Part shown: positions 1-64,000 of the stretch, one piece after another | Layout: the number at the start of each line of letters is the position of its first letter | How positions within the stretch are numbered: the stretch's first letter is position 1 | Assembly: GCA_003155135.1 (NCBI GenBank) | Contig: PMFN01000031.1 | Span: forward strand, 124,001-188,000 | DNA from: Acidimicrobiaceae bacterium | Lineage (GTDB): Bacteria > Actinomycetota > Acidimicrobiia > Acidimicrobiales > RAAP-2 | Reading direction: 5' to 3' | Length of the DNA: 64,000 nucleotides | The notes under the pieces: generated by a model | What the model saw: only the letters and a program-made list of their open reading frames with translations | Databases searched by the model: none | What the model was told of the DNA's origin: nothing | Position numbers and translations under genes: made by a program

Positions 1-216
1 AGCTGCCTCGTTGACCGCCGCCTCGCAGTCGTCGCGGTTGGTGACGTCGCCACCCACCGCCTTGCCACCGATCTCGTCGGCGACCTCCTTGGCACCCGCC
101 TCGTTGCGGTCGAACACGGTGACGTGCACGCCCTCGGCGGCGAGCGCCCTCGCCGTTGCCGCCCCGAGGCCCGAGGCCCCGCCCGTGATGATCGCTGCTG
201 CTCCGTTCAGTTCCAT
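1..216 (-). CDS. SDR family NAD(P)-dependent oxidoreductase, 3' truncated by window edge
   Basis: N-terminal 72 residues of a short-chain dehydrogenase/reductase; the rest lies left of the window. The reading shows the Rossmann dinucleotide-binding motif TGGASGLG at residues 11-18, an acidic residue at the end of strand 2 (VFDRNE, about D36) that favours NAD(H), and the GDVTN stretch near residue 60 that contacts the adenine. The sequence resembles type-2 3-hydroxyacyl-CoA dehydrogenases, but the catalytic Ser-Tyr-Lys part is not visible, so the substrate is unknown. The ATG lies 7 nt after a TACGAT box with no Shine-Dalgarno sequence, suggesting a leaderless mRNA. Confidence 0.85.
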   Translation of the reverse strand, partial: MELNGAAAIITGGASGLGAATARALAAEGVHVTVFDRNEAGAKEVADEIGGKAVGGDVTNRDDCEAAVNEAA

Positions 217-223
217 GGGCAAG

Positions 224-229
224 ATCGTA
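224..229 (-). promoter_or_regulatory. -10 box (TACGAT) for leaderless SDR gene
   Basis: TACGAT on the minus strand, 7 nt before the ATG. It fits the actinobacterial TANNNT -10 consensus at the spacing expected if transcription starts at the start codon. Confidence 0.5.
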
Positions 230-291
230 CGGTGCGGCACACCCCGACCACCAGCGGGCCGCCCGGCCCGGTCAACGGAGGGGGCTCGGGG

Positions 292-753
292 TCAGGGGCC
301 GGCGGTGCCGCGGCCGGTGGTCGCCGCCTCGACGGCAAGAAGGTCGACGACGTCGTTCCACCGGTCACCCGAGTGGCCCTTCACCCAGCAGAAGGTCACC
401 AGGCGCTCGCCGTCGAGGACGAGGGCGAACAGCGACTCCCAGAGGTCCCGGTTGGCCACCGGCTTGCCGGCGGTGTTCTTCCAGCCCCTGCGGTACCAGC
501 CCTCCCACCAGCGCTGTTTGAAGCAGTTCACGACGTAGGTGGAGTCGCTCACGACGTCGACCGGGCGCTCGCCGTCGAGGGCGCGGAGGGCCTCGAGCAC
601 CGCGGCGATCTCCATGCGCTGGTTGGTGGTGTGGGCCTCGGCGCCGCTCGCGTAGGGGCCGTCGGGCACCGCCCAGGCCCAGCCGCCGGGCCCGGGATTC
701 CCCAGGCACGAGCCGTCGGTGTAGACGAGCCAGCGCGCAGGTTCGGCGCTCAG
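292..753 (-). CDS. rnhA: Ribonuclease HI, apparent non-AUG start
   Basis: Cleaves the RNA strand of RNA-DNA hybrids. Taken from the CTG at 753, the protein is 153 residues, the normal RNase HI length, and shows all four carboxylates: D13 in YTDGS, E48 in RME, D70 in SDS and the Asp in the C-terminal WNDVVD segment. It also has the GNPGPGG loop and KGHSGDRWN. The first in-frame ATG/GTG/TTG (GTG at 669) would remove the first catalytic Asp and the GNPGPGG loop, so translation must begin upstream. The only start-like codon at the right place is CTG 753-751, which overlaps the TGA of the upstream Rrf2 gene in a CTGA arrangement, analogous to ATGA coupling. Identity is secure; the exact start is inferred. 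Confidence 0.85.
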   Translation of the reverse strand: MSAEPARWLVYTDGSCLGNPGPGGWAWAVPDGPYASGAEAHTTNQRMEIAAVLEALRALDGERPVDVVSDSTYVVNCFKQRWWEGWYRRGWKNTAGKPVANRDLWESLFALVLDGERLVTFCWVKGHSGDRWNDVVDLLAVEAATTGRGTAGP

Positions 754-1202
754 TGTGGCTCCCAGGCGTCGGGGTCGGCGGTGAGCCGGGCGACTTCCTT
801 TGGGAGCTTGCCGGCCGCCACGTCCGCCAGGCTCACGTGCTCGAGCACCGCCCGCAGGCTGGCGCGCACCGCCACCCAGATCTCCTGGAGGTGCACGGCG
901 GAGCCCTCGTAGTGGGTCGCCTCGGGCCGGAAGCCGCGCACCTCGGCAAGTGGGCCGTCAAGCGCCCGGATCACGTCGGCCAGCTTGATGTCGGCGGCGG
1001 GGCGGGCCAGCCGGTAGCCGCCTTCGGCCCCTCGCTGGCTCGCCACCAGGCCCGACCGGCGCAGGTCGGCGAGGATCGCACCGAGAAAGCGCGGGGGGAG
1101 GCCCTGGTCGGAGGCGAGCTCCTCGGCCGTCTGGGGTGCACCGGCGACCGCCAGGCTGAGGAGGGCGCGTATGCCGTAGTCGACCTTTGCGGGGATGTGC
1201 AC
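750..1202 (-). CDS. Rrf2 family transcriptional regulator without cysteines
   Basis: A 150-residue winged-helix regulator of the Rrf2/IscR family. The N-terminus (IPAKVDYGIRALL), the recognition region (LPPRFLGAILADLRRSGLV) and the wing (GAEGGYRLARP) match the family closely. IscR, NsrR and RsrR hold an Fe-S cluster with three Cys residues. This protein has no Cys at all, so it cannot sense through a Cys-ligated cluster and is closer to CymR-like members. The GTG start at 1202 gives the usual family length; longer readings have no homologous sequence. rnhA follows in translational overlap. The SUF cluster starts 6.5 kb away, so a link to it is only a guess. Confidence 0.8.
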   Translation of the reverse strand: MHIPAKVDYGIRALLSLAVAGAPQTAEELASDQGLPPRFLGAILADLRRSGLVASQRGAEGGYRLARPAADIKLADVIRALDGPLAEVRGFRPEATHYEGSAVHLQEIWVAVRASLRAVLEHVSLADVAAGKLPKEVARLTADPDAWEPH

Positions 1203-1299
1203 CCGATGATTCTGCACGCTGGGCCCCCGGCGCGGTGCGACCGACCCCGACAGGCTCGTGCGGGAGCGACGAGAGGCGCCGGGCGCGCGAAGATCTGGC

Positions 1300-1986
1300 A
1301 TGGCTCCGAACTCGTTACACCTCTCGGGCGACACCGACGCCGACCGCCTCCTCTCCGACGATCCACTCGCGCTCTTGATCGGGATGGTGCTCGACCAGCA
1401 GATCCCCCTCGAGTGGGCCTTCAAGGGCCCCCTGATCCTCTCTGAGCGGCTGGGGCGCCCCCTCGACGCGACGGTGATCGCCGCCATGGATCCCGATGAG
1501 CTGGCGGCGGCCTTCGCCGAGCGCCCCTCGCTGCACCGCTACCCGACCTCGATGGCGACGCGCGTCCAGGCGCTGTGCCAACTGCTCGTCGAGCGCTATG
1601 ACGGCGATGCGGCCGCCGTCTGGGGGCAGGCCGCCGACGGTGCGGAGCTCTTGCGCAACGTGAAGGAGCTCCCCGGCTTCGGTGAGCAAAAGGCCAGGAT
1701 CTTCGTTGCCCTGCTCGGCAAGCAGCTCGCCGTGCGCCCCAAGGGCTGGCAGGAGGCGGCCGGGCCCTTCGGCGAGAAGAACTCTCGGCGCTCGATCGCC
1801 GACATCGTCGATGCCGCCACGCTTGCCCAGGTGCGCGCCTACAAGCAGGACATGAAGGCAGCCAAGAAGGCCGAGGCCGCCGCCGCGGCGGCCGGCAAAG
1901 CCCCCGCGGCCGCAACGACGACGAAGCGCCCAGCGGCGAAGAAGGCACCGGCGCGCGCCGGGGCGGGTCGGCGGCCCTCGGCTTGA
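1300..1986 (+). CDS. HhH-GPD family protein with Lys/Ala-rich tail
   Basis: A 228-residue protein of the HhH-GPD superfamily, which includes base-excision DNA glycosylases, and resembling a small actinobacterial HhH-GPD subfamily of unknown substrate. The N-terminal half carries the typical helix LLIGMVLDQQIPLEWAF. A helix-hairpin-helix element (VKELPGFGEQKA) is near residues 120-131, followed by a segment SIADIVD whose Asp could be the catalytic one. The last 45 residues are Ala/Lys/Pro rich (KRPAAKKAPARAG), resembling histone-H1-like DNA-binding tails. Start chosen at ATG 1300 because the reading upstream is unlike the family. The stop overlaps the thiE start. Confidence 0.7.
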   Translation: MAPNSLHLSGDTDADRLLSDDPLALLIGMVLDQQIPLEWAFKGPLILSERLGRPLDATVIAAMDPDELAAAFAERPSLHRYPTSMATRVQALCQLLVERYDGDAAAVWGQAADGAELLRNVKELPGFGEQKARIFVALLGKQLAVRPKGWQEAAGPFGEKNSRRSIADIVDAATLAQVRAYKQDMKAAKKAEAAAAAAGKAPAAATTTKRPAAKKAPARAGAGRRPSA

Positions 1987-2627
1987 GCTCCGACCTCGCC
2001 GGTCGGCGCCTCTACCTCTGCACCCCAGCACGCGACGACCTTGCCCAGTTCGCCGGCGCCTGCCTGCGCGGCGGGGTCGACATCGTCCAGCTCCGCGACA
2101 AGCGGCTCGAAGCACGCCAGCTCCTCGAGAGTGCCCGGGTCCTTCGTGGCGTCTGCGCGGGCTTCGGTGTCCCGTTCATCATGAACGACCGCCCGGACCT
2201 CGCCCTCGAGGTCGGCGCCGACGGCGTGCACGTGGGCCAGGACGATGCGCCGGCCACCCTGGCCCGGCGCATCCTCGGACCCGAGGCGATCATCGGGCTC
2301 TCCACCCATGGGCCCGACGACCTCGCCGGGGCGGCGGCCGAGCCGGTCGACTACATCTCGGCAGGCCCGGTCGAAGCGACCCCGACCAAGCCGGGACGGC
2401 CGGGTACCGGTCCGGGCTACGTGGCCAGCGCGGTCGCAGCCGAGCACCGGCCGGTCTTCGTGACCGGCGGCGTGACGCCGTCGAGCGTCGGCGCGCTGGC
2501 CGATCTCGGCGTGACCCACTTCGTCGTGGTGCGCTGGCTCACCGAGGCCGATGAGCCCGAGAAGGCAGCCCAGGCGCTGCGCGACGCCATCGACCGGGCC
2601 ATCGAGCACCACGCCGAGGCCGGATAG
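1983..2627 (+). CDS. thiE: Thiamine-phosphate synthase
   Basis: Joins the hydroxymethylpyrimidine diphosphate and thiazole phosphate moieties to form thiamine phosphate. The 214-residue TIM barrel shows QLRDK (residues 36-40), IMNDR (66-70) for magnesium and diphosphate binding, GVHVGQDD (81-88), GLSTHG near 110 and the diphosphate loop GPVEATPTK near 128-136. The TTG start at 1983 overlaps the preceding TGA (TTGA), suggesting translational coupling to the HhH-GPD gene. No other thiamine gene or TPP riboswitch is visible nearby. The sequence downstream (2628-2665) holds a perfect TGCCAGCTGGCA palindrome but no U-tract. Confidence 0.9.
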   Translation: MSSDLAGRRLYLCTPARDDLAQFAGACLRGGVDIVQLRDKRLEARQLLESARVLRGVCAGFGVPFIMNDRPDLALEVGADGVHVGQDDAPATLARRILGPEAIIGLSTHGPDDLAGAAAEPVDYISAGPVEATPTKPGRPGTGPGYVASAVAAEHRPVFVTGGVTPSSVGALADLGVTHFVVVRWLTEADEPEKAAQALRDAIDRAIEHHAEAG

Positions 2628-2665
2628 GGGCGGCCAGCGCTGCGTGCCAGCTGGCAATGCTGGCG

Positions 2666-3415
2666 TCAGTGCTGGCGCTCGAGCCAGCCGATGAGGCTGG
2701 CCAGCACGCGGGGGTCGGCGCGCAGCCAGTGCCCGGCGGCCGGGACGAGCCGGAGCTCGACCGGGCCGAGCGCCACATCGGCGAAGGCCCTCGCTGCCGC
2801 CGTCGGGACCTGGTCGTCGTCGGCGCCGTGGATGAGCAGCAAGCAACGGTCCCCGAGTGACGCCGCCGCCCCGAGCGGGTCGAGGTCGGCGAGCTGGCTC
2901 GACCACGACGCGAGGCCCTCGGCCGACAGCGCCCGGCGCACCACCCCGCTTTCGCGGCACACGGCGAGCATGCGGGTCGGGTCGGTGATCGCCCCCGAGA
3001 GGTCGGCGGGGGTGCCGAGACACGCCACCCCGCGCACGCGGGGGTCCTGGGCCGCCAGTCGCAGGGCCAGGACCCCACCGAAGCCGAACCCGACGACCCA
3101 GCCGCGCTCATCGGGCCCGATGGCATGGTCGAAGACGAAGGACACGTCCTCCAGCCAGCCCGCCGGCGAGAACTCGCCCTCGGACTCCCCCGCCCCCCGT
3201 AGCGTTGCCGCCGACACCCGCCAGCCGGACTCCTCAGCCAGCCGGTCGGCCAGCTCGGGATAGGTGGCGCCGACGTTGGCGGCCGCCCCGCGAGAATGCG
3301 GCAGCTCGTGGCAGACGAGGAGGGTCTCGGTGCGGGGGGCGTCGTCATCGCCCGCCGTCACGTAGTAACGCAGCTCACCAACCGGCCCCTCGAGGCGCTG
3401 CCACAGGGCGCTCAT
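2666..3415 (-). CDS. Alpha/beta hydrolase fold protein lacking the nucleophile
   Basis: A 249-residue alpha/beta-hydrolase fold protein. An oxyanion-type segment (CHELPHSRG), the Asp loop (HGADDDQVP, about 195-203) and the His segment (AAGHWLR) are recognisable. The nucleophile elbow, normally G-x-S-x-G, reads GFGFG at residues 109-113, so the expected Ser (residue 111) is Gly. The codon is plainly GGC. The protein is therefore probably not a normal serine hydrolase; it may bind rather than cleave, or it is a decayed enzyme. It lies 72 bp downstream of an acyl-CoA dehydrogenase on the same strand and could share its transcript. Confidence 0.65.
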   Translation of the reverse strand: MSALWQRLEGPVGELRYYVTAGDDDAPRTETLLVCHELPHSRGAAANVGATYPELADRLAEESGWRVSAATLRGAGESEGEFSPAGWLEDVSFVFDHAIGPDERGWVVGFGFGGVLALRLAAQDPRVRGVACLGTPADLSGAITDPTRMLAVCRESGVVRRALSAEGLASWSSQLADLDPLGAAASLGDRCLLLIHGADDDQVPTAAARAFADVALGPVELRLVPAAGHWLRADPRVLASLIGWLERQH

Positions 3416-3487
3416 GGGGCGCGGTGCCGCGGCGGCGCCGTGGCGGTGCGGGTCGTCACGGGACCCGGCGCAGGGCGGCCGGCGGGA

Positions 3488-4603
3488 TCAGATGCCGATG
3501 AGCTGTGCGAGCAGCTCGCGGTGGTAGGTCGGGTCACCGAAGAGCAGCTCCGAGGACTTCGCCCGCTTGAAGTACAGGTGGGCGGGGTGCTCCCAGGTGA
3601 AGCCGATGCCACCGTGGATCTGGATGTTCTCGGCGGCGGCGTGGAAGTACGCCTCCGAGCAGTAGGACTTGGCGAGGCTGGCGACGACCGGCAGCTCGTC
3701 GGAATCCTCGGCAGCGGCCCACCCGGCGTAGTACGCCGCCGACTTGGCCGACTCGACCTCGAGCAGCATGTCGGCGCACTTGTGCTTGATGGCCTGGAAG
3801 CTGCCGATGGGGCGCCCGAACTGGATGCGGGTCTTCGCGTACTCGACGGCCATGTCCAAGACGTGCTGCGCGCCGCCGACCTGCTCCGCGGCGAGGGCCA
3901 CGGCAGCGAGCTGCAGGGTCTTCTCGAGGCCGGGTTCGGCGCCGCCGTCGGTGCCGATCAACCAGGCCGGGGTGTCGGCGAACTCGAGGCGCGCCTGCTT
4001 GCGGGTCTGGTCCATGGTCGGCAGCGGGGTGCGGGTGAGACCCGCCGCATCGCCCTTCACGCCGAAGAGGGTGACGCCGGCGTCGGTGCGGGCGGCGACG
4101 AGAATGAGGTCGGCGACATGGCCATCGATCACGTAGGACTTGTGGCCGTTCAGCACCCAGTCCTCGCCGCTCTTGGTGGCGGCGAGGCCGATGCCGTCGA
4201 AGTCCCAACGCCCGTTGTCCTCGGTGATGGCGAGCGTGCCGATCGTCTCACCCGAGGCCATGCCGGGAAGGAGGTACTTCATGGCCGACTCGTCGCCCGA
4301 GGTCAGCACGGCGTTGGCCGCCAGGGCCACCGTCGAGAAGTACGGCGCGCACAACAGTGCCGCCCCCATCTCCTCGAAGACCACGATCAGCTCGACGTAG
4401 CTGAAGCCCGCGCCGCCGTACTCCTCGGGGATGGCGAGGGACTGGAGACCGAGCTGCTCGGCCATCTGGCTCCACACCGCCGGGTCGTAGCCGTCGGTCG
4501 TCTCCATCAGACGCCGGACCTCGGTCTCGGGCGACTTGTCGGCCAGGAAGCGGCGGACGGCGCTGCGGAGCTCGTCCTGCTCCTCGCTGAAGGCGAAGTT
4601 CAT
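3488..4603 (-). CDS. Acyl-CoA dehydrogenase family protein (FadE-type)
   Basis: FAD-dependent alpha,beta-dehydrogenation of an acyl-CoA ester; 371 residues, a typical length. N-terminal helical domain (FSEEQDELRSAVRRF), a middle beta domain with the AITEDNG segment, and the C-terminal domain (FGRPIGSFQAIKHK; IQIHGGIGFTWEHPAHLYFKR). The position that usually holds the catalytic Glu (as in the YEG motif of MCAD) reads LFGDP, so the base must lie elsewhere or the protein is a non-catalytic subunit of a heteromeric FadE complex, as known in mycobacterial steroid degradation. No partner subunit is adjacent. The ATG at 4603 has an upstream GAGAAGAGGA ribosome site; longer readings add unrelated sequence. 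Confidence 0.85.
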   Translation of the reverse strand: MNFAFSEEQDELRSAVRRFLADKSPETEVRRLMETTDGYDPAVWSQMAEQLGLQSLAIPEEYGGAGFSYVELIVVFEEMGAALLCAPYFSTVALAANAVLTSGDESAMKYLLPGMASGETIGTLAITEDNGRWDFDGIGLAATKSGEDWVLNGHKSYVIDGHVADLILVAARTDAGVTLFGVKGDAAGLTRTPLPTMDQTRKQARLEFADTPAWLIGTDGGAEPGLEKTLQLAAVALAAEQVGGAQHVLDMAVEYAKTRIQFGRPIGSFQAIKHKCADMLLEVESAKSAAYYAGWAAAEDSDELPVVASLAKSYCSEAYFHAAAENIQIHGGIGFTWEHPAHLYFKRAKSSELLFGDPTYHRELLAQLIGI

Positions 4604-4739
4604 GAGGATCCTCTTCTCATTCGACGACGTGGCGACCATGACCGGGCGCCCGCAGGGGCGACCGGGCCAGATTGTGTCTACCAGAGATGGCGCCCGGGTG
4701 ACCACCGGAGCCGCCGTCCACCGACCGCTCCGGCGTGCC

Positions 4740-4745
4740 TAACCT
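4740..4745 (+). promoter_or_regulatory. -10 box (TAACCT) for leaderless metallo-hydrolase gene
   Basis: TAACCT ends 6 nt before the ATG at 4752, and no Shine-Dalgarno is present. The rest of the divergent intergenic region (4604-4739) shows no other clear element. Confidence 0.45.
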
Positions 4746-4751
4746 CTGGAT

Positions 4752-5369
4752 ATGCCTGAACTGGTGCGCATTTGGGAGGACGCGAGCTGCGAGGTCCACC
4801 GCATGGTGGTGGGCCCGCTCGACAACAACGTCTACGTGCTGCGCTGCCGCCGGAGCGGCGACGCCCTGCTCTTCGACGCGGCCAACGAGCACGAGGCGTT
4901 GCTCGAGGTCTGCCAGCGGCTCGGCGTCCGCCAGGTGGTCGAGACCCACGGGCACTGGGACCACATCCAGGCCGTCCCGGCCGTGCGCGAGGCGGGCATC
5001 GAGGTCTTGGTGACCGAGGCCGACGCCGGCATGCTCCCCTCCTACGACCTCCTCTTGGAGGACGACACCGTGCTCGGGGTCGGCCGGCTGCGGGTGCGCA
5101 CGGTGCTCACCCCGGGCCACACGGCGGGGTCGATGTGCTTCGCCGTCGAGGGGACGCCGCTCCTCTTCTCGGGCGACACCCTCTTCCCTGGCGGACCGGG
5201 GAACACGAAGCTCGAGGGCGCCGACTTCCCGACGATCATCCGCTCCATCGAAGACCGGCTCTTCGCTCGCTACGAGCCCGACACGGTCGTGCTCCCCGGG
5301 CACGGGTCCTCCACCACCATCGGCACGGAGAGCCCGCACCTCGCCGAGTGGGTCGAGCGCGGCTGGTAG
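4752..5369 (+). CDS. MBL-fold metallo-hydrolase (glyoxalase II-like)
   Basis: A 205-residue cytosolic metallo-beta-lactamase fold enzyme. The dinuclear metal motif is T-H-G-H-W-D-H (H66, H68, D70, H71); TPGHTAG (about 119-125), FSGDTLF and LPGHG supply the remaining ligands. Short single-domain members of this type hydrolyse thioesters such as S-lactoylglutathione or mycothiol conjugates, or act on persulfides; the substrate cannot be told from sequence. It lies head to head with the acyl-CoA dehydrogenase gene. Confidence 0.85.
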   Translation: MPELVRIWEDASCEVHRMVVGPLDNNVYVLRCRRSGDALLFDAANEHEALLEVCQRLGVRQVVETHGHWDHIQAVPAVREAGIEVLVTEADAGMLPSYDLLLEDDTVLGVGRLRVRTVLTPGHTAGSMCFAVEGTPLLFSGDTLFPGGPGNTKLEGADFPTIIRSIEDRLFARYEPDTVVLPGHGSSTTIGTESPHLAEWVERGW

Positions 5370-5375
5370 GTGTGC

Positions 5376-7553
5376 CTAGCGCGGCGTGACGGCGGTCGCC
5401 GGGTGGCGGGGCTGGTCGATCAGCTCGATGCTGTCGGGGAGCCCGCTCACGCGCACCGAGCCGTTCTCGATCTCGACATCGAGCCTGGCCCCGGCGAGCG
5501 GGATGCCCTCGATGCGCAGCGCGCCGATCTCGGGGGGCACCATCGGGGCCAACCATGTCTTGCCGTAGGGGACCCACGGGTCGAAGCGCAGCAGCGTGCG
5601 CAGGCACAGCAGCGGCGAGGCCGCCGACCAGGCCTGGGGCGAGCACGACGTCGGGTAGCCAACGGGGACCGGCAGGTCGCTGCGGTCGAGCCCGCTGTAG
5701 AGCTCGGGGAGCCGGCCACCCTTGGTGGCGGCTGCGTCGAGCAGCGAGAGCACCAGGGACTGGGCGCCCTCCTCGAAGCCATAGCGGGCGAGCCCGGCCG
5801 CGATGATGGCGGTGTCGTGCGGCCAGACCGACCCGCAGTGGTAGCTGACCGGGTTGTAACCGCCCATCGACGCCCCGAGGGTGCGCACGCCCCAGCCGCT
5901 CGACATGTCGGGGCCGAGGAGGCGCGCCGCGACCGCCTCGGCCTTCTCCTCGTCGACGATCCCGGTCCACAGGCAGTGGCCCATGTTCGAGGTGAGCGAG
6001 TCGATGGGCCGCTTGTCGGCGTCGAGGCCGACCGCGAAGTACTGCTGCTCGTCGAGCCAGAAATCGCGGTTGAAGGCCACCTTCAGGTCGTTAGCCTTCT
6101 GCCGGTAGGCGCTGTAGGTGGCCTCGTCGCCCATCTCGAAGGCGAAGTGCGCCCGCGCCAGGTAGGCGCCATAGACGTACGCCTGCACCTCGCAGAGCGC
6201 GATTGGCGCAGTCGCCACACGGCCGTCCGCGTAGCGCACCCCGTCCCAGCTGTCTTTCCAGCCCTGGTTGGCGAGGCCGCGGTCGGTGGCCCGCTGGTAC
6301 TCGACGTAGCCGTCGCCGTCCCGGTCGCCGAACTCGGCGATCCAGGCGAGGGCCCGGTCCGCATTGGGCAGCAATTCGTCCACCAGCTCGGTTGCGAGGC
6401 CCCACCGGCGCAGCTCGCCGAGGAGCATCACGAACAGCGGGGTGGCGTCGGCCGAGCCGTAGTAGATGCTCCCCCCTCCGAGCGAGAGCGACGCGGCGCC
6501 TCCGAAGCGCATCTCGTGGAGGATGCGGCCGGGCTCCTCGTCCTGGCGGGGGTCGACCTTGGTCCCCTGGAAGCGTGCGAGCGTCTGGAGGACGCCCCGG
6601 GCGAGGTCCGGATCGACCAGGAGGGCGCTCCAGGCGGTGAGCAGCGAGTCGCGCCCGAACACCGTCATGAACCACGGTGCGCCCGCCGCCACGACCACCC
6701 GGTCGGGGTAGTCGGGGTCGAAGATGCGCAGCGCCCCGAGGTCCTCGGCGCTGCGGGCGACGGCGGTGCGCAGGCCCTCGTGCTCGGTCGTGACGTGGGG
6801 GACCTGCTGGCGCCACTGGGCCAGGCGCTCGGAGGGCATGGCCTGGTCGACCGCCTGGCCGCAGCGGTAGCGGGGCAGCACGAGGGAGGACTCGATCACC
6901 GGGACCACCTCGATGCAGCCCGTCCACTGCCCCTGGGCCGGGACGATCACCTCACGGGTCACCCGGTTCTCGGTGATGTCGAGGACGGTCGGGGAGTGCC
7001 CGTCCTCGTGGCCGTCGGGGGCGAAGCGCAGCTGGACGCCGCGCGCCACCTGGGCCCCCTTGTAGGAGAAGGCGAGCAGATGGTCGCCCACCTCCTGGGT
7101 GATCCCCTCGGCCTCGCCGGCACGGCCCTCTTTGACCGCGAACAGGTCTGCGAAGTCACACTCGATGAGCAGGTCGACCCGGCAGATGGTGGGCTCGGCG
7201 CCGAAGTTGTGGATGGTGAGGTCCTCGCGCATGCCCTGGCCGACGTAACGGTTGCGAAAGACCATCAGGGTCGAGTCGGCCCGGCCCGGGGCGGGCTGGG
7301 TGCGGGAGACGAAGGTGGCCGAGAAGGGCTCGGGGCTGAACGAGGCCAGCGGCTCGAGCGGCGCGCCGTCGAGGCGCAGCTCGAGGCGCGAGACCAGCCG
7401 GGTGTCCCGGAAAAAGAGGCCCTGGGCCGACCCGGCGACGATGTCGCCGGTACGCTCGGAGATGGCGAAGGTCGACTCGTCGACCAGCGTCACGACCCCT
7501 CCGGCAGAGTCCACGGTGGCCACCTTTCCGGCATAGGTCCAAGGGTTGGCCAC
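5376..7553 (-). CDS. Glycogen-debranching-type enzyme (amylo-alpha-1,6-glucosidase family)
   Basis: A 725-residue protein with an N-terminal all-beta debranching-enzyme domain (residues 1 to about 230; GLFFRDTRLVSRLELRLDG is typical) and a C-terminal (alpha/alpha)6 barrel with WFMTVFGRDSLLTAW, WKDSWDGVRYADGR and SYHCGSVWPHDTA. These proteins are usually annotated as amylo-alpha-1,6-glucosidases and are common next to trehalose or glycogen genes in Actinobacteria, though none are here. GTG 7553 was chosen because homology begins with NPWTYAGKV. A TACGAT box lies 9 nt upstream. Its stop lies 6 bp from the stop of the convergent metallo-hydrolase gene. Cytosolic; no signal peptide. Confidence 0.85.
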   Translation of the reverse strand: MANPWTYAGKVATVDSAGGVVTLVDESTFAISERTGDIVAGSAQGLFFRDTRLVSRLELRLDGAPLEPLASFSPEPFSATFVSRTQPAPGRADSTLMVFRNRYVGQGMREDLTIHNFGAEPTICRVDLLIECDFADLFAVKEGRAGEAEGITQEVGDHLLAFSYKGAQVARGVQLRFAPDGHEDGHSPTVLDITENRVTREVIVPAQGQWTGCIEVVPVIESSLVLPRYRCGQAVDQAMPSERLAQWRQQVPHVTTEHEGLRTAVARSAEDLGALRIFDPDYPDRVVVAAGAPWFMTVFGRDSLLTAWSALLVDPDLARGVLQTLARFQGTKVDPRQDEEPGRILHEMRFGGAASLSLGGGSIYYGSADATPLFVMLLGELRRWGLATELVDELLPNADRALAWIAEFGDRDGDGYVEYQRATDRGLANQGWKDSWDGVRYADGRVATAPIALCEVQAYVYGAYLARAHFAFEMGDEATYSAYRQKANDLKVAFNRDFWLDEQQYFAVGLDADKRPIDSLTSNMGHCLWTGIVDEEKAEAVAARLLGPDMSSGWGVRTLGASMGGYNPVSYHCGSVWPHDTAIIAAGLARYGFEEGAQSLVLSLLDAAATKGGRLPELYSGLDRSDLPVPVGYPTSCSPQAWSAASPLLCLRTLLRFDPWVPYGKTWLAPMVPPEIGALRIEGIPLAGARLDVEIENGSVRVSGLPDSIELIDQPRHPATAVTPR

Positions 7554-7658
7554 TGGCGGAGGATCGTACCGGACCACCGCCTGGGTCCGGCAATCGGGCC
7601 GCCACCGAGGCCCGGGGAGGTGCAGAAAGAGCCCGTCGTTTAAATGTGACCCAGAAGG

Positions 7659-7664
7659 TAGGAT
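7659..7664 (+). promoter_or_regulatory. -10 box (TAGGAT) for leaderless sufC1
   Basis: TAGGAT ends 7 nt before the GTG of sufC1, the spacing of a leaderless start. No clear -35 is present; TCGTTT at 7636 is weak. Confidence 0.5.
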
Positions 7665-7671
7665 TTCAACC

Positions 7672-8436
<765 letters not shown>

Positions 8437-8441
8437 ACGAA

Positions 8442-9680
8442 ATGACCGGCGCGCTCGACACCGAGCTCGTGCGCAAGGACTTCCCGCTGCTCGCCCGCAG
8501 CGTCCACGACCGACCCATCGTCTACCTCGACTCGGCCGCCTCCTCGCTCCAGCCGAGCGCGGTCCTCCGGGCCATGGAGGAGTACTACGAGGCGCACCAC
8601 GCCAACGTGCACCGCGGCGTCTACGCCACCGCCGAGGAGGCCACCAACCTCTACGAGGGCGCCCGCGTCGACGTCGGGCGCTTCATCGGTGCGCCCGACC
8701 CCGGACGCGAAGTGATCTTCACGAAGAACGCCACCGAGGCGATCAACCTGGTGGCGAGGACCTGGGGGGCGACCAACCTCGGTGCCGGTGACGTCGTGGT
8801 GCTGAGCGAGATGGAGCACCACGCCAACATCGTCCCGTGGCTGATGCTGGCCGAGTCGACCGGCATCGAGCTGCGCTACCTACCCGTCGACATCGACGGG
8901 CGCCTCGACCTCACCGGCCTCGACGCCGCCTTAGACGGGGCGAAGCTCCTCTCGGTCACCGCCATGTCCAACGTGCTCGGGACCATCAACCCGGTCGGCC
9001 TGCTGGCCGAACGGGCCCACGCGGCCGGCGCGCTCATCCTCGTCGACGGCGCCCAGTCGGTGCCGCACGTGACCGTCGACGTGCGCGCCCTCGACATCGA
9101 CTTCCTCGCGTTCTCCGCCCACAAGATGCTCGGCCCGACCGGGATCGGCGTGTTGTGGTCGCGCGCCAACATCTTGGAGGACCTCCCGCCGTTCCTCGGC
9201 GGCGGCGGCATGATCCTCGACGTGCGGCTCGACCGCTTCCTCGCGGCCGAGCCGCCCCAGCGCTTCGAGGCAGGTACCCCGCCGATCGCCGAGGCGGTCG
9301 GCCTCGGCGCCGCTGTGCGCTACCTCGAGGCAACGGGCATGGAGCGCATCCGGGCACACGAGCTCGCCCTCAGCCGCTACACCTTGGAGAGCCTCGCCGA
9401 GCGCCTCGGCGAGGACTGCGTGGTCTTCGGGCCGCCCGCCGGCGAGGACCGCGGCGGTGTGTTCTCCCTGGCGTTCCGAGACGTCCACGCCCACGACCTC
9501 GCCCAGGTGCTCGACCAGTTCGCCGTGTGCGTGCGACCGGGCCATCACTGCGCGAAGCCCCTGATGCGCAAGCTCGGGGTCTCCGCGACGGCGCGTGCGT
9601 CCCTCGGGCTCTACAACGACCGCCATGACGTGGACGTGCTGATCGAAGGTCTGGCCGAAGCCGGTAGATTGTTTGCGTGA
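8442..9680 (+). CDS. sufS: Cysteine desulfurase SufS
   Basis: PLP-dependent, type II cysteine desulfurase that provides sulfur as a persulfide for Fe-S assembly; 412 residues. The PLP lysine is K228 in SAHKMLGPTG, the cofactor ring stacks on H126 in EMEHHANIVPW, and the catalytic persulfide Cys is C370 in RPGHHCAKP. ATG 8442 was chosen; GTG 8427 and TTG 8433 (TTGA overlap with the sufC stop) are alternatives differing by up to 5 residues. Followed by its sulfur acceptor SufU, as in Gram-positive bacteria. Confidence 0.95.
   Translation: MTGALDTELVRKDFPLLARSVHDRPIVYLDSAASSLQPSAVLRAMEEYYEAHHANVHRGVYATAEEATNLYEGARVDVGRFIGAPDPGREVIFTKNATEAINLVARTWGATNLGAGDVVVLSEMEHHANIVPWLMLAESTGIELRYLPVDIDGRLDLTGLDAALDGAKLLSVTAMSNVLGTINPVGLLAERAHAAGALILVDGAQSVPHVTVDVRALDIDFLAFSAHKMLGPTGIGVLWSRANILEDLPPFLGGGGMILDVRLDRFLAAEPPQRFEAGTPPIAEAVGLGAAVRYLEATGMERIRAHELALSRYTLESLAERLGEDCVVFGPPAGEDRGGVFSLAFRDVHAHDLAQVLDQFAVCVRPGHHCAKPLMRKLGVSATARASLGLYNDRHDVDVLIEGLAEAGRLFA
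9665..9670 (+). promoter_or_regulatory. Possible internal -10 box (TAGATT) before sufU mini-ORF
   Basis: TAGATT inside the 3' end of sufS, 6 nt before GTG 9677, which opens a 9-codon ORF. Because it lies in coding sequence it may be chance. Confidence 0.3.
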
Positions 9681-9706
9681 TTCACCACGCTGGCCGGGCC
9701 CGCTGA
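9677..9706 (+). CDS. Possible 9-residue leaderless mini-ORF coupled to sufU
   Basis: GTG 9677 opens a reading frame MIHHAGRAR that ends at TGA 9704-9706, overlapping the sufU ATG as TGATG. Together with the TANNNT box 6 nt upstream this could let sufU be translated by re-initiation from an internal leaderless transcript. It overlaps the sufS stop region, so coincidence is possible; there is no protein homology to test. Confidence 0.25.
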   Translation: MIHHAGRAR

Positions 9707-10194
9707 TGGCCGACCTCGAAGACCTCTACCGAGAGATCATCCTCGACCACTACCGCTCGCCCCGGAACCGTGGCGAGCTGCCCGCCCCGCCCGCACAGCG
9801 GGTGGAGGGATTCAACCCGCTGTGCGGTGACGAGATCGTGCTCACCCTGCTCATCGACGACGGCCGGGTCAGCGACATCAAGATCGCCGGCACGGGCTGC
9901 TCGATCAGCCAGTCGTCGGCATCGCTCATGTCGGCCGCGGTCAAGGGCAAGTCACTCGATGAGGTGCGCCAGCTCATCGGCACGTTCAAGTCGATGATGT
10001 CGATCCACGAGGCGACCCTGGCCGACGAGGCCGATGGCGCGCCGGTCGAGCCCGAGCCGGTGGACGTCAGATCGCTCGGCGAGCTCGCCGCCCTTCAGGG
10101 CGTCGTCAAATTCCCGGTGCGCATCAAGTGCGCCACCTTGTCCTGGAACACGTTGGTCCAGGCACTGAACGAGGCCGAGCCGCAGCTCGCGTAG
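9706..10194 (+). CDS. sufU: Zinc-dependent sulfurtransferase SufU
   Basis: Accepts the persulfide from SufS and passes it to SufBCD; 162 residues, IscU fold. The three Cys ligands are C40 (NPLCGDE, with D42), C65 (GTGCSIS) and C142 (IKCATLSW), the zinc set of Gram-positive SufU rather than a scaffold IscU. The 18-20 residue insertion between the second and third Cys (about residues 100-122) that marks SufU is present. ATG 9706 is preceded by weak ribosome-site sequence. Converges with the LCP gene, 21 bp apart. Confidence 0.95.
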   Translation: MADLEDLYREIILDHYRSPRNRGELPAPPAQRVEGFNPLCGDEIVLTLLIDDGRVSDIKIAGTGCSISQSSASLMSAAVKGKSLDEVRQLIGTFKSMMSIHEATLADEADGAPVEPEPVDVRSLGELAALQGVVKFPVRIKCATLSWNTLVQALNEAEPQLA

Positions 10195-10215
10195 GTGCCC
10201 GTGGCCGCGGGTCGG

Positions 10216-11616
10216 CTACGGGGTGCAGGGCGTGGGGTCGAAGGACGGCGGCGGGGCCTGCGTCGTCGTCGTGACCGAGCTCGCACCCGACGTCGGCGAG
10301 GCCGGCGCCGCGGTCGTCGGGGTGACCACCGGCGGCGGGACGGTTTCGAGGCTCGTGTTCGGCGGCGGGCTGGTCGGAGACTTGAGCGAGCTCCCGAACA
10401 CCGTCGTGAACATCTCCTGGGCGGCCGGCTGGTCGGTGAAGAGCACGTCGCCCCACGGCGAGACGTAGCCGTTGCTGATCGTCGGCATGGTCAGCGTGTC
10501 GAGTGCGGCGGGGTTGAGGGAGTGGAAGTCGATGGCGAGTCCCACCAGCTCCGAGAGGCTGAAGCTGTTGTCGATCACGATGCCCTGGGGGATCGAGCCC
10601 AGGAACGCATTGATCGTGACGGGGTTGTACTTGCTCTTGGCCGCGTCGACCAGCGCCTTCAAGAAGGCGTCCTGGCGCTGGATGCGTCCGAAGTCGCTCG
10701 TGCCGTCGTACTGCCAGTAGCCGTTCTCGTAGTACTCGTAGTGGCGGCTCCGGGCCACCGCCAGTGCCTCGGTGCCGTTCAGCAGCTGGCACCCCGGGGT
10801 GGTGATGTTGAGGCCCGAGTACGCGTCCTTGGCCGGGAAGGGGAAGTCCATGTAGACGCCGCCCAGCGCGTCCACCGATCCCTGGAAGCCCCCGAAGCTC
10901 ACCTGGAGCACGTGGTTGATCGGGATGCCGAAATTGGCCTCGATGGTCTGGACCAGGAGGTTCGGGCCCGAGTCGAAGGTCGAGTTGATCCGGTTGAAAT
11001 TGCCGAGGTTCGCCTGGTCGCCCACCATGGTGACCAGGGTGTCGCGCGGGATCGACATGATGGTGATCTGCTTGGTGGCCGGCACTACGCGCCAGACCAT
11101 GATCACGTCGCTGCGCTGGCCGGTGACCAGTGCGGCACTGCCCGCCTGGGCGGCGGCCGCCCCGGTCAGCCCCACACGCGAGTCCGAGCCGATCACCAAC
11201 ATGTTGAACGGCCCCCCCGTATAGGGGGTCAGACTCGAGACGTCGACCTTTTTCAGCTGGTCGAAGCGGTAGCGGGCGTAGCCGTAGCTGGCGGCCACGG
11301 CGAGGAGCGCGACCACCACGATGACGCTGAGGGCCGTGACGATGCGGCGCCGGCGACGACGGCGCCGGGGAGCCCCACCACCCGGGGAGCCTCCCCCACC
11401 GCCGCCCCGCTTCCCGCCACCACCCTTGCCGCCGTGGGCCCGATCGATCTGGTCGCCGAGGTTGCGAAGGCCTTGCTCGTTGGCCGATTGCGGCGACGCG
11501 CCGCCGCCCGACATCTGTGCGCCGAGCGCACGCAACCCCTGCTCATTGGGGGTCCCGCCTCGGCGGGGCCGCTCGGGGAGGTCGTGCGCGCCGCCGGGTG
11601 AACGACCGCTCGCCAT
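10216..11616 (-). CDS. LytR-CpsA-Psr (LCP) family cell-wall glycopolymer ligase
   Basis: Membrane-anchored, extracellular phosphotransferase that attaches glycopolymers to peptidoglycan; 466 residues. A Gly/Arg-rich cytoplasmic N-terminus (about 1-92, ending in a run of Arg) precedes one transmembrane helix (TALSVIVVVALLAVAASYGYA). The LCP domain follows: FNMLVIGSDSR, QRSDVIMVWR, MSIPRDTLV and ALAVARSRHY hold the conserved Asp and Arg residues. A Pro/Thr-rich C-terminal tail ends the protein. The ATG at 11616 lies 8 nt after TAGCGT. It sits between the two halves of the suf locus without functional relation. Confidence 0.9.
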   Translation of the reverse strand: MASGRSPGGAHDLPERPRRGGTPNEQGLRALGAQMSGGGASPQSANEQGLRNLGDQIDRAHGGKGGGGKRGGGGGGSPGGGAPRRRRRRRRIVTALSVIVVVALLAVAASYGYARYRFDQLKKVDVSSLTPYTGGPFNMLVIGSDSRVGLTGAAAAQAGSAALVTGQRSDVIMVWRVVPATKQITIMSIPRDTLVTMVGDQANLGNFNRINSTFDSGPNLLVQTIEANFGIPINHVLQVSFGGFQGSVDALGGVYMDFPFPAKDAYSGLNITTPGCQLLNGTEALAVARSRHYEYYENGYWQYDGTSDFGRIQRQDAFLKALVDAAKSKYNPVTINAFLGSIPQGIVIDNSFSLSELVGLAIDFHSLNPAALDTLTMPTISNGYVSPWGDVLFTDQPAAQEMFTTVFGSSLKSPTSPPPNTSLETVPPPVVTPTTAAPASPTSGASSVTTTTQAPPPSFDPTPCTP

Positions 11617-11624
11617 GGGTGGCA

Positions 11625-11630
11625 ACGCTA
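11625..11630 (-). promoter_or_regulatory. -10 box (TAGCGT) for leaderless LCP gene
   Basis: TAGCGT on the minus strand ends 8 nt before the ATG; no Shine-Dalgarno is visible. Confidence 0.4.
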
Positions 11631-11663
11631 CCAACGGCACCCCGGATGGAGTGGGCACCCCGC

Positions 11664-12389
11664 TCAGCGCGCGTAGCCGGCGTACCCCGTGGTCTCGAGC
11701 TCCTGGGCCAACTCCGGTCCGCCGGTGGCCACGATGCGACCGGCCGAGAGGACGTGGATGGTGTCGGCGCGCAGCTCCACGAGCAGCCGGCTGAAGTGGG
11801 TGATCGCCACCACGCCCAGCCCCCACTGCACGGTGGCGGACTCGATGCGGCGCGCCACCGAGCCGAGCGCGTCGACGTCGAGGCCCGAGTCGATCTCGTC
11901 GAGCACGCAGAAGGGCGGCCGCAGCACGCCGAGCTGGACCATCTCGTTGCGCTTGCGCTCGCCGCCTGAGAGGTCGACGTTGAGGGCGCGTGACAAGAAG
12001 CGCTCGTCGAAGCCGATGGCGGCCGCCTCCTCGCGCAGGCGCTCGGCGACGGACACGCGGGAATGGTCCTCGGGTTGGGCCTCGGTCAGCACCTCTTCCA
12101 AGCTGACGCCGGGCACCTCGATGGGCTGCTGGAGGGCGAGGAAGAGCCCGGCCCTCGCCCGCTGCCAGCTGGGCATCCCCACGAGCTCGACGCCGTCGAG
12201 GGTGATCGAGCCTTCGGTCACCGTGGTGCCCGGTCGGCCCATGAGCGCATGGGCGAGGGTCGACTTACCCGAGCCGTTCGGGCCCATGACGATATGGACC
12301 TCGCCGCTCCGGACCTCGAGGTCGACCCCGTGGAGCACCTCTCGCCCGGCCACGCTGGCGTGGAGGTTGCGCACGCTGAACACACTCAA
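11664..12389 (-). CDS. sufC: SUF system ATPase SufC (copy 2)
   Basis: Second SufC-type ABC ATPase, 241 residues: Walker A GPNGSGKST (36-44), signature LSGGERKRNE, Walker B FCVLDEIDSGLDVDAL, switch ITHFSRLL. It differs from copy 1 at many positions, so the two are old paralogues rather than a recent duplication. It is translationally coupled (ATGA) to the Rieske gene and lies in the sufD operon, so this copy is the more likely SufD partner; copy 1 is with SufS/SufU. Whether both work in one SufBC2D complex is unknown. Confidence 0.92.
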   Translation of the reverse strand: MSVFSVRNLHASVAGREVLHGVDLEVRSGEVHIVMGPNGSGKSTLAHALMGRPGTTVTEGSITLDGVELVGMPSWQRARAGLFLALQQPIEVPGVSLEEVLTEAQPEDHSRVSVAERLREEAAAIGFDERFLSRALNVDLSGGERKRNEMVQLGVLRPPFCVLDEIDSGLDVDALGSVARRIESATVQWGLGVVAITHFSRLLVELRADTIHVLSAGRIVATGGPELAQELETTGYAGYAR

Positions 12390-12703
12390 GGCAGCACCAC
12401 CGAGACCTCGTCGGCATCGACACGGACTTCATAGACCGGCACCGGCTTCGTCGCAGGCAGCGAGCAGGGTGTGCCGTCGCGCAGGTCGAAGGTGCTGCCG
12501 TGGCGCGGGCATTCGATCTCGACGGTGTCCTCCCAGACCTCCCCCTCGGAGAGCGAGTAGTCCTCGTGGCTGCACCGGTCCCCCAGCGCGTAGAAGTCGT
12601 CCTCGATGCGCACGAGAGCGATCCGGTGCTCGCCCACGTCGAACCGGCGGGCCTCGCCCGACTTCAGGTCCGAGCTGCGGCACAGTGTCACCTGCTCACC
12701 CAT
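12386..12703 (-). CDS. Rieske [2Fe-2S] ferredoxin
   Basis: A 105-residue soluble Rieske protein of the non-haem-iron ferredoxin type. The cluster motif is C44-S-H46 ... C65-P-R-H68 within DRCSHEDYSL and IECPRHGS. There is no transmembrane helix, so it is not the bc1 type. It lies between sufD and sufC2, overlapping sufD by 8 bp and sufC2 by 4 bp, an arrangement common in actinobacterial suf operons. It may be an electron donor or an early client of the assembly machine. Confidence 0.92.
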   Translation of the reverse strand: MGEQVTLCRSSDLKSGEARRFDVGEHRIALVRIEDDFYALGDRCSHEDYSLSEGEVWEDTVEIECPRHGSTFDLRDGTPCSLPATKPVPVYEVRVDADEVSVVLP

Positions 12704-14030
12704 GGTGGTCCTCCCCGCCGGTCGGGACGACCTCGTCGAGGGTGGCCGCCAGCCGGGCCGCGACCTCGTGCTGGAGCAGCGGGACGACAGCGGGCACCGG
12801 CGCCTTCGCCACGATGTCGGCGAAGAAGCCGGCGACGATGAGGCGCTCGGCCCGGTCCGGTGCCACGCCTCGCGACTCGAGGTAGTAGAGCTGGTCCTCG
12901 TCCACCGGCCCGACCGTCGAGGCGTGACTGCAGCGAACGTCGTTCTCCTCGATCTCGAGGTTCGGGACCGAGTCGGCATGCGCTCGCTCGTCGAGCACGA
13001 GGTTGTGGTTGGTCTGCATGGCGTTGGAGCGCACCGCCCCGTGGCGGATCCGGATCAGGCCGCTGTAGACCGAGCGCGAACTGCCGGCGACGGCACCCTT
13101 GCAGAGGAGGTCGCTGTCGGTGCGGGGGGCCGCGTGGTCCTGGAGCGTCCGCACGTCGTGGATCTGTTCCCCGGTGCCGAGGTAGGCCGAGCGCAGCTCG
13201 CTCGTCGCCCCCTGGCCCACGACGGCGGCATCGGTGCGGCAGCGGTCATACGCGCCACCGAGCCCGACGGTGAAGGCACGAAGCGCGGCGTCGCGCTCGA
13301 TGCGTGCGCCGATGCGCCCGAGGTACCACGCCTCGTCGCCGAGGAGCTGGAGCGAGACGAACGAGAGATGGGAGCCCTCGTCGGCGAGCAGCTCGGCGAC
13401 CGGCACGACGAGCGAGCGACCGGGTCCCGACGGTGCGACGATCTCGACCACCGAGCACTCGGACCCGCGCTCGGCACGCACGACGGTCCGGGGGAACGCA
13501 GCCGGCGCCGGGTCGCCGCCGGCGGTGCACAGGTGCACCACCACGATCGGCCGGCTGACCACCGTGCCGACCGGTACGACGACCGAGAGGACGTCGGGAG
13601 CGAAGGCGTCGTTCAGGCGCACGAGCGCGTCGCCGCCCTCGACGACCTGTCCAATGGAGGGCTGCAGCGACCCCTCAGCCCGAGCCGCCTCGATCGTCAC
13701 GCCCTCGGGGAGGTCGCCCCGTTCGATGGAGACGATCGACCCGTCGCGCACGATGCACAATGCGGCGCGCTCGAGGATCTGGCCGACCAGCTCGTCGACC
13801 AGGGACTGGTCGGCGGGCCCGAGGCCGTCCTCGACCACGCTGGGCCGGTAGGACTCGAGATCGAGGGAGTCGATGGGCGAGTAGCGCCACACCTCTTCGG
13901 CCTCGCTCGGGAGGTCCTGTTTGGAGAACGCCTCGAACCCCTCGAGCCGCCGCTCCCGCAACCAGTCGGGACCCCCCAGCGCGCTGGCGATGTCGGCAGT
14001 GAAGGTGGGCAGGTGCTCGGCCTTTCTCAT
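12696..14030 (-). CDS. sufD: Fe-S cluster assembly protein SufD
   Basis: Scaffold subunit of SufBC2D; 444 residues, with a right-handed beta-helix core. The C-terminal signature NDVRCSHASTVGPVDEDQLYYL carries the His implicated in cluster ligation at the SufB-SufD interface, and the GVAPDRAERLIVAGF tail is typical. First gene of a sufD-Rieske-sufC2 operon. In most Actinobacteria sufB lies directly upstream of sufD; here sufB is 4.6 kb further upstream, separated by four genes on either strand and the Cys-rich small gene. Confidence 0.93.
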   Translation of the reverse strand: MRKAEHLPTFTADIASALGGPDWLRERRLEGFEAFSKQDLPSEAEEVWRYSPIDSLDLESYRPSVVEDGLGPADQSLVDELVGQILERAALCIVRDGSIVSIERGDLPEGVTIEAARAEGSLQPSIGQVVEGGDALVRLNDAFAPDVLSVVVPVGTVVSRPIVVVHLCTAGGDPAPAAFPRTVVRAERGSECSVVEIVAPSGPGRSLVVPVAELLADEGSHLSFVSLQLLGDEAWYLGRIGARIERDAALRAFTVGLGGAYDRCRTDAAVVGQGATSELRSAYLGTGEQIHDVRTLQDHAAPRTDSDLLCKGAVAGSSRSVYSGLIRIRHGAVRSNAMQTNHNLVLDERAHADSVPNLEIEENDVRCSHASTVGPVDEDQLYYLESRGVAPDRAERLIVAGFFADIVAKAPVPAVVPLLQHEVAARLAATLDEVVPTGGEDHHG

Positions 14031-14170
14031 CGGCGATCAGCCTGGGCGATCGATGTGCCGGCCGGTGGGCCAGCCGTTCCAGTGTAGTGGCCTGGTGTCT
14101 GGCCCTTTCCGGGCTGCACCCCGGCGGGACCAGCCTCTACGCTCGGCGTCGTGGATCGAGAGGAGCAATC

Positions 14171-15007
14171 GTGACCGATATGCAGGCGTTCTCATCGGAC
14201 GTGCTCGAGATCGAGTCAGAGGGCCACGTCGCCACCCTCTGGCTGAACCGGCCCGAGGCGCGCAACGCAATGGGGGCTGCATTCTTCAGCGACCTCGGCC
14301 CGGCGATGGCGACGCTGAACGCCGACCGCGAGGTCCGAGCCGTGGTGATCGCGGCCAGGGGCCCGCACTTCTCCGTCGGACTCGACCTCAAGGCCATGGG
14401 CAGCACCCTGAGCGGCGGCGGCGCACCACTTTCGAACGCGTCGCGCGCGACGCGCACGCGACTCGATGTGCTGCGCCTCCAAGAATCGGTCAACGCCGTC
14501 GCCTCCTGCCCGAAGCCGGTCATCGCTGCGGTGCATGGCTACTGCATCGGCGGCGGGGTCGACCTGATCAGCGCGTGTGATATCCGCCTCGCCTCGGCCG
14601 ACGCGGTCTTCTCGGTGCGCGAGGCCAAGGTGGCCATCGTTGCGGACCTCGGGAGCCTGCAGCGCCTCCCGCGCATCATCGGTGCCGGGCACGTGGCCGA
14701 GCTCGCCTTCACCGGCAAGGACATCACCGCCGAGCGGGCCCACGCCATTGGTCTGGTCAACGACGTCGCGCCCGATGCCGCCGCCGTGGTCGCCGCTGCC
14801 CGGGCTCTCGCCCTCGAGATCGCGGCGAACTCCCCGCTCGCCGTCGAGGGCACGAAGGCGGTGCTGCAGGCGGGCGACGGTCGGACGGTGGCCGAGGGCC
14901 TCGAGTACGTGGCCACGTGGAATGCCGGGATGCTCGGCTCCGACGACCTCACCGAGGCGATGCTGGCGTTCCTCGAGAAGCGCCCACCCAAATTCACCGG
15001 TAACTAG
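14171..15007 (+). CDS. Crotonase family, delta3,5-delta2,4-dienoyl-CoA isomerase-like
   Basis: A 278-residue crotonase. Besides the oxyanion loop (VGLDLKAMG) it has the three acidic residues that define ECH1-type dienoyl-CoA isomerases: D131 (GGGVDLISACD), E151 (VREAKV) and D159 (VADLGSLQRLP). Their spacing of 20 and 8 residues equals that of rat ECH1 (D176, E196, D204). It probably moves double bonds during beta-oxidation of unsaturated acyl-CoAs with odd-position bonds. GTG 14171 has AGGAG 5 nt upstream. It stands alone, divergent from sufD. Confidence 0.82.
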   Translation: MTDMQAFSSDVLEIESEGHVATLWLNRPEARNAMGAAFFSDLGPAMATLNADREVRAVVIAARGPHFSVGLDLKAMGSTLSGGGAPLSNASRATRTRLDVLRLQESVNAVASCPKPVIAAVHGYCIGGGVDLISACDIRLASADAVFSVREAKVAIVADLGSLQRLPRIIGAGHVAELAFTGKDITAERAHAIGLVNDVAPDAAAVVAAARALALEIAANSPLAVEGTKAVLQAGDGRTVAEGLEYVATWNAGMLGSDDLTEAMLAFLEKRPPKFTGN

Positions 15008-15132
15008 GACAGTTCCGGTCCGCCGACAGGGCCGATGGCAGCTCCGTCACCAAGTGTTTGCCGTGCCGTCGCCAAGGGGGTAACCCCGGTGCGCTCGACT
15101 GACCGTTGGAAGTTCTCGAACGGGAGGTTGCC

Positions 15133-16323
15133 ATGCGCAAGGGTTCCATCCGCGACGTCCTTGTCGGCCTCGGGGCCGGCTCGCTCGGGCTCATGGGAGT
15201 CGGGGTCACGGTTGCCGGCGCCGGCACTCCCGGGGGATGGGACCAGCCGGGCGCGTTCGCGGTGCAACAGGTCCTCGCCGGGTCATCCCTCCACCACACC
15301 TTCACGCCACCGGGCTCATCGACCACGCTCACCGAGGCGCTGAGTGACCCCGACGACATCTCCCGCCTCGGCGGCGATCTCTTCGTCGGGTTCCAGAACG
15401 GGGTCGGGCCCCAGGGTCAGGCGAGCACGGACGGCAACCTCGACAGCACCATCGTGGAACTGACCCTCCACGGCACAGTCGTCGGGCAGTGGGACGTCGC
15501 CGGCAAAGCGGACGGCGTCACCGCCGACCCGGCCACCGGCTCGGTGATCGCAACGGTCAACGAGGACGCCAATTCCTCGCTCTACACGATCGACCCAACG
15601 TCATCCGCAGCGGTCCAGCACTACAGCTACAGCGAGCCACTGCCCCACGACGGGGGGACCGACGCGATCTCGGTCTACTTCGGCCGGATCTTCATCAGCG
15701 CGTCAGCGCCGGGGACGACCGGCACGAACCCGGCCCCTCAGCCCACCTTCCCGGCCGCCTATTCGGTGACGCTCGACGCAGGCACCTCGGTCGCGGCGGT
15801 AACGCCCCTCTTCTCTGACGAGGACACCGCCACCGTGGCCAACATCGGCAGGTGGGGTCAGCAGGTGACGTTGGCACTCACCGACCCGGACTCGAACGCC
15901 GTCGTGCCGATCTTCAGCCCGCGCTTCGGGGGCGACTTCGAGCTGACCAGCCAGGGCGACCTTCAGCAGATCGACGTCCGCGACCCCGGGGGACCCCGTC
16001 AGCAGCTGAGCGTGCTCAATCTCTCCCAGTCGGTGGACGACACCGCCTGGGCCACCGACCCATCGGGGCGGCTGTATTCGACCGACTCCGCCGATGACGC
16101 CGTTGACGTGGTCACCGGTCCCTTCCGGTGGGGTCAGGAGCTCGCGGTGGCCACACCGTGTGGCGCCAACAGTGCGCCCTCGACGTGCCCGGGGCCGGGC
16201 TACCCGGCCAACTACCTGGCCAGCCTCGACCCGTGGACGGGCCAGGTGAGCGGCGTCGAGGTGCAGGGCGTGCCTTACGTGCCCCAGGGCGGCCTCGTCT
16301 TCGTTGCCGGGTGGGACCGCTGA
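15133..16323 (+). CDS. Secreted protein, possible beta-propeller, function unknown
   Basis: A 396-residue exported protein. Residues 1-30 form a signal peptide (basic MRKGSIRD, hydrophobic VLVGLGAGSLGLMGVGVTVAGA). The body contains repeating Asp/Gly/Ser-Thr-rich strand patterns (GDLFVGFQNGVGP, ADGVTADPATGSVIATV, DTAWATDPSGRLYSTDSADDAVDVV) as in six- or seven-bladed propellers of the NHL/SMP-30 type, but no catalytic motif is recognisable. One Cys pair (TPCG...STCPGPG) near the C-terminus could form a disulfide. ATG 15133 follows GGGAGG. No assigned role. Confidence 0.75.
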   Translation: MRKGSIRDVLVGLGAGSLGLMGVGVTVAGAGTPGGWDQPGAFAVQQVLAGSSLHHTFTPPGSSTTLTEALSDPDDISRLGGDLFVGFQNGVGPQGQASTDGNLDSTIVELTLHGTVVGQWDVAGKADGVTADPATGSVIATVNEDANSSLYTIDPTSSAAVQHYSYSEPLPHDGGTDAISVYFGRIFISASAPGTTGTNPAPQPTFPAAYSVTLDAGTSVAAVTPLFSDEDTATVANIGRWGQQVTLALTDPDSNAVVPIFSPRFGGDFELTSQGDLQQIDVRDPGGPRQQLSVLNLSQSVDDTAWATDPSGRLYSTDSADDAVDVVTGPFRWGQELAVATPCGANSAPSTCPGPGYPANYLASLDPWTGQVSGVEVQGVPYVPQGGLVFVAGWDR

Positions 16324-16354
16324 GCGGTCGACGGGCCGCTGCAGCGAGCTGACG

Positions 16355-17107
16355 TCAGACCGACGCCCAGAAGGACTCGAGTGCCCGGGCCCCACCCCCG
16401 GGGTCGCCGAGCATCCACCAGTGGCCCTGCCCTTCCATCACGTGGGTTCGGGCCCCCAGCTGTGCGGCGACGATACCGCCGAGGTCCCCACTACCCACGA
16501 AGGGGTCGAGCGGGGCGGTGATGTTGAGGCCCGGCAGCCGAGCCGCGGGCGAGAGCGCACGTCCCCACTCGAGCATCGCCGGCTGCGTGGCGGAGCGGTA
16601 GAGGGACAGCACGCAGCGCCCCATCTCGGCATCGGAGGAGGCGACGAGCTTGACGGCGGTCGAGCGGGGGATGCCGACGCTCTCGAGCAGATCGGCCTGC
16701 TGCCCGGGCGAGGTGGCGAGGACGGCGTCGAAGTACTCCTCGCCCGCGCCCTCGGTCTGCCAGATCTGGGCAAGGTCGTGCCACACGTAGTCCGGGTGGA
16801 AGAGCCCCAAGACGTCGCTCGCCCAGGTGCGCACGAGCTCGGGGCGCAGCGACACCGCCCGCATGGCCAAGCCCCCACCCCAGTCGTGGCCGACGAGGTC
16901 GACCGGGCCGCCGCTCTCGGCGATCAGCTCGAGCTCGGTGACCAGCCAGTCGGCGTACTCCTCCTTCGTGGCACCGAAGCCTGGCGGCGCAGGACACCCG
17001 AAGCCCGGCAACTGGAGGCAGACAACGTCGCTGCGCTCGAGCTGGGCGACCATCGGCTCCCAGATCACCGGGGTCTCGGGGTTGCCGTGCACCAGGACCG
17101 CGGTCAT
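16355..17107 (-). CDS. Alpha/beta hydrolase, epoxide hydrolase / haloalkane dehalogenase-like
   Basis: A 250-residue alpha/beta hydrolase with an oxyanion motif HGNPE, a nucleophile elbow GHDWGG (Asp nucleophile, as in epoxide hydrolases and dehalogenases) and a C-terminal His in EGQGHWWML. The acid may be the Asp in PLDPFVGSGD. Substrate unknown. The ATG at 17107 lies 6 nt after TACGTT with no ribosome site; longer readings into the upstream region lack homology. Confidence 0.8.
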   Translation of the reverse strand: MTAVLVHGNPETPVIWEPMVAQLERSDVVCLQLPGFGCPAPPGFGATKEEYADWLVTELELIAESGGPVDLVGHDWGGGLAMRAVSLRPELVRTWASDVLGLFHPDYVWHDLAQIWQTEGAGEEYFDAVLATSPGQQADLLESVGIPRSTAVKLVASSDAEMGRCVLSLYRSATQPAMLEWGRALSPAARLPGLNITAPLDPFVGSGDLGGIVAAQLGARTHVMEGQGHWWMLGDPGGGARALESFWASV

Positions 17108-17113
17108 CGCGCG

Positions 17114-17119
17114 AACGTA
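17114..17119 (-). promoter_or_regulatory. -10 box (TACGTT) for leaderless hydrolase gene
   Basis: TACGTT on the minus strand ends 6 nt before the ATG. Confidence 0.45.
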
Positions 17120-17279
17120 ACAGGCGGGCGGGCGGCGGCGCCGTCCCATCGCCGCCCTGGTCCCCGAAATCGGCCGGCCGTCTCCAACGCGACGCTCCGG
17201 TGACTCTCTGCGTGCGTGCGTGCGTGCTCGCTGGCCTGGTCGCCTGGCGCAAAGCTCCAGGACACGGGAACATGGCGGC

Positions 17280-18182
17280 ATGGACACGCTCACCGACGAC
17301 CTCGACGACTACTACGTCGACGACTCCGACGAGGAACCGGTCTTGTGCTGGCAGGACGGGCGCCAGGTCGACACGTGGCGGGAGGGCTACCCCTACCCCG
17401 AGCGGATGTGGCGCGACGAGTACGAGGTGTTGAAGCGCAACCTGCAGATCGAGCTGTTGAAGCTCCAGAACTGGATGAAGGAGTCGAGCGAGCGGCTGAT
17501 CATCGTCTTCGAGGGCCGTGACGCAGCCGGCAAGGGCGGCACCATCAAGCGCTTCATGGAACACCTCAACCCCCGCGGGGCGCGGGTGGTGGCGCTCGAG
17601 CGCCCGAGCGAGCGCGAGACGACCGAGTGGTACTTCCAGCGCTACGTCCAGCACCTTCCCGCAGCGGGCGAGATCGTGCTGTTCGACCGGTCCTGGTACA
17701 ACCGCGCCGGTGTCGAGAACGTGATGGGCTTCTGCACCGAGGACCAGTACAAAGAGTTCATGCGCCAGGCGCCGCTCTTCGAGAGGATGCTCGTGAACGA
17801 CGGGATCCACCTGGTCAAACTCTGGTTCTCGGTGTCGAGGGGGGAGCAGCACACCCGGTTCCTGATCCGCCAGATCGATCCGGTTCGCCGCTGGAAGCTC
17901 TCCCCCACCGACCTCGCCTCGCTCACCCGCTGGGACGAGTACACCGCGGCGAAAGAGGCGATGTTCTTCTACACCGACACGCACGAGTCGCCCTGGACGG
18001 TGGTCAAGAGCAACGACAAGCGGCGGGGGCGCCTCGAGGCCATGCGCTACGTGCTGACCCAGTTCGACTACCCGGGCAAGAGGCCCGAGGTGGTGGGCAT
18101 CCCCGACCCGTTGATCATCGGGGCGGCGCGCAACCTCTCCGAGCGCGACGAGGACCCGGACCGCCGCTTCCCCCCGCTCTGA
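17280..18182 (+). CDS. ppk2: Polyphosphate kinase 2
   Basis: Transfers phosphate between polyphosphate and nucleotides; 300 residues, single-domain PPK2. Walker A is FEGRDAAGKGGTIKR, followed by the PPK2-specific EWYFQRYV and the Walker B-like VLFDRSWYNRAGVE, then the lid region (FLIRQIDPVRRWKLSPTDLASL) and DTHESPWTVVKSNDK. Start ATG 17280. The Asp-rich N-terminus (about 1-20) is typical of class I enzymes. It is a stand-alone gene inside the split suf locus. Confidence 0.93.
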   Translation: MDTLTDDLDDYYVDDSDEEPVLCWQDGRQVDTWREGYPYPERMWRDEYEVLKRNLQIELLKLQNWMKESSERLIIVFEGRDAAGKGGTIKRFMEHLNPRGARVVALERPSERETTEWYFQRYVQHLPAAGEIVLFDRSWYNRAGVENVMGFCTEDQYKEFMRQAPLFERMLVNDGIHLVKLWFSVSRGEQHTRFLIRQIDPVRRWKLSPTDLASLTRWDEYTAAKEAMFFYTDTHESPWTVVKSNDKRRGRLEAMRYVLTQFDYPGKRPEVVGIPDPLIIGAARNLSERDEDPDRRFPPL

Positions 18183-18204
18183 ACTGCGAGCAGGCGGGCC
18201 TCCG

Positions 18205-18543
18205 TCAGTTCCGGCGCCACCAGCGCCGGCCCTGGCGCTTCTCGTTGCGCTTGTCGGCCTCCCTGGCCTCGGCCAGGGCCTCGGGGGCAACGTCGTTGAT
18301 GATGTCCTCGGCACGGTCGAGGAGGTCGGCGACCTCGGGGCCGGGAACGTCGGGCTCGTCCTCGATGGCTGGCTCGACCAGGCTGCCGTGGACCCAGCCG
18401 ACGTCGGCGAGCCGGGGCTCGAACGCCGGGCAGTTCTCCGGGCAGCGCCACGGTGCCTCGGGGGCGAGGTCGAGCTGGCAGAAGCGCGCCACCTCGCCCG
18501 AGTCGTAGGTCCGGCTCTGGAAGTGCTTGCACTCTTCACGCAT
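18205..18543 (-). CDS. Small Cys-rich protein downstream of sufB, unknown
   Basis: A 112-residue protein with four Cys in its first 40 residues, arranged C5 ... C22 ... C34-x3-C38 (EECKHF, ARFCQLD, WRCPENCPAF), which could bind zinc or an Fe-S cluster. The rest is acidic, with a basic C-terminus (EKRQGRRWWRRN). It lies 56 bp after sufB on the same strand, so co-transcription is likely and a role in or dependence on Fe-S assembly is a reasonable guess. ATG 18543 is used; a GTG 6 bp upstream is an alternative. I do not recognise the family. Confidence 0.7.
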   Translation of the reverse strand: MREECKHFQSRTYDSGEVARFCQLDLAPEAPWRCPENCPAFEPRLADVGWVHGSLVEPAIEDEPDVPGPEVADLLDRAEDIINDVAPEALAEAREADKRNEKRQGRRWWRRN

Positions 18544-18599
18544 GGCCACGGCGTTATCGTTTCACTGCCACGGGGGTCGACGCACCTCGCCCCAGCGGA

Positions 18600-19997
18600 T
18601 CAGCCGACGGAGCCTTCCATCTGCAGCTCGATGAGGCGGCTCCACTCGACGGCGTACTCCATCGGGAGGGTGCGCGTGATCGGCTCGATGAAGCCGTTCA
18701 CGATCATGCCCATGGCCTGGCTCTCGGAGAGGCCACGGCTCATCAGGTAGAAGAGCTGGTCGTCGCCCACCTTGGACACCGTCGCCTCGTGGCCGATGCG
18801 CGCATCGCGCTCGCCCACCTCCATGTAGGGCTTCGTCTCGGAGATGGACTGCTCGTCGAGGAGCAGCGCGTCGCAGCGGACGAAGGACTTGGCGCCCTTC
18901 GCTCCCTCGTCGACGTGGACCAGTCCGCGGTAGGTGGTGATCCCCCCGTCCTTCGAGATGGACTTGGACACGATGGTCGAGCTGGTCTCGGGGGCGGCGT
19001 GGACCATCTTGGCCCCAGCATCTTGGTGCTGGCCGGGCCCCGCGTAGGCGACCGAGAGGACCTCGCCGGAGGCCTTGGGGCCCATGAGGTACACCGAGGG
19101 GTACTTCATCGTGAGGCGTGACCCGATGTTGCCGTCGATCCACTCGACGTGGGCCTCCGCCTCGGCCCGGGCCCGTTTGGTCACCAGGTTGTAGACGTTG
19201 TTCGACCAGTTCTGGATGGTGGTGTACGTGATGCGGGAGCCCTCGAGCGCCACCAACTCGACCACGGCCGAGTGCAGGGAGTCAGTCGTGTACACCGGAG
19301 CCGAGCACCCCTCCACGTAGTGCACCTGGGAACCCTTGTCGGCGATGATCAAGGTGCGCTCGAACTGGCCCATGTTCTCCGCGTTGATGCGGAAGTAGGC
19401 CTGCAGCGGCTGGTCGACGACCACGCCCTCGGGGACGTAGATGAACGACCCTCCCGACCACACCGCCGAGTTGAGGGCGGCGAACTTGTTGTCGTTCGGG
19501 GGGATGATCGTCCCGAAGTACTTGCGGACGAGCTCTGGGTACTCGCGCACCGCGGTGTCCATGTCGCAGAAGAGCACACCGAGGGACTCGAGGTCCTCAC
19601 GGTTGCGGTGGAACACCACCTCGCTCTCGTACTGCGCGGTCACCCCGGCGAGGTACTTGCGCTCGGCCTCGGGGATGCCCAGCTTCTCGTAGGTGTTCTT
19701 GATGGCGTCGGGCAGGTCGTTCCAATCCTGGACCTGCTCCCCCGTCGGCTTGATGTAGTAGTAGATGTCGTCGAAGTCGAGGTCGGGCATGTTGACGGCG
19801 AACCAGGCGGCCATCGGGCGGCGCTCGAAGCGCTTGAGGGCGGCGAGACGGAAGTCGCGCATCCACTCGGGCTCCTTTTTCATCGCCGACATCTCGCGCA
19901 CGATGTTCTCATTCAGGCCCTTCTTGGGCTTGAAGACGTAGTCCTCGGCATCGCTCCAGCCCAGCTGGTAGCGACCCAGATCGAGGTCAACGGTCAT
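18600..19997 (-). CDS. sufB: Fe-S cluster assembly protein SufB
   Basis: Main scaffold of SufBC2D; 465 residues. It shows [34 protein letters not shown], the [11 protein letters not shown] segment (the conserved Cys implicated in persulfide acceptance) and the [21 protein letters not shown] signature. ATG 19997 is preceded by GAGGAG, and homology starts just after it; an in-frame ATG at 20076 was not used. Separated from sufD by 4.6 kb of unrelated genes. A short inverted repeat sits over its probable promoter. Confidence 0.95.
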
Positions 19998-20065
19998 CGG
20001 ATCTCCTCGGCTCTCGGACAGGCCCGGCCACGCAGCCCGCAGGCCGCCCGGTCGGGTGATTTCTC

Positions 20066-20077
20066 CTATGTGCATAG
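20066..20077. promoter_or_regulatory. Inverted repeat CTATG-N2-CATAG over the sufB promoter
   Basis: A 5-bp inverted repeat around a 2-bp centre, overlapping a minus-strand TACTAT that could be the sufB -10 box. The position suits a repressor site, for example for an Rrf2 or SufR-type regulator. The sequence does not clearly match a published operator known to me. Confidence 0.35.
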
Positions 20078-20143
20078 TAACAACTGCACTGAGCGGGCGG
20101 AACAGCCTGTTCGAGGTGCCAGGTAGGCGTGGCAATCTGGGTC

Positions 20144-22309
20144 ATGGCCCCGCCCACCGCACCCGTACCCGAGCGCCGACCGAAAAAACTCGAGGCGCAC
20201 GGTGACATCCGTGTGGACGACTGGTACTGGCTCGCCGACCGGGACGACCCGGCCGTCCTCGAGCACCTACGCGCCGAGAACGACTACACCGAGGCCGTGT
20301 TGGCCCCCCTGTCGGGGCTGCGGGCCGAGCTGTTCGACGAGATCGTTGCCCGCATCGAAGAGACCGACCTCTCGGTCCCGGTCCGCAAGGGCCCGTGGTG
20401 GTACTACCAGCGCACCGAAGAGGGGGCGAACTACGCCGTCCACTGCCGGCGGCCCGTCGAGGACGACGACCCGCCGCTCGGAGCCGGAAGAGAGGGCGAG
20501 GTCGTCCTGCTCGACGAGAACGCGCTCAGCTCGGGGCACGACTTCTTCGCCGTCGGGGTGCTCTCGGTCAGCCCGGACCACCGCTGGCTGGCCTACGGCA
20601 CCGACACCACCGGTGCCGAGCGCTACACGCTGCACATCATCGACCTCGAAGGGGACGAGATCGTGGCCGAGACCGTGCCCGACGTCTATTACGGCCTGTC
20701 ATGGGCGAACGACAACGCGACCGTCTTCTATGTGCGCACCGACGACGCCATGCGCCCGTTCCAGTTGTGGCGGCACCGCATCGGCACCGAACCTTCCGCC
20801 GACACCCTGGTGCTCGAGGAGACCGACGAGCGCTTCACCCTCTCGACCGGCCGCACCAAGGACGGCCTCTTCGTCGTCATCGCGCTCCAGAGCACCCTCA
20901 CGAGCGAGGTGTGGACCATCCCAGCCGGGAGCCCCGGCGACGAGCCCGCCTGCCTGGCACCCCGTCGGGAGGGCATCGAGTACACCGCCGACCATCACCG
21001 GGGCGACGGCGACGAGGGTTGGTGGGTGCAACTCACCAACGAGGACGCGGTCGACTTCCGGCTCCTGGCGGCGGCCGACGGCGACACCGGTGCCGGCCGG
21101 TGGCGTGAGATCCTCGCCCACCGGCCCGGGACCCGGCTCGACGATGTCGACGTGTTCGACCGGTTCGTGGTCCTGGCCGAGCGCCTCGAGGGCGAGGCGT
21201 CGCTGCGCATCGCCCCGCTCGACGTCGGTCCGGACCCCTTCGGCGACGACCTCTTCGAGCGGAGCTGGCTGCTCGAGCCCGGGGAGCATCCGGCCACCAC
21301 CTGGGAAGGTGCCAACGCGGAGTCCGAGGCGCGCCTGGTCCGCTACGAGCGGACCTCCCTCGTCACCCCGAGGACGGTCCTCGACCTCGATGTGGCCACC
21401 TCGAAGAGCGTGGTGCGCAAGCGCCAGCCGGTGCTCGGGGGCTATGCGGCGAAGGACTACAGCACCAAGCGGCTCTGGGCCACCGCCGAGGACGGCACGG
21501 CCGTGCCGCTGTCCATCGTCCACCGCCGCGACCTGCTCGGCCCCGACGGCGTCACCCTGGCAGCGCCCGCTCCCACGCTGCTCTACGGCTACGGGGCTTA
21601 CGAGCACTCCGTCGACCCCGTCTTCTCGTCGCTTCGCCTCTCGCTCCTCGAGCGCGGCTTCGTCTTCGCCATCGCCCACGTGCGCGGTGGCGGTGAGCTC
21701 GGGCGCCGGTGGTACGAGGACGGCAAGTTCGCGGCCAAGCCCCACACGTTCGGCGACTTCATCGCAGCGGCGCGCCACCTGGTGGCCGAGGGCTTCACCA
21801 CACCGGCACAGCTGGCCGGGCGGGGCGGTTCGGCCGGCGGCCTGCTGATCGGCGCAGTCGCCAACCTCGCGCCCGAGCTGTTCGCTGCCCTGGTAGCCGA
21901 GGTTCCCTTTGTCGACGCGCTGACCACGATGCTCGACACCTCGCTGCCCCTCACGGTCGGCGAGTGGGAGGAATGGGGCGACCCGGCGTCGGATCCCGAG
22001 ATCTACGCCGCCATGCGCGCGTATGCGCCCTATGACAACGTGCGGGCCACCGATGCGTCGGGCGCACCGCTGCGCTACCCGCGCCTGCTGGTCACCGCCG
22101 GTCTCAACGACGTGCGGGTCGGTTACTGGGAGCCGGCCAAATGGGTGGCCAAGCTGCGCTCGGCGAACCCCGAGAACGAGGTGTTGCTGCGCACGGAGCT
22201 GGGCGCAGGGCACGGCGGCCCCTCGGGGCGCTACGACGCCTGGAAGGACGAGGCGCTCGTCTACGCGTTCCTGCTCGACGCACTTGGCGTCGTCACCACG
22301 TCGGCCTGA
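20144..22309 (+). CDS. Prolyl oligopeptidase family serine peptidase (S9, oligopeptidase B-like)
   Basis: Cytosolic serine peptidase, 721 residues. N-terminal seven-bladed propeller (about 75-400) that filters substrates, then the alpha/beta-hydrolase domain. The catalytic triad is S563 (GRGGSAGG), D656 (LNDVRVGYWEP) and H690 (GAGHGGPSGR). The YGAYEHSVDP and HVRGGGELGRRWYEDGK segments identify the oligopeptidase B branch, which cuts after basic residues in small peptides. ATG 20144 chosen; GTG 20129 would add five residues. Divergent from sufB. Confidence 0.92.
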   Translation: MAPPTAPVPERRPKKLEAHGDIRVDDWYWLADRDDPAVLEHLRAENDYTEAVLAPLSGLRAELFDEIVARIEETDLSVPVRKGPWWYYQRTEEGANYAVHCRRPVEDDDPPLGAGREGEVVLLDENALSSGHDFFAVGVLSVSPDHRWLAYGTDTTGAERYTLHIIDLEGDEIVAETVPDVYYGLSWANDNATVFYVRTDDAMRPFQLWRHRIGTEPSADTLVLEETDERFTLSTGRTKDGLFVVIALQSTLTSEVWTIPAGSPGDEPACLAPRREGIEYTADHHRGDGDEGWWVQLTNEDAVDFRLLAAADGDTGAGRWREILAHRPGTRLDDVDVFDRFVVLAERLEGEASLRIAPLDVGPDPFGDDLFERSWLLEPGEHPATTWEGANAESEARLVRYERTSLVTPRTVLDLDVATSKSVVRKRQPVLGGYAAKDYSTKRLWATAEDGTAVPLSIVHRRDLLGPDGVTLAAPAPTLLYGYGAYEHSVDPVFSSLRLSLLERGFVFAIAHVRGGGELGRRWYEDGKFAAKPHTFGDFIAAARHLVAEGFTTPAQLAGRGGSAGGLLIGAVANLAPELFAALVAEVPFVDALTTMLDTSLPLTVGEWEEWGDPASDPEIYAAMRAYAPYDNVRATDASGAPLRYPRLLVTAGLNDVRVGYWEPAKWVAKLRSANPENEVLLRTELGAGHGGPSGRYDAWKDEALVYAFLLDALGVVTTSA

Positions 22310-22319
22310 CGGCGCCGAC

Positions 22320-23258
22320 TCAGGTGGAGGGCGCGGTGGTCGTGGTGGCCGGCGCCGCCGCGGTCGGCGTGACGGTGAGGGTGAAGGGCGTCTGGTAGCC
22401 CGAGGGGAGGACCACCGGCAGGCTGTCGATGGTGACGTTGGTCACCGAGGGCGCACCGAGCTCGATGGTCGAGGCACCGGTGAGGTTCACCGTCTGGGAC
22501 CCGCCGGCGGGGATCGTCTGGGCGAGCGGCGTGTTGCCCGCAGCCGTCGAGTGCACCTCGACCCAGCCCGCTCCGGTGGTGGTGGTGACGGTCACCGTGT
22601 AGCTGGCCGCAGCCGGCGAGTACGTGGCCGAGGTTGCCGAGGCGTTGGTCGGAGTGAGCTGCGTGGGGGGCGGCGCCGTGGTGGTCGGGGTCGTCTTCTT
22701 GGGCTTCGGTGTGCTGGTCGTGGTCGACCGATGGGTGGCGCCCGACGTGGTGGTGCTGGCGGCGGGGGACTTGGCCTTGTGGTGCTGTGCCCGGGCACCG
22801 AGGACGGCCAGGACGGCGACGGCCGCCACCACGATGACCGCCGCGGCGATGGGCCCACCGAGCCGGCGTGGCCGGTGGTTCATGCTCGACATCGCTTTGT
22901 CGCGGCCGCGCCCTGAGATCGCGTTCTCCGAGATGGGCGCCGGCCCGGTCCCCTCCTCGAACACGAGGGGGTTGGCCCGGGGGTGGCTCGGCATGTGGCC
23001 CCAGCTCGGCGACTCGGTGGAGGCGACCGGGATGCGCTCGCCCTCCTCCCCCTCCTCCTCGCTTCCCTGGGGATTGAGGACGCGCACCGTGCTGCCCTGG
23101 CTGCGCGCGCCGAGCCCCTGGAGAGTGCTGAGCGTCTGGCGGTAGCCCTCGACGGAGTGCACCTCATCGGTCCCGCGGCGGCGCAATGCCCACGCGGTGA
23201 AGCCGGCGATGAGCAGGACCACGACGACGGCGAGGGCGACCACCACGGCCCCATTCAA
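22320..23258 (-). CDS. Two-helix membrane protein with RodZ C-terminal-like domain
   Basis: A 312-residue membrane protein. Helix 1 spans about residues 4-22 (VVVALAVVVVLLIAGFTAW); an acidic linker follows; helix 2 is near 138-158 (PIAAAVIVVAAVAVLAVLG). A Thr/Pro-rich stretch then leads to a C-terminal beta domain in which GWVEVHSTAAGNTPLAQTIP, GASTIELGAPSVTNVTIDS and LPVVLPSG resemble the extracytoplasmic domain of RodZ (DUF4115). The cytoplasmic helix-turn-helix of RodZ is absent. A cell-envelope or shape-related role is possible but not shown. Confidence 0.65.
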   Translation of the reverse strand: MNGAVVVALAVVVVLLIAGFTAWALRRRGTDEVHSVEGYRQTLSTLQGLGARSQGSTVRVLNPQGSEEEGEEGERIPVASTESPSWGHMPSHPRANPLVFEEGTGPAPISENAISGRGRDKAMSSMNHRPRRLGGPIAAAVIVVAAVAVLAVLGARAQHHKAKSPAASTTTSGATHRSTTTSTPKPKKTTPTTTAPPPTQLTPTNASATSATYSPAAASYTVTVTTTTGAGWVEVHSTAAGNTPLAQTIPAGGSQTVNLTGASTIELGAPSVTNVTIDSLPVVLPSGYQTPFTLTVTPTAAAPATTTTAPST

Positions 23259-23346
23259 CCCGATAGGAGCGCCTCCGTGAACCGCACCGGCGCGCGACCC
23301 CCCGCGTCGTGCCTACGAGGGCCGGCGGCGGGCACGTCCGTGCGTC

Positions 23347-23898
23347 TCAGGTGCGCAGCCCCGCACGCGGGCGAAGGGCCGGGTCGAGCGCCGAGCGCCT
23401 CGGGTTGGTCTGGTCCCTGGCGGAAAGCACAGGGGCGGAGATGCCCCAGTCCGCGGCGACGTCGGGGTCGTCCCAGGCCAGCCCCAGCTCGTCGTTCGGG
23501 TTGTAGTAGCTGTCCACCTGGTACCAGAGCAGCAGGTCGGTGATGGCGGCGAACCCGTGGGCCACGCCCGGCGGGATGAACAGGCCGCGGTCGACCGAGC
23601 CGTCGAGGTCGATGGTCTGGGTTGCCCCATCAGTCGGCGAGCCCTCTCGCAGGTCGTGGAGCACGACCCGGGCCTCGCCACGCAGCAGGTACCAGTAGTC
23701 GGCCTGGTGCAGGTGGTAGTGGAGCCCGACGAGCGCCCCGGCCTGCTTCTCCGAGCGGTTGGACTGGAGCATCTCACGCCCGAGTGGGAACCACTGGCGC
23801 CGGTAGGTCTCGACGAAGCGGCCCCGCTCGTCGCCGTGGGGGTCGGGATCGACGACGATCACGTCGTCGATCACTCCTGACGGTGCGATGGTGGGCAT
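23347..23898 (-). CDS. dTDP-4-dehydrorhamnose 3,5-epimerase-like cupin
   Basis: A 183-residue cupin of the RmlC/RfbC family. GRFVETYRRQWF, SNRSEKQAGALVGLHYHLHQADYWYLLRGEA and FIPPGVAHGF are the family's substrate and fold motifs; the catalytic His is likely the first His of GLHYH. The enzyme makes dTDP-sugars for surface glycans, but no other rml gene is nearby. It is last in a run of three genes on this strand (metallo-hydrolase, flavin reductase, this gene), yet has its own TAGCGT box 8 nt upstream of the ATG. Confidence 0.82.
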   Translation of the reverse strand: MPTIAPSGVIDDVIVVDPDPHGDERGRFVETYRRQWFPLGREMLQSNRSEKQAGALVGLHYHLHQADYWYLLRGEARVVLHDLREGSPTDGATQTIDLDGSVDRGLFIPPGVAHGFAAITDLLLWYQVDSYYNPNDELGLAWDDPDVAADWGISAPVLSARDQTNPRRSALDPALRPRAGLRT

Positions 23899-23906
23899 GG
23901 GCCGAG

Positions 23907-23912
23907 ACGCTA
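23907..23912 (-). promoter_or_regulatory. -10 box (TAGCGT) for leaderless epimerase gene
   Basis: TAGCGT on the minus strand ends 8 nt before the ATG, inside the 21-bp gap after the flavin reductase gene. Confidence 0.4.
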
Positions 23913-23919
23913 CTTGCCC

Positions 23920-24444
23920 TCAGGGCTCGAAGTGCCCGAAGCCGCCCCGGTAGAAGAGAAGCGGCTGGCCGGACCCGACGCCAAGGTCGAGCACCAGGCC
24001 GACCACCAGTTCGTGGTCCCCGGCGTCGTAGATGGCCTCGAGCTCGCACTCCACCCAGGCGAGTGACCCCTCCAAGATGGGCGCCCCGGTCCTTCCCGGT
24101 CGCCAGCCGACGCCGTTGAACTTGTCCCCTCCCGAGACGGCGAACGTCCGGCAGAGCGCCTCCTGGTCGCCCGACAGCACGTTGACGCAGAAGGCGCCGG
24201 CCTCGGCGATGCGCGGCCAACTGGTCGAGGACTTGGCCGGCGCCAGCGCGACCAGCGGGGGGTCGAGTGAGAGCGAGCTGAAGGACTGGCAGGTGAAGCC
24301 CACTGGCCCCACGTCCTCCATGGCCGTCACCACCGTCACCCCGGTGGCGAAGTGGCCGAGGGCCTCGCGGAAGCGGGCTTGCTCGAACAGCCCCGACGGC
24401 GGCTGGTTCACCCCTTCGGATTCGGGCTCTGGCGCCTGTACCAT
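23920..24444 (-). CDS. Flavin reductase domain protein (HsaB/HpaC-like)
   Basis: A 174-residue split-barrel FMN/FAD reductase. FREALGHFATGVTVVTA, GFTCQSFSSLSLDPPLVALAPAK and AFCVNVLSGDQEALCRTFA match the small component of two-component flavin monooxygenases such as HsaB in steroid degradation. The oxygenase partner is not in the window. It starts 16 bp after the metallo-hydrolase gene, so the two are probably co-transcribed. Confidence 0.87.
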   Translation of the reverse strand: MVQAPEPESEGVNQPPSGLFEQARFREALGHFATGVTVVTAMEDVGPVGFTCQSFSSLSLDPPLVALAPAKSSTSWPRIAEAGAFCVNVLSGDQEALCRTFAVSGGDKFNGVGWRPGRTGAPILEGSLAWVECELEAIYDAGDHELVVGLVLDLGVGSGQPLLFYRGGFGHFEP

Positions 24445-24460
24445 CGCGACGGGCCTGCGC

Positions 24461-25312
24461 TCAGGAGCCGAGTTCGATGGTCATGCCCTCGTAGGCTGCG
24501 GTGATGTCGGCCAGGCGGCGGGCGTCGGGCAGCTTGCGGGCAGTCGAGACCATGCGGTCGATGTCCCGGTCCGAGTGCGCCGGGTCGTGGTGGAACAGCA
24601 CGAGGCGACGAACGCCCGCGTCCGCGGCGACACGGATGGCGTAGGGGACCGTCGAGTGGCCCCAGTCGTGCTTCTCGGTGAACTCCTCGTCGGTGTACTG
24701 GGCGTCGTGGATGAGCACGTCGGCGCCCTCGCAGAGCTCGAGGACGGCGTCGCTCACCTCCTGGCGGTCGAGCGGCGCCTGGTGGTCGGGCAGGTAGACA
24801 ACGGTCTTCGAATCGGCCTCGATCCGGAAGCCGAGGGTGTGGCCACGGTGCGGGACCGTGCGGGAGCGGATCTTGGCGTTGCCGACCACGAGGTCGTCAT
24901 CGGCCGTGTCGAGGAAGCGGAGCTCGCCACGGAACTCGCTCATCTCGATCGGGAAGAAAGGTGGCTGCACCACGCTCTTCATCACTTCTTGGAGCGTCAT
25001 GTTCTCCTGCGAGGGGCCGTAGACGTCGATGATCGCACCGGGGTCCTGGAGGGGTCGGAAGAACGGGAGTCCCATGATGTGGTCGAAGTGCAGGTGGGTG
25101 AGCAGCGCGGTCGCCTCCAGGGGCTTGCCCTGGCGGTGGAGCTGGCGGTCGAGCACTTCACCGAGGGCCCGCAGCCCGGTGCCCAGGTCCATGATGAGCA
25201 GCGGCGTTGCGTCGGCCTCGAGGGCCACGCACGGGGTGTTGCCGCCGTACTTGCGGTACCCCGCACCAGAGCACGGACACGACCCGCGGGTGCCGTAGAA
25301 GGTGACGTGCAC
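24461..25312 (-). CDS. MBL-fold metallo-hydrolase (phosphodiesterase-like)
   Basis: A 283-residue metallo-beta-lactamase fold protein of the RNase Z/phosphodiesterase branch. FYGTRGSCP and KYGGNTPCV at the N-terminus are typical; metal ligands are in THLHFDH, VPHRGHT, YLPDHQAP, DAQYTDEEF and FHHDPAHSD. Cyclic-nucleotide or related phosphodiester hydrolysis is the best family-based guess. GTG 25312 follows TACCCT by 6 nt and has no ribosome site. Divergent from an epoxide hydrolase-like gene that has the same type of promoter. Confidence 0.85.
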   Translation of the reverse strand: MHVTFYGTRGSCPCSGAGYRKYGGNTPCVALEADATPLLIMDLGTGLRALGEVLDRQLHRQGKPLEATALLTHLHFDHIMGLPFFRPLQDPGAIIDVYGPSQENMTLQEVMKSVVQPPFFPIEMSEFRGELRFLDTADDDLVVGNAKIRSRTVPHRGHTLGFRIEADSKTVVYLPDHQAPLDRQEVSDAVLELCEGADVLIHDAQYTDEEFTEKHDWGHSTVPYAIRVAADAGVRRLVLFHHDPAHSDRDIDRMVSTARKLPDARRLADITAAYEGMTIELGS

Positions 25313-25318
25313 GGGCAA

Positions 25319-25324
25319 AGGGTA
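25319..25324 (-). promoter_or_regulatory. -10 box (TACCCT) for leaderless metallo-hydrolase gene
   Basis: TACCCT on the minus strand ends 6 nt before GTG 25312. It is paired back to back with the box at 25343. Confidence 0.5.
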
Positions 25325-25342
25325 CCCGGCGGGGGCCCGCAC

Positions 25343-25348
25343 TACCGT
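25343..25348 (+). promoter_or_regulatory. -10 box (TACCGT) for leaderless hydrolase gene
   Basis: TACCGT ends 7 nt before ATG 25356; the whole divergent region is only 43 bp long. Confidence 0.5.
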
Positions 25349-25355
25349 GGCGGCG

Positions 25356-26225
25356 ATGGAACAGCTCAGCATCGAGGCGAACGGCCTCGAATTCGCCGCC
25401 CTCGCCGACGGCCCGGCCGACGGGCCGCTCGCCCTGTGCCTCCACGGATTCCCCGACACCGCCTACACCTGGCGCCACCTGCTCCCCGAACTGGCCGCCG
25501 CTGGCTACCGGGCGGTGGCGCCGTTCATGCGCGGCTACGCGCCGACCGCCATCCCTGCAGACGGCCGCTACCAAACCGGCGCGCTCGCTCGCGACGCCAA
25601 CGAGCTGCACCAGGCGCTCGGCGGGAGCGCCGATGCGGTGCTCATCGGCCACGACTGGGGTGCAGCCGCCACCTACGGCGCCATCGCCCATCAGCCCGAG
25701 CGCTGGCGCAAGGCGGTGACCGCCTCGGTCCCCCCGCTCGGGTCGGTGGCCGAGTCCTTCCTCACCTACAGCCAGCTGCATCGGAGCTGGTACATGTTCT
25801 TCTTCCAGTCTCCGCTGGCCGAGATCGCGCTGCCGGTCGACGACTGGGTGTTCCTCGACCGGCTGTGGGCCGACTGGTCACCGGGCTATGACGCCGCAGT
25901 GGACGTGGCCCACGTAAAGGACGCCATCGCCACCCCCGAGCGGATCGAGGCGGCCATTGGCTACTACCGCGCCCAGTTCGACCCGAGCCGCCACCATCCC
26001 GAGCTGGCGGCCGAGCAGGCGGCCACCACCGCCATGCCGTCGGTGCCGGTCCTCTACCTCCACGGCGTTGACGACGGCTGCTTCGCACTCGAGGCGATCG
26101 GCGATCCCCTCGCGCACCTGCCCGCCAGCTCGGAGCTCTCGGTGATCGAGCGGGCCGGGCACTTCGTAACCCTGGAGAACCCCGAGCAGGTCAACGCCCG
26201 CATCTTGTCGTTCCTCTCGGACTGA
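25356..26225 (+). CDS. Alpha/beta hydrolase, epoxide hydrolase-like
   Basis: A 289-residue alpha/beta hydrolase. HGFPD oxyanion motif, RGYAPT, the Asp nucleophile in GHDWGA, a Tyr-rich cap region (SWYMFFFQSP), the acid in LHGVDDGCF and the His in RAGHFVTLENPEQ fit soluble epoxide hydrolases. Substrate unknown. The start is set by TACCGT 7 nt upstream and by where homology begins. Its stop lies 4 bp from the convergent MutY-like gene. Confidence 0.85.
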   Translation: MEQLSIEANGLEFAALADGPADGPLALCLHGFPDTAYTWRHLLPELAAAGYRAVAPFMRGYAPTAIPADGRYQTGALARDANELHQALGGSADAVLIGHDWGAAATYGAIAHQPERWRKAVTASVPPLGSVAESFLTYSQLHRSWYMFFFQSPLAEIALPVDDWVFLDRLWADWSPGYDAAVDVAHVKDAIATPERIEAAIGYYRAQFDPSRHHPELAAEQAATTAMPSVPVLYLHGVDDGCFALEAIGDPLAHLPASSELSVIERAGHFVTLENPEQVNARILSFLSD

Positions 26226-26228
26226 CGC

Positions 26229-27074
26229 CTAGGCCAACTCGAGGGTCCCGTCGGCGCCGCGCACCGCCAGGCCGTCGGCGAGCAATCCGGCCACGACCTC
26301 TGCGACCCTGGCGGGATCGTCGGGCCACCCGGCGGCGGCGGGCACCGCGCCCGCGCGAAGCGGCCCGGTCCGTAGGGCGGCAACCAGACGTCCGCGGCCC
26401 TGTCGGTTCGAGCCGGCAAACGCGGACTGTGGGCGCCCTACCCCAGCCGAGCCCACCGCCGGATCCGGCTCGGGGAACCCCGCCCGGGCCCACCGGCACT
26501 GGCGGCGGAGCGGGCAACGACCGCACTCGGGCCGGCGGGAGCGGCAATACAGCGCGCCGACGTCGAAGAGCGCCTGGTTGAACTCCCAGCTGCGCCCCTC
26601 CGGGACGAGCCGGTCAGCCAGCGACTGGGCCGCTGCGCGCTTGAGCGGCGCACCAACCACCGCGCGGGCCAGCACCCTCGCCACATTGGTCTCGACCACC
26701 CCGACGTCCTCCTCGAAGGCGAAGGTGAGCACGGCACGGGCCGTGTACTCGCCAACCCCGGGCAGCGCGCGCAACGCGTCGGCATCGTCGGGTACCGCGC
26801 CACCGTGGCGCTCGACGAGCTGCACGGCACAACGGTGCAGGGCCACGGCACGCCGGTTGTAGCCGAGCCCCGTCCATGCACGAACCAGCTCCGCCGCCCC
26901 GGCAGCGGCGGCGGTCTGCGGGTCCGGGAAGCGGGCGAGGAAGCGCTCGTAGGGGCCGACCACGCGAGCGACCTGGGTCTGCTGGAGCATGACCTCGCTC
27001 ACCAGGATCGCCCACGGTTCGCGCGTCCGGCGCCACGGCAGGTCGCGCCGCTCAGCCGAACCGAATGCGAGCAC
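26229..27074 (-). CDS. mutY: MutY-like A/G-specific DNA glycosylase, catalytic Asp replaced by Glu
   Basis: Base-excision repair glycosylase removing adenine opposite oxidised guanine; 281 residues. N-terminal PW-RR segment, the catalytic-helix Glu in SEVMLQQTQV, the helix-hairpin-helix LPGVGEYTA and a 4Fe-4S loop with C-x6-C-x2-C-x5-C spacing (YCRSRRPECGRCPLRRQC) are intact. The residue aligning with the essential Asp of E. coli MutY (LDGN) is Glu (VETN). The C-terminal MutT-like domain is missing, replaced by a short low-similarity region. GTG 27074 has no ribosome site, and a slightly longer N-terminus is possible. Confidence 0.85.
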   Translation of the reverse strand: MLAFGSAERRDLPWRRTREPWAILVSEVMLQQTQVARVVGPYERFLARFPDPQTAAAAGAAELVRAWTGLGYNRRAVALHRCAVQLVERHGGAVPDDADALRALPGVGEYTARAVLTFAFEEDVGVVETNVARVLARAVVGAPLKRAAAQSLADRLVPEGRSWEFNQALFDVGALYCRSRRPECGRCPLRRQCRWARAGFPEPDPAVGSAGVGRPQSAFAGSNRQGRGRLVAALRTGPLRAGAVPAAAGWPDDPARVAEVVAGLLADGLAVRGADGTLELA

Positions 27075-27114
27075 GGCGCGGCGCAGCGCGCCGAGGGCCC
27101 GGGCGCTCGGCTGG

Positions 27115-27624
27115 TCAGTCCCAGGCGTCGTCGTAGGGGCGGCGACGGGGCGGCGCGGCGGCGCGCTTCCACACCATCACCTTCCGGCGGAAGTAGCAGA
27201 CTTCTTCGCCGCGCTGGTTGAAGGCCTTCGTCTCGACCGCCACGATGCCGCGGTCGTCGCGCGACTTGCTCTCTGTGACGTCGAGCACTCGCGTCTCGGC
27301 GTAGATGGTGTCGCCGTGGAAGGTCGGAAAGCGGTGCACGAGCGACTCGACCTCGAGATTGGCGATGGCGGCCCCGCTCACGTCGGGCACGCTCATGCCG
27401 AGGGCGAGGGAGTACACGAGGTTGCCCACCACCACGTTCTTCCCGTGGACCGTCTCGTTCTCGGCGAACCACTGGTTGGTGTGCAACGGGTGGTGGTTCA
27501 TGGTGATCATGCAGAAGAGGTGGTCGTCGGCCTCGGTGATGGTCTTGCCGGGCCAGTGACGGTAGATGTCACCGGGGGTGAAGTCCTCGAGGTAGCGCCC
27601 GAACGGGCGGTCATAGGTGGTCAC
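27115..27624 (-). CDS. MaoC-like hydratase, probable mesaconyl-CoA hydratase
   Basis: A 169-residue hot-dog-fold hydratase. FTPGDIYRHWPGKTITEADDHLFCMITMNHHPLHTN contains the MaoC active-site Asp/His pair in the variant form seen in actinobacterial mesaconyl-CoA (beta-methylmalyl-CoA) hydratases. Two neighbours support this: a methylsuccinyl-CoA dehydrogenase-like gene and a malyl-CoA lyase-like gene within 4 kb, the steps before and after it in the ethylmalonyl-CoA pathway. GTG 27624 is preceded by GAGGGAGC. Assignment rests on motif and context. Confidence 0.75.
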   Translation of the reverse strand: MTTYDRPFGRYLEDFTPGDIYRHWPGKTITEADDHLFCMITMNHHPLHTNQWFAENETVHGKNVVVGNLVYSLALGMSVPDVSGAAIANLEVESLVHRFPTFHGDTIYAETRVLDVTESKSRDDRGIVAVETKAFNQRGEEVCYFRRKVMVWKRAAAPPRRRPYDDAWD

Positions 27625-27684
27625 GCGGACAGCTCCCTCGCTTCGTCGGTCTCGGCCCATCGGCCGCGCGAAGCGGCGGCCCGC

Positions 27685-28116
27685 TCACGCATCGGTCGGG
27701 CGGGGTCTCGTCGTGAAGCCGAGCGAGGCGTTGGCCAGCGACTCGCCGTCGATGGTGAGGCGCCAGGCGAAGCGTGTCCCCGCGGCGAGCGGGATGGGGC
27801 CCAGGTTGACGGCGAGCGCCACGTCGATCGGCGAGCCCTCCGGAATCCCGGGCGGGTGGGCGACGGTGAAATCCCCTCGCACCTCGACCGGCTGCGCCCC
27901 GTCGGGCGTCTCGACCATGACCGGCTGGCCGTCGGCGTCCTCCAAGAACAACTCCCAGTGATGGGGGATCTCGGCTTCATGCCAGTCCACGTCGATCTTG
28001 AGCGCAACAGCCGAGGGGACAGGGTCCGGTCCGGTCATCGACCAGCCGCCTCCGAGAATGTAGAGCTTGCCGTCGGCCACCTGGGCTGCGTCACACAACA
28101 ACATGGTCACTTTCAC
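27685..28116 (-). CDS. Conserved hypothetical protein, beta-rich (DUF6941-like)
   Basis: A 143-residue soluble protein opening with VTMLLCDAAQVADGKLYILGGGW, a pattern I associate with a family of unknown function widespread in Actinobacteria. The rest alternates short strands with Pro/Gly turns and ends in a fibronectin- or C2-like pattern (FAWRLTIDGE). No catalytic residues are evident. GTG 28116 lies 7 nt after TAGCGT, a leaderless arrangement. Role unknown. Confidence 0.7.
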   Translation of the reverse strand: MKVTMLLCDAAQVADGKLYILGGGWSMTGPDPVPSAVALKIDVDWHEAEIPHHWELFLEDADGQPVMVETPDGAQPVEVRGDFTVAHPPGIPEGSPIDVALAVNLGPIPLAAGTRFAWRLTIDGESLANASLGFTTRPRPTDA

Positions 28117-28123
28117 GGCTGCC

Positions 28124-28129
28124 ACGCTA
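28124..28129 (-). promoter_or_regulatory. -10 box (TAGCGT) for leaderless hypothetical gene
   Basis: TAGCGT on the minus strand ends 7 nt before GTG 28116. Confidence 0.45.
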
Positions 28130-28163
28130 CCGGGCCGCGCCGGGTGCGACCGACGGCGCCGCG

Positions 28164-28169
28164 TAAGGT
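28164..28169 (+). promoter_or_regulatory. -10 box (TAAGGT) before methyltransferase mini-ORF
   Basis: TAAGGT ends 6 nt before ATG 28176, the start of a 10-codon ORF. Confidence 0.4.
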
Positions 28170-28175
28170 GCAACG

Positions 28176-28208
28176 ATGCACGCTCGGCGCACACCGATCG
28201 ACCAGTGA
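28176..28208 (+). CDS. Possible 10-residue leaderless mini-ORF coupled to methyltransferase
   Basis: ATG 28176 opens the frame MHARRTPIDQ, ending at TGA 28206-28208, which overlaps the methyltransferase GTG as GTGA. No Shine-Dalgarno precedes the GTG, so re-initiation after the mini-ORF would explain how the methyltransferase is translated. Peptide function, if any, is unknown. Confidence 0.4.
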   Translation: MHARRTPIDQ

Positions 28209-28858
28209 CGGCCCTCAAGGGGTTGCGCGACGACGTCTACCGCCGCCCGCTCGCCACCGCCCTCGACCGCCTCGGCGTCGAGGGCGGCTGGCGGTGCGTC
28301 GACGTCGGCGCCGGCGGAGGGGACGTGTCGGTCGCGCTCGCCGAGGTGGTCGGGCGAGACGGGCGGGTCTATGCAGTCGACAGCGATCCCGCGGCGCGCG
28401 ACGAGGCGGCGGCCGCCGCGGCCGCCCACAGCCAGGTGCTCGCCATCACCCAGGCGGCCGAGGAGCTGCTCCTCCCCGAGTCGGTGGACCTCGCCTTCTG
28501 CCGGTTCCTGCTCCTCCACGTCCTCGACCCGGCGGTCGTGGTGGCCCGGATGGCAAGAGCGGTGCGCCCGGGCGGCTGGGTCGTGGTGCAAGAGCCGATC
28601 ACGACAGCGGGGCGGGTCGGGGGCGTGGCCCTGTCGATGCCCGACGCCCGCCACCCCGACATCGGCGCGCTCGCCCCCGGCCTCGTCCGCGACGCCGGCC
28701 TCACCGTGGTCGACGCATGGGCAGAGGCGCCCGCCGGTGTCGGCCCGGGCCCGGTCGCCACCTACCTCGAGTCGCTGACCGGCGTCGACCCGGGCGACGA
28801 TCCGATCGTGCTTCCCCCGCTCGTCACGGTCTTGGGGAGAAAATCCGGCGGCGAGTAG
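28205..28858 (+). CDS. SAM-dependent methyltransferase
   Basis: A 217-residue class I methyltransferase. Motif I is CVDVGAGGGDVS, the acidic residue of strand 2 is in YAVDSDP, and VDLAFCRFLLLHV and VRPGGWVVVQEP are motifs III-IV. Substrate unknown. GTG 28205 is used because homology starts at residue 1-5 and it overlaps the stop of a 10-codon ORF. The mcd gene follows 10 bp later. Confidence 0.8.
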   Translation: MTALKGLRDDVYRRPLATALDRLGVEGGWRCVDVGAGGGDVSVALAEVVGRDGRVYAVDSDPAARDEAAAAAAAHSQVLAITQAAEELLLPESVDLAFCRFLLLHVLDPAVVVARMARAVRPGGWVVVQEPITTAGRVGGVALSMPDARHPDIGALAPGLVRDAGLTVVDAWAEAPAGVGPGPVATYLESLTGVDPGDDPIVLPPLVTVLGRKSGGE

Positions 28859-28861
28859 ATT
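28856..28861 (+). promoter_or_regulatory. -10 box (TAGATT) for leaderless mcd
   Basis: TAGATT, which includes the stop codon of the methyltransferase gene, ends 7 nt before ATG 28869. Confidence 0.4.
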
Positions 28862-28868
28862 CGTTCCC

Positions 28869-30488
28869 ATGTCGAACACCGCACGCCCCGACTTCAGCGC
28901 TGCCCCGCAAGCTGTTCTCCTCGCAGAGGGCGTCGTGGCGTCGGCCACCGCCTCGCTGATCGACCTCGGCGGCATCGACGCAAACCAGGTGCTCGCCTAC
29001 GACCTGGCCCATGCCGCCGCGGCCGTGGCCACCGCACGCGGCATCCTCGAGTACGGGGCGCTCGGCGAGCTCGAGGCACGCACCGCTGGGGCGTTCGTGG
29101 CCGAGGTGCTGGTCGACCTGGCCAACCGCACGCTCGGGCGCGAGCGCGACTGGGGCGTCGGGCGCGACTGGCTGGCGCCCGCCGCCGAGTTCGTCGCCGC
29201 CTACCGTGACCCGGCCTTCCTGGCCGACCTGGCCGGTGAGCGCGCGCCGAGCCATCTCGATGCCGACTTCGAGCTCGTGCGCGAGACCTTTCACCGCTTC
29301 GCCGAGGAGAAGGTCCGGCCCCACGCCGAGCATGTGCACCGCACGAACGGGGACATCCCCGAAGAGATCATCGAAGGGCTCGCCGAGCTCGGTGGCTTCG
29401 GGTTGTCGGTCCCCGAGGAGTACGGCGGCTTCGCCACCGGCGGGGAGAGCGACTACCTCGGGATGGTGGTGGCCACCGAGGAGCTGAGCTGGGGGTCGCT
29501 CGGCATCGGCGGCTCGCTCATCACCCGGCCCGAGATCCTCACCCGTGCCCTCGTCTACGGCGGCACCGAGGAGCAGAAGCAGCACTGGCTCCCCCGCCTG
29601 GCCAGCGCCGAGACCCTGGCCGCGGTCGCGGTGACCGAGCCCGACTACGGGTCCGACGTGGCCGGCATCACCACCACGGCCACGCGCACCAAGGGCGGGT
29701 GGCTCATCAACGGGGTGAAGACCTGGTGCACCTTCGCCGCGCGCGCCGACGTGCTGATGCTGCTCGCGCGCACCGACCCTGACCGTGCGAAGGCCCACCG
29801 CGGCATCTCGATGTTCATCGTGGAGAAGCCCCGTGGCGACGGCCACGGCTTCCTCTTCGCCCAGGACCCCGCGGCAGAAGGGCGCTCGGACGGGCCGGGC
29901 CGGCTCGAGGGAAGGCCGATCGACACGCTCGGCTACCGGGGCATGCACTCCTACGAGCTGGCCTTCGAGAACTGGTTCGTCCCCGACGCGAACCTCGTCG
30001 GCGGCGAGGGGGGCCTGGGCCAGGGCTTCTACCTCCAGATGCAGGGCTTCGAGAACGGCCGGCTCCAGACGGTCGCCCGCGCCATCGGGCTCATGGAGGC
30101 GGCCTACCAGGCCGCGTTCGCCTACGCCGAGGACCGCAAGGTCTTCGGCTCGGCGATCATCGACTACCAGCTGACGAGGGTGAAGCTCGCCCGCATGGCC
30201 GTCGTCATCCAGGCGTGCCGCCAGTTCAGCTTCCAGGTGGCCCGGCTGATGGCCAAGGGCGAAGGCTCGCTCGAGGCCTCGATGTCGAAGGCCTACGTCT
30301 GCCGTGCCGCGGAATGGGTGACGCGAGAGGCCATGCAGATCCATGGTGGCATGGGCTACGCCGAGGAGTACGCGGTGAGCCGCTACTTCGTCGATGCCCG
30401 GGTGCTGTCGATCTTCGAGGGCGCTGACGAGACCCTCTGCCTGAAGGTGGTCGCCCGCCGCCTCATCGAAGAGTCGAAGAACCTCTAG
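28869..30488 (+). CDS. mcd: Acyl-CoA dehydrogenase, probable (2S)-methylsuccinyl-CoA dehydrogenase
   Basis: A 539-residue acyl-CoA dehydrogenase with about 130 extra N-terminal helical residues, the length and layout of Mcd, which oxidises methylsuccinyl-CoA to mesaconyl-CoA in the ethylmalonyl-CoA pathway. FAD and substrate motifs: AVTEPDYGSDVAG, CTFAARAD, GYRGMHSYEL; the catalytic Glu is in LSIFEGADE, and MQIHGGMGYAEEY precedes it. Neighbouring mesaconyl-CoA hydratase-like and malyl-CoA lyase-like genes support the call. Its TAG shares the palindrome CTAG with the convergent lyase stop. Confidence 0.82.
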   Translation: MSNTARPDFSAAPQAVLLAEGVVASATASLIDLGGIDANQVLAYDLAHAAAAVATARGILEYGALGELEARTAGAFVAEVLVDLANRTLGRERDWGVGRDWLAPAAEFVAAYRDPAFLADLAGERAPSHLDADFELVRETFHRFAEEKVRPHAEHVHRTNGDIPEEIIEGLAELGGFGLSVPEEYGGFATGGESDYLGMVVATEELSWGSLGIGGSLITRPEILTRALVYGGTEEQKQHWLPRLASAETLAAVAVTEPDYGSDVAGITTTATRTKGGWLINGVKTWCTFAARADVLMLLARTDPDRAKAHRGISMFIVEKPRGDGHGFLFAQDPAAEGRSDGPGRLEGRPIDTLGYRGMHSYELAFENWFVPDANLVGGEGGLGQGFYLQMQGFENGRLQTVARAIGLMEAAYQAAFAYAEDRKVFGSAIIDYQLTRVKLARMAVVIQACRQFSFQVARLMAKGEGSLEASMSKAYVCRAAEWVTREAMQIHGGMGYAEEYAVSRYFVDARVLSIFEGADETLCLKVVARRLIEESKNL

Positions 30489-31432
30489 TCAGCCTGAGCG
30501 GGCGAGCGCGTGAGGCCGGCCCGCTCGCCACGGACGACGAACTTGGTCGCCATCTTGCGGCTTGCCTCGTCGATCATCTCGTCGCCGAACATGACCGCGC
30601 CGGCGCGGTCCTCCTCGGTGGCCTTGCGGTAGGCGTCGAGGATCTTCCAGGCCCGGTCGAACTGCTCTTGGGTGGGCGAGTAGACCTCGTTGAGCACCGC
30701 GGCCTGGTCCGGCGTGAGGGCCCATTTGCCGTCGTAGCCGAGGACCCTCGTGCGCTGGGCGAAGTCCCGCAGTCCCTCATTGTCTCGCACGTAGAGGTAG
30801 GGCCCGTCGATCACCTGGAGCCCGTTGGCCCGCCCGGCCATCAAGATCTTGGAGAAGACGTAGTTGAAGTGGTCGCCCGGGTACTCGGGGATCTGCACGC
30901 CACCGGTGAGCACCGGCATCTCCATCGACGCGGCGAAGTCGGCGGGGCCGAAAATGATGGTCTCGAGGCGAGGGGATGCCGCACAGATCTCCTCGACGTT
31001 GATGAGCCCTCTCGTCGTCTCGATCTGGGCCTCGATGCCGATGTGGCCAACGGGCAGCCCGTGCACCTCCTCCACCTGGCTCAAGAGGAGGTCGAGGGCC
31101 ACAACCTCGGCCGCCGACTGCACCTTGGGCAGCATGACCTCGTCGAGGCGCTCGCCGGCGTGGCCCACGACCTCGATGACGTCCCCGTAGGTCCACTGGG
31201 TGTCCCATGCGTTGATGCGCACGCAGAGCACCCGGTCGTCCCAGGGCAGGTTGCGGATCGCGTCGACCACCTTGGCTCGAGCTGCCTCCTTCTCGAGGGG
31301 GGCGACCGAGTCCTCGAGGTCGAGGAAGGTCATGTCCGCGGTCACCGTCGGCGCCTTGGCGAGGAACCGCTCATTCGAGCCGGGGGTCGACAGACAGGAG
31401 CGGCGGGGCAGGTCACGTGAGCGTGCAGACAT
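30485..31432 (-). CDS. HpcH/HpaI (CitE-like) lyase, probable L-malyl/beta-methylmalyl-CoA lyase
   Basis: A 315-residue TIM-barrel lyase of the citrate-lyase beta/malyl-CoA lyase family. The opening RRSCLSTPGSNERFLAKA, LEDSVAPLEKEAAR with the Mg-binding Glu, VRINAWDTQW, the metal and CoA segment IEAQIETTRGL and GPADFAASM are characteristic. In the ethylmalonyl-CoA pathway it would split methylmalyl-CoA to glyoxylate and propionyl-CoA. The crotonyl-CoA carboxylase/reductase and ethylmalonyl-CoA mutase genes are not in this window. The ATG follows TACCAT by 6 nt. Confidence 0.82.
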   Translation of the reverse strand: MSARSRDLPRRSCLSTPGSNERFLAKAPTVTADMTFLDLEDSVAPLEKEAARAKVVDAIRNLPWDDRVLCVRINAWDTQWTYGDVIEVVGHAGERLDEVMLPKVQSAAEVVALDLLLSQVEEVHGLPVGHIGIEAQIETTRGLINVEEICAASPRLETIIFGPADFAASMEMPVLTGGVQIPEYPGDHFNYVFSKILMAGRANGLQVIDGPYLYVRDNEGLRDFAQRTRVLGYDGKWALTPDQAAVLNEVYSPTQEQFDRAWKILDAYRKATEEDRAGAVMFGDEMIDEASRKMATKFVVRGERAGLTRSPAQAD

Positions 31433-31438
31433 GGCCCG

Positions 31439-31444
31439 ATGGTA
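31439..31444 (-). promoter_or_regulatory. -10 box (TACCAT) for leaderless lyase gene
   Basis: TACCAT on the minus strand ends 6 nt before ATG 31432. Confidence 0.45.
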
Positions 31445-31493
31445 ACAAAGCGGCCTCGGCGCCCCGTCGGCGCCGCCCTGAGGTGCGGCGGGT

Positions 31494-32177
31494 TCAGCCC
31501 CCCAGGTGCTGCTCGAAGAAGGCGAGCGACGAGCTCCACAACAGCCGCGCCGCCTCCTCGTGGTACACCTCGGGCCGGTCGTCGTTGAAGAAGGCGTGCT
31601 CGGCGCCGGGGTGCACGATCACCTCGGCGTCCTTGCCGAGGGCTCGCAGGCCGTTGGCCAGCTCGGCTGCCTGCTCGGGCGTGAACGAGCCGTCCTCGGC
31701 CGCGCACTGGATGAGGACGGCAGCTGACAGCAGCGAGTAGTTGGGTTGGGCGTCGGGCCACGGGATGACGCCGTAGCACGGCACCACCGCTGCGACCGCG
31801 TCAGGGCGCTGACAGGCGAGCACGAGGGCGAGTCCCCCACCCATGCAGAATCCGATGACCCCCACCTGGTCGCCGTCGGCCCGGCGCCGCAGCTCGTCGA
31901 CCGCCCCGCTCATGTCCCTCGCCGCCCGGTCGAGCTCGAGCGCCATCATCTCCTTGGCGGCCTCGTCGGGCTCGGTGGTCGACTGGCCCCGGTAGAGATC
32001 CGGCGCCAGCGCCACGTAGCCGGCCTCGGCGAAGCGGTCGCAGACGTTCTTGATGTGCTCGACCAGGCCCCACCACTCCTGGATGACGATGACGCCCGGG
32101 CCGTGCCCGGACTCGGGCACCGAGAGGTACCCTTGCCCGTTCGTCCCGTTGCTCGCGAACTCAATGATTTGGCCCAT
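31494..32177 (-). CDS. Dienelactone hydrolase family protein
   Basis: A 227-residue alpha/beta hydrolase with a Cys nucleophile in GFCMGG, the activating Glu in IQEWWGL, Asp in CAAEDGSF and His in EHAFFND, the complete dienelactone hydrolase set. Members hydrolyse lactones in aromatic degradation, but many have other ester substrates. No aromatic ring-cleavage gene is nearby. The ATG lies 6 nt after TACCGT without a ribosome site. Confidence 0.88.
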   Translation of the reverse strand: MGQIIEFASNGTNGQGYLSVPESGHGPGVIVIQEWWGLVEHIKNVCDRFAEAGYVALAPDLYRGQSTTEPDEAAKEMMALELDRAARDMSGAVDELRRRADGDQVGVIGFCMGGGLALVLACQRPDAVAAVVPCYGVIPWPDAQPNYSLLSAAVLIQCAAEDGSFTPEQAAELANGLRALGKDAEVIVHPGAEHAFFNDDRPEVYHEEAARLLWSSSLAFFEQHLGG

Positions 32178-32183
32178 ATCCGA

Positions 32184-32189
32184 ACGGTA
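32184..32189 (-). promoter_or_regulatory. -10 box (TACCGT) for leaderless dienelactone hydrolase gene
   Basis: TACCGT on the minus strand ends 6 nt before ATG 32177. The rest of the 167-bp divergent region up to 32344 is AT-richer than its surroundings but shows no structure I could name. Confidence 0.45.
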
Positions 32190-32344
32190 CCGGCGTTGCA
32201 ACGAAGAAGTTGGTGAAAACGCTCACAAATCTTTCAGCCGAGAAAATAAGGCCCCTAGCTGGCAGTTGCTACCCCTAGTAGTACCAATTTCGGGTCCGAT
32301 ATCCGTGAGGGTCATTGAATTGAACCTTCCAACTCGGTAAGAAT

Positions 32345-33541
32345 GTGCGGATTGTGATCGACGTCGAGCGCCAACAGCGCAGAACGACGCCACGACCAGC
32401 ACTGCGTGCACGAGCACTCCGTTGGGTGGGCACACCCGCACTGGTCGGCGTCACAGTTTTTGTCAGCACTGTGCTTCCTTCGGCGCGCCCAGCGGGCGCC
32501 GACCAGCTCTCTGACGCCCAAGCCAAGGCCTCACAGATCGAAGCGCAGATCCAGTCGACGGGCGAGCAGATCTCTGCAGCCGGCCAGCAGTACGACGCCG
32601 CCCTCGCCCAGCAACAAGCTCTCGCTACTCAGATCGCTGGCACACAAACGAAGATCAACGCCGACAAGGCGCAGGTGGCCGGCGACCAGGTGACGCTGCG
32701 AACGGCCGCGGTCGACGCCTACGTCTCCGACGGTGCCGCGGCCACCTCCAACCCGCTCTTCTCCAACAACCAGAAGACCCTGGCGGCCCAGCAGGTCTAC
32801 AACTCGGCCGCCGAGGGTGACCTCGGCACCGACGTCGCCAACCTGCACACGGCGCAGAACGCGCTGGACTCCCAGCAGGCTGCGCTCCAGACCCAAGAGA
32901 ACGCGGCGACCAACGCCGCCAACAGCGCCACCCAGGCCGAGCAGGCGGCGCAGGCGGCGCAGGGCCAGCAGAGCGCCGCCCTCAACCAGGTGAAGGGGCA
33001 GATCGCCACCCTGGTGGCCCAGCAGCAGGCGGCTGCAGCTGCCGCAGCCCAGGCGGCGGCCAACGCCAAGCTGGCCGCCGAGAAGGCCGCAGCAGCCCAA
33101 GCGGCGACCGTCGCGCCATCCAACAACAGCGGCGGTGGTGGCTCGAGCGGCGGTGGTGGCACGGCCATCCCGCCCCCTCCCTCCTCGGGCGGTGCAGGCG
33201 GCGCCGCGGTGGCCGCCGCGGAGAGCTACCTCGGCGTTCCGTACCTGTGGGGCGGGGCCAGCCGGGCGGGCGTCGACTGCTCCGGGCTCGTCATGCTGGC
33301 CTGGGAGGCCGCAGGCGTCTCGCTCCCCCACTACTCGGGTGCCCAGATGGCCGACAGCACGCCTGTGCCGCTCTCGGACCTCGAGCCCGGCGACCTCCTC
33401 TTCTACGGCCCCGGCGGTAGCGAGCACGTGGCCATGTACATCGGTGGTGGCCAGATGATCGAGGCCCCCTACACGGGTGCGGTCGTGTGGATCACCGGCG
33501 CCCGCTTCGGTGACGGCTTCGTCGGCGCCGGACGCCCCTAG
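32345..33541 (+). CDS. Secreted NlpC/P60 peptidoglycan endopeptidase with coiled coil (RipA-like)
   Basis: A 398-residue exported cell-wall hydrolase. Signal peptide about residues 1-52 (ALVGVTVFVSTVLPSARPAGA). Residues 55-255 form a long Ala/Gln-rich coiled coil (SDAQAKASQIEAQIQS onward), followed by a Gly/Ser/Pro linker. The C-terminal NlpC/P60 domain (about 285-398) has the Cys nucleophile in VDCSGLVMLAWE, the His in SEHVAMYIGGG and YLGVPYLWGGAS. It probably cleaves the D-Glu to diamino-acid bond in stem peptides and acts in daughter-cell separation. Starts with GTG 32345; GTG 32354 is also possible. Confidence 0.9.
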   Translation: MRIVIDVERQQRRTTPRPALRARALRWVGTPALVGVTVFVSTVLPSARPAGADQLSDAQAKASQIEAQIQSTGEQISAAGQQYDAALAQQQALATQIAGTQTKINADKAQVAGDQVTLRTAAVDAYVSDGAAATSNPLFSNNQKTLAAQQVYNSAAEGDLGTDVANLHTAQNALDSQQAALQTQENAATNAANSATQAEQAAQAAQGQQSAALNQVKGQIATLVAQQQAAAAAAAQAAANAKLAAEKAAAAQAATVAPSNNSGGGGSSGGGGTAIPPPPSSGGAGGAAVAAAESYLGVPYLWGGASRAGVDCSGLVMLAWEAAGVSLPHYSGAQMADSTPVPLSDLEPGDLLFYGPGGSEHVAMYIGGGQMIEAPYTGAVVWITGARFGDGFVGAGRP

Positions 33542-33551
33542 TCGGATCTGA

Positions 33552-33574
33552 TGCCCGGGGGTCAGCCCCGGGGC
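33552..33574 (+). terminator. GC-rich hairpin after NlpC/P60 gene, possible terminator
   Basis: GCCCGGGGG and CCCCGGGGC arms around a 4-nt loop, 11 bp after the stop codon. There is no U-run, so termination is uncertain; U-less hairpins are common in Actinobacteria. Confidence 0.35.
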
Positions 33575-33611
33575 GATCGGGTCCATACTTGAAGGCGGGG
33601 CAACCCGACCT

Positions 33612-34523
33612 ATGAAGCCAATCCCCGTCGCATTCCACATCGGCCCCCTCGAGGTCCACACCTATGGGATCGGCCTCGCCCTCACCTTCTGGTTCGCCTA
33701 CGTCTACTTCGAACGGCGGCTCAAACAGCGGGGATTCCGGGTCGACTGGCTGCCGTCGGTCTTCATCTGGATCATCATCACGGCCGTGGTGGGCGCGCGT
33801 GCGCTGCACGTGCTCTCGAACCTCTCCTTCTACCGGGCGAACCCCGGCGACATCTTCGCCATCTGGCACGGCGGACTCTCGTCCTTCGGCGGCCTCCTCT
33901 TGGCGGTGCCGACAGCGCTCGTGCTCACCCACCGGCGGTGCCCCGAGCTCGGCATGCTGCGGGGGCTCGACATCGTCGCCCCCGTACTCATGGCCGCCTG
34001 GGCCATGGGGCGACTTCTCGGGCCCCAGCTCATGGTGGCCGGTGGCGGTCACCCCACTACCCAGTGGTTCGGCATGTACTACGCCGGCCAGGCCGGGCGG
34101 CGCCTCCCCGTCCCCATCTTCCAGGCCATGGAGGACTTCTTCGTCTACGTCGTGCTCATCCTCCTCGAGCGCCGGATCGAACGCTGGCCCGACGGGCGCG
34201 CCCGGAGCGGGTACCCGCCCGGGGCGGTGCTCGGGGTCGGCATGGTGCTGTGGGGCATCGAACGGTTCTTGGACGAGCACCTCTGGCTCGGCGAGGACGG
34301 CCATCTCGGCTCGCTCCTGGTCCAGGTGGCCGGCATCGCGCTGGCCGTGGGTGGCGTGGTCCTCCTGGTCATCGTCGCGAGACGTTGGCGGGCGTGGCGT
34401 GGCGCCGGCGCGCCGGGAGGCCACCCCGACGTGGCGCCCCCCGACGGCGCCGAGGCGGCGCAGCCCGTCTCGGCGGTCGACCCGGCCGGGGACCCTGCCG
34501 GCGTCGGCGGCGTCGACGATTGA
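33612..34523 (+). CDS. lgt: Prolipoprotein diacylglyceryl transferase-like protein
   Basis: Integral membrane enzyme that lipidates the Cys of lipoprotein precursors; 303 residues with about six to seven transmembrane helices. VHTYGIGLALTFWFAY, the WHGGLSSFGGLL signature with its essential His, and the C-terminal GIERFLDEHLWLGEDGHL with the final helices fit Lgt. The usual G-R-x-G-N-F-x-N block is altered to GRLLGPQLMVAGGG, so this is a divergent copy. It ends in an acidic Ala/Pro-rich tail. Its activity cannot be assumed. Confidence 0.78.
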   Translation: MKPIPVAFHIGPLEVHTYGIGLALTFWFAYVYFERRLKQRGFRVDWLPSVFIWIIITAVVGARALHVLSNLSFYRANPGDIFAIWHGGLSSFGGLLLAVPTALVLTHRRCPELGMLRGLDIVAPVLMAAWAMGRLLGPQLMVAGGGHPTTQWFGMYYAGQAGRRLPVPIFQAMEDFFVYVVLILLERRIERWPDGRARSGYPPGAVLGVGMVLWGIERFLDEHLWLGEDGHLGSLLVQVAGIALAVGGVVLLVIVARRWRAWRGAGAPGGHPDVAPPDGAEAAQPVSAVDPAGDPAGVGGVDD

Positions 34524-34549
34524 CGTACGACGAGAACTCGTTCTAGTTT
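34520..34549 (+). promoter_or_regulatory. Promoter of acyl-CoA synthetase gene (TTGACG-N18-TAGTTT)
   Basis: TTGACG at 34520-34525, an 18-bp spacer and TAGTTT at 34544-34549, predicting a leader of about 40 nt before GTG 34599. The KstR-like inverted repeat lies between the two boxes. Confidence 0.5.
34532..34545. promoter_or_regulatory. KstR-like operator (AGAAC-N2-GTTCT)
   Basis: GAGAACTCGTTCTA: a 5-bp perfect inverted repeat matching the TetR-family KstR motif TNNAACNNGTTNNA at all but the first base. It occupies the promoter spacer and overlaps the -10 box, where a bound repressor would block RNA polymerase. Confidence 0.6.
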
Positions 34550-34598
34550 CCATCGGGGCCACGGCGCTGGCGCAGTACCGACGACAAAGGGGGCACGT

Positions 34599-36152
34599 GT
34601 GGGGGATCTCGGATTTTGGGCCCTGGCCACAGAAGATCCCGAGCATCTCGCACTGGTCACGCCCGACGGCGCCGAAGTCAGCGCTGGCGAGCTGTTAGGA
34701 CGGGCCAACCAGGTCGTCCATGCCCTGCGGTCGCTCGGCCTCACCACCGGCGACGTCGTGGCCACCGTGCTGCCGAACGGCCCCGAGGCCATCGAGGTCT
34801 ACCTGGGCGCCCTCCAGGCCGGCCTCTACGTGGTCCCGATCAACCACCACCTGGTCGGTCCCGAGATCGCCTACATCCTCGCCGACTCCGAGGCGAAAGC
34901 GTTCATCACCCATGAGCGCTTCGCCGAGGTCTCGATCGAGGCGGCGGAGCTCGCGGCGGTGCCCGCTGCCGGGCGCTTCGCCGTCGGTGCGGTCCAGGGT
35001 TTCCGCTCATACCGCTCGTGGCTCGCCGACGAGCCGGCGACCACGCCCGGGGACCGCACGGTTGGCGATGTCATGAACTACACGTCGGGGACCACCGGCA
35101 AGCCCAAGGGCGTGCACCGGCGCCTGTCGGGCGCCACGCCGGAGGAGGCAGCCCTCGGCCTCGGCGGGATCCTGTTCCTCTTCGACATCAACCCAGGGGA
35201 CGGCAACGTCCACATTGTCGGCTCACCGCTGTATCACACCGCGGTCCTGCGCTTCGCCGGCGCGTCGATCCACTTCGGCCACACCTTGGTGCTCATGGAC
35301 AAGTGGGTCCCCGAAGAGATGCTGGCGCTCATCGAGCGCCACGGCGTCACCACCTCGCACATGGTGCCCACGCAGTTCCACCGCCTGCTGGCCCTCCCCG
35401 AGGAGGTCCGCGGGCGCTACGACCACTCGTCGCTGCGCCACATGATCCACGCCGCCGCCCCCTGCCCGATCGACGTGAAGCAGCGGATGATCGGCTGGTG
35501 GGGCCCGGTCATCGACGAGTACTACGCCGCCAGCGAGGGCGGCGGCACCGTGGTCACGACCGCCGAGTGGCTGGCGAAACCCGGCACGGTCGGCAAGCCG
35601 TGGCCGATCTCTGAGATCGCCATCTTCGACGATGAGGGATCGCGCTTCGAGGCCTCCGGCGAGATCGGCACGGTGTACATGGCCATGCAGACCGGCGACT
35701 TCGAGTATCACAAGGACAAGGAGAAGACGGAGAGCAACCGCATCGGCAAGTTCTTCACCGTCGGCGACATCGGCTTCTTGGACGAGGACGGCTTCCTCTT
35801 CCTCTGCGACCGCAAGACCGACATGATCATCTCGGGCGGGGCGAACATCTACCCTGCCGAGATCGAGAGCGTGCTGCTCATGCATCCCAAGGTCGGCGAC
35901 GCAGCGGTCTTCGGGATCCCCAACGCGGACTGGGGCGAAGAGGTCAAGGCGGTCATCGAGCCGGCCCAGGGCGTCGAGGCGAGCGACGAGCTCGAGGCGG
36001 AGATCCTCTCGTTCTGCTCGGACAAGCTGGCCAGGTTCAAGACGCCCAAGTCGATCGACTTCACCGACGAGATGCCTCGTGACCCCTCGGGCAAGCTGTA
36101 CAAGCGCAAACTCCGCGACCCCTACTGGGAGGGTCGCACCCGGGCCATCTGA
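34599..36152 (+). CDS. Acyl-CoA synthetase (AMP-binding, FadD-type)
   Basis: ATP-dependent activation of a fatty or steroid-derived acid to its CoA ester; 517 residues, ANL superfamily. The P-loop is NYTSGTTGKPKGVHR, followed by YAASEGGG, the hinge region GDIGFLDEDGFLFLCDRKTDMIISGGANIYPAEIE and the C-terminal catalytic Lys in DPSGKLYKRKLRDPYW. A KstR-like site in its promoter suggests control with lipid or sterol catabolism genes. GTG 34599 is preceded by AAAGGGGG. A small Smr gene follows 6 bp later. Confidence 0.9.
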   Translation: MGDLGFWALATEDPEHLALVTPDGAEVSAGELLGRANQVVHALRSLGLTTGDVVATVLPNGPEAIEVYLGALQAGLYVVPINHHLVGPEIAYILADSEAKAFITHERFAEVSIEAAELAAVPAAGRFAVGAVQGFRSYRSWLADEPATTPGDRTVGDVMNYTSGTTGKPKGVHRRLSGATPEEAALGLGGILFLFDINPGDGNVHIVGSPLYHTAVLRFAGASIHFGHTLVLMDKWVPEEMLALIERHGVTTSHMVPTQFHRLLALPEEVRGRYDHSSLRHMIHAAAPCPIDVKQRMIGWWGPVIDEYYAASEGGGTVVTTAEWLAKPGTVGKPWPISEIAIFDDEGSRFEASGEIGTVYMAMQTGDFEYHKDKEKTESNRIGKFFTVGDIGFLDEDGFLFLCDRKTDMIISGGANIYPAEIESVLLMHPKVGDAAVFGIPNADWGEEVKAVIEPAQGVEASDELEAEILSFCSDKLARFKTPKSIDFTDEMPRDPSGKLYKRKLRDPYWEGRTRAI

Positions 36153-36158
36153 GTCGCG

Positions 36159-36413
36159 GTGAAGCTGAAGCTCGATCTCCACGACATCTACAACCGCAAC
36201 GATGACATCGAGCGCGCCCTGCGCTCGATCATCGACGAGGCGATTGAGAAGAAGGCGACCCTCGTCGAGATCATCCCCGGCAAGGGGTCGGGCCAGCTGA
36301 AGAAGCGGGTGCTGCGCTTCCTCGACCAAAAAGACGTGAAGGTCCTCTACCACCGGGTGGAGAAGGACTCGAAGAACTTCGGTCGCATCTTCGTGCACTT
36401 CCGGCCCAAGTAG
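36159..36413 (+). CDS. Small Smr-domain protein
   Basis: An 84-residue stand-alone Smr (MutS2 C-terminal) domain: LDLHDIYNRNDDIERAL, then IIPGKGSGQLKKRVLRFL and VLYHRVEKDSKNFGRIFVHF. The DLH and GKGSG motifs are those of Smr endonuclease/RNA-binding domains. GTG 36159 is just after the acyl-CoA synthetase stop, so it is probably in the same transcript, with no obvious functional connection. Confidence 0.8.
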   Translation: MKLKLDLHDIYNRNDDIERALRSIIDEAIEKKATLVEIIPGKGSGQLKKRVLRFLDQKDVKVLYHRVEKDSKNFGRIFVHFRPK

Positions 36414-36567
36414 CCGCCGCCGTCGTCGCGTCGCGTCCTCGTCACGCCACCGTCGGACAACGGCTGCACCTGTCACAAAAGCTCCTCGCGCCTTGCCGAG
36501 AAACTGCCCCGATCGGCCCTCGCCGTGCAGACGGGCGCTCTACGCTCCCGCATGGGAGGTCGGTCCC

Positions 36568-36936
36568 ATGACGAACGTGCAGCGTCCCTTTTGGAAGCCG
36601 AGGTTCCGCATCACGCTCGACGCCACCGAGACGCGCCGGGGCATCCTGCGCAGCTATGAGCAACTCGTCGGCCCGAGCTTCGGCTGCCCCCTCTGCGCCA
36701 TGCCGTCGTGCTCCATCGTCCGGCACCAGTTGAGCTACCGCTACGAGTGCCGCAACCGCATGGCGTGCGGCTGGAGTCAGCGGATCCCACTACGCGATGT
36801 CCATCCGCTCCTGTTGGGGCTCGGCGCACCGACCGAAGGGCTGCCCTGCCTGCACCTCATGGAGGCGGTGAGCAAGACGGACCGGCGCAGATCTCCTCTC
36901 GCTCGCGAGGTCCCGTTGCGCTCGCGACCAGGTTGA
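36568..36936 (+). CDS. Hypothetical protein with possible zinc-binding cysteines
   Basis: A 122-residue protein of unknown family. FGCPLCAMPSC and YECRNRMACGW give five Cys in about 30 residues (C-x2-C ... C-x5-C), like a zinc ribbon. The N-terminus is basic and the last 20 residues look like low-constraint sequence. ATG 36568 has GGGAGG upstream. Composition is slightly less GC-rich than its neighbours. It could be genuine or recently acquired; I do not recognise it. Confidence 0.45.
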   Translation: MTNVQRPFWKPRFRITLDATETRRGILRSYEQLVGPSFGCPLCAMPSCSIVRHQLSYRYECRNRMACGWSQRIPLRDVHPLLLGLGAPTEGLPCLHLMEAVSKTDRRRSPLAREVPLRSRPG

Positions 36937-37373
36937 GCCCGATCACCCGGCACGTCCGAGTCGCCGCTTCGAGAAGCACGACGCCTTAGTCTGCGAGCTG
37001 CTGCGGCCGCAGTGAGCGTCAGTCGGGAGCGGAGGACCGGGATGGGACCAAGCAAGTTCGAAGCACTGATTGACGGGGCCTTCGCCATCGCGCTCACCGG
37101 GTGGGGCGCCACCCCGCCTCACAAGTGTACGGATGGCCCGGTGCTGGCCGGCGGAGGGCCAACTGAATTCGACCACGTCACCCCCGCGCAGTCTCAGACG
37201 CCGATCGGTTGTCGTCGGCGGCCGGTCGAACCTACGCTGAAGTCAGCGATCCAGTGCATCGCTCTCGGTATTTCGAAGGCTCCTGAGGCTCCGCCCTCGT
37301 CGGGCGACCGAGCCAGGAGGACTGCGTTCATGACTGCCCAGCATCGAAGTGAGAAGGCCCAGGCCACCAACTC
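36937..37373. other. 437-bp stretch without an intact gene
   Basis: No ORF here looks conserved apart from the TMEM175-like remnant at 37042. Base composition is visibly lower in GC than the flanks. A TACGCT at about 37232 could be a -10 box for the ABC exporter genes downstream. Nothing else recognised. Confidence 0.5.
37042..37101 (+). pseudogene. Remnant of a TMEM175/DUF1211-type channel gene (N-terminus only)
   Basis: ATG 37042 has a good ribosome site (GGAGG 7 nt upstream) and opens with MGPSKFEALIDGAFAIALTG. The F-x-D-G-x-F-A-I pattern is the pore signature of TMEM175/DUF1211 potassium channels. After about 20 residues the similarity stops abruptly, no hydrophobic helices follow, and the frame drifts on to a stop at 37377 without recognisable content. 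This suggests an internal deletion that left only the start of the gene. Confidence 0.35.
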
Positions 37374-38492
37374 GTGACCTTCTTCGGCCTCATCCTTCGG
37401 AACCTCTGGTCGAAGAAGGCCCGCTCAATCGGCTTGGCGTTCGCCGTCGCCATCGCCGTGATGGCGGTCGTCACGCTGGCCGTGACCAGCAGCGGGCTCG
37501 AGCAGTCGGCCGCCGCCATCATCTCGGTCGGCAAGGCCGACTTCACGGTCGCGCAAAAAGGTGTCGCCGACACACTCTCGAGCGCCATCGACGAGCAGCA
37601 GCTCGCCACGCTGCAGCACACCCCCGGGGTGGCGAGCGCGGTCGGGGTGCTGGTCGAGACCGAGAAGATCAACGCCCAAAACCCCGTCTTCATCGAGATC
37701 GGCATCAACCCGAGCGACCTGGCGGCATTCGGGGTCCACGTCGTGGCCGGGACCGCGTACTCCGAGACCGCGGCCCACGAGGTCATGCTCGGCTGGCGTG
37801 CCGCGGCCAACCTGGGTCTCGGGGTCGGCGACAAGTTCCAGGCGAACGGCACGACGAACACGGTGACGGGCATCTACTCGACGGGGAACACCTTCGGCGA
37901 TGCCGGCGCCATGTTCCCGCTCCCGGCCATCCAGGGCTACAACAGGGTCCCGGGCACTGTCACGTTGGCCTTCGTGAAGGTGGCACCCGGGGCATCGATC
38001 AAGCCCGTCGCCGCCCGGATCAACCACGACCAGCCTGAGCTGACCACCATCCTCACTGCTGCCGAGTTCGGGCGCGCCGACCAGAACCTGGTCTACCTCC
38101 AGGCGGCCGTGAACGGCAGCACGGTGCTGGCCATCCTCATCGGCGCGGTCATCGTCGGGAACACCATGCTCTTGTCGCTCATCGAGCGGACGCGTGAGTT
38201 CGGCCTGTTGCGTGCGGTCGGGTGGACGAGGCGACGGACGGTGGGCCTGCTGCTCAGCGAGAGCCTGCTGCTCGCCCTCGCCGGTGCGGTCGTCGGCGTG
38301 GTGCTGGCCTTTGCCATCACCGCCATCTTGTCGAGGCTCCCGACGTTGCGTGGCGTCCTGCACCCCAATTTCACCGAAGGGGCCTTCTGGAGGGCCCTGT
38401 TGACCGCGCTCGTCATGACACTGATCGGCGCCGCCTACCCGACGGCGCGCGCCGCCTCGCTGTCACCACTCAGGGCGCTCAGCTATGAGTGA
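37374..38492 (+). CDS. ABC transporter permease (FtsX/MacB-like)
   Basis: A 372-residue membrane protein with an N-terminal helix (SIGLAFAVAIAVMAVVTLAV), a periplasmic MacB-type domain (about 45-240) and three C-terminal helices (VLAILIGAVIVGNTMLL; LLLSESLLLALAGAVVGVVLAFAI; ALLTALVMTLIGAAYPTARA). IERTREFGLLRAVGWTRRR is the family's coupling segment. The ATPase gene overlaps by 8 bp. Such pairs export lipoproteins or peptides or act as mechanotransducers. Substrate unknown. Confidence 0.87.
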   Translation: MTFFGLILRNLWSKKARSIGLAFAVAIAVMAVVTLAVTSSGLEQSAAAIISVGKADFTVAQKGVADTLSSAIDEQQLATLQHTPGVASAVGVLVETEKINAQNPVFIEIGINPSDLAAFGVHVVAGTAYSETAAHEVMLGWRAAANLGLGVGDKFQANGTTNTVTGIYSTGNTFGDAGAMFPLPAIQGYNRVPGTVTLAFVKVAPGASIKPVAARINHDQPELTTILTAAEFGRADQNLVYLQAAVNGSTVLAILIGAVIVGNTMLLSLIERTREFGLLRAVGWTRRRTVGLLLSESLLLALAGAVVGVVLAFAITAILSRLPTLRGVLHPNFTEGAFWRALLTALVMTLIGAAYPTARAASLSPLRALSYE

Positions 38493-39207
38493 GCTCCTCG
38501 CCGCTGCGCCGCTGGTCGAGCTCAAGGGCGTCACCAGGGTCTTCCCCGGACCCGTGCCCGCGCTTGCGGGCATCGAGCTCGAGGTGGGCGAGGGGGAGAT
38601 GGTGGCCGTCACCGGACCCTCGGGATGCGGCAAGTCCACGCTCTTGCACCTGCTCGCCGGGATCGACTCGCCGACTTCGGGCACCGTCAGGGTCGCCGGA
38701 CAGAACCTGGCCGAGATCGCCGACCTCAGCACCTACCGGCGCGAGGAGGTCGGGCTCGTCTTCCAATTCCACAATTTGCTGCCGCAGCTGACGGCCCTCT
38801 CCAACGTCGAGCTCCCCATGTTCGGTGCCGGCTCGGGACGGCGACAACGCGAGTCCCGGGCCCGTGAGCTGCTCGCCGCCGTCGACCTCACGGGCCGGGA
38901 GCGCCGGCTGCCGACCGAGCTGTCGGGCGGCGAGCGACAGCGGGTGGCGATCGCCCGGGCGCTCGTCAACGATCCGAAGCTCCTCTTGGCCGACGAGCCG
39001 ACCGGCAGTCTCGACTCAGCCACGACGAGCCGCTTCTTGGAGCTCCTCCGCCGGCTCAACAGCGAGGGGATGACCATCGTGATGGTGACCCACGACGCCG
39101 ATGTCGCTGCCCACGCCCATCGCGAGATCAAGATGCGCGACGGCTTGGTCATCGCCGACGAGTCCCGCCGCGACGTTGCCGCATCGGGAGAGGCACGCCG
39201 GGACTGA
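38485..39207 (+). CDS. ABC transporter ATPase (LolD/MacB-like)
   Basis: A 240-residue ATPase: Walker [11 protein letters not shown]-loop [20 protein letters not shown], signature [15 protein letters not shown], Walker [13 protein letters not shown] and switch [12 protein letters not shown]. It is coupled to the FtsX/MacB-like permease by overlap, so the two form one exporter. Confidence 0.92.
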
Positions 39208-39261
39208 ACAGGCGCCGACCCCGTCGGCGGGCGGGCCTTCGCCGGCCCTGCAGAATCGGCC

Positions 39262-39267
39262 TAGGTT
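39262..39267 (+). promoter_or_regulatory. -10 box (TAGGTT) upstream of hypothetical gene
   Basis: TAGGTT ends 6 nt before GTG 39274, which would open a 15-codon leaderless ORF running past the start of the next gene. Confidence 0.35.
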
Positions 39268-39273
39268 GCGGGC

Positions 39274-39321
39274 GTGGCCGAGGGCCGGCCCGACCGGAGG
39301 ATGCATGGCGTCGCACGATGA
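39274..39321 (+). CDS. Possible 15-residue leaderless mini-ORF overlapping the next start
   Basis: The frame from GTG 39274 reads MAEGRPDRRMHGVAR and stops at TGA 39319-39321, 14 nt past the first base of the downstream gene's stronger start (ATG 39305 with GGAGG). The overlap is less exact than the other coupled mini-ORFs here, so support is weak. Confidence 0.2.
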   Translation: MAEGRPDRRMHGVAR

Positions 39322-39643
39322 GGAGCTCTTTGAAGAGGTGGGTGGCCTGCTCGGGTCACGGCCCGGGTGGAGCCTCGAAGCGCAGTCGAGCCCTGGGGCG
39401 CCGCGGGTATGGTGCTTCGGTGCCGGCGGTCACAACGACCTGTCGGTCGGAGTGGACGGTGGCCGGGTCGACGTCTACGTCGTGCGCAGCGATCAGGACC
39501 TGTTCTTCGCCGATGCCGGCCAGTTCGGGTCCTGGCTCGAGGAGAGCGAGTCGCTCTTCGCCGACCGGTCGTCGCACAGTGGGCACGATTTCGACCGCCT
39601 CCTCCACGCCATGATCGAGGAGTGGCGCCGAGAGGGGCTCTGA
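39305..39643 (+). CDS. Hypothetical acidic small protein
   Basis: A 112-residue acidic protein. The segments RVWCFGAGGHNDLSVGVDGGRVDVYVVRSDQDLFFADAGQFGSWLEESE suggest a small alpha/beta sandwich; no metal or catalytic motif is seen. ATG 39305 follows GGAGGATGC. Flanked by an ABC exporter and a cyclic-nucleotide-binding protein on the same strand. Function unknown. Confidence 0.65.
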   Translation: MASHDEELFEEVGGLLGSRPGWSLEAQSSPGAPRVWCFGAGGHNDLSVGVDGGRVDVYVVRSDQDLFFADAGQFGSWLEESESLFADRSSHSGHDFDRLLHAMIEEWRREGL

Positions 39644-39688
39644 CCGGTAACGGTGCGCTGCAGTCCTTCTCGCACCGGGCCCAGGCTG

Positions 39689-39694
39689 TAGGGT
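39689..39694 (+). promoter_or_regulatory. Extended -10 box (TG-TAGGGT) for CNB-domain gene
   Basis: TAGGGT, with a TG directly before it overlapping the T, 31 nt ahead of GTG 39726; it predicts a short leader that includes the GAGAGAGGA ribosome site. Confidence 0.35.
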
Positions 39695-39725
39695 CCCGGG
39701 GGTCGCACCGAGAGAGAGGACCACC

Positions 39726-40154
39726 GTGCCTGAGGGCCAGTCGAAATACGCCATCGCCCTGCTCGCCGGGGTGGGCCTGTTCTCCTCCTGCTCGCCCGAC
39801 GAGCTGGCGACCATCTGGACCCTCGGGACGATCCGCGAATTCGACAAGGGTGACGACCTGGTCCTGGAGGGGGCGCCCGGGACCGAGCTCTTCTTGATTC
39901 TCGAGGGCGACGCTCGCTGCACGACCGGCGACACCGAGCTCGCCACTTTCTCGAGCGGCGACTTCTTCGGGGAGCTTGCCCTGCTCGAGGGCGGCTACCG
40001 CAGCGCCACGGTGACCGCGACCGGGCCTATCACCGTCTTCGAGCTGCCGGCCAACGAGTTCCGCCAGCTGCTCGTGGACCAGCCCGAGATCGCGCTCCGG
40101 CTCCTCGCCGGTATGGCGAAGCGCCTCCGGCAGACCGATGCGGCGATCGACTGA
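39726..40154 (+). CDS. Stand-alone cyclic nucleotide-binding domain protein
   Basis: A 142-residue CRP/CNB-type beta-roll without a DNA-binding domain. LFSSCSPDELATIWTLG leads into DKGDDLVLEGAPGTELFLILEGDA, and the phosphate-binding cassette reads FFGELALLEGGYRSATVTA, with the Glu and Arg that hold a cyclic nucleotide. Lone CNB domains can act as regulatory partners; no partner is evident. GTG 39726 has a GAGAGAGGA ribosome site. Confidence 0.85.
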   Translation: MPEGQSKYAIALLAGVGLFSSCSPDELATIWTLGTIREFDKGDDLVLEGAPGTELFLILEGDARCTTGDTELATFSSGDFFGELALLEGGYRSATVTATGPITVFELPANEFRQLLVDQPEIALRLLAGMAKRLRQTDAAID

Positions 40155-40157
40155 CCG

Positions 40158-40910
40158 CTAGGTCGTCGCCGGCCTCTCGTCGACGAACATCTGGAGGCCC
40201 CGGTCGAGCAGCTCCTCATCCGCGCCGGCTGCGTTGGTGGCGAAGATGGAGCGCATCTTGTCGGGGTCGACAGTGATGAAGATGCCGTTCGCCTCGGCGG
40301 TGACCTGGCCCTCATGGGAGATGGTGCCGCGGACCAAGAGCTTTCTCCCCTCGACGCCGGTCTGTTCGGCAAACAGATCCAGGTCGGCGAGCAGGGGCGT
40401 CGGTCGGCGGTAGACAATGGTGAGCGTCCCGGTCATCCCCCCGCGATCGTTCAGGAGGTTGGTGGCGCCGAGCATCTCGTCGAAGAGCGCCGCGATCGCA
40501 CCGCCGTGGACGCAGGTGGGCGGACCCTCGAAGTGGTAATCGAAGTTGACCCGCCCGTGCAACGCCACGCTGCCGTCGTCTCGTTCCACTGCCCAGACGC
40601 GCGCCGGTGGTGCGATCGGGTTGGCGAAGCCGATCAAGGGGCTGGTGGCGAAGAGGTCCTGGGCGGGGCCGGTGGGGTCGGGCAGCTCGCGTTCGCGCCG
40701 CCCCTCCCCGGCCGCCGCCTCGAGCTGGTCGACGAGCGCCTCGAACGATTCGGCCACGCCGCTGAGCTCGGCGTCGCCGATCGGTCGGCCGACGAGGAGC
40801 GAGGAGAGCCGACGCGAGGCGGCAGCGAGGCGGTTGCGCCCACTCGACTCGGTTGTCCTGGCCGGACCCCTCGCCTCGCTCGCCGCCTCCTCGTCAAACC
40901 CGGCGCTCAT
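40158..40910 (-). CDS. Hot-dog-fold acyl-CoA thioesterase (PaaI-like)
   Basis: A 250-residue protein with an N-terminal helical extension and a C-terminal hot-dog domain. FEGPPTCVHGGAIAALFDEMLG contains the HGG motif and acidic residue of PaaI/THEM4-type thioesterases. Last gene of an operon with a thiolase and an enoyl-CoA hydratase, coupled to the hydratase by ATGA, so it may release CoA or clear dead-end thioesters of that pathway. Confidence 0.82.
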   Translation of the reverse strand: MSAGFDEEAASEARGPARTTESSGRNRLAAASRRLSSLLVGRPIGDAELSGVAESFEALVDQLEAAAGEGRRERELPDPTGPAQDLFATSPLIGFANPIAPPARVWAVERDDGSVALHGRVNFDYHFEGPPTCVHGGAIAALFDEMLGATNLLNDRGGMTGTLTIVYRRPTPLLADLDLFAEQTGVEGRKLLVRGTISHEGQVTAEANGIFITVDPDKMRSIFATNAAGADEELLDRGLQMFVDERPATT

Positions 40911-41701
40911 CGACGCTGGAAGTTCGGCTGGCGCTTCTCGGCGAATGCCCTCGGGCCTTCCTTCGCGTCCTCGGTGGCAAAAACGGGCCAGCCGATCTCG
41001 AGCTCCCTCGCCAGGCCCTCTTCTTCGGACAACCCCTCGGTCTCGAGTACCGCTCGCTTGATGGCCTCGACGGCGAGCGGACCGTTGCGCCCGATCACCT
41101 CTGCCACTTCGAGGGCGGCGTCGAGCGCCCCGCCGTCGGGCACCACCCGGCCGATGAGGCCGATGCGCAGCGCTTCGTCGGCGGTGACCTCGCGGCCGGT
41201 CAGGAGCAGCTCCATCGCCACCGTGTAGGGGATCTGCCGGCGGAGGCGCACGGTGGAGCCTCCGAGGGGGAAGAGTCCCCGTCGGGCCTCGAAGACGCCG
41301 AACTTGGCTCCCTCGCCGGCCACGCGGATGTCCGTCGCCTGGAGGATCTCCGTCCCCCCGGCCACCGCCCAGCCCTCGACCGCTGCGATGAGGGGCTTCT
41401 TCAGGTTGTAGTGGCGCAGCAGCGCCTTCCAGTGCAGGTCGGGGTCTCGCTCCATGCGGCCCTGATAGGCGCTCGCGTCCCTGCCGGCCATGGCCTTCAA
41501 GTCCATACCGGCGCAGAAGGTCCCGCCCGCCCCCGTGAGGATGGCGCAGCGGATCTCGTCGTTCGTGTCGATCTCCACCCATGCGTCGGCCATCCCGACC
41601 AGCATGGGGAGGCTGAGGGCGTTCTTCGCCTCGGGCCGGTTCATGGTCACGATCGCCGTCGATCCCTGCAGCTCGAACCGCAGGTGCTCGGTGCCTTCCA
41701 A
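40907..41701 (-). CDS. Enoyl-CoA hydratase/isomerase (crotonase family)
   Basis: A 264-residue crotonase. Oxyanion loop FCAGMDLKAM, helix AAVEGWAVAGGTEIL and the FGVFEARRGLFPLGGS segment; one catalytic Glu is recognisable (FEARRG). Reaction specificity cannot be fixed. The start is TTG 41701: a full AAGGAGG ribosome site lies 8 nt upstream and no ATG/GTG is better placed. Middle gene of the thiolase-hydratase-thioesterase operon under a KstR-like site. Confidence 0.87.
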   Translation of the reverse strand: MEGTEHLRFELQGSTAIVTMNRPEAKNALSLPMLVGMADAWVEIDTNDEIRCAILTGAGGTFCAGMDLKAMAGRDASAYQGRMERDPDLHWKALLRHYNLKKPLIAAVEGWAVAGGTEILQATDIRVAGEGAKFGVFEARRGLFPLGGSTVRLRRQIPYTVAMELLLTGREVTADEALRIGLIGRVVPDGGALDAALEVAEVIGRNGPLAVEAIKRAVLETEGLSEEEGLARELEIGWPVFATEDAKEGPRAFAEKRQPNFQRR

Positions 41702-41797
41702 CGTGTCCCCTCCTTGGCCCGCAGCCGGGCCCTGGTCGCTCAAGTGCGGCGGGCGCCTCACCCTAGGCGGGCACCGCCGGGCGCCACGGCGCCTGCC

Positions 41798-43033
<1,236 letters not shown>

Positions 43034-43066
43034 TTAGCCTCCGGTGTCCGGCCCCCCGCTGGGGCC

Positions 43067-43921
43067 TCAGCCAGCACCGAGGTGGGTGAGGAGAAGCCGT
43101 CCGAGCTGCTGAGGGGCCACCTCGGGGATCCAGTGGTTGACGCCGGCCAGCACCTCGAAGCGATAGCGGCCGGCCACGAACTCGCCGGTGCGCTCGGCGG
43201 CGTGGCGCCCGAGGGCGACGTCCTCGGTCGACCAGACGTAAAGGGTCGGGACCACGATCGGCGCCAGGCCTTCGGAGTCCCTGGCATCCATCGCCCGGTA
43301 CCAGTTGAGCGCCGCGGTCATGGCCCCGGGCTCCAGGAGCGTGCGCAGGTACTCCTCGACGCCCTCATCGCCCAGCCCCGACTCGGCGAAGAGCTGGCGG
43401 ATCCCAGAGCCCGACCCGTCCTCGCCGAGGAGCAGGGCCTCGGGCTCGCTCGGGCGCCGGAAGAGCGCGATGTACGACGAGCGCCCTGCCTGGTCGGCGT
43501 CGCGCTCGGCGGCGACGGCCCGCAGGGCGCCGGGGTGCGGGGTCGAGACCGAGGTGAGCGAGCGCACCCGACCGGCGTGGCGGGCGGCGGTGACCCAGGC
43601 GACCAGGCCGCCCCAGTCGTGACCGACGAGGTCGAACGTCGGCCACTCCATGGTGTCGGCGACACCCACGACGTCGTCGACCAGGTGGGCGAGGCGGTAG
43701 GCCTCGACGCCGTCGGGACGGGCGAAGGTGGAGTAGCCCCGCTGGTCGAGCGCGACGGCGCGGTAGCCGGCACCTGCGAGCTGGTCGAGCACGAACCGCC
43801 ACGACCATGAGGTCTCGGGAAATCCGTGGAGCAACAGGACGGGGCGGCCGTCGGGAGGCCCTGCGGCTCGAGCACTGAAGGTGAGACCGTTTGCGTCGAT
43901 CTCGAGACGCTCGAGGGCCAT
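43067..43921 (-). CDS. Alpha/beta hydrolase, epoxide hydrolase-like
   Basis: A 284-residue alpha/beta hydrolase of the epoxide hydrolase type: HGFPETSWSWR, DQRGYS, Asp nucleophile in GHDWGG, acid near STEDVALG and His in GVNHWIPE. The third Asp-nucleophile hydrolase in the window. It runs divergently from nothing and is followed 38 bp later by the KstR-box region, on the same strand as the thiolase operon but upstream of it. Confidence 0.85.
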   Translation of the reverse strand: MALERLEIDANGLTFSARAAGPPDGRPVLLLHGFPETSWSWRFVLDQLAGAGYRAVALDQRGYSTFARPDGVEAYRLAHLVDDVVGVADTMEWPTFDLVGHDWGGLVAWVTAARHAGRVRSLTSVSTPHPGALRAVAAERDADQAGRSSYIALFRRPSEPEALLLGEDGSGSGIRQLFAESGLGDEGVEEYLRTLLEPGAMTAALNWYRAMDARDSEGLAPIVVPTLYVWSTEDVALGRHAAERTGEFVAGRYRFEVLAGVNHWIPEVAPQQLGRLLLTHLGAG

Positions 43922-43935
43922 CGCCGTCGGTCAGT

Positions 43936-44445
43936 TCAGTCCCGCAGCAGCGAACGCCACTCCCCGAGCCTGGCCTCCACGTCGCTCGCGCTGAGTCGGA
44001 GGGTGTCCTCGGGCACCAGGTCCACAAGCTCGCGTTGGACAACGTAGTCGTGGCTCGCCGAGGCGAAAACCGCCTTGCGGCGCGCCACCAGGTCCTCGGG
44101 CCCGTCGAAGAGGAAGCCCCACAGGGTGTAGGCGAAGTCGAGGTCGTAGATGCACGGTGCACGCCCGAAAAGCGCCGCGCGCCGAGCGGCGAGGAGGGCG
44201 ACACCGACCTCGACGTCCTCGACGTTCTCCCCGGGCGTGAGGTGGAGCCGGTCGGCGAACCGCTTCGCCAGCCGGAGGGCGAAGCCCTGGTCAGGACCAG
44301 GGCTGCCATGGCCCACACCGCGGGGACGGTAGGGGATGCGCAGGTCAGCGGGCCGGTTGGCCGTCCACGATGTCGGAACGGACAGCTCGCGGGCAGGGCG
44401 GACGACGTCGGCCTCGGTGATCGGGACGAAGCTCGGCTGGGTCAT
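43936..44445 (-). CDS. Conserved hypothetical protein
   Basis: A 169-residue soluble protein with no motif I recognise. The central part (GFALRLAKRFADRLHLTPGENVEDVEVGVALLAARRAALFGRAPCIYDLDFAYTLWGF, read in segments) is helical and well formed, with consistent codon use, so it is likely a real gene. It lies between the glutaminase and the hydrolase on the same strand with gaps of 12-14 bp, so the three may be one transcript. Confidence 0.65.
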   Translation of the reverse strand: MTQPSFVPITEADVVRPARELSVPTSWTANRPADLRIPYRPRGVGHGSPGPDQGFALRLAKRFADRLHLTPGENVEDVEVGVALLAARRAALFGRAPCIYDLDFAYTLWGFLFDGPEDLVARRKAVFASASHDYVVQRELVDLVPEDTLRLSASDVEARLGEWRSLLRD

Positions 44446-44457
44446 GGGAGCCTCACG

Positions 44458-45531
44458 TTACCGCCCTCGGGGAGAGGGCACGGGCGTGTCGATCTGCCGG
44501 TAGGCGGTGAGCCACGAGTCCTCGGGGGCGAAGATGTGCACGCCGAGGTCCTCGGACATGTCCTCGCACACCGCGATGCCCCGGGCGGAGTTGCCGAGGT
44601 GGTCGAGCCGGGGCGAGTAGACCCCGAGTCCCCCCATGCCGGGCAGCACGGCCATGATGCCCCCGCCCACGCCGCTCTTCGCCGGGAGACCGACCCGGTA
44701 GGCCCACTCGCCCGAGTAGTCGTACATCCCACAGGTGAGCGACACCGAGAGCACGTCGCGCACGTACTGGCGCTCGAGCGCCACCTCGCCGGTGAGGGGA
44801 TTCACGCCGGCGTTGGCCAAGGTGGCGCCGATGAGGGCCAGGTCGGCGGCGGTGACCTTCACCGAGCACTGCGCCACATAGAGGTCGAGCGTCTCGTCGA
44901 CCCGGTCGTCGATGATGCCCTTGCTCAGCATCAGGTACGCGATGGCCCGGTTGCGGTTCCCGGTCGACTTCTCCGAGCGGTAGACGTCCCAGTCGATCTC
45001 GACGGGATGGCCGAGATAGCGGCGGAAGACCTCGAGGACCAGTGCGAGCCGGTCAGCAGGGGTCGCACCGGGCACCAGGTCCGAGACGGCGATGGCCCCG
45101 GCGTTCACCATCGGGTTGAAGGGCCGGTTGCTCTCCTCGTCGAGGACGATGGCGTTGAACCGCTCGCCGGACGGCTCGACCCCCACCCGCTCGAGCACTC
45201 GCTCGCGCCCGAGCGCCTCGAGGGCCAACCCGTACACGAGCACCTTCGAGATCGACTGGATGCTGAACTCGACGCCGACGTCGCCCACGCCGTTCCCCTG
45301 CCCGTCGGTTGTCAGCACGGAGATGCCGAAGTGGTCCGGCTCGACCATGGCGAGCTCGGGGATGTAGGAGGCGGGCTCTCCCCCGTCGAGGCCGCGGTAG
45401 CGCTCGTGGACCGAGACGACGTAGTCGTGCATCCACTGCACGCGCTCGGCGTGCACGGCGGGGTCCATGGCCGCTACGCGCAGGGCGCGCTCCTCGCCCG
45501 GGGTGGTGTGGGTCGACTCGAGGTGCTCCAT
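44458..45531 (-). CDS. glsA: Glutaminase A
   Basis: Hydrolyses glutamine to glutamate and ammonia; 357 residues of the beta-lactamase-like glutaminase family. The catalytic Ser-x-x-Lys is in EFSIQSISKV; NPMVNAGAI, YRSEKSTGNRNRA and AKSGVGGGI complete the active site. The N-terminus is about 30 residues longer than in E. coli enzymes. A TAAAAT box 12 nt before the ATG could be its promoter, although the cimA stop is only 47 bp away. Confidence 0.92.
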   Translation of the reverse strand: MEHLESTHTTPGEERALRVAAMDPAVHAERVQWMHDYVVSVHERYRGLDGGEPASYIPELAMVEPDHFGISVLTTDGQGNGVGDVGVEFSIQSISKVLVYGLALEALGRERVLERVGVEPSGERFNAIVLDEESNRPFNPMVNAGAIAVSDLVPGATPADRLALVLEVFRRYLGHPVEIDWDVYRSEKSTGNRNRAIAYLMLSKGIIDDRVDETLDLYVAQCSVKVTAADLALIGATLANAGVNPLTGEVALERQYVRDVLSVSLTCGMYDYSGEWAYRVGLPAKSGVGGGIMAVLPGMGGLGVYSPRLDHLGNSARGIAVCEDMSEDLGVHIFAPEDSWLTAYRQIDTPVPSPRGR

Positions 45532-45578
45532 GGTGCAGCACCGATTTTACGGGCACCCGAGCAGGCTTGCCCGACGGG

Positions 45579-47255
45579 TCAGCCCTCGATGGGCCCGGTC
45601 GAGTGCAAGAGCCCGAACACGATCGAGTCGTAGAGCGCCTGCCAGGAGGCCTCGATGATGTTCTCCGACACCCCGATGGTCGTCCAGGTGCGCTCGCCGT
45701 CAGCCGTGTCCACCAGCACCCTGGTCACCGCTCCGGACCCTCGGCCGGTGTCGATGACCCGCACGCGGTAGTCCGTCAGGTGGATGGCGCCGAGGACGGG
45801 GTAGTGGGTGCCGACCGCCTGGCGGAGGGCGGCGTCGAGCGCGTTGACCGGGCCGTTGCCCTCGGCGGTGGCCACCAGCCGGTCGAGGCCGACATGCACC
45901 TTGACCGTGGCCTCGGTAGTGGCGCGCACCGCAGCGGTCAGGACAAGCTCGTCGGCGTCGCCCTCGGGTGGCGTGACGTGGTCGGTGATCACCCGGAAGG
46001 ATTCGACGTCGAAGAAGTCCGGCACCCACCCAGTCGCCCGCCGCAAGAGCAACTCCAAGGAGCCGTCGGCCACCTCGAAGTGGTAGCCCTCGTGCTCGAG
46101 GCGCTTCAACTGGTCGAGGACGCGGCCGAGCACCTCGCCGTCGAGCTCGATGCCGAGCTCGACGGCCTTCATGGCGAGCGTGGAGCGCCCCGCCATCTCC
46201 GAGACCACCACGCGCGTCCCGTTGCCCACCAGGGCGGGGTCGAGGTGCTCGTAGAGATCCCGGCGACGGGCGACCGCACTCGCGTGCAGGCCGCCCTTGT
46301 GGGCGAAGACCGAGGCGCCGACGTAGGGCTGCTGAGGGTTGGGGGCGATGTTGACGAGCTCGGCGATGTGGTGGGCCACCGGCGTCAGCCGCTCCATGCG
46401 GTCGGCGGGGATGGTGCGGATGTTGAGTTTGAGGGACAGGTCGGGGATCGCCGAGGTCAGGTCGGTGTTGCCCGCCCGCTCGCCGTAGCCGTTGACGCAC
46501 CCCTGCACCTGGGTGGCCCCGGCGCGCACCGCGGCGAGCGAGTTCGCCACCGCCACGCCGGCGTCGTTGTGGCAGTGGATGCCGAGCGCGATGTCGCTGC
46601 GCTGGCGGACCCGGCTCACGACCTCCTCCACGCGGTCGGGCAACGTGCCGCCGTTCGTGTCGCAGAGCACGAGTGCCTCGGCTCCCGCCCGCTCGGCGGC
46701 AGCGAGCACGGACAGAGCGAAGTCCTCGTTGTGGAGGAACCCGTCGAAGAAGTGCTCGGCGTCGAGGAACACCCGACGCCCGTGGCTGCGCAAGAACGCG
46801 ACCGAGTCGGCCACCATGGCGACGGCCTCGTCGAGATTGGTGCGCAGGGCATCGGTCACATGGCGGTCCCAGCTCTTGGCCACGATGCAGACCGCCGCGG
46901 TCTCGACGCCGACCAGCCGGGCGAGCGTCTCGTCGTGGGCCGCCTCCACCCCGGCGCGGCGGGTCGAGCCGAAGGCCACCAGGGTGGCCGTGCCGAGGGA
47001 GAGCTCCTTCGGGGCGCGCTCGAAGAACTCGTCGTCCTTCGGGTTGGCCCCAGGCCACCCGCCCTCGATGAAGGCGACGCCGAGGTGGTCGAGCTGCTCG
47101 GCGACGCGCAGCTTGTCGTCGACCGAAAGCGACAGGCCTTCCTGCTGGCTACCGTCGCGCAATGTCGTGTCGAAGATGTCGACCGCGCTCGGGAGTGCCG
47201 GCAGCTCGTAGTCGTGGCTCTCGGCGTGGTGGGTGTGTGTGTGCTCAGTCGACAT
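45579..47255 (-). CDS. cimA: Citramalate synthase
   Basis: Condenses pyruvate and acetyl-CoA to citramalate, the first step of threonine-independent isoleucine synthesis; 558 residues. DIFDTTLRDGSQQEGLSLS with the metal-binding Asp, EGGWPGANPKD, CDTNGGTLP and GIHCHNDAGVAVANS are diagnostic of CimA rather than LeuA, and the C-terminal regulatory domain (about 400-558) is present. Last gene of the leuB-ilvE-cimA operon, which has a Val-Val-Ile-Ile leader peptide. Overlaps ilvE by 11 bp. Confidence 0.9.
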   Translation of the reverse strand: MSTEHTHTHHAESHDYELPALPSAVDIFDTTLRDGSQQEGLSLSVDDKLRVAEQLDHLGVAFIEGGWPGANPKDDEFFERAPKELSLGTATLVAFGSTRRAGVEAAHDETLARLVGVETAAVCIVAKSWDRHVTDALRTNLDEAVAMVADSVAFLRSHGRRVFLDAEHFFDGFLHNEDFALSVLAAAERAGAEALVLCDTNGGTLPDRVEEVVSRVRQRSDIALGIHCHNDAGVAVANSLAAVRAGATQVQGCVNGYGERAGNTDLTSAIPDLSLKLNIRTIPADRMERLTPVAHHIAELVNIAPNPQQPYVGASVFAHKGGLHASAVARRRDLYEHLDPALVGNGTRVVVSEMAGRSTLAMKAVELGIELDGEVLGRVLDQLKRLEHEGYHFEVADGSLELLLRRATGWVPDFFDVESFRVITDHVTPPEGDADELVLTAAVRATTEATVKVHVGLDRLVATAEGNGPVNALDAALRQAVGTHYPVLGAIHLTDYRVRVIDTGRGSGAVTRVLVDTADGERTWTTIGVSENIIEASWQALYDSIVFGLLHSTGPIEG

Positions 47256-48174
47256 AATCGAGCCAGTCCTTGTAGCGGTCGACCTGGCCTCGCACGGTGG
47301 CGAAGTAGGCCGCTTGGATCTCCTTGGTGATGGGTCCCGGGCGGCCGTCGCCGATGGGCCGGTCGTCGACGGCGCGGATCGGCACGACCTCGGCGGCGGT
47401 CCCGGTGAGGAAGGCCTCTTCGGCCGCGTAGAGGTCGGTGCGGATCAGGGGCTCGAAGCTGACGGTGAGCCCCATGTCGCGTGCGATGGTCTGGACCGAC
47501 TTCTGCGTGATCCCCTCGAGCGCGCCGGCGTCGGAGGTGTGCGGCGTGACGAGGCGCCCGTCGAGGACGACGAAGATGTTCTCGCCCGTGCACTCGGAGA
47601 CCTTCCCGTCGGGCGTGAGCAGGATCGCCTCGTCGTAGCCGGCCTTCAACGCCTCCACCTTGGCCAGGGACGAGTTGACGTACATGCCCGTGCCCTTGGC
47701 CGCGGTCGGGACGGCGTTGGGGTCGTGGCGCTGCCAGGAGCTGATCTTGCACGAGACCCCGTTGGCCACACCCTCGTCGCCGAGGTAGGTGCCCCACGGC
47801 CATGCGGCGATCGCCACCTGGACCGGGGAGGGCATCGGGTTCAAGCCCATCTCGCCGTAGCCGAGGTAGACGAGGGGCCGGATGTAGCACCCGTCGTCGA
47901 GGCCGTTCACCCGCACCACCTCGCGCGACGCCTCGATGAGCTCGTCGGGCGTGAAGGGGATGTCGATGAGGAAGACCCGGGCGGAGGCGAACAGCCGGTC
48001 GATGTGGTCGCGCAGGCGGAACACGGCGACCCCCGTGCTCGTCGGGTAGGCACGGATGCCCTCGAAGACGCCCGAGCCGTAGTGCATGGTGTGGGTGAGC
48101 ACGTGGACCTGGGCCTTGTCCCAGTCGACGAGCTCGCCGTCCATCCAGATCTTCTCAGTTGGGGTGATGGGCAC
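47245..48174 (-). CDS. ilvE: Branched-chain amino acid aminotransferase
   Basis: Final transamination to Leu, Ile and Val; 309 residues, fold-type IV PLP enzyme of the E. coli IlvE type. HTMHYGSGVFEGIRAY, IRPLVYLGYGEMG, the PLP Lys in NSSLAKVEALKAGYDEA and GTAAEVVPIRAVDDR are seen. It lies 2 bp after leuB and overlaps cimA, so all three are one transcript. Confidence 0.93.
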   Translation of the reverse strand: MPITPTEKIWMDGELVDWDKAQVHVLTHTMHYGSGVFEGIRAYPTSTGVAVFRLRDHIDRLFASARVFLIDIPFTPDELIEASREVVRVNGLDDGCYIRPLVYLGYGEMGLNPMPSPVQVAIAAWPWGTYLGDEGVANGVSCKISSWQRHDPNAVPTAAKGTGMYVNSSLAKVEALKAGYDEAILLTPDGKVSECTGENIFVVLDGRLVTPHTSDAGALEGITQKSVQTIARDMGLTVSFEPLIRTDLYAAEEAFLTGTAAEVVPIRAVDDRPIGDGRPGPITKEIQAAYFATVRGQVDRYKDWLDYVD

Positions 48175-48176
48175 GG

Positions 48177-49199
48177 TCAGAGCCTTTCTGCGATGGCGTC
48201 GCCGATTGCCGACGTCGCCGAGGTGGTGCCGAGCTGCTCGGCGTCGATGAACGAGGAGATGGACTTGTGGATGCGTGCGGCCGCATCGTCCTCACCCAAG
48301 AAGTCGAGCATGAGGGCGGCGGAGTGGATGGCGGCGAGTGGGTTAGCGACACCCTTGCCGGCGATGTCATGGGCTGCGCCGTGTACCGGCTCGAACAGGG
48401 ACGGCCCGGTCCTCGCCGGGTTTAGGTTCGCCGAGGCGGCGAAGCCGATGCCCCCGCTCACCGCGCCGGCTAGGTCGGTCAGGATGTCCCCGAAGAGGTT
48501 GTCGGTGACGATGACGTCGTAGCGGCGCGGCTGCTCGACCAGGTAGATGCAGGCCGCGTCGACGTGGTTGTACTCGAGCGCCACGTCGCCGAACTCGGGC
48601 GCGACCTCGTTGACCGTGCGCTGCCAGAGGTCGCCGGCGAACGTCAGCACGTTGGTCTTGTGCACAAGGGTGAGCCGGCGCTCGGGTCGGTGCGCCGCGA
48701 GCGCAAAGGCGAAGCGCACGCAGCGCTCGACACCCATGCGGGTGTTGACTGAGCCCTGCGTCGCCACCTCGTGCGGCGTCCCCTTGCGCAGGAACCCGCC
48801 CTCCCCCGCATAGGTCCCTTCGGTGTTCTCGCGCACCACGACGAACTCGCAGCCCTCGGCGATCGAGCCCGGCACGCCTGTGAACGGGCGGAGGTTGACG
48901 TAGAGGTCGAGGGCGAACCGCAGCCGGAGCAGCAGGCCCCGCTCGAGGGTTCCCGGGGGGATGGTGGTGTCGCCGATCGCAGGGCCCACCGCGCCGAGCA
49001 GGATGGCCTCGAAGCCTCGCAGCTCCTCGAGCGTGTCATCGGGAAGCACGTCGCCGGTGCGGACGAACCGGTCCGCCCCGAGGTCGAAGTCCGTGGTGTC
49101 GAGGACCACGCCGGTGGCCGCCACCACTTTCAGGGCCTCCCTGCAGACCTCCGGGCCGATCCCGTCCCCGCCGATGACCGCCACGCGGTGACCGCTCAC
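48177..49199 (-). CDS. leuB: 3-isopropylmalate dehydrogenase
   Basis: Oxidative decarboxylation of 3-isopropylmalate (leucine route) and of 3-methylmalate (citramalate route to isoleucine); 340 residues. GGDGIGPEV, RENTEGTYAG, the Lys in VHKTNVL and the metal Asp in VTDNLFGDILTDLAG are present. GTG 49199 has AAAGGAC upstream. First structural gene after the leader peptide and attenuator, 130 bp from the terminator. Confidence 0.93.
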   Translation of the reverse strand: MSGHRVAVIGGDGIGPEVCREALKVVAATGVVLDTTDFDLGADRFVRTGDVLPDDTLEELRGFEAILLGAVGPAIGDTTIPPGTLERGLLLRLRFALDLYVNLRPFTGVPGSIAEGCEFVVVRENTEGTYAGEGGFLRKGTPHEVATQGSVNTRMGVERCVRFAFALAAHRPERRLTLVHKTNVLTFAGDLWQRTVNEVAPEFGDVALEYNHVDAACIYLVEQPRRYDVIVTDNLFGDILTDLAGAVSGGIGFAASANLNPARTGPSLFEPVHGAAHDIAGKGVANPLAAIHSAALMLDFLGEDDAAARIHKSISSFIDAEQLGTTSATSAIGDAIAERL

Positions 49200-49328
49200 T
49201 GTTGTGTCCTTTCGGTTGTCGTCTTGGCGCTGCCCACTGGTCTGTCTCTCTGTCGAGTCTGCCCGCCTGTCGACCGGGCTTGTCGTGGTCTCGCCGGCTG
49301 AAGATGCCGGCACCCGTTTCGGGAAATG

Positions 49329-49352
49329 AAAAACCGCCCACGAAGTGGACGG
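49329..49352 (-). terminator. Rho-independent attenuator terminator upstream of leuB
   Basis: On the minus strand, CCGTCCAC (49352-49345), loop TTC, GTGGGCGG (49341-49334), then five T. Eight pairs with one G-U wobble followed directly by the U-run, 31 nt after the leader-peptide stop. Confidence 0.85.
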
Positions 49353-49359
49353 TCGAACA

Positions 49360-49383
49360 GGCGCGCGCAGAGGTGCGCGCGCC
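49360..49383 (-). promoter_or_regulatory. Attenuator stem between leader peptide and terminator (leuB)
   Basis: A perfect 10-bp stem, GGCGCGCGCA / TGCGCGCGCC, with a 4-nt loop. Its first base is the last base of the leader-peptide stop codon, so a ribosome on the leader would cover its 5' arm. Confidence 0.75.
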
Positions 49384-49421
49384 TAGCGAATAATGACTAC
49401 GGGGTGCAGGTGTCTGCGCAT
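49383..49421 (-). CDS. Attenuator leader peptide MRRHLHPVVIIR
   Basis: A 12-codon ORF with consecutive GTA GTC ATT ATT (Val-Val-Ile-Ile) three codons before the stop. GTA and ATT are rare codons in this high-GC genome, which would make ribosome pausing sensitive to Val-tRNA and Ile-tRNA charging. A strong stem and a rho-independent terminator follow. The structural genes it would control (leuB, ilvE, cimA) make exactly these amino acids. Established precedent: transcription attenuation of ilv/leu operons in enterobacteria and Corynebacterium. Direct control here is inferred. Confidence 0.85.
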   Translation of the reverse strand: MRRHLHPVVIIR

Positions 49422-49430
49422 CAGGCCACC

Positions 49431-49460
49431 AGTTTCCACCTTTGTGGGCCGTGGCGTCAA
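49431..49460 (-). promoter_or_regulatory. Promoter of leuB leader (TTGACG-N18-GAAACT)
   Basis: On the minus strand: TTGACG at 49460-49455, an 18-bp spacer and GAAACT at 49436-49431, 9 nt before the leader ATG. It has the same layout as the leuA leader promoter. Confidence 0.5.
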
Positions 49461-49497
49461 CCAGGGGGTCCCTGACGGGGGGTCGCCCGGCGCCCGA

Positions 49498-49503
49498 TAG
49501 CCT
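49498..49503 (+). promoter_or_regulatory. -10 box (TAGCCT) for leaderless greA mini-ORF
   Basis: TAGCCT ends 7 nt before ATG 49511. Confidence 0.45.
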
Positions 49504-49510
49504 TTCTTGG

Positions 49511-49561
49511 ATGCCCGATCGGCAGCGAGACCGCCGCCGGGTCGATTCGGAGGAACGATGA
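49511..49561 (+). CDS. Possible 16-residue leaderless mini-ORF coupled to greA
   Basis: ATG 49511 opens [16 protein letters not shown], a very basic peptide with five CGN/CGG-type Arg codons, and stops at TGA 49559-49561, overlapping the greA ATG as ATGA. greA also has its own GGAGG site inside the mini-ORF. Arg-rich coding upstream of greA could make expression respond to arginine supply or simply couple translation; this is inference. Confidence 0.4.
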   Translation: MPDRQRDRRRVDSEER

Positions 49562-50046
49562 CCGACGCCGCACAGAGCACCCAGCTCACCCAGCAGACCT
49601 ATGACCGCCTCAGCGCCGAACTCGAGGACCTGACCACCCGCGGACGGGTGGAGATCGCCAATGCCATCGAGACGGCACGGGCGCTGGGCGACCTCTCCGA
49701 GAACGGCGACTACCACGCCGCCAAGGACGCCCAGGGGAAGATGGAGTCGCGTATCCGCCAGCTCCAGGCCCTGCTCAAGACCGCCCGGGTCGTCGAGGGG
49801 GGTGCAGGCGGCGACGGCACGGTGACGACCGGTGCCACCGTCACGCTCCGCTACGAGGGCGACGACGAGGATGACGTCCAGGCCTTCTTCGTCGGGTCGA
49901 TCGAGGAGCGCCAGGGCGACCTACCGGTGGTCTCCCCGAGCGCCCCGCTCGGCCAGGCCCTGCTCGGCCACGGTGAGGGTGACGTCGTCGACTACAAGGC
50001 CCCCGGGGGTTCGCTCCGGGTGCAGATCGTCAAGGTGGAAGCATGA
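49558..50046 (+). CDS. greA: Transcription elongation factor GreA
   Basis: Rescues backtracked RNA polymerase by stimulating transcript cleavage; 162 residues. The N-terminal coiled coil (about 1-80) carries the acidic tip residues in [18 protein letters not shown], and the C-terminal FKBP-like domain ends in [19 protein letters not shown] 49558 has GGAGGA upstream. Unusually, leuC starts within its last codons (ATGA), making greA the first full gene of a greA-leuC-leuD operon. Confidence 0.92.
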
Positions 50047-51455
50047 GCACCGGACCGAGGACGCTCTCGGACAAGCTCTGGGACGCGCACGTGGTGCATT
50101 CGGCACCCGGCGAGCCCGACGTCTTGTTCATCGACCTGCACCTCATCCACGAGGTGACGTCGCCGCAGGCCTTCGACGGGCTGCGACTCGCCGACCGAGG
50201 CGTGCGCCGGCCGGACCTCACCGTCGCCACCGCCGACCACAACGTGCCGACCACCGACATCGACAAGCCGGTGGCCGACCCCGTCTCCGCCAAGCAGCTC
50301 GAGGTCCTCGCCGCAAACTGCGAGGAGTTCGCCATCACCTGCTACCCGATGGGCGACCCCAACCAAGGCATCGTCCACATCATCGGGCCCGAGCTCGGCC
50401 TCAGCCAGCCGGGCATGACCATCGTGTGCGGTGACAGCCACACGTCGACCCACGGGGCCTTCGGGGCGCTGGCGTTCGGCATCGGCACGAGCGAGGTGGA
50501 GCACGTGCTCGCCACGCAGACACTCCCCCAGGTGCGGCCCGAGACCATGGCGGTCACCGTCGAGGGCGACCTCCCGCCCGGCGTGACGGCAAAGGACATG
50601 GTGCTGCACATCATCGGGGTCATCGGCACCGGCGGCGGGGCCGGCCACATGATCGAGTACCGGGGCCCGGCGATCCGGGCGCTCTCCATGGAGGGCCGCA
50701 TGACGGTGTGCAACATGAGCATTGAGGGCGGCGCCAAGGCGGGGATGATCGCCCCGGACGAGACCACCTTCGAGTACCTCCGGGGCCGACCGCACGCCCC
50801 GAAGGGCGAGCTGTGGGACGCAGCCGTCGAGTACTGGAAGACGCTCGTCACCGACGACGGGGCGGTGTTCGACAAAGAGGTAGTGATCGACGCCACCTCG
50901 CTCGTCCCCCACATCACCTGGGGCACCAACCCCGCACAGGTGGCCCCCATCGACGGCGTCGTGCCCTACCCCGACTCCTTCGCCGACGAGGGAGACCGTG
51001 AGGCGGCCGCCCGGGCGCTCGGCTACATGGGCCTCGAGGGTGGCACGCCGATCCGTGCGATCCCCGTCGACACGGTGTTCATCGGCTCGTGCACCAACTC
51101 TCGCATCGAGGACCTGCGTGCGGCGGCAGCGGTCGTCGAGGGCCGGCACACGAGCAGCGGCCTGCGGGCCCTGGTGGTGCCGGGCTCGCACAAGGTGAAG
51201 GCCCAGGCCGAAGCCGAGGGGCTCGACGTGATCTTCACGAAGGCCGGGTTCGAATGGCGCCAGCCCGGCTGCTCGATGTGCCTCGCCATGAACCCCGACA
51301 AGCTCGCTCCCGGTGAGCGGTGCGCGTCCACCTCGAACCGCAACTTCGAGGGACGCCAGGGACGGGGCGGCCAGACGCACCTGGTGTCACCGGCGGTGGC
51401 GGCGGCCACGGCGATCGCCGGGCACTTCGCCACCCCCGAGGAGGTGGGCGCATGA
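50043..51455 (+). CDS. leuC: 3-isopropylmalate dehydratase large subunit
   Basis: Isomerises isopropylmalate with LeuD, and serves the citramalate pathway to 2-oxobutyrate. 470 residues, aconitase family. The three 4Fe-4S Cys are in [13 protein letters not shown] and [39 protein letters not shown] is typical. As an Fe-S enzyme it depends on the SUF machinery encoded at 7.6-20 kb. Coupled to greA and leuD by ATGA overlaps. Confidence 0.95.
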
Positions 51456-52045
51456 AGCCGGTCACCGTGGTCAGCGGCCGGGGTGTGCCCCTCGACCGGA
51501 GCGATGTCGACACGGACCAGATCATCCCGTCGGACTGGCTGAAGCGGGTGGAGCGCACCGGCTTCGGTGCCGGGCTCTTCGCGGAATGGCGCGACGATCG
51601 GGACTTCGTGCTCAACCACCCCCACCACGCCGGCGCCAACATCCTGGTGGCGGGGAACAACTTCGGGACCGGCAGCTCTCGCGAGCACGCGGTCTGGGCG
51701 CTGCTCGACTACGGCTTCGAAGCGGTCGTGTCCTCCAAGTTCGCCGACATCTTCCGCAACAACTGCACCAAGCAGGGCCTGGTCCCGGTCCAGGTCCCAC
51801 CGGCGTTCCTGCGCACGCTCCTCGACGGCGTCGCCGCCGACCCGACGCTCGAGATCACCGTCGACCTCAGCCGACGGACCATCGAGGTGCCGGCTCTCGG
51901 GCTGTCGTCGCCGTTTCCCCTCGACGACTTCACCCGCGAGCGACTGGTCAACGGCTGGGACGACATCGGCCTCACACTCCGCCACGCCGAGGAGATCGAC
52001 CGCTACGAGGCCGAGCGCTCCCCCTGGCTGCCGACCTCGGCCTGA
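51452..52045 (+). CDS. leuD: 3-isopropylmalate dehydratase small subunit
   Basis: Swivelling domain partner of LeuC; 197 residues. [42 protein letters not shown] and [17 protein letters not shown] are the conserved LeuD blocks. ATG overlaps the leuC stop. Last gene of the operon; the convergent adenine deaminase gene ends 16 bp away. Confidence 0.95.
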
Positions 52046-52061
52046 GGCCGCTCGCCGCCCG

Positions 52062-53783
52062 TCAAAGGGCGACCGGCACCAGGGAGAACGAGCGCACGTC
52101 GACCAGGCCCTGGTCGGTGAGCCGGAGCTCGGGCAGCACGGAGAGGCCGAGGAAGCTCAGCTGCATGAACGGCGCCCCGATGGTGACGCCGAGTCGGCGC
52201 AGAACCGCCACCAGCCGCTCGAGCCCGTCAGCCACCTCACGAGCCGGCCGCTCGCTCATCAGGCCGCCGATGGGCAGGGCCAGCTCGGCGAGCACCTGAC
52301 CTGACTCGTCGACCACCACCTGCCCACCGCCGAGGGCGGCCAGTCGGCCGACGGCTGCGGCCATCGCCCGAGGGCCGTCGGCATTGCGCGAACCGACCAC
52401 CATGACATTGTGCGCGTCGTGCCCGACGGTCGAGGCGAAGGCGCCGCGCTCGATGCCGAAGCCGCGCACCCAGCCGAGGCCGACCCGGCCGGTGTGGCGG
52501 TGCCGCTCGACGACGGCGAGGCGGGCCACGCCCGATGCCGGATCACTCGGGTCACACTCGAGCGAGGTCGTGGTGAGGGATCCCGACTCGATACCGATCG
52601 TGCGGGCCCGGGCGCCGGTCGGGGCTGCCAGGTCGTAGGCCGAGGGCCCCGGCGGGGCATCGAGGTGGATCGAACGGCGCATCCAGTCGGGGACCGGGGT
52701 GGCCGGCACCGTGCCCTCGAGGACCCTGCCGCCTTCGGCCACCAGTCGCCCCGCTCGGTAGACCCGGGCCGGGCGGAAGCCGGACAGCTCGTCGAAGCAG
52801 AGCACGTCGGCCTGGTAGCCCGGCGCGAGGGCGCCGAGTTGCCGGAACCCGTGATAGTCGGCCGGGTTCGCGGTGGCGAGCACGAGGGCGTCGATCTCGC
52901 TCACTCCTGCAGCCACCGCCATGGCCACACAGTCGTTCAGGTGCCCGCTCACGAGCAGCGTGTCGGGCTCCCGGTCGTCGGTGCACAGCGCCACGTGGTT
53001 GGTCCCGTGGGCGAGCACCGTCGGGATCAGCGCCGTGAGGTTCTGGCTGGCCGATCCCTGGCGGATGAAGATCCACATGCCCTTGCGGCGCTTTTCCTCG
53101 GCCTCTTCGAGCATCGTGCACTCGTGGTCGGACTCGACCCCCGCCGCCAGGTAGGCGTCGAGGGCTCGTCCCGACAGCCCCGGTGCGTGCCCATCGACCC
53201 GACGGTCGCCGGCGGTGGCGATGCGCGCCAGCATCTCGGGGTCGCCGGCGACCACGGCGGGGAAATTCATGACCTCGGCCACCCCGATGGCACCGTGCTC
53301 GTCGAGGAGCGCGGCCACGTCGGCGGCGAAGAGCTCGGCGCCCGGGCTCTCGAAGGGGGAGGCCGGCACGCAGCTCGAGGCGCAGACCCCGAACGTGAAG
53401 GGGAGGGCAGCGGCGGCCTCGACCAGGGCGCCGACGCCGGGGATGCCGAAGACGTTGGCGATCTCGTGGGGATCGGCGGCGACCGCGGTCGTGCCCAGGG
53501 GCAGCACGGTGCGGACGAACTCGTCCACCCACAGCTTCGTGGACTCGAGGTGCATGTGGGCGTCCACAAATCCGGCCGTGAGCGCCGACCCTCCCACGTC
53601 GAGCGTCTCGTGCGCTTCACGGGTGCCCCACCCGGCGACCGTGCCCTCGGCGATGGCCAGATCTGTCTCGACCCACTCCCGTGTCCACGGCGAGAGCACG
53701 CGCCCACCACGGAGCAGCAGGTCAGCCGGTTCGTCGCCGCGAGCGACGGCAAGAACGCGCGGCGATACGGGAGATCGGGCCAT
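52062..53783 (-). CDS. ade: Adenine deaminase
   Basis: Converts adenine to hypoxanthine in purine salvage; 573 residues of the Ade amidohydrolase family. Metal ligands: DAHMHLES near the N-terminus, EVMNFPAVV, DGHAPGLSG, ESDHECT and the Asp in CTDDREPD. The C-terminal domain with VGHDAHNVMVVG and GGLMS is the family's second metal-linked region. ATG 53783. No other purine gene is adjacent. Confidence 0.92.
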   Translation of the reverse strand: MARSPVSPRVLAVARGDEPADLLLRGGRVLSPWTREWVETDLAIAEGTVAGWGTREAHETLDVGGSALTAGFVDAHMHLESTKLWVDEFVRTVLPLGTTAVAADPHEIANVFGIPGVGALVEAAAALPFTFGVCASSCVPASPFESPGAELFAADVAALLDEHGAIGVAEVMNFPAVVAGDPEMLARIATAGDRRVDGHAPGLSGRALDAYLAAGVESDHECTMLEEAEEKRRKGMWIFIRQGSASQNLTALIPTVLAHGTNHVALCTDDREPDTLLVSGHLNDCVAMAVAAGVSEIDALVLATANPADYHGFRQLGALAPGYQADVLCFDELSGFRPARVYRAGRLVAEGGRVLEGTVPATPVPDWMRRSIHLDAPPGPSAYDLAAPTGARARTIGIESGSLTTTSLECDPSDPASGVARLAVVERHRHTGRVGLGWVRGFGIERGAFASTVGHDAHNVMVVGSRNADGPRAMAAAVGRLAALGGGQVVVDESGQVLAELALPIGGLMSERPAREVADGLERLVAVLRRLGVTIGAPFMQLSFLGLSVLPELRLTDQGLVDVRSFSLVPVAL

Positions 53784-53844
53784 GGACCATGGTGGCCCCG
53801 GCGCGCGCGGGGGTCAAACCCGCGCCACCCGGGCGCACCGGCGC

Positions 53845-54198
53845 TCAGAGGGCGTCTTTTGCCCCGTTGATCTCTCGGGCGGCCGCCTTGGCATCGACCA
53901 CGGTGAAGCGCTCGACACTGGCGTCGGACATGCCGACGAGCAGCTGGCGCACGAGGGTCCCGGTGTTGGCCGCGACCGCCTGCTCGCTCTCCACGAGCAG
54001 GATCTCGCGCAACGGGAGGGATCGCGACTCACCGCCGAAGGCGCCATCGATCCGGTTGGGCTCGAAGAGGAGCCGCTCGCTGGTGAGGAAGAGGCGTCCC
54101 GAGACGTTGCGACCGGCGTCCTGCTCGCGGTGCGCGGCCTGTTGCCAGACCAGCGCCTCGCCCGACGTCAACGCGGCGCTCTTCACCCAGATGCCCAT
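53845..54198 (-). CDS. Small GRAM/PH-like domain protein
   Basis: A 117-residue protein whose core (SGRLFLTSERLLFEPNR ... SLPLREILLVESE) matches the GRAM/bPH pattern of a beta-barrel that binds lipids or partners. No catalytic residues. Start at ATG 54198, where the domain begins; a GTG 15 bp upstream is possible. Stand-alone small PH-like proteins of this sort are common in Actinobacteria and not characterised. Confidence 0.65.
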   Translation of the reverse strand: MGIWVKSAALTSGEALVWQQAAHREQDAGRNVSGRLFLTSERLLFEPNRIDGAFGGESRSLPLREILLVESEQAVAANTGTLVRQLLVGMSDASVERFTVVDAKAAAREINGAKDAL

Positions 54199-54245
54199 GC
54201 GACCTTTTAGCACGCACGGATGGCGGGGGCCGCCGTCGAGCGCCC

Positions 54246-54977
54246 TCAGCCAGGTGGCGTTCGCCTCGCGGCGGGGACCGCCAAGTAGCCGATGAACGTC
54301 GGGCTGCCCTCGATCATGGCGGCCTCCTCGGGAAACCGGCGCCTCGCCTCCTCGTCGGGCTGGGTCTCTCCGATCCGCTCCAAAAGGAAGCCGGCGGCCG
54401 CCAGGTCGTCGACCGTCGCCTCGAGCGGCCGCCGCCAGAACGTCTGCTCCACCGCCACCCCCTTCTTCATCCAGGTGTCGGTGATCAGGCGGGTGGCGAA
54501 GTAGTCATCGCGCCGGTCCTCGAAGTTGGCCGGATGGTCGAGCGTGAGGAGGAGCCATCCGCCTGGGCGCAGCACCCTGCGAAACTCCCTCAGCGCGGGT
54601 GCCATGTCGGCCAGGTAGTGCAGGACCAAGGAGCACAAGACGCCGTCGAACACCTCGTCCACGAAGGGCAGCCCGGCGTCCAGATCACCGACGAGCAGCG
54701 CCCCCGCACCCAGGCGAGCCTGGGCGGCCCGGACCATCGCCGAACTGAGGTCGAGAGCGGTCACCTGGGCCCCGTGGGCAGCCAGCCACTCGGCATGTGC
54801 GCCGGCCGCGCACCCGGCATCGAGCACGGACATGCCGGTGAGTTCGGCCGGCAGGAGGCGGCGGACCATGGTGCGCTCGAGCGCCTCATTCCAGAGGTTG
54901 TCGTCCGTCTCGTCCCACACCGGCGCCAGGCGGTCGTAGGCGAGGCGGGTTGCCGCCCGGTGCGCCTCGGAGTCCAT
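54246..54977 (-). CDS. SAM-dependent methyltransferase (UbiE/UbiG type)
   Basis: A 243-residue class I methyltransferase. Motif I is SVLDAGCAAGAHAEWLA, strand-2 acid in TALDLSSAM, then FDGVLCSLVLHYL and VLRPGGWLLLTLDHP. The C-terminal half (TWMKKGVAVEQTFWRRPLEAT; LLERIGETQP) is typical of small-molecule methyltransferases. Substrate unknown. Confidence 0.82.
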   Translation of the reverse strand: MDSEAHRAATRLAYDRLAPVWDETDDNLWNEALERTMVRRLLPAELTGMSVLDAGCAAGAHAEWLAAHGAQVTALDLSSAMVRAAQARLGAGALLVGDLDAGLPFVDEVFDGVLCSLVLHYLADMAPALREFRRVLRPGGWLLLTLDHPANFEDRRDDYFATRLITDTWMKKGVAVEQTFWRRPLEATVDDLAAAGFLLERIGETQPDEEARRRFPEEAAMIEGSPTFIGYLAVPAARRTPPG

Positions 54978-55052
54978 ACGCCGATCTTCTCGCGGATCGG
55001 CCCTCGAGGCACCCGACGTCGGCCCCCGGGTTCGCCCGCTCCAGCCGGAAGC

Positions 55053-55427
55053 TCAGGTTGCGGATGAAGCCGAGGACCGAACCCGTCGGGGGCGCCCGGC
55101 GGCGGTGACGGTGCCGTTGACCACGTCGGCGAGCGGTGTGTGCTCGACGGCGCCCGCCGCCAGTGCGGACGAGACGGCTGCCTCGACGTCGGCCACGCTC
55201 CAGTGCACGATGGGGCCGTCGGATGGCTCGGCGTCGGGCATCAGCGCCAGCTCATAGCCGGCGACGTCGGAACCGACGTGGAACGGCTGGTCGACGTAAG
55301 GCTCGGTCCCGAGCAGCTCGGCCCACCACCACTTGGCTGCATCAAGCTCGGGCGCCGGGCAGGTGATGGTCCTCAGCCCATCGAGTGCGATCGAGGTCGG
55401 GAGTCTCGCTCCCGGATGTCCCGCCAG
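55053..55427 (-). pseudogene. VOC (glyoxalase-like) family gene, apparently frameshifted
   Basis: The frame contains ITCPAPELDAAKWWWAELLG, FHVGSDVAGYELALMP and VHWSVADVEAAVSSALAAGA, a normal VOC-domain protein of the glyoxalase/bleomycin-resistance type. Near 55090 the expected C-terminal strand is lost; it appears in another frame as SVLGFIRNLSF, so a one-base shift is likely. There is also no ATG/GTG/TTG at the beginning; CTG 55427 is the only candidate close to the homology start (about 55391). This is either a decayed gene or a sequencing error. Confidence 0.55.
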
Positions 55428-55443
55428 CGGGGTGCGGTCCCCG

Positions 55444-55749
55444 TCAGTCAGTGAGCAGGTGATAGGAGCCGATGAGCCGGCCGTCCGCCGGGGTCGGTCC
55501 CTCGGCGCACCGGGCGGAGACGCCGGACTGGAACTCGGCGAAGGCCGGCGAGCTGGCCAGCGGGTTCTCTCCGCTCTCCAGAACTGCGACGTGGACGAAG
55601 CTGACTCCGTCATCGAGCCGCACGACGCCGTAGCGCAGACCGTCGGGCCGGGTCTCGGCGAGCTCGGCAAACACGGCGCGGATCAGGCGCTCATTCTCGT
55701 CGGCGTGCTCGGGCTCGGTCCGGTAGCGGACCACTCTGGTGGTTGGCAC
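55444..55749 (-). CDS. Small protein, ABM-like dimeric alpha/beta-barrel
   Basis: A 101-residue protein: VVRYRTEPEHADENERLIRAVFAELAETRPDGLRYGVVRLDDGVSFVHVAVLE follows the dimeric alpha/beta-barrel pattern of the antibiotic-biosynthesis monooxygenase superfamily. No cofactor residues stand out. GTG 55749 has GGAAGG upstream. It ends 17 bp before the start region of the broken VOC gene. Confidence 0.65.
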   Translation of the reverse strand: MPTTRVVRYRTEPEHADENERLIRAVFAELAETRPDGLRYGVVRLDDGVSFVHVAVLESGENPLASSPAFAEFQSGVSARCAEGPTPADGRLIGSYHLLTD

Positions 55750-55791
55750 TGGTCACCTTCCTTTATCGTTGCAGGGGAGGGCCGCAGCGCC

Positions 55792-56199
55792 TCAGATGGC
55801 GCGCATGGCGTTGTTGCGCGGGTCGTGGGTGACCTCGGCGAGACCGAGCGCCTCGAGGAGCGGCGGGAGGTACATGCCGAAGCGCCCGCGGTAGCCGTTG
55901 CGCAGGCCGTACCAACCTCCGACCGGATTGTCCGGGGATCGGCCCCACGCCTCGACGGTGCCCTCGGCGGCCGCCTTCTTCTCGTCGGACGCGCCGAGCG
56001 GCACCCAGTCACCCTGCTCGACGAGCCACGCGTGGAGGTCGTCGACCGCCCGGAGGTGGTACGTGAGGGTGGTCGAGCCGACCCGGCACACCAGGGTCGG
56101 TGGGTCGGCCGCCTCGTCTCGGTACATCGAATACGACGAGCTGCCTGGGGGCGTGGTCAGCACCCACGGGTCCTCCTTCGAACCGGTTCCCTCTGCCAT
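55792..56199 (-). CDS. Conserved hypothetical protein in ArsR-SRPBCC operon
   Basis: A 135-residue protein with KEDPWVLTTPPGSSSYSMYRDE, VCRVGSTTLTYHLRAVDDLHAWLVEQGDW and DNPVGGWYGLRNGYRGRFGMYLPPLLEALG, a pattern I associate with an uncharacterised family seen beside ArsR/SRPBCC pairs. It overlaps the SRPBCC gene by one base (TGATG). Function unknown, but the constant pairing suggests it acts with the SRPBCC protein. Confidence 0.75.
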   Translation of the reverse strand: MAEGTGSKEDPWVLTTPPGSSSYSMYRDEAADPPTLVCRVGSTTLTYHLRAVDDLHAWLVEQGDWVPLGASDEKKAAAEGTVEAWGRSPDNPVGGWYGLRNGYRGRFGMYLPPLLEALGLAEVTHDPRNNAMRAI

Positions 56200-56648
56200 C
56201 AAGCCCCTCCTGCCCCGAGTGCGACCACGAAATGCGGCAGCAGCGTCGTCCAACCGATCTCGTTGCGCTCCCGCCAGGTGTCGGCCGAGGACCCGAGGCG
56301 TTCCCAGCCGGCGTGGAGGATCTCGACCCGGGTATCGGCCGGCCCCAAGGCGGTGAAGCGGATCTCCACGTCGGTGGCGTCGGCTGCGTCCCTGCCCAGA
56401 TGCCACTGGTAGGCGAGCTTCCCGGGCGGCTCCCACACGGTGACGACACCCCAGTCGTACTCGTCACCGCCGACCGTCCGCTCGTAGATTCGGCCGCCCA
56501 CGCCCTCCTCGAGCACCACGGTCAGATCGGGATCCTGGGTCACGCTGTGGTCGGTGGGCCACCAGGTGGCGATGCGGGTCGTCCAGACGTCGAATGCGCG
56601 CGCCGGCGGGCACGCCACGTCGAAGGAGATGGCCAGCGGCGCGGTCAC
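56199..56648 (-). CDS. SRPBCC (AHSA1/START-like) domain protein
   Basis: A 149-residue START-like hydrophobic-pocket protein: SFDVACPPARAFDVWTTRIATWWP, VLEEGVGGRIYERT and GWERLGSSADTWRERNEIGWTTLLPHF. Usually the second gene of ArsR-SRPBCC operons, where the pair may sense or bind a small molecule. Coupled to the ArsR gene by ATGA. Confidence 0.85.
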   Translation of the reverse strand: MTAPLAISFDVACPPARAFDVWTTRIATWWPTDHSVTQDPDLTVVLEEGVGGRIYERTVGGDEYDWGVVTVWEPPGKLAYQWHLGRDAADATDVEIRFTALGPADTRVEILHAGWERLGSSADTWRERNEIGWTTLLPHFVVALGAGGA

Positions 56649-57013
56649 GGACCCTCCCGGTCCCCGGTGTTCTCGGCGACGATGCGAAAACGCGCCGCCG
56701 CCTCGCCCCAGACGCCCTCGAGATAGCGGCGCACCGCCTGGATGCCGTCGTCGTGGAGGTAGTAGATCCGCCGTGTTCCCTCTGCCCGCTCGGCGACGAG
56801 CCCGGCGTCCTTGAGCAGGCGGAGGTGGCGGGAGACTGCCGGGCGGCTGATCGGGAGCGCGGCGGCGATCTCGTTGACCGGCATGTCGCCGGTGCTCAGG
56901 AGGTGGAGGATCTCTCGTCGCCGCGAATCACCGAGTGCGTCGAACGGGTCGCCCGCAGTGGCAGCAGCCCCCCTTCCGGCGTGCCCCGCTCCTCCCCGTG
57001 CCGTCACCGGCAT
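56645..57013 (-). CDS. ArsR family repressor (SdpR-like, no metal Cys)
   Basis: A 122-residue winged-helix repressor: DPFDALGDSRRREILHLLSTGDMPVNEIAAALPISRPAVSRHLRLLKDAGLV with wing AERAEGTRRIYYL. It has no cysteines, so it does not bind metal through the ArsR CVC motif. Two inverted repeats just upstream of its ATG are probable binding sites, implying autoregulation of the three-gene operon. ATG 57013 has TAGGAGG upstream. Confidence 0.88.
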   Translation of the reverse strand: MPVTARGGAGHAGRGAAATAGDPFDALGDSRRREILHLLSTGDMPVNEIAAALPISRPAVSRHLRLLKDAGLVAERAEGTRRIYYLHDDGIQAVRRYLEGVWGEAAARFRIVAENTGDREGP

Positions 57014-57025
57014 CGCGCCTCCTAG

Positions 57026-57041
57026 GTAACTGAACAGTTAC
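57026..57041. promoter_or_regulatory. Operator 1 of the ArsR operon (GTAACTG-AA-CAGTTAC)
   Basis: A perfect 7-bp inverted repeat with a 2-bp centre, beginning 12 bp upstream of the ArsR start codon. Symmetry and position fit an ArsR-family operator. Confidence 0.7.
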
Positions 57042-57042
57042 C

Positions 57043-57058
57043 GTAACAGCGGAGTTAC
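57043..57058. promoter_or_regulatory. Operator 2 of the ArsR operon (GTAAC-N6-GTTAC)
   Basis: A second inverted repeat with the same GTAAC/GTTAC half-sites, one base from operator 1 but with a 6-bp centre. It may be a weaker site for the same repressor. Confidence 0.5.
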
Positions 57059-57157
57059 CGGTGTGCAAGGGGCGGCCGCATCCGCACTGCCGGCGTCCGT
57101 TGGCCGGAGCCCCCGCCTGGAGATGTGCAACACTGCAGCTCAGAGCGGGAGGTGGTC

Positions 57158-57730
57158 GTGGAGCGCGTGCGGGTCTTCGTCGACGAAGCGGTGCTCGGCA
57201 ACTTCCCGCCCGTGTGCGTCAAGGACGGCGTCCGCACCACCGACCGACTCACCGTCACCCAGCCGATCGGTGCGGGCCCGCTCAGCTGGGCGTGGCTGCT
57301 CGTGTTCCTGGGGCCGGTCGGCTGGATCCTCCTTCTCGTGCTGGCGGCCGTCGCCCGGGGCGGCGGCGAGGTGCTCACGGTCGAGCTCCCGTGGAGCGAG
57401 ACGGCGTACCGGCGAGCAGTGCACGCCCGGCGCTACCGGCGTACCGGCGCACTGGCCACGGTGGTGCTCGCCACGGTGGCGCTGGTCGTGCACTCGCATC
57501 CGGCCCCGGCTTCGGGGCTGTTGGTGTTCTGCCTCGTCGCCTTGGCGACGGCCGCGCTCGCCGTCACCGTCGTCGCCACCGTGCGGCTGGCCCGCGAGCG
57601 GGTCACCGTCGACCTCGATGCCTCACGGCGGTGGGTCACGATCGGCAGGGTGCACCCGGCATTCGCGCAAGCGGTCCAGCCGCACGTCGACCGCCCCATC
57701 CCGGCCGGTTCCCTCTCCGACAGCCGCTGA
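57158..57730 (+). CDS. Membrane protein of unknown function
   Basis: A 190-residue integral membrane protein with three predicted helices (LSWAWLLVFLGPVGWILLLVLAAVA; ALATVVLATVALVVHS; GLLVFCLVALATAALAVTVVATV) and short soluble ends. GTG 57158 has GGGAGG upstream; the frame is open 33 nt further. Similar three-helix proteins are often annotated only as hypothetical. It ends one base before the convergent acetyltransferase gene. Confidence 0.65.
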   Translation: MERVRVFVDEAVLGNFPPVCVKDGVRTTDRLTVTQPIGAGPLSWAWLLVFLGPVGWILLLVLAAVARGGGEVLTVELPWSETAYRRAVHARRYRRTGALATVVLATVALVVHSHPAPASGLLVFCLVALATAALAVTVVATVRLARERVTVDLDASRRWVTIGRVHPAFAQAVQPHVDRPIPAGSLSDSR

Positions 57731-58174
57731 TCAGTCCGACGGTTCCCAGGAGTACCGGATCCACTCGCGGACCGGCCGGGCGCCGATCCGGTCGTAGAGG
57801 GCGATGGCCCCCTCGTTCCACGTGAGCACGTCCCAGGCCACCCGGCCCTCGACCAGGCTCCCGAGGTGCTCGAGCAGCGCACGGGCGTGGCCGGCGCGCC
57901 GACAGGCGTCGCGCACGAAGAGATCCTCGAGCCAGATGCCGCGGCGCCCGCTGAAGGTGCCGAAGGTGTCGTGCCAAAGGGCGTGCCCGCAGATCGCACC
58001 GGTCTCGTCATCGACCGCGAGCGTCGCCCGCAGCAGCGGCCGCGCCGAGAAGAGCGCCTCGGCGAGCGCAGCTTCGGTGGTGGCGAAGCCCGCGTCGAGA
58101 TGCTCGAACGCGGCGAGCTGGCGCGTCATGGACAGGATCTCACCCACGTCGTCGGGGGCGGCGTCCCGCAGCAC
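57731..58174 (-). CDS. GNAT family N-acetyltransferase
   Basis: A 147-residue acetyltransferase. GIWLEDLFVRDACRRAGHARALLEHL holds the acetyl-CoA-binding R-x2-G-x-A loop, and VLTWNEGAIALYDRIGARPVREW is the C-terminal motif; the whole resembles diamine (spermidine/spermine-type) N-acetyltransferases. It starts one base after leuA, so it is probably read from the leuA transcript, with no evident pathway link. Confidence 0.85.
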   Translation of the reverse strand: MLRDAAPDDVGEILSMTRQLAAFEHLDAGFATTEAALAEALFSARPLLRATLAVDDETGAICGHALWHDTFGTFSGRRGIWLEDLFVRDACRRAGHARALLEHLGSLVEGRVAWDVLTWNEGAIALYDRIGARPVREWIRYSWEPSD

Positions 58175-58175
58175 C

Positions 58176-59903
58176 TCAGGAGCGCAGCTGGCGGTTGGCG
58201 GCCGAGACCACCGCGGAGAGCGAGGCGTCGAGGATCGACGAGTCCATGCCCACGCCCCACCAGGTGGTGCCGTCGGGCCCCTCGGCCTCCACGTAGGCGA
58301 CAGCCGACGCGCCGCTGCCCGACGTCAGCGCGTGCTCGGAGTAGTCCTTCACCTCGAATTCCACGCCCAGCTCGGCCCGCAGGCCGGCCACCATCGCGTC
58401 GATGGGACCGTTGCCCTCGCTCTTGACCGTGCGGTGCTCGCCGGCGACCAGCAGCTGGGCGGTGACGGTGGTCCGCTGGTCGCCCGTGGTGATCTCGCTC
58501 GAGAGGAGCCGGATCCCCTGGTCGTCGAGGTAGGTCTCGCTGAAGACCTCCCACAGCTCGGCCGGGCGGATCTCGGTGCCGCTCGCCTCGGTGACGCGCT
58601 GGACGGTCTTCGAGAACTCGACCTGCAGTCGACGCGGCAGGTCGAGCCCATGCTCGGCATCCATGAGGTAGGCGACGCCACCCTTGCCCGACTGGCTATT
58701 CACCCGGATGATCGCCTCGTAGGTGCGGCCGGTGTGCATGGGGTCGATGGGCAGGTAGGGAACCTCCCACTCGCCGTACTCCTCGCCGATGGCCGTCATC
58801 CCCTTCTTGATGGCGTCTTGGTGCGAGCCCGAGAATGCCGTGTAGACGAGGTCGCCGGCGTAGGGGTGGCGCGGGTGGATCGGCATGCGGGTCGCGTACT
58901 CGGCGATGCGACGCACCCGCTCGATGTCCCCGAGGTCGAGGGCCGGGTCGATCCCCTGGGAGAACAGGTTCATGGCGAGCGTCACGATGTCGACGTTCCC
59001 GGTCCGCTCTCCGTTCCCGAACAGCGTGCCCTCGACGCGGTCTGCCCCGGCCAGCACGGCGAGCTCGGCGGCGGCTACCGCCGTGCCCCGGTCGTTGTGC
59101 GGGTGCAGGCTCAAGATGACCGAGTCCCGGTTGCGGATGGTGCGGCCGAACCACTCGATCACGTCCGCGTAGACGTTCGGCGAATACATCTCGACGGTGG
59201 CCGGCAGGTTCAAGATGATCGGCCGCTTCGGCGTCGGCTCGATCACGTCCATGACCGCTTCACAGATCTCGACGGCGAACTCTGGCTCCGTGCCGGTGAA
59301 GCTCTCGGGTGAGTACTCGTAGCGGATGGCCGTGCCAGGCACGTCAGCCTCGAACTTCTTGCACAGGCGCGCCGCGTTGACTGCGATGTCGACGATGCCC
59401 GCCTTGTCGAGGCCGAAGACCACCCGTCGCTGGAGCTCGGAGGTCGAGTTGTAGAAGTGCACGATGGCCGAGCGTGCGCCGACGAGCGACTCGTAGGTGC
59501 GCTCGATCAGCTCCTCGCGGCACTGGACGAGCACCTGGATGGTCACGTCCTCTGGGATGAGGTCCTCTTCGATGATCAGGCGCTGGAAGTCGAAGTCCGT
59601 CTGCGATGCCGACGGGAAGCCGACCTCGATCTCCTTGAAGCCGACGGCCACGAGCGTCTCGAACAGCTTGAGCTTGCGTTGGGCGTCCATGGGGTCGATC
59701 AGCGCCTGGTTGCCGTCGCGCAGGTCCACGCTCGCCCAGCTGGGGGCGCGACGGAACTCGGCGTCGGGCCACGTGCGGTCTGACAACGTCAGAGGCAGGT
59801 GGCTGCGGTACAGGCCGAACGGCATGGGGTTGACGTCGCACGGCATGGCCAGCGGGGATCCCCCGGTGTCGTTGCCTCCTTGTGGTCGCATCTCTGCTTG
59901 CAT
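58176..59903 (-). CDS. leuA: 2-isopropylmalate synthase
   Basis: First committed step of leucine synthesis (2-ketoisovalerate plus acetyl-CoA); 575 residues, type 2 LeuA. SVDLRDGNQALIDPMD with the metal Asp, EVGFPSASQTDFDF, SLHPHNDRGTAVAAAELA, GTLFGNGERTGNVD and a C-terminal leucine-binding regulatory domain (about 430-575) are present. ATG 59903 has a strong AAGGAG site; an upstream GTG at 59948 is less likely. Preceded by a Leu-Leu-Leu leader peptide and a terminator, so transcription is likely attenuated by leucine in addition to feedback inhibition. Confidence 0.95.
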   Translation of the reverse strand: MQAEMRPQGGNDTGGSPLAMPCDVNPMPFGLYRSHLPLTLSDRTWPDAEFRRAPSWASVDLRDGNQALIDPMDAQRKLKLFETLVAVGFKEIEVGFPSASQTDFDFQRLIIEEDLIPEDVTIQVLVQCREELIERTYESLVGARSAIVHFYNSTSELQRRVVFGLDKAGIVDIAVNAARLCKKFEADVPGTAIRYEYSPESFTGTEPEFAVEICEAVMDVIEPTPKRPIILNLPATVEMYSPNVYADVIEWFGRTIRNRDSVILSLHPHNDRGTAVAAAELAVLAGADRVEGTLFGNGERTGNVDIVTLAMNLFSQGIDPALDLGDIERVRRIAEYATRMPIHPRHPYAGDLVYTAFSGSHQDAIKKGMTAIGEEYGEWEVPYLPIDPMHTGRTYEAIIRVNSQSGKGGVAYLMDAEHGLDLPRRLQVEFSKTVQRVTEASGTEIRPAELWEVFSETYLDDQGIRLLSSEITTGDQRTTVTAQLLVAGEHRTVKSEGNGPIDAMVAGLRAELGVEFEVKDYSEHALTSGSGASAVAYVEAEGPDGTTWWGVGMDSSILDASLSAVVSAANRQLRS

Positions 59904-59963
59904 CCCTGCTCCTTGGCTTCTCGAGCTGCTGTCCTTCGTGCCCGCCACCTGCGAGCGCCCATG

Positions 59964-59995
59964 AAAAAACCTCCTGGCCGGAGGCGCAGGAGGTT
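59964..59995 (-). terminator. Rho-independent attenuator terminator upstream of leuA
   Basis: On the minus strand, AACCTCCTG, a 10-nt loop, CAGGAGGTT, and T residues continuing beyond the stem: a perfect 9-bp stem ending in a U-run of six including the last two stem bases' continuation. It lies 60 nt before the leuA start. Confidence 0.88.
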
Positions 59996-59998
59996 GCG

Positions 59999-60022
59999 GG
60001 CGAACGCGATGTGGCGTTCGCC
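59999..60022 (-). promoter_or_regulatory. Attenuator stem between leader peptide and terminator (leuA)
   Basis: A perfect 9-bp stem GGCGAACGC / GCGTTCGCC with a 6-nt loop, starting 2 nt after the leader stop codon. Same layout as the leuB attenuator. Confidence 0.75.
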
Positions 60023-60023
60023 G

Positions 60024-60062
60024 TCAGGTAAGCAGCAGGTTCGAGGTCGGTACTGCATTCAT
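60024..60062 (-). CDS. Attenuator leader peptide MNAVPTSNLLLT
   Basis: A 12-codon ORF with three consecutive Leu codons (CTG CTG CTT) just before the stop, followed by a stem and a rho-independent terminator and then leuA. This is the classic layout of a leucine attenuator: a ribosome pausing for charged Leu-tRNA would change the RNA folding. The ATG has GGAG 5 nt upstream. Control of leuA is inferred from this structure and from known leu leaders. Confidence 0.88.
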   Translation of the reverse strand: MNAVPTSNLLLT

Positions 60063-60071
60063 GGTGACTCC

Positions 60072-60100
60072 ATGCTGCCAGGGGCCGATTGGCGCGTCAA
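60072..60100 (-). promoter_or_regulatory. Promoter of leuA leader (TTGACG-N17-CAGCAT)
   Basis: On the minus strand: TTGACG at 60100-60095, a 17-bp spacer, CAGCAT at 60077-60072, then 9 nt to the leader ATG. The -35 box is identical to that of the leuB leader. Confidence 0.55.
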
Positions 60101-60114
60101 GGGGGTGCCCCCGG

Positions 60115-60120
60115 TACCGT
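60115..60120 (+). promoter_or_regulatory. -10 box (TACCGT) for leaderless small membrane protein gene
   Basis: TACCGT ends 7 nt before GTG 60128; back to back with the leuA leader promoter. Confidence 0.45.
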
Positions 60121-60127
60121 GGGCGCC

Positions 60128-60319
60128 GTGCACCGCCGCCGTAACCTTCTCATCGGTCTGCTGCTCGCCCTCGTCGTGGCGGGCGGTATCGCCGCCATCG
60201 TCCAGAGCCTGCGGGCGACCACCGCGCCGAACGCGACGCCGGACGGCCCTCTGCCCATGTCCGGGAGCCTCGACACCTGGCCGAGCGTGCCGCGCGCGCC
60301 CGGCGCCGGCGCCGCCTGA
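60128..60319 (+). CDS. Small single-helix membrane protein
   Basis: A 63-residue protein with a basic start (HRRR), one transmembrane helix (NLLIGLLLALVVAGGIAAIV) and a Pro/Ala-rich outside tail. The leaderless promoter spacing and the gene's position in a divergent region argue for a real gene. Function unknown. Confidence 0.55.
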   Translation: MHRRRNLLIGLLLALVVAGGIAAIVQSLRATTAPNATPDGPLPMSGSLDTWPSVPRAPGAGAA

Positions 60320-60335
60320 GGCACGCCGGGGCACC

Positions 60336-61178
60336 TCAGCCGAGGAGGTCGTCCACCGCGGTCCAGCCGCCGGCCGTGGCCGAGCCGATCCGGTGGGTGG
60401 CGAGTGCCAAGGCGGCCTCGCAGCCGTCCTCGGGGACGCAGGCGATCGACGCAGCGGCGAGGAGCTCGAGATCGTTCTCCCCATCCCCGACGGCCAGCAC
60501 CGCCTCGGGGTCGAGGCCGTGGGCGGCGCAGTAGGCGAGCACGCCGGTCCACTTGCTCACGCCGAGGGGCCGGACCGAGAGGCTGTGGCCCCCGAACACG
60601 CCGTCGGGGGTGATCGACGCCTGGGCGAAGCCGCCCACCGCGTGGAGCACCGGGGCGAGCAGGGCCCGCTCGACCCCGCAGACCGAGAAGGTGAACACGG
60701 GCAGCGAGCGGGCGGCACCCACCAGCTCGCAGCACCGCGTCCGCTCGACGTTGAAGGCCATGTGCTCGGGATGCGTCGAGGGGTGCTCACCGAGGACGAA
60801 GTCCTGCGTCGGGTGATCGATGTTGAGGCACGGCTCGAGCCCGGCGTCGACGAAGGCGGCGAGAACCCGCTCTGCCGACCGTGCATCGAAGAGATGGCGG
60901 ACGAAGTCCGTCCCTGACAGGAAATCGCGCCCGAGGGAGCCGTCGAACAGCACGGCCGGCAGCAGGACCTCGTTGTCGGCCATGGCGGAAAAGGCGCTCG
61001 CCGGGCGCCGGGCGGTGGCCGCGAGCACGGGCACCCCCCTCGCCCTGACGCGCTCGATCGCAGCAGGGACCGAGGGGTGGATGCGGCCCGCAACGTCCCA
61101 CAGCGACCCGTCGAGGTCGGTGACCACCAGCCCGATGGGCGGCGCCCCTCCTGTGGCACCCCCGTCCCGCGGGTGCAC
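60336..61178 (-). CDS. HAD-superfamily phosphatase (Cof/SupH type)
   Basis: A 280-residue HAD hydrolase. Motif I is VTDLDGSLWD, motif II is in AATARRPA, and the Lys and motif IV are in VSKWTGVLAYC and AVGDGENDLELL; the C2B cap lies between about residues 85 and 210. Sugar-phosphate or similar substrate, not identifiable. GTG 61178 has GAGGGA upstream. It follows serA by 17 bp on the same strand; it could dephosphorylate a metabolite of that pathway, but it is not of the SerB type. Confidence 0.85.
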   Translation of the reverse strand: MHPRDGGATGGAPPIGLVVTDLDGSLWDVAGRIHPSVPAAIERVRARGVPVLAATARRPASAFSAMADNEVLLPAVLFDGSLGRDFLSGTDFVRHLFDARSAERVLAAFVDAGLEPCLNIDHPTQDFVLGEHPSTHPEHMAFNVERTRCCELVGAARSLPVFTFSVCGVERALLAPVLHAVGGFAQASITPDGVFGGHSLSVRPLGVSKWTGVLAYCAAHGLDPEAVLAVGDGENDLELLAAASIACVPEDGCEAALALATHRIGSATAGGWTAVDDLLG

Positions 61179-61195
61179 CGGTCCCTCGAGCCCGC

Positions 61196-62767
61196 TCAGA
61201 GCTCGATGCGGTGCAGGTCCAAGATGCCGTCGACCTGTCGAAGGTTGGTGAGCACCTGGTCGGGGGCGGCGGCGTCGGTGGTGATGACCATGAGGGCGGT
61301 GTCGCCCTCGCTGCTCGGCCCGACAGCCATCGATGAGATGGAGACGCCGGCGTCGCCGATGGCCGTGCCGACAGCGCCGATCATGCCGGGCCGGTCGTTG
61401 TTGCGCACCACCAGCATGTTGGGCGAGGGCGGCACTTCGACCAGGTGGTCGTCGACCATGACCACCCGGGGCTCGACCCGCACGCCGGTACCGGCCAAGG
61501 TGCCCGCGCACGAGTGGTCACTCGACCGCAGGGTGATGAGGTTCTTGTAGTCGTGACTCGTGGCCGTCGAGACCTCGCGGATCTCGAGTCCGCGCTCGGC
61601 GGCGACCTGCGGGGCGTTCACGTAGGAGACCGGGCCCTCGCTCGACTTGGCGAGCAGTCCCTTCAGGGCGGACAACGTAAGGATTCCGGTGCTGGCCGAC
61701 GCCAGCTCACCCTGGAACTCGATCTCGAGGCGGTCCGGCGCACCGTCGTGGAGCCCCGAGAAGAAGCGGCCCAGTTGCTCGGCGAGCCCCATGTACGGCC
61801 GCACCGTCTCGGACACGTCACTCGCCGCCACATTCACCGCGTAGGGGACGAAGTCCCCGGCGAGTGCGAGCAGCACCTGCTCGGCGATGGTCACCCCGGC
61901 CTTGTCCTGCGCCTCGGCGGTGGACGCGCCAAGGTGCGGGCTCACGACCACCGAGGAGAGCTCGAAGAGCGGCGACTCGGTGGTCGGCTCCTTCGTGAAG
62001 ACGTCGAGGCCTGCGCCTTGGACGATGCCGTCTCGGATGGCCTCGGCGAGAGCCTCCTCGTCGACGATGCCGCCGCGGCCGACGTTGATGATCCGAAGGC
62101 CGGGCTTCGCCTTGGCCAGGAGGTCACGCCCGAGCATGCCGATCGTCTCGGGGGTCTTGACCGCGTGAATGGTGACGAAGTCCGACTCGGCGATGAGCTC
62201 GTCGAGGCTGCGCAGCTCGACACCCATGGCTCGGGCGCGCTCGGGAGAGATGTACGGGTCGAAGGCGATGAGGGTCATGCCGAAGGCGAGGGCCCGCTGG
62301 GCGACGAGCGCGCCGATCCGGCCCAGGCCGATGATGCCGAGGGTCTTGCCGTGGAGCTCCACCCCCTCCCACTTCGAGCGCTCCCAGCGCCCGGCCACGA
62401 GGGCGGCGTGGGCCTGGGGGATGTTGCGAGCCTGCGCGAGCAGCAGCGCCATGGTCTGCTCGGCTGCAGAGAGGATGTTGGACTGCGGCGCGTTGACCAC
62501 CATCACGCCGCGCTCGGTGGCGGCGTCGACGTCGACGTTGTCGAGCCCGATGCCGGCCCGGCCCACCACGATGAGGTCGGTCGCCGCCTCGAGCACCTCG
62601 GCGGTGACCTGGGTGGCGGAGCGGATGATGAGGGCGGCGGCCCCGGGGATGGTGGCCACCAGCTCCTCGGGGCTGAGCCCCTCTTGGACGTCAACCTCGT
62701 GGCCGGCGGCGGCCAGCTCATCGAGGCCGCTCTGGGCGATCTTCTCGGTCACCAGTACTCGTGCCAC
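61196..62767 (-). CDS. serA: D-3-phosphoglycerate dehydrogenase
   Basis: First step of serine synthesis; 523 residues, the long actinobacterial form. The NAD-binding motif GLGRIGALVAQRA is near residue 146-158, catalytic Arg, Glu and His are in NVGRGGIVDEEAL, the region around residue 260, and SPHLGASTAEAQ. An intervening (ASB) domain spans about 320-450, and a C-terminal ACT domain (RPGMIGAVGTAIGDAGVSIS) binds serine for feedback inhibition. GTG 62767 has AAGGAG upstream. Confidence 0.95.
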   Translation of the reverse strand: MARVLVTEKIAQSGLDELAAAGHEVDVQEGLSPEELVATIPGAAALIIRSATQVTAEVLEAATDLIVVGRAGIGLDNVDVDAATERGVMVVNAPQSNILSAAEQTMALLLAQARNIPQAHAALVAGRWERSKWEGVELHGKTLGIIGLGRIGALVAQRALAFGMTLIAFDPYISPERARAMGVELRSLDELIAESDFVTIHAVKTPETIGMLGRDLLAKAKPGLRIINVGRGGIVDEEALAEAIRDGIVQGAGLDVFTKEPTTESPLFELSSVVVSPHLGASTAEAQDKAGVTIAEQVLLALAGDFVPYAVNVAASDVSETVRPYMGLAEQLGRFFSGLHDGAPDRLEIEFQGELASASTGILTLSALKGLLAKSSEGPVSYVNAPQVAAERGLEIREVSTATSHDYKNLITLRSSDHSCAGTLAGTGVRVEPRVVMVDDHLVEVPPSPNMLVVRNNDRPGMIGAVGTAIGDAGVSISSMAVGPSSEGDTALMVITTDAAAPDQVLTNLRQVDGILDLHRIEL

Positions 62768-62850
62768 TGCGGCTCCTTGCTCGTCGGATCGTTGAGACTG
62801 CTATGCGCACCTCGAGCGGGGTCCCCAAGGGGCCGCGGTGCGATGGTGGT

Positions 62851-64000
62851 TCAGGCGCCCTCGCCGAAGAGCGCGCCCAGGCGGGTCAGCCCCTCCTCGA
62901 GGTCGTCGTCACCGAGCGCGTAGGACATGCGGAAGTAGCCCGGCGCGCCGAACGCCTCGCCGGGCACGACAGCCACCTTCGCCTCTTCGATGCACAAGGT
63001 TGCGAGCTCGGCGCTCGTCGTCGGGCGATGGCCGCGGATGGTCCGGCCCAGCACGCCCTTCACCGACGGGAAGGCGTAGAAGGCGCCCTCCGGCTCGATG
63101 CACGTCACACCGTCGATCTCGTTCAGCAGCTTTACGATGGTGCGCCGTCGCCGGTCGAACGCCTCGCGCATGCGGGTCACCGCAGAGAGGTCGCCGGTCA
63201 GCGCGGCGATGGCCGCGCGCTGGGACACGTTGGCCACGTTGGAGGTCTCGTGGCTCTGGATGTTCGTGGCGGCCGCGATCATGTCGGTCGGCCCGAGCAG
63301 CCACCCGACCCGCCAACCGGTCATGGCGTACGTCTTGGCCACCCCGTTGGCGACGAGGCACCGGTCGGCGAGCTCGGGGACCACCACAGGCAGGGAGAAG
63401 TTCTCGGCGCCGCCGTAGACGAGATGCTCGTAGATCTCGTCGGTGAGCACCCACAGGCCGTGGCCGGCCGCCCAGTGACCGATGGCCTCGATCTCGTCGT
63501 GGCTGTACACCGCCCCGGTCGGGTTCGACGGCGACACGAACAGCAGCACCTTGGTGCGCTCGGTCCGCTTCGCCTCGAGGTCGGCCACGGTGGCCTTGAA
63601 GCCGGTCGACTCGTCGGTGTCGACGATGACCGGCACCCCGCCGGCCAGGGCGATCGCCTCGGGATACGTCGTCCAGTACGGGGCCGGGACGAGGACCTCG
63701 TCACCGGGGTCACACAACACGGCGAAGGCGTTGGCCACCGCCTGCTTGCCCCCGTTGGTCACGAGGACCTGGTTGGCCGTGACGCCGTAGCCGGTGTCGC
63801 GCTGGGTCTTGGCCACGATGGCCTCTCGCAGCTCGGGCAGGCCACCGGTCGGGCTGTAGCGGTGGTTCTTCGGCTCGAGGCAGGCCGCCGCCGCCGCCTC
63901 GCAGATCTCGGTGGGGGTCGGGAAGTCGGGTTCACCGGCACCGAAGCCGATCACCTGCTCGCCAGCCGCCTGGAGGGCCTTGGCCTTGGCGTCGACCGCC
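62851..64000 (-). CDS. Aspartate/aromatic-type aminotransferase, N-terminus beyond window
   Basis: 383 residues visible of a class I PLP aminotransferase (AspC/AAT subgroup I-beta). [45 protein letters not shown], the PLP Lys in [19 protein letters not shown] and the substrate Arg in FRMSYAL are all present. The reading frame is open to the window edge, so the start is missing. Aspartate:2-oxoglutarate specificity is the usual annotation for this subgroup. It lies 83 bp upstream of serA on the same strand. Confidence 0.92.

Follow-up and report, generated by a model that had tools for sequence, protein, structure and literature searches.

Here we describe a leader region at positions 49460–49329, on the minus strand, of a 64,000-nucleotide stretch of Acidimicrobiaceae DNA (hereafter referred to as the window); the elements listed there by an earlier sequence-only reading are confirmed base for base. 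The region precedes an operon that this reading had named leuB-ilvE-cimA, and all three genes indeed score above cut-off with curated NCBIfam models. The features of the leader and operon, all on the minus strand, are as follows.

49455–49460, minus strand: −35 element TTGACG (from the sequence; TTGAC lies 35–40 nt upstream of the leader ATG in 51 relatives)
49431–49436, minus strand: −10 element GAAACT (from the sequence; spacer of 18; 9 nt upstream of the ATG)
49383–49421, minus strand: leader ORF encoding MRRHLHPVVIIR and a stop (ATG at 49421, stop at 49385–49383; regulatory codons at −5 to −2)
49358–49385, minus strand: hairpin 1, UAGGCGCGCGCA-CCUC-UGCGCGCGCCUG (from folding; begins inside the UAG stop; compensatory changes in 64 relatives)
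49354–49357, minus strand: linker (5 nt here when A49353 is counted)
49329–49353, minus strand: intrinsic terminator, ACCGUCCAC-UUC-GUGGGCGGU and a U run (from a terminator scan and folding; near-invariant in relatives)
48177–49199, minus strand: leuB, 3-isopropylmalate dehydrogenase (NF002898, 484 bits against a cut-off of 393)
47245–48174, minus strand: ilvE, branched-chain aminotransferase (TIGR01122, 415 bits against a cut-off of 245.55)
45579–47255, minus strand: cimA, citramalate synthase (TIGR00977, 660 bits against a cut-off of 450)

The promoter proposed by the sequence-only reading (TTGACG-N18-GAAACT) and its 12-codon ORF with GTA GTC ATT ATT are present exactly as claimed. The −35 element recurs in relatives, as does a −10 element of the form GAnACT (GAGACT, GACACT or GAAACT) at a spacing of 17–18. 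A sigma-70 scan gave this promoter no score because its −10 element is weak. As the −35 element begins only 35–40 nt ahead of the ATG, the transcript probably has little or no untranslated sequence before this codon, the transcription start being placed by the promoter-to-ATG spacing. The leader reads ATG CGC AGA CAC CTG CAC CCC GTA GTC ATT ATT CGC TAG, that is, 12 codons plus the stop. The rarity ascribed to GTA and ATT is borne out by nine genes of the same genome, where GTA accounts for 5 of 354 Val codons (1.4%) and ATT for 2 of 173 Ile codons (1.2%).

Hairpin 1 is composed of 10 perfect pairs starting from the A of UAG, thus confirming the stem that had been described there, or of 12 when the closing U-G and the inner A-U pairs are counted. 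The terminator, also detected by a terminator scan, comprises nine pairs, one of them U-G, followed by UUUUUC; its presence and U run stand, whereas the 8 bp first assigned to its stem are really 9–10 pairs. The leader region as a whole folds with a z-score of −4.5, and 0 of 200 shuffles folded equally well. The GTG start codon of leuB (49199) is located 129 nt past the terminator.

LeuB and IlvE are shared with other branched-chain pathways. In the source genome assembly, which is 93% complete, no threonine deaminase was detected: there was no IlvA above cut-off (TIGR01127) and no Thr_dehydrat_C domain. The presence of cimA and the lack of a detectable threonine dehydratase fit isoleucine synthesis via the citramalate route, and isoleucine is probably made from citramalate alone in this organism. 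The leuB leader would read Val and Ile. It would not read Leu, even though LeuB acts in leucine synthesis too; leuA appears to have a Leu sensor of its own (see below).

The sequence-only reading had proposed an alignment with relatives as a check, and had named lack of conservation of leader and terminator as evidence against its case. In that alignment, the VVII codons, the stem and the terminator are kept before leuB while other bases vary, and most genera of the family, as well as the class at large, retain the leader and terminator. At the DNA level, the leader region is matched in 55 of 150 family genomes, nearly always directly upstream of leuB. Parsing of the leuB upstream regions yielded 51 distinct leaders, all with one layout; examples from relatives, each followed by a stop codon, are MHRPERFVGIIH, MFESHQVGIIR, MLTTSQVTIIR and MSALRTTVVIIA. 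Among 142 loci, Val or Ile occupies codons −5, −4, −3 and −2 before the stop in 94, 63, 85 and 91% of cases, respectively; elsewhere the share drops to 1–10% (codons −6 to −10) or 9% (codon −1). Relatives exchange GTA, GTC, GTG and ATC with one another, and ATT with ATC, but keep the Val/Ile identity; these synonymous and V–I exchanges therefore point to selection on the amino acid or codons, not on the bases alone. One leader (L119) contains Val without Ile.

The compared genomes are mostly metagenome-assembled genomes (MAGs). A search of GTDB for exact copies of the terminator recovered 94 stretches, almost all of them from Actinomycetota or Acidimicrobiia MAGs; 90 of these have leuB just downstream and the other 4 reach the contig end within 260 nt. 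This set was chosen by, and is hence biased to, the terminator sequence, the LeuB-anchored set being the unbiased one. A covariance model built from 64 sequences matches 220 of 395 Acidimicrobiia genomes, representing 132 of 184 genera, and leuB adjoins the match in 30/30 of the best loci. No leader was found at leuB in genera g10 (for example, L081, L083–L087 and L089–L096) and g18 (L082). In g10, leuB lies close behind a divergent greA, and the leuA leader is still there (MTSTLTLLLLS and a stop at L328).

Outside Acidimicrobiia, the model matches only 7 of the sampled genomes. The matches examined comprise three ilvB leaders, one leader of a leucyl-tRNA synthetase (assigned by eye) and one of leuB-ilvE-cimA; one further match looks false. 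The leuB-ilvE-cimA case (L321, in genome G550 of another class) encodes MSFSQVVIIR and a stop, and is followed by an unrelated terminator; it reflects either old inheritance or convergence. In the same genome, the leader MNLNCMGLGLM (L324), a hairpin and a terminator precede the leucyl-tRNA synthetase gene, which was called by eye.

The two hairpins have evolved in very different ways. All nine modelled pairs of hairpin 1 display double changes among 64 relatives, and over the whole structure 103 double-change cells were observed, compared with 26.9 in shuffles and 5–20 in slid controls. The arms of hairpin 1 pair at −18.8 kcal/mol with their own partners and at −12.3 kcal/mol when swapped between sequences. 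At leuB, hairpin 1 thus keeps its pairing and not its sequence. The terminator stem (49353–49333), by contrast, is near-invariant across the class while the adjoining hairpin 1 varies freely with compensation, and even its U-G wobble pair is kept in 61 of 64 sequences. Spacing is also constrained: in 99 relatives, 0–3 nt separate the start of hairpin 1 from the stop codon's first base, and 3–8 nt of linker lead on to the terminator's CCG, whereas the terminator-to-leuB distance ranges from 27 to 267 nt. The stop codon is TAG in 93 of the 99, so that hairpin 1 can begin inside it. From this fixed spacing, we infer that ribosome, hairpin 1 and terminator act together.

Some lineages retain the terminator hairpin with a broken U run (L031, L098, L100 and L104 in genus g4; L078, L079, L088 and L095 in g11), which there reads GGTCGTTCC or GTTGTTG. 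Termination in these lineages may need another factor.

Further attenuators in the source genome were sought gene by gene. The window contains a second one, in front of leuA.

60024–60062, minus strand: leuA leader encoding MNAVPTSNLLLT and a stop (layout as at leuB, with Leu codons, LLL)
59999–60022, minus strand: leuA hairpin 1, GGCGAACGC-CACATC-GCGTTCGCC (from the sequence and relatives)
59964–59994, minus strand: leuA terminator, ACCTCCTG...CCAGGAGGT and a T run (from the sequence and relatives)
58194–59903, minus strand: leuA, 2-isopropylmalate synthase (above cut-off with TIGR00970; start codon set by eye near 59903; the low coordinate is where the family match stops)

Of 61 family genomes, 42 (17 of 21 genera) show a DNA-level match to the leuA attenuator (60062–59964), and LLLT precedes the stop of the leader in the loci read. 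The DNA of this attenuator is highly conserved, including the hairpin loop CACATC; CACATC or ACATCTC is often found as the hairpin 1 loop at ilvB, leuA and some leuB loci (L003 and L006), that is, in three operons. A third leader, encoding MTSRREILVPLN and a stop (L216, on contig G000:C33), precedes ilvBNC about 5 kb beyond the end of the window. There too a hairpin abuts the stop codon and is followed by a terminator (ACCTCCC-CGAC-GGGAGGT-CGTTTC), and the leader is matched in 38 of 100 genomes (12 of 21 genera). In each case the codons correspond to the product: Leu for leuA, Ile/Leu/Val for ilvB and Val/Ile for leuB-ilvE-cimA. The match between leader codons and operon products first remarked on at leuB therefore holds in relatives, where Val/Ile is kept, and at the other two operons. 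With one layout and product-matched codons, the three operons thus appear to form a branched-chain amino-acid regulon.

A search against Rfam, including the T-box and known leaders, gave no match in the window at gathering score and no relevant sub-threshold match. The ANTAR motif consists of two hairpins with hexanucleotide loops bearing A at position 1 and G at position 4. It was rejected as a candidate, since the loops misfit: those of hairpin 1 are 3–9 nt long and variable in sequence, and those of the terminator 3–4 nt.

Attenuation by an ilvB leader peptide is already known in Corynebacterium, Mycobacterium and Streptomyces. The actinobacterial ilvB leaders described by Seliverstov et al. 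(2005, PMC1262725) likewise combine a short ORF containing Ile, Val and Leu codons with a terminator before a branched-chain operon. That survey covered elements at ilvB, leuA, leuS, trp, trpS, cys and ileS, other pathways being without conserved structures; leuB-ilvE-cimA falls outside its scope, and Acidimicrobiia are absent from the genomes that it lists. Its LEU element before leuA likewise has a leader with Leu codons, but is a pseudoknot reaching the Shine–Dalgarno sequence, whereas the leuA leader reported here displays a plain hairpin and a terminator. The motif at Corynebacterium glutamicum ilvBNC (ilvB-II; PMC11857589, PMC10272879) also comprises a branched-chain amino-acid leader and a terminator, and is supported experimentally; the measured transcription start of ilvB lies one nucleotide from the leader start codon (PMC11857589). 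There, antiterminator and terminator overlap, whereas at leuB hairpin 1 and the terminator are separate, with no strong conserved overlap. The Mycobacterium tuberculosis ilvB1NC leader (PMC13236596) likewise carries Val and Ile codons in an LVVI of its own, GUA included, and a hairpin that is possible on stalling and masked when the ribosome is at the stop. Its branched-chain amino-acid codons, GUA among them, control the attenuator, and codon mutation abolishes the response (PMC13236596). It differs from the leuB leader in its operon, its sequence and its mutually exclusive terminator and antiterminator. The departure from the known systems is thus a layout without a visible overlapping antiterminator. 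In the open-access literature we found no leuB-ilvE-cimA leader, which had been put forward as undescribed, and no attenuator in Acidimicrobiia.

Taken together, a conserved short ORF with product codons and an intrinsic terminator between this leader and leuB make it highly probable that the region is a ribosome-mediated transcription attenuator sensing Val/Ile supply and controlling leuB-ilvE-cimA, with a presumed direction of response as follows. Features that speak against it are the lack of a conserved antiterminator, the broken U runs of g4 and g11, the L119 leader with its missing Ile, and the g10 and g18 genomes in which leuB has no leader. Transcription would begin at the leader ATG or slightly upstream of it, with immediate loading of a ribosome. 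With charged Val- and Ile-tRNA present, the ribosome would reach the UAG and either cover the 5′ arm of hairpin 1 or leave, and RNA polymerase would halt at the terminator. Under a shortage of Val or Ile, the ribosome would stall on GTA or ATT, its leading edge reaching the base of hairpin 1, which would form or persist beside it; the terminator a few nucleotides downstream would then not form, or be ineffective, and leuB-ilvE-cimA would be transcribed. We modelled the ribosome by geometry only, with an assumed reach of 13 nt past the A-site codon. Under this assumption, stalling at Val −5 leaves the ribosome just clear of hairpin 1, and a ribosome at the stop covers the entire 5′ arm. In the model, hairpin 1 is present with the ribosome at Val −5 and in most cases at Ile −3, but absent with it at Ile −2 or the stop, its formation thus depending on ribosome position; M. 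tuberculosis ilvB1 has been proposed to follow this logic (PMC13236596).

How stalling would act on the terminator is a separate question. Attenuation itself is very likely, and two routes to it, a stalled ribosome held close to RNA polymerase and a hidden antiterminator, are near equals. In the first, which we tentatively favour, hairpin 1 would shorten the path between the two machines and hold the stalled ribosome against RNA polymerase, hindering the folding of the terminator, whereas a finishing ribosome would leave at the stop. Consistent with this, hairpin 1 sits directly at the stop and is followed by a short linker in all relatives, also at leuA and ilvB, and it is only the pairing of hairpin 1, not its sequence, that is maintained at leuB. 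In Escherichia coli, a closely coupled ribosome prevents terminator hairpins from forming (PMC5021804). However, we found no published precedent for the geometry proposed here, and it leaves the near-invariant terminator sequence unaccounted for.

Slightly more doubtful is the second route, a classical four-segment attenuator in which a hidden or transient antiterminator, for instance between the 3′ arms of hairpin 1 and of the terminator, forms on stalling, as in C. glutamicum ilvBNC and M. tuberculosis ilvB1. The functionally close systems do use overlapping or mutually exclusive hairpins, and the clearest other conserved helix in our sequences, 5 bp of CGCCY:GGGCG between the end of hairpin 1 and the GGGCG of the terminator (mean pairing 0.91), could account for the kept U-G pair. 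This helix, however, does not covary (own and swapped pairs are equal), falls far short of the terminator in strength and would become available mostly with a ribosome positioned over the 5′ arm of hairpin 1, which is the fed state and hence the wrong logic; variants whose wobble G is replaced by A (such as L019 and L022) are uncompensated. Nor did a broader search reveal an antiterminator: arms of hairpin 1 and of the terminator taken from one sequence pair no better than arms taken from different sequences, and scanning all columns of 99 sequences for covariation recovered hairpin 1, beside the near-invariant terminator, and no other covarying helix. In ribosome-blocked equilibrium folding, the terminator is kept: in most sequences its probability stays close to 1 wherever the ribosome is placed in the model. 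A pairing of leader and linker that extends hairpin 1 looks good by eye in a few sequences; it was rejected, its own pairs being worse than swapped ones.

A third reading, in line with the near-invariance of the terminator, is that the inverted repeat ACCGTCCAC-N3/4-GTGGGCGGT is a protein binding site, either a DNA operator or the target of an RNA-binding antiterminator, to which the leader is secondary. The terminator arms barely change across the class while hairpin 1 does, and the repeat is kept even where the U run is broken. We nevertheless regard this as improbable: the repeat is found before leuB only, leuA and ilvB having other terminators, which would imply a regulator for one site; as DNA it is an imperfect palindrome with a kept G-U pair; and the Val/Ile codons would be unaccounted for. 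Finally, although short ORFs are frequent in any sequence, a chance ORF beside an ordinary terminator, with no regulation, can be dismissed given the codon conservation, the covariation and the locus specificity.

Returning to attenuation by a stalled ribosome, a bolder and rather speculative version is that leuB-ilvE-cimA, leuA and ilvBNC form a class-wide regulon working without any antiterminator, in which the stop-abutting hairpin, the short fixed linker and the terminator would serve as a ruler and the stalled ribosome itself would block termination. The three operons of this genome, with their matched codons, shared two-hairpin layout and no visible antiterminator, offer an unambiguous way to ask if an overlapping antiterminator is required. 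If attenuation is confirmed, leader peptides would be a shared means of controlling branched-chain amino-acid synthesis in Acidimicrobiia, a class of mostly uncultured soil and aquatic actinobacteria, and the leader codons would report the amino acid to which each operon responds.
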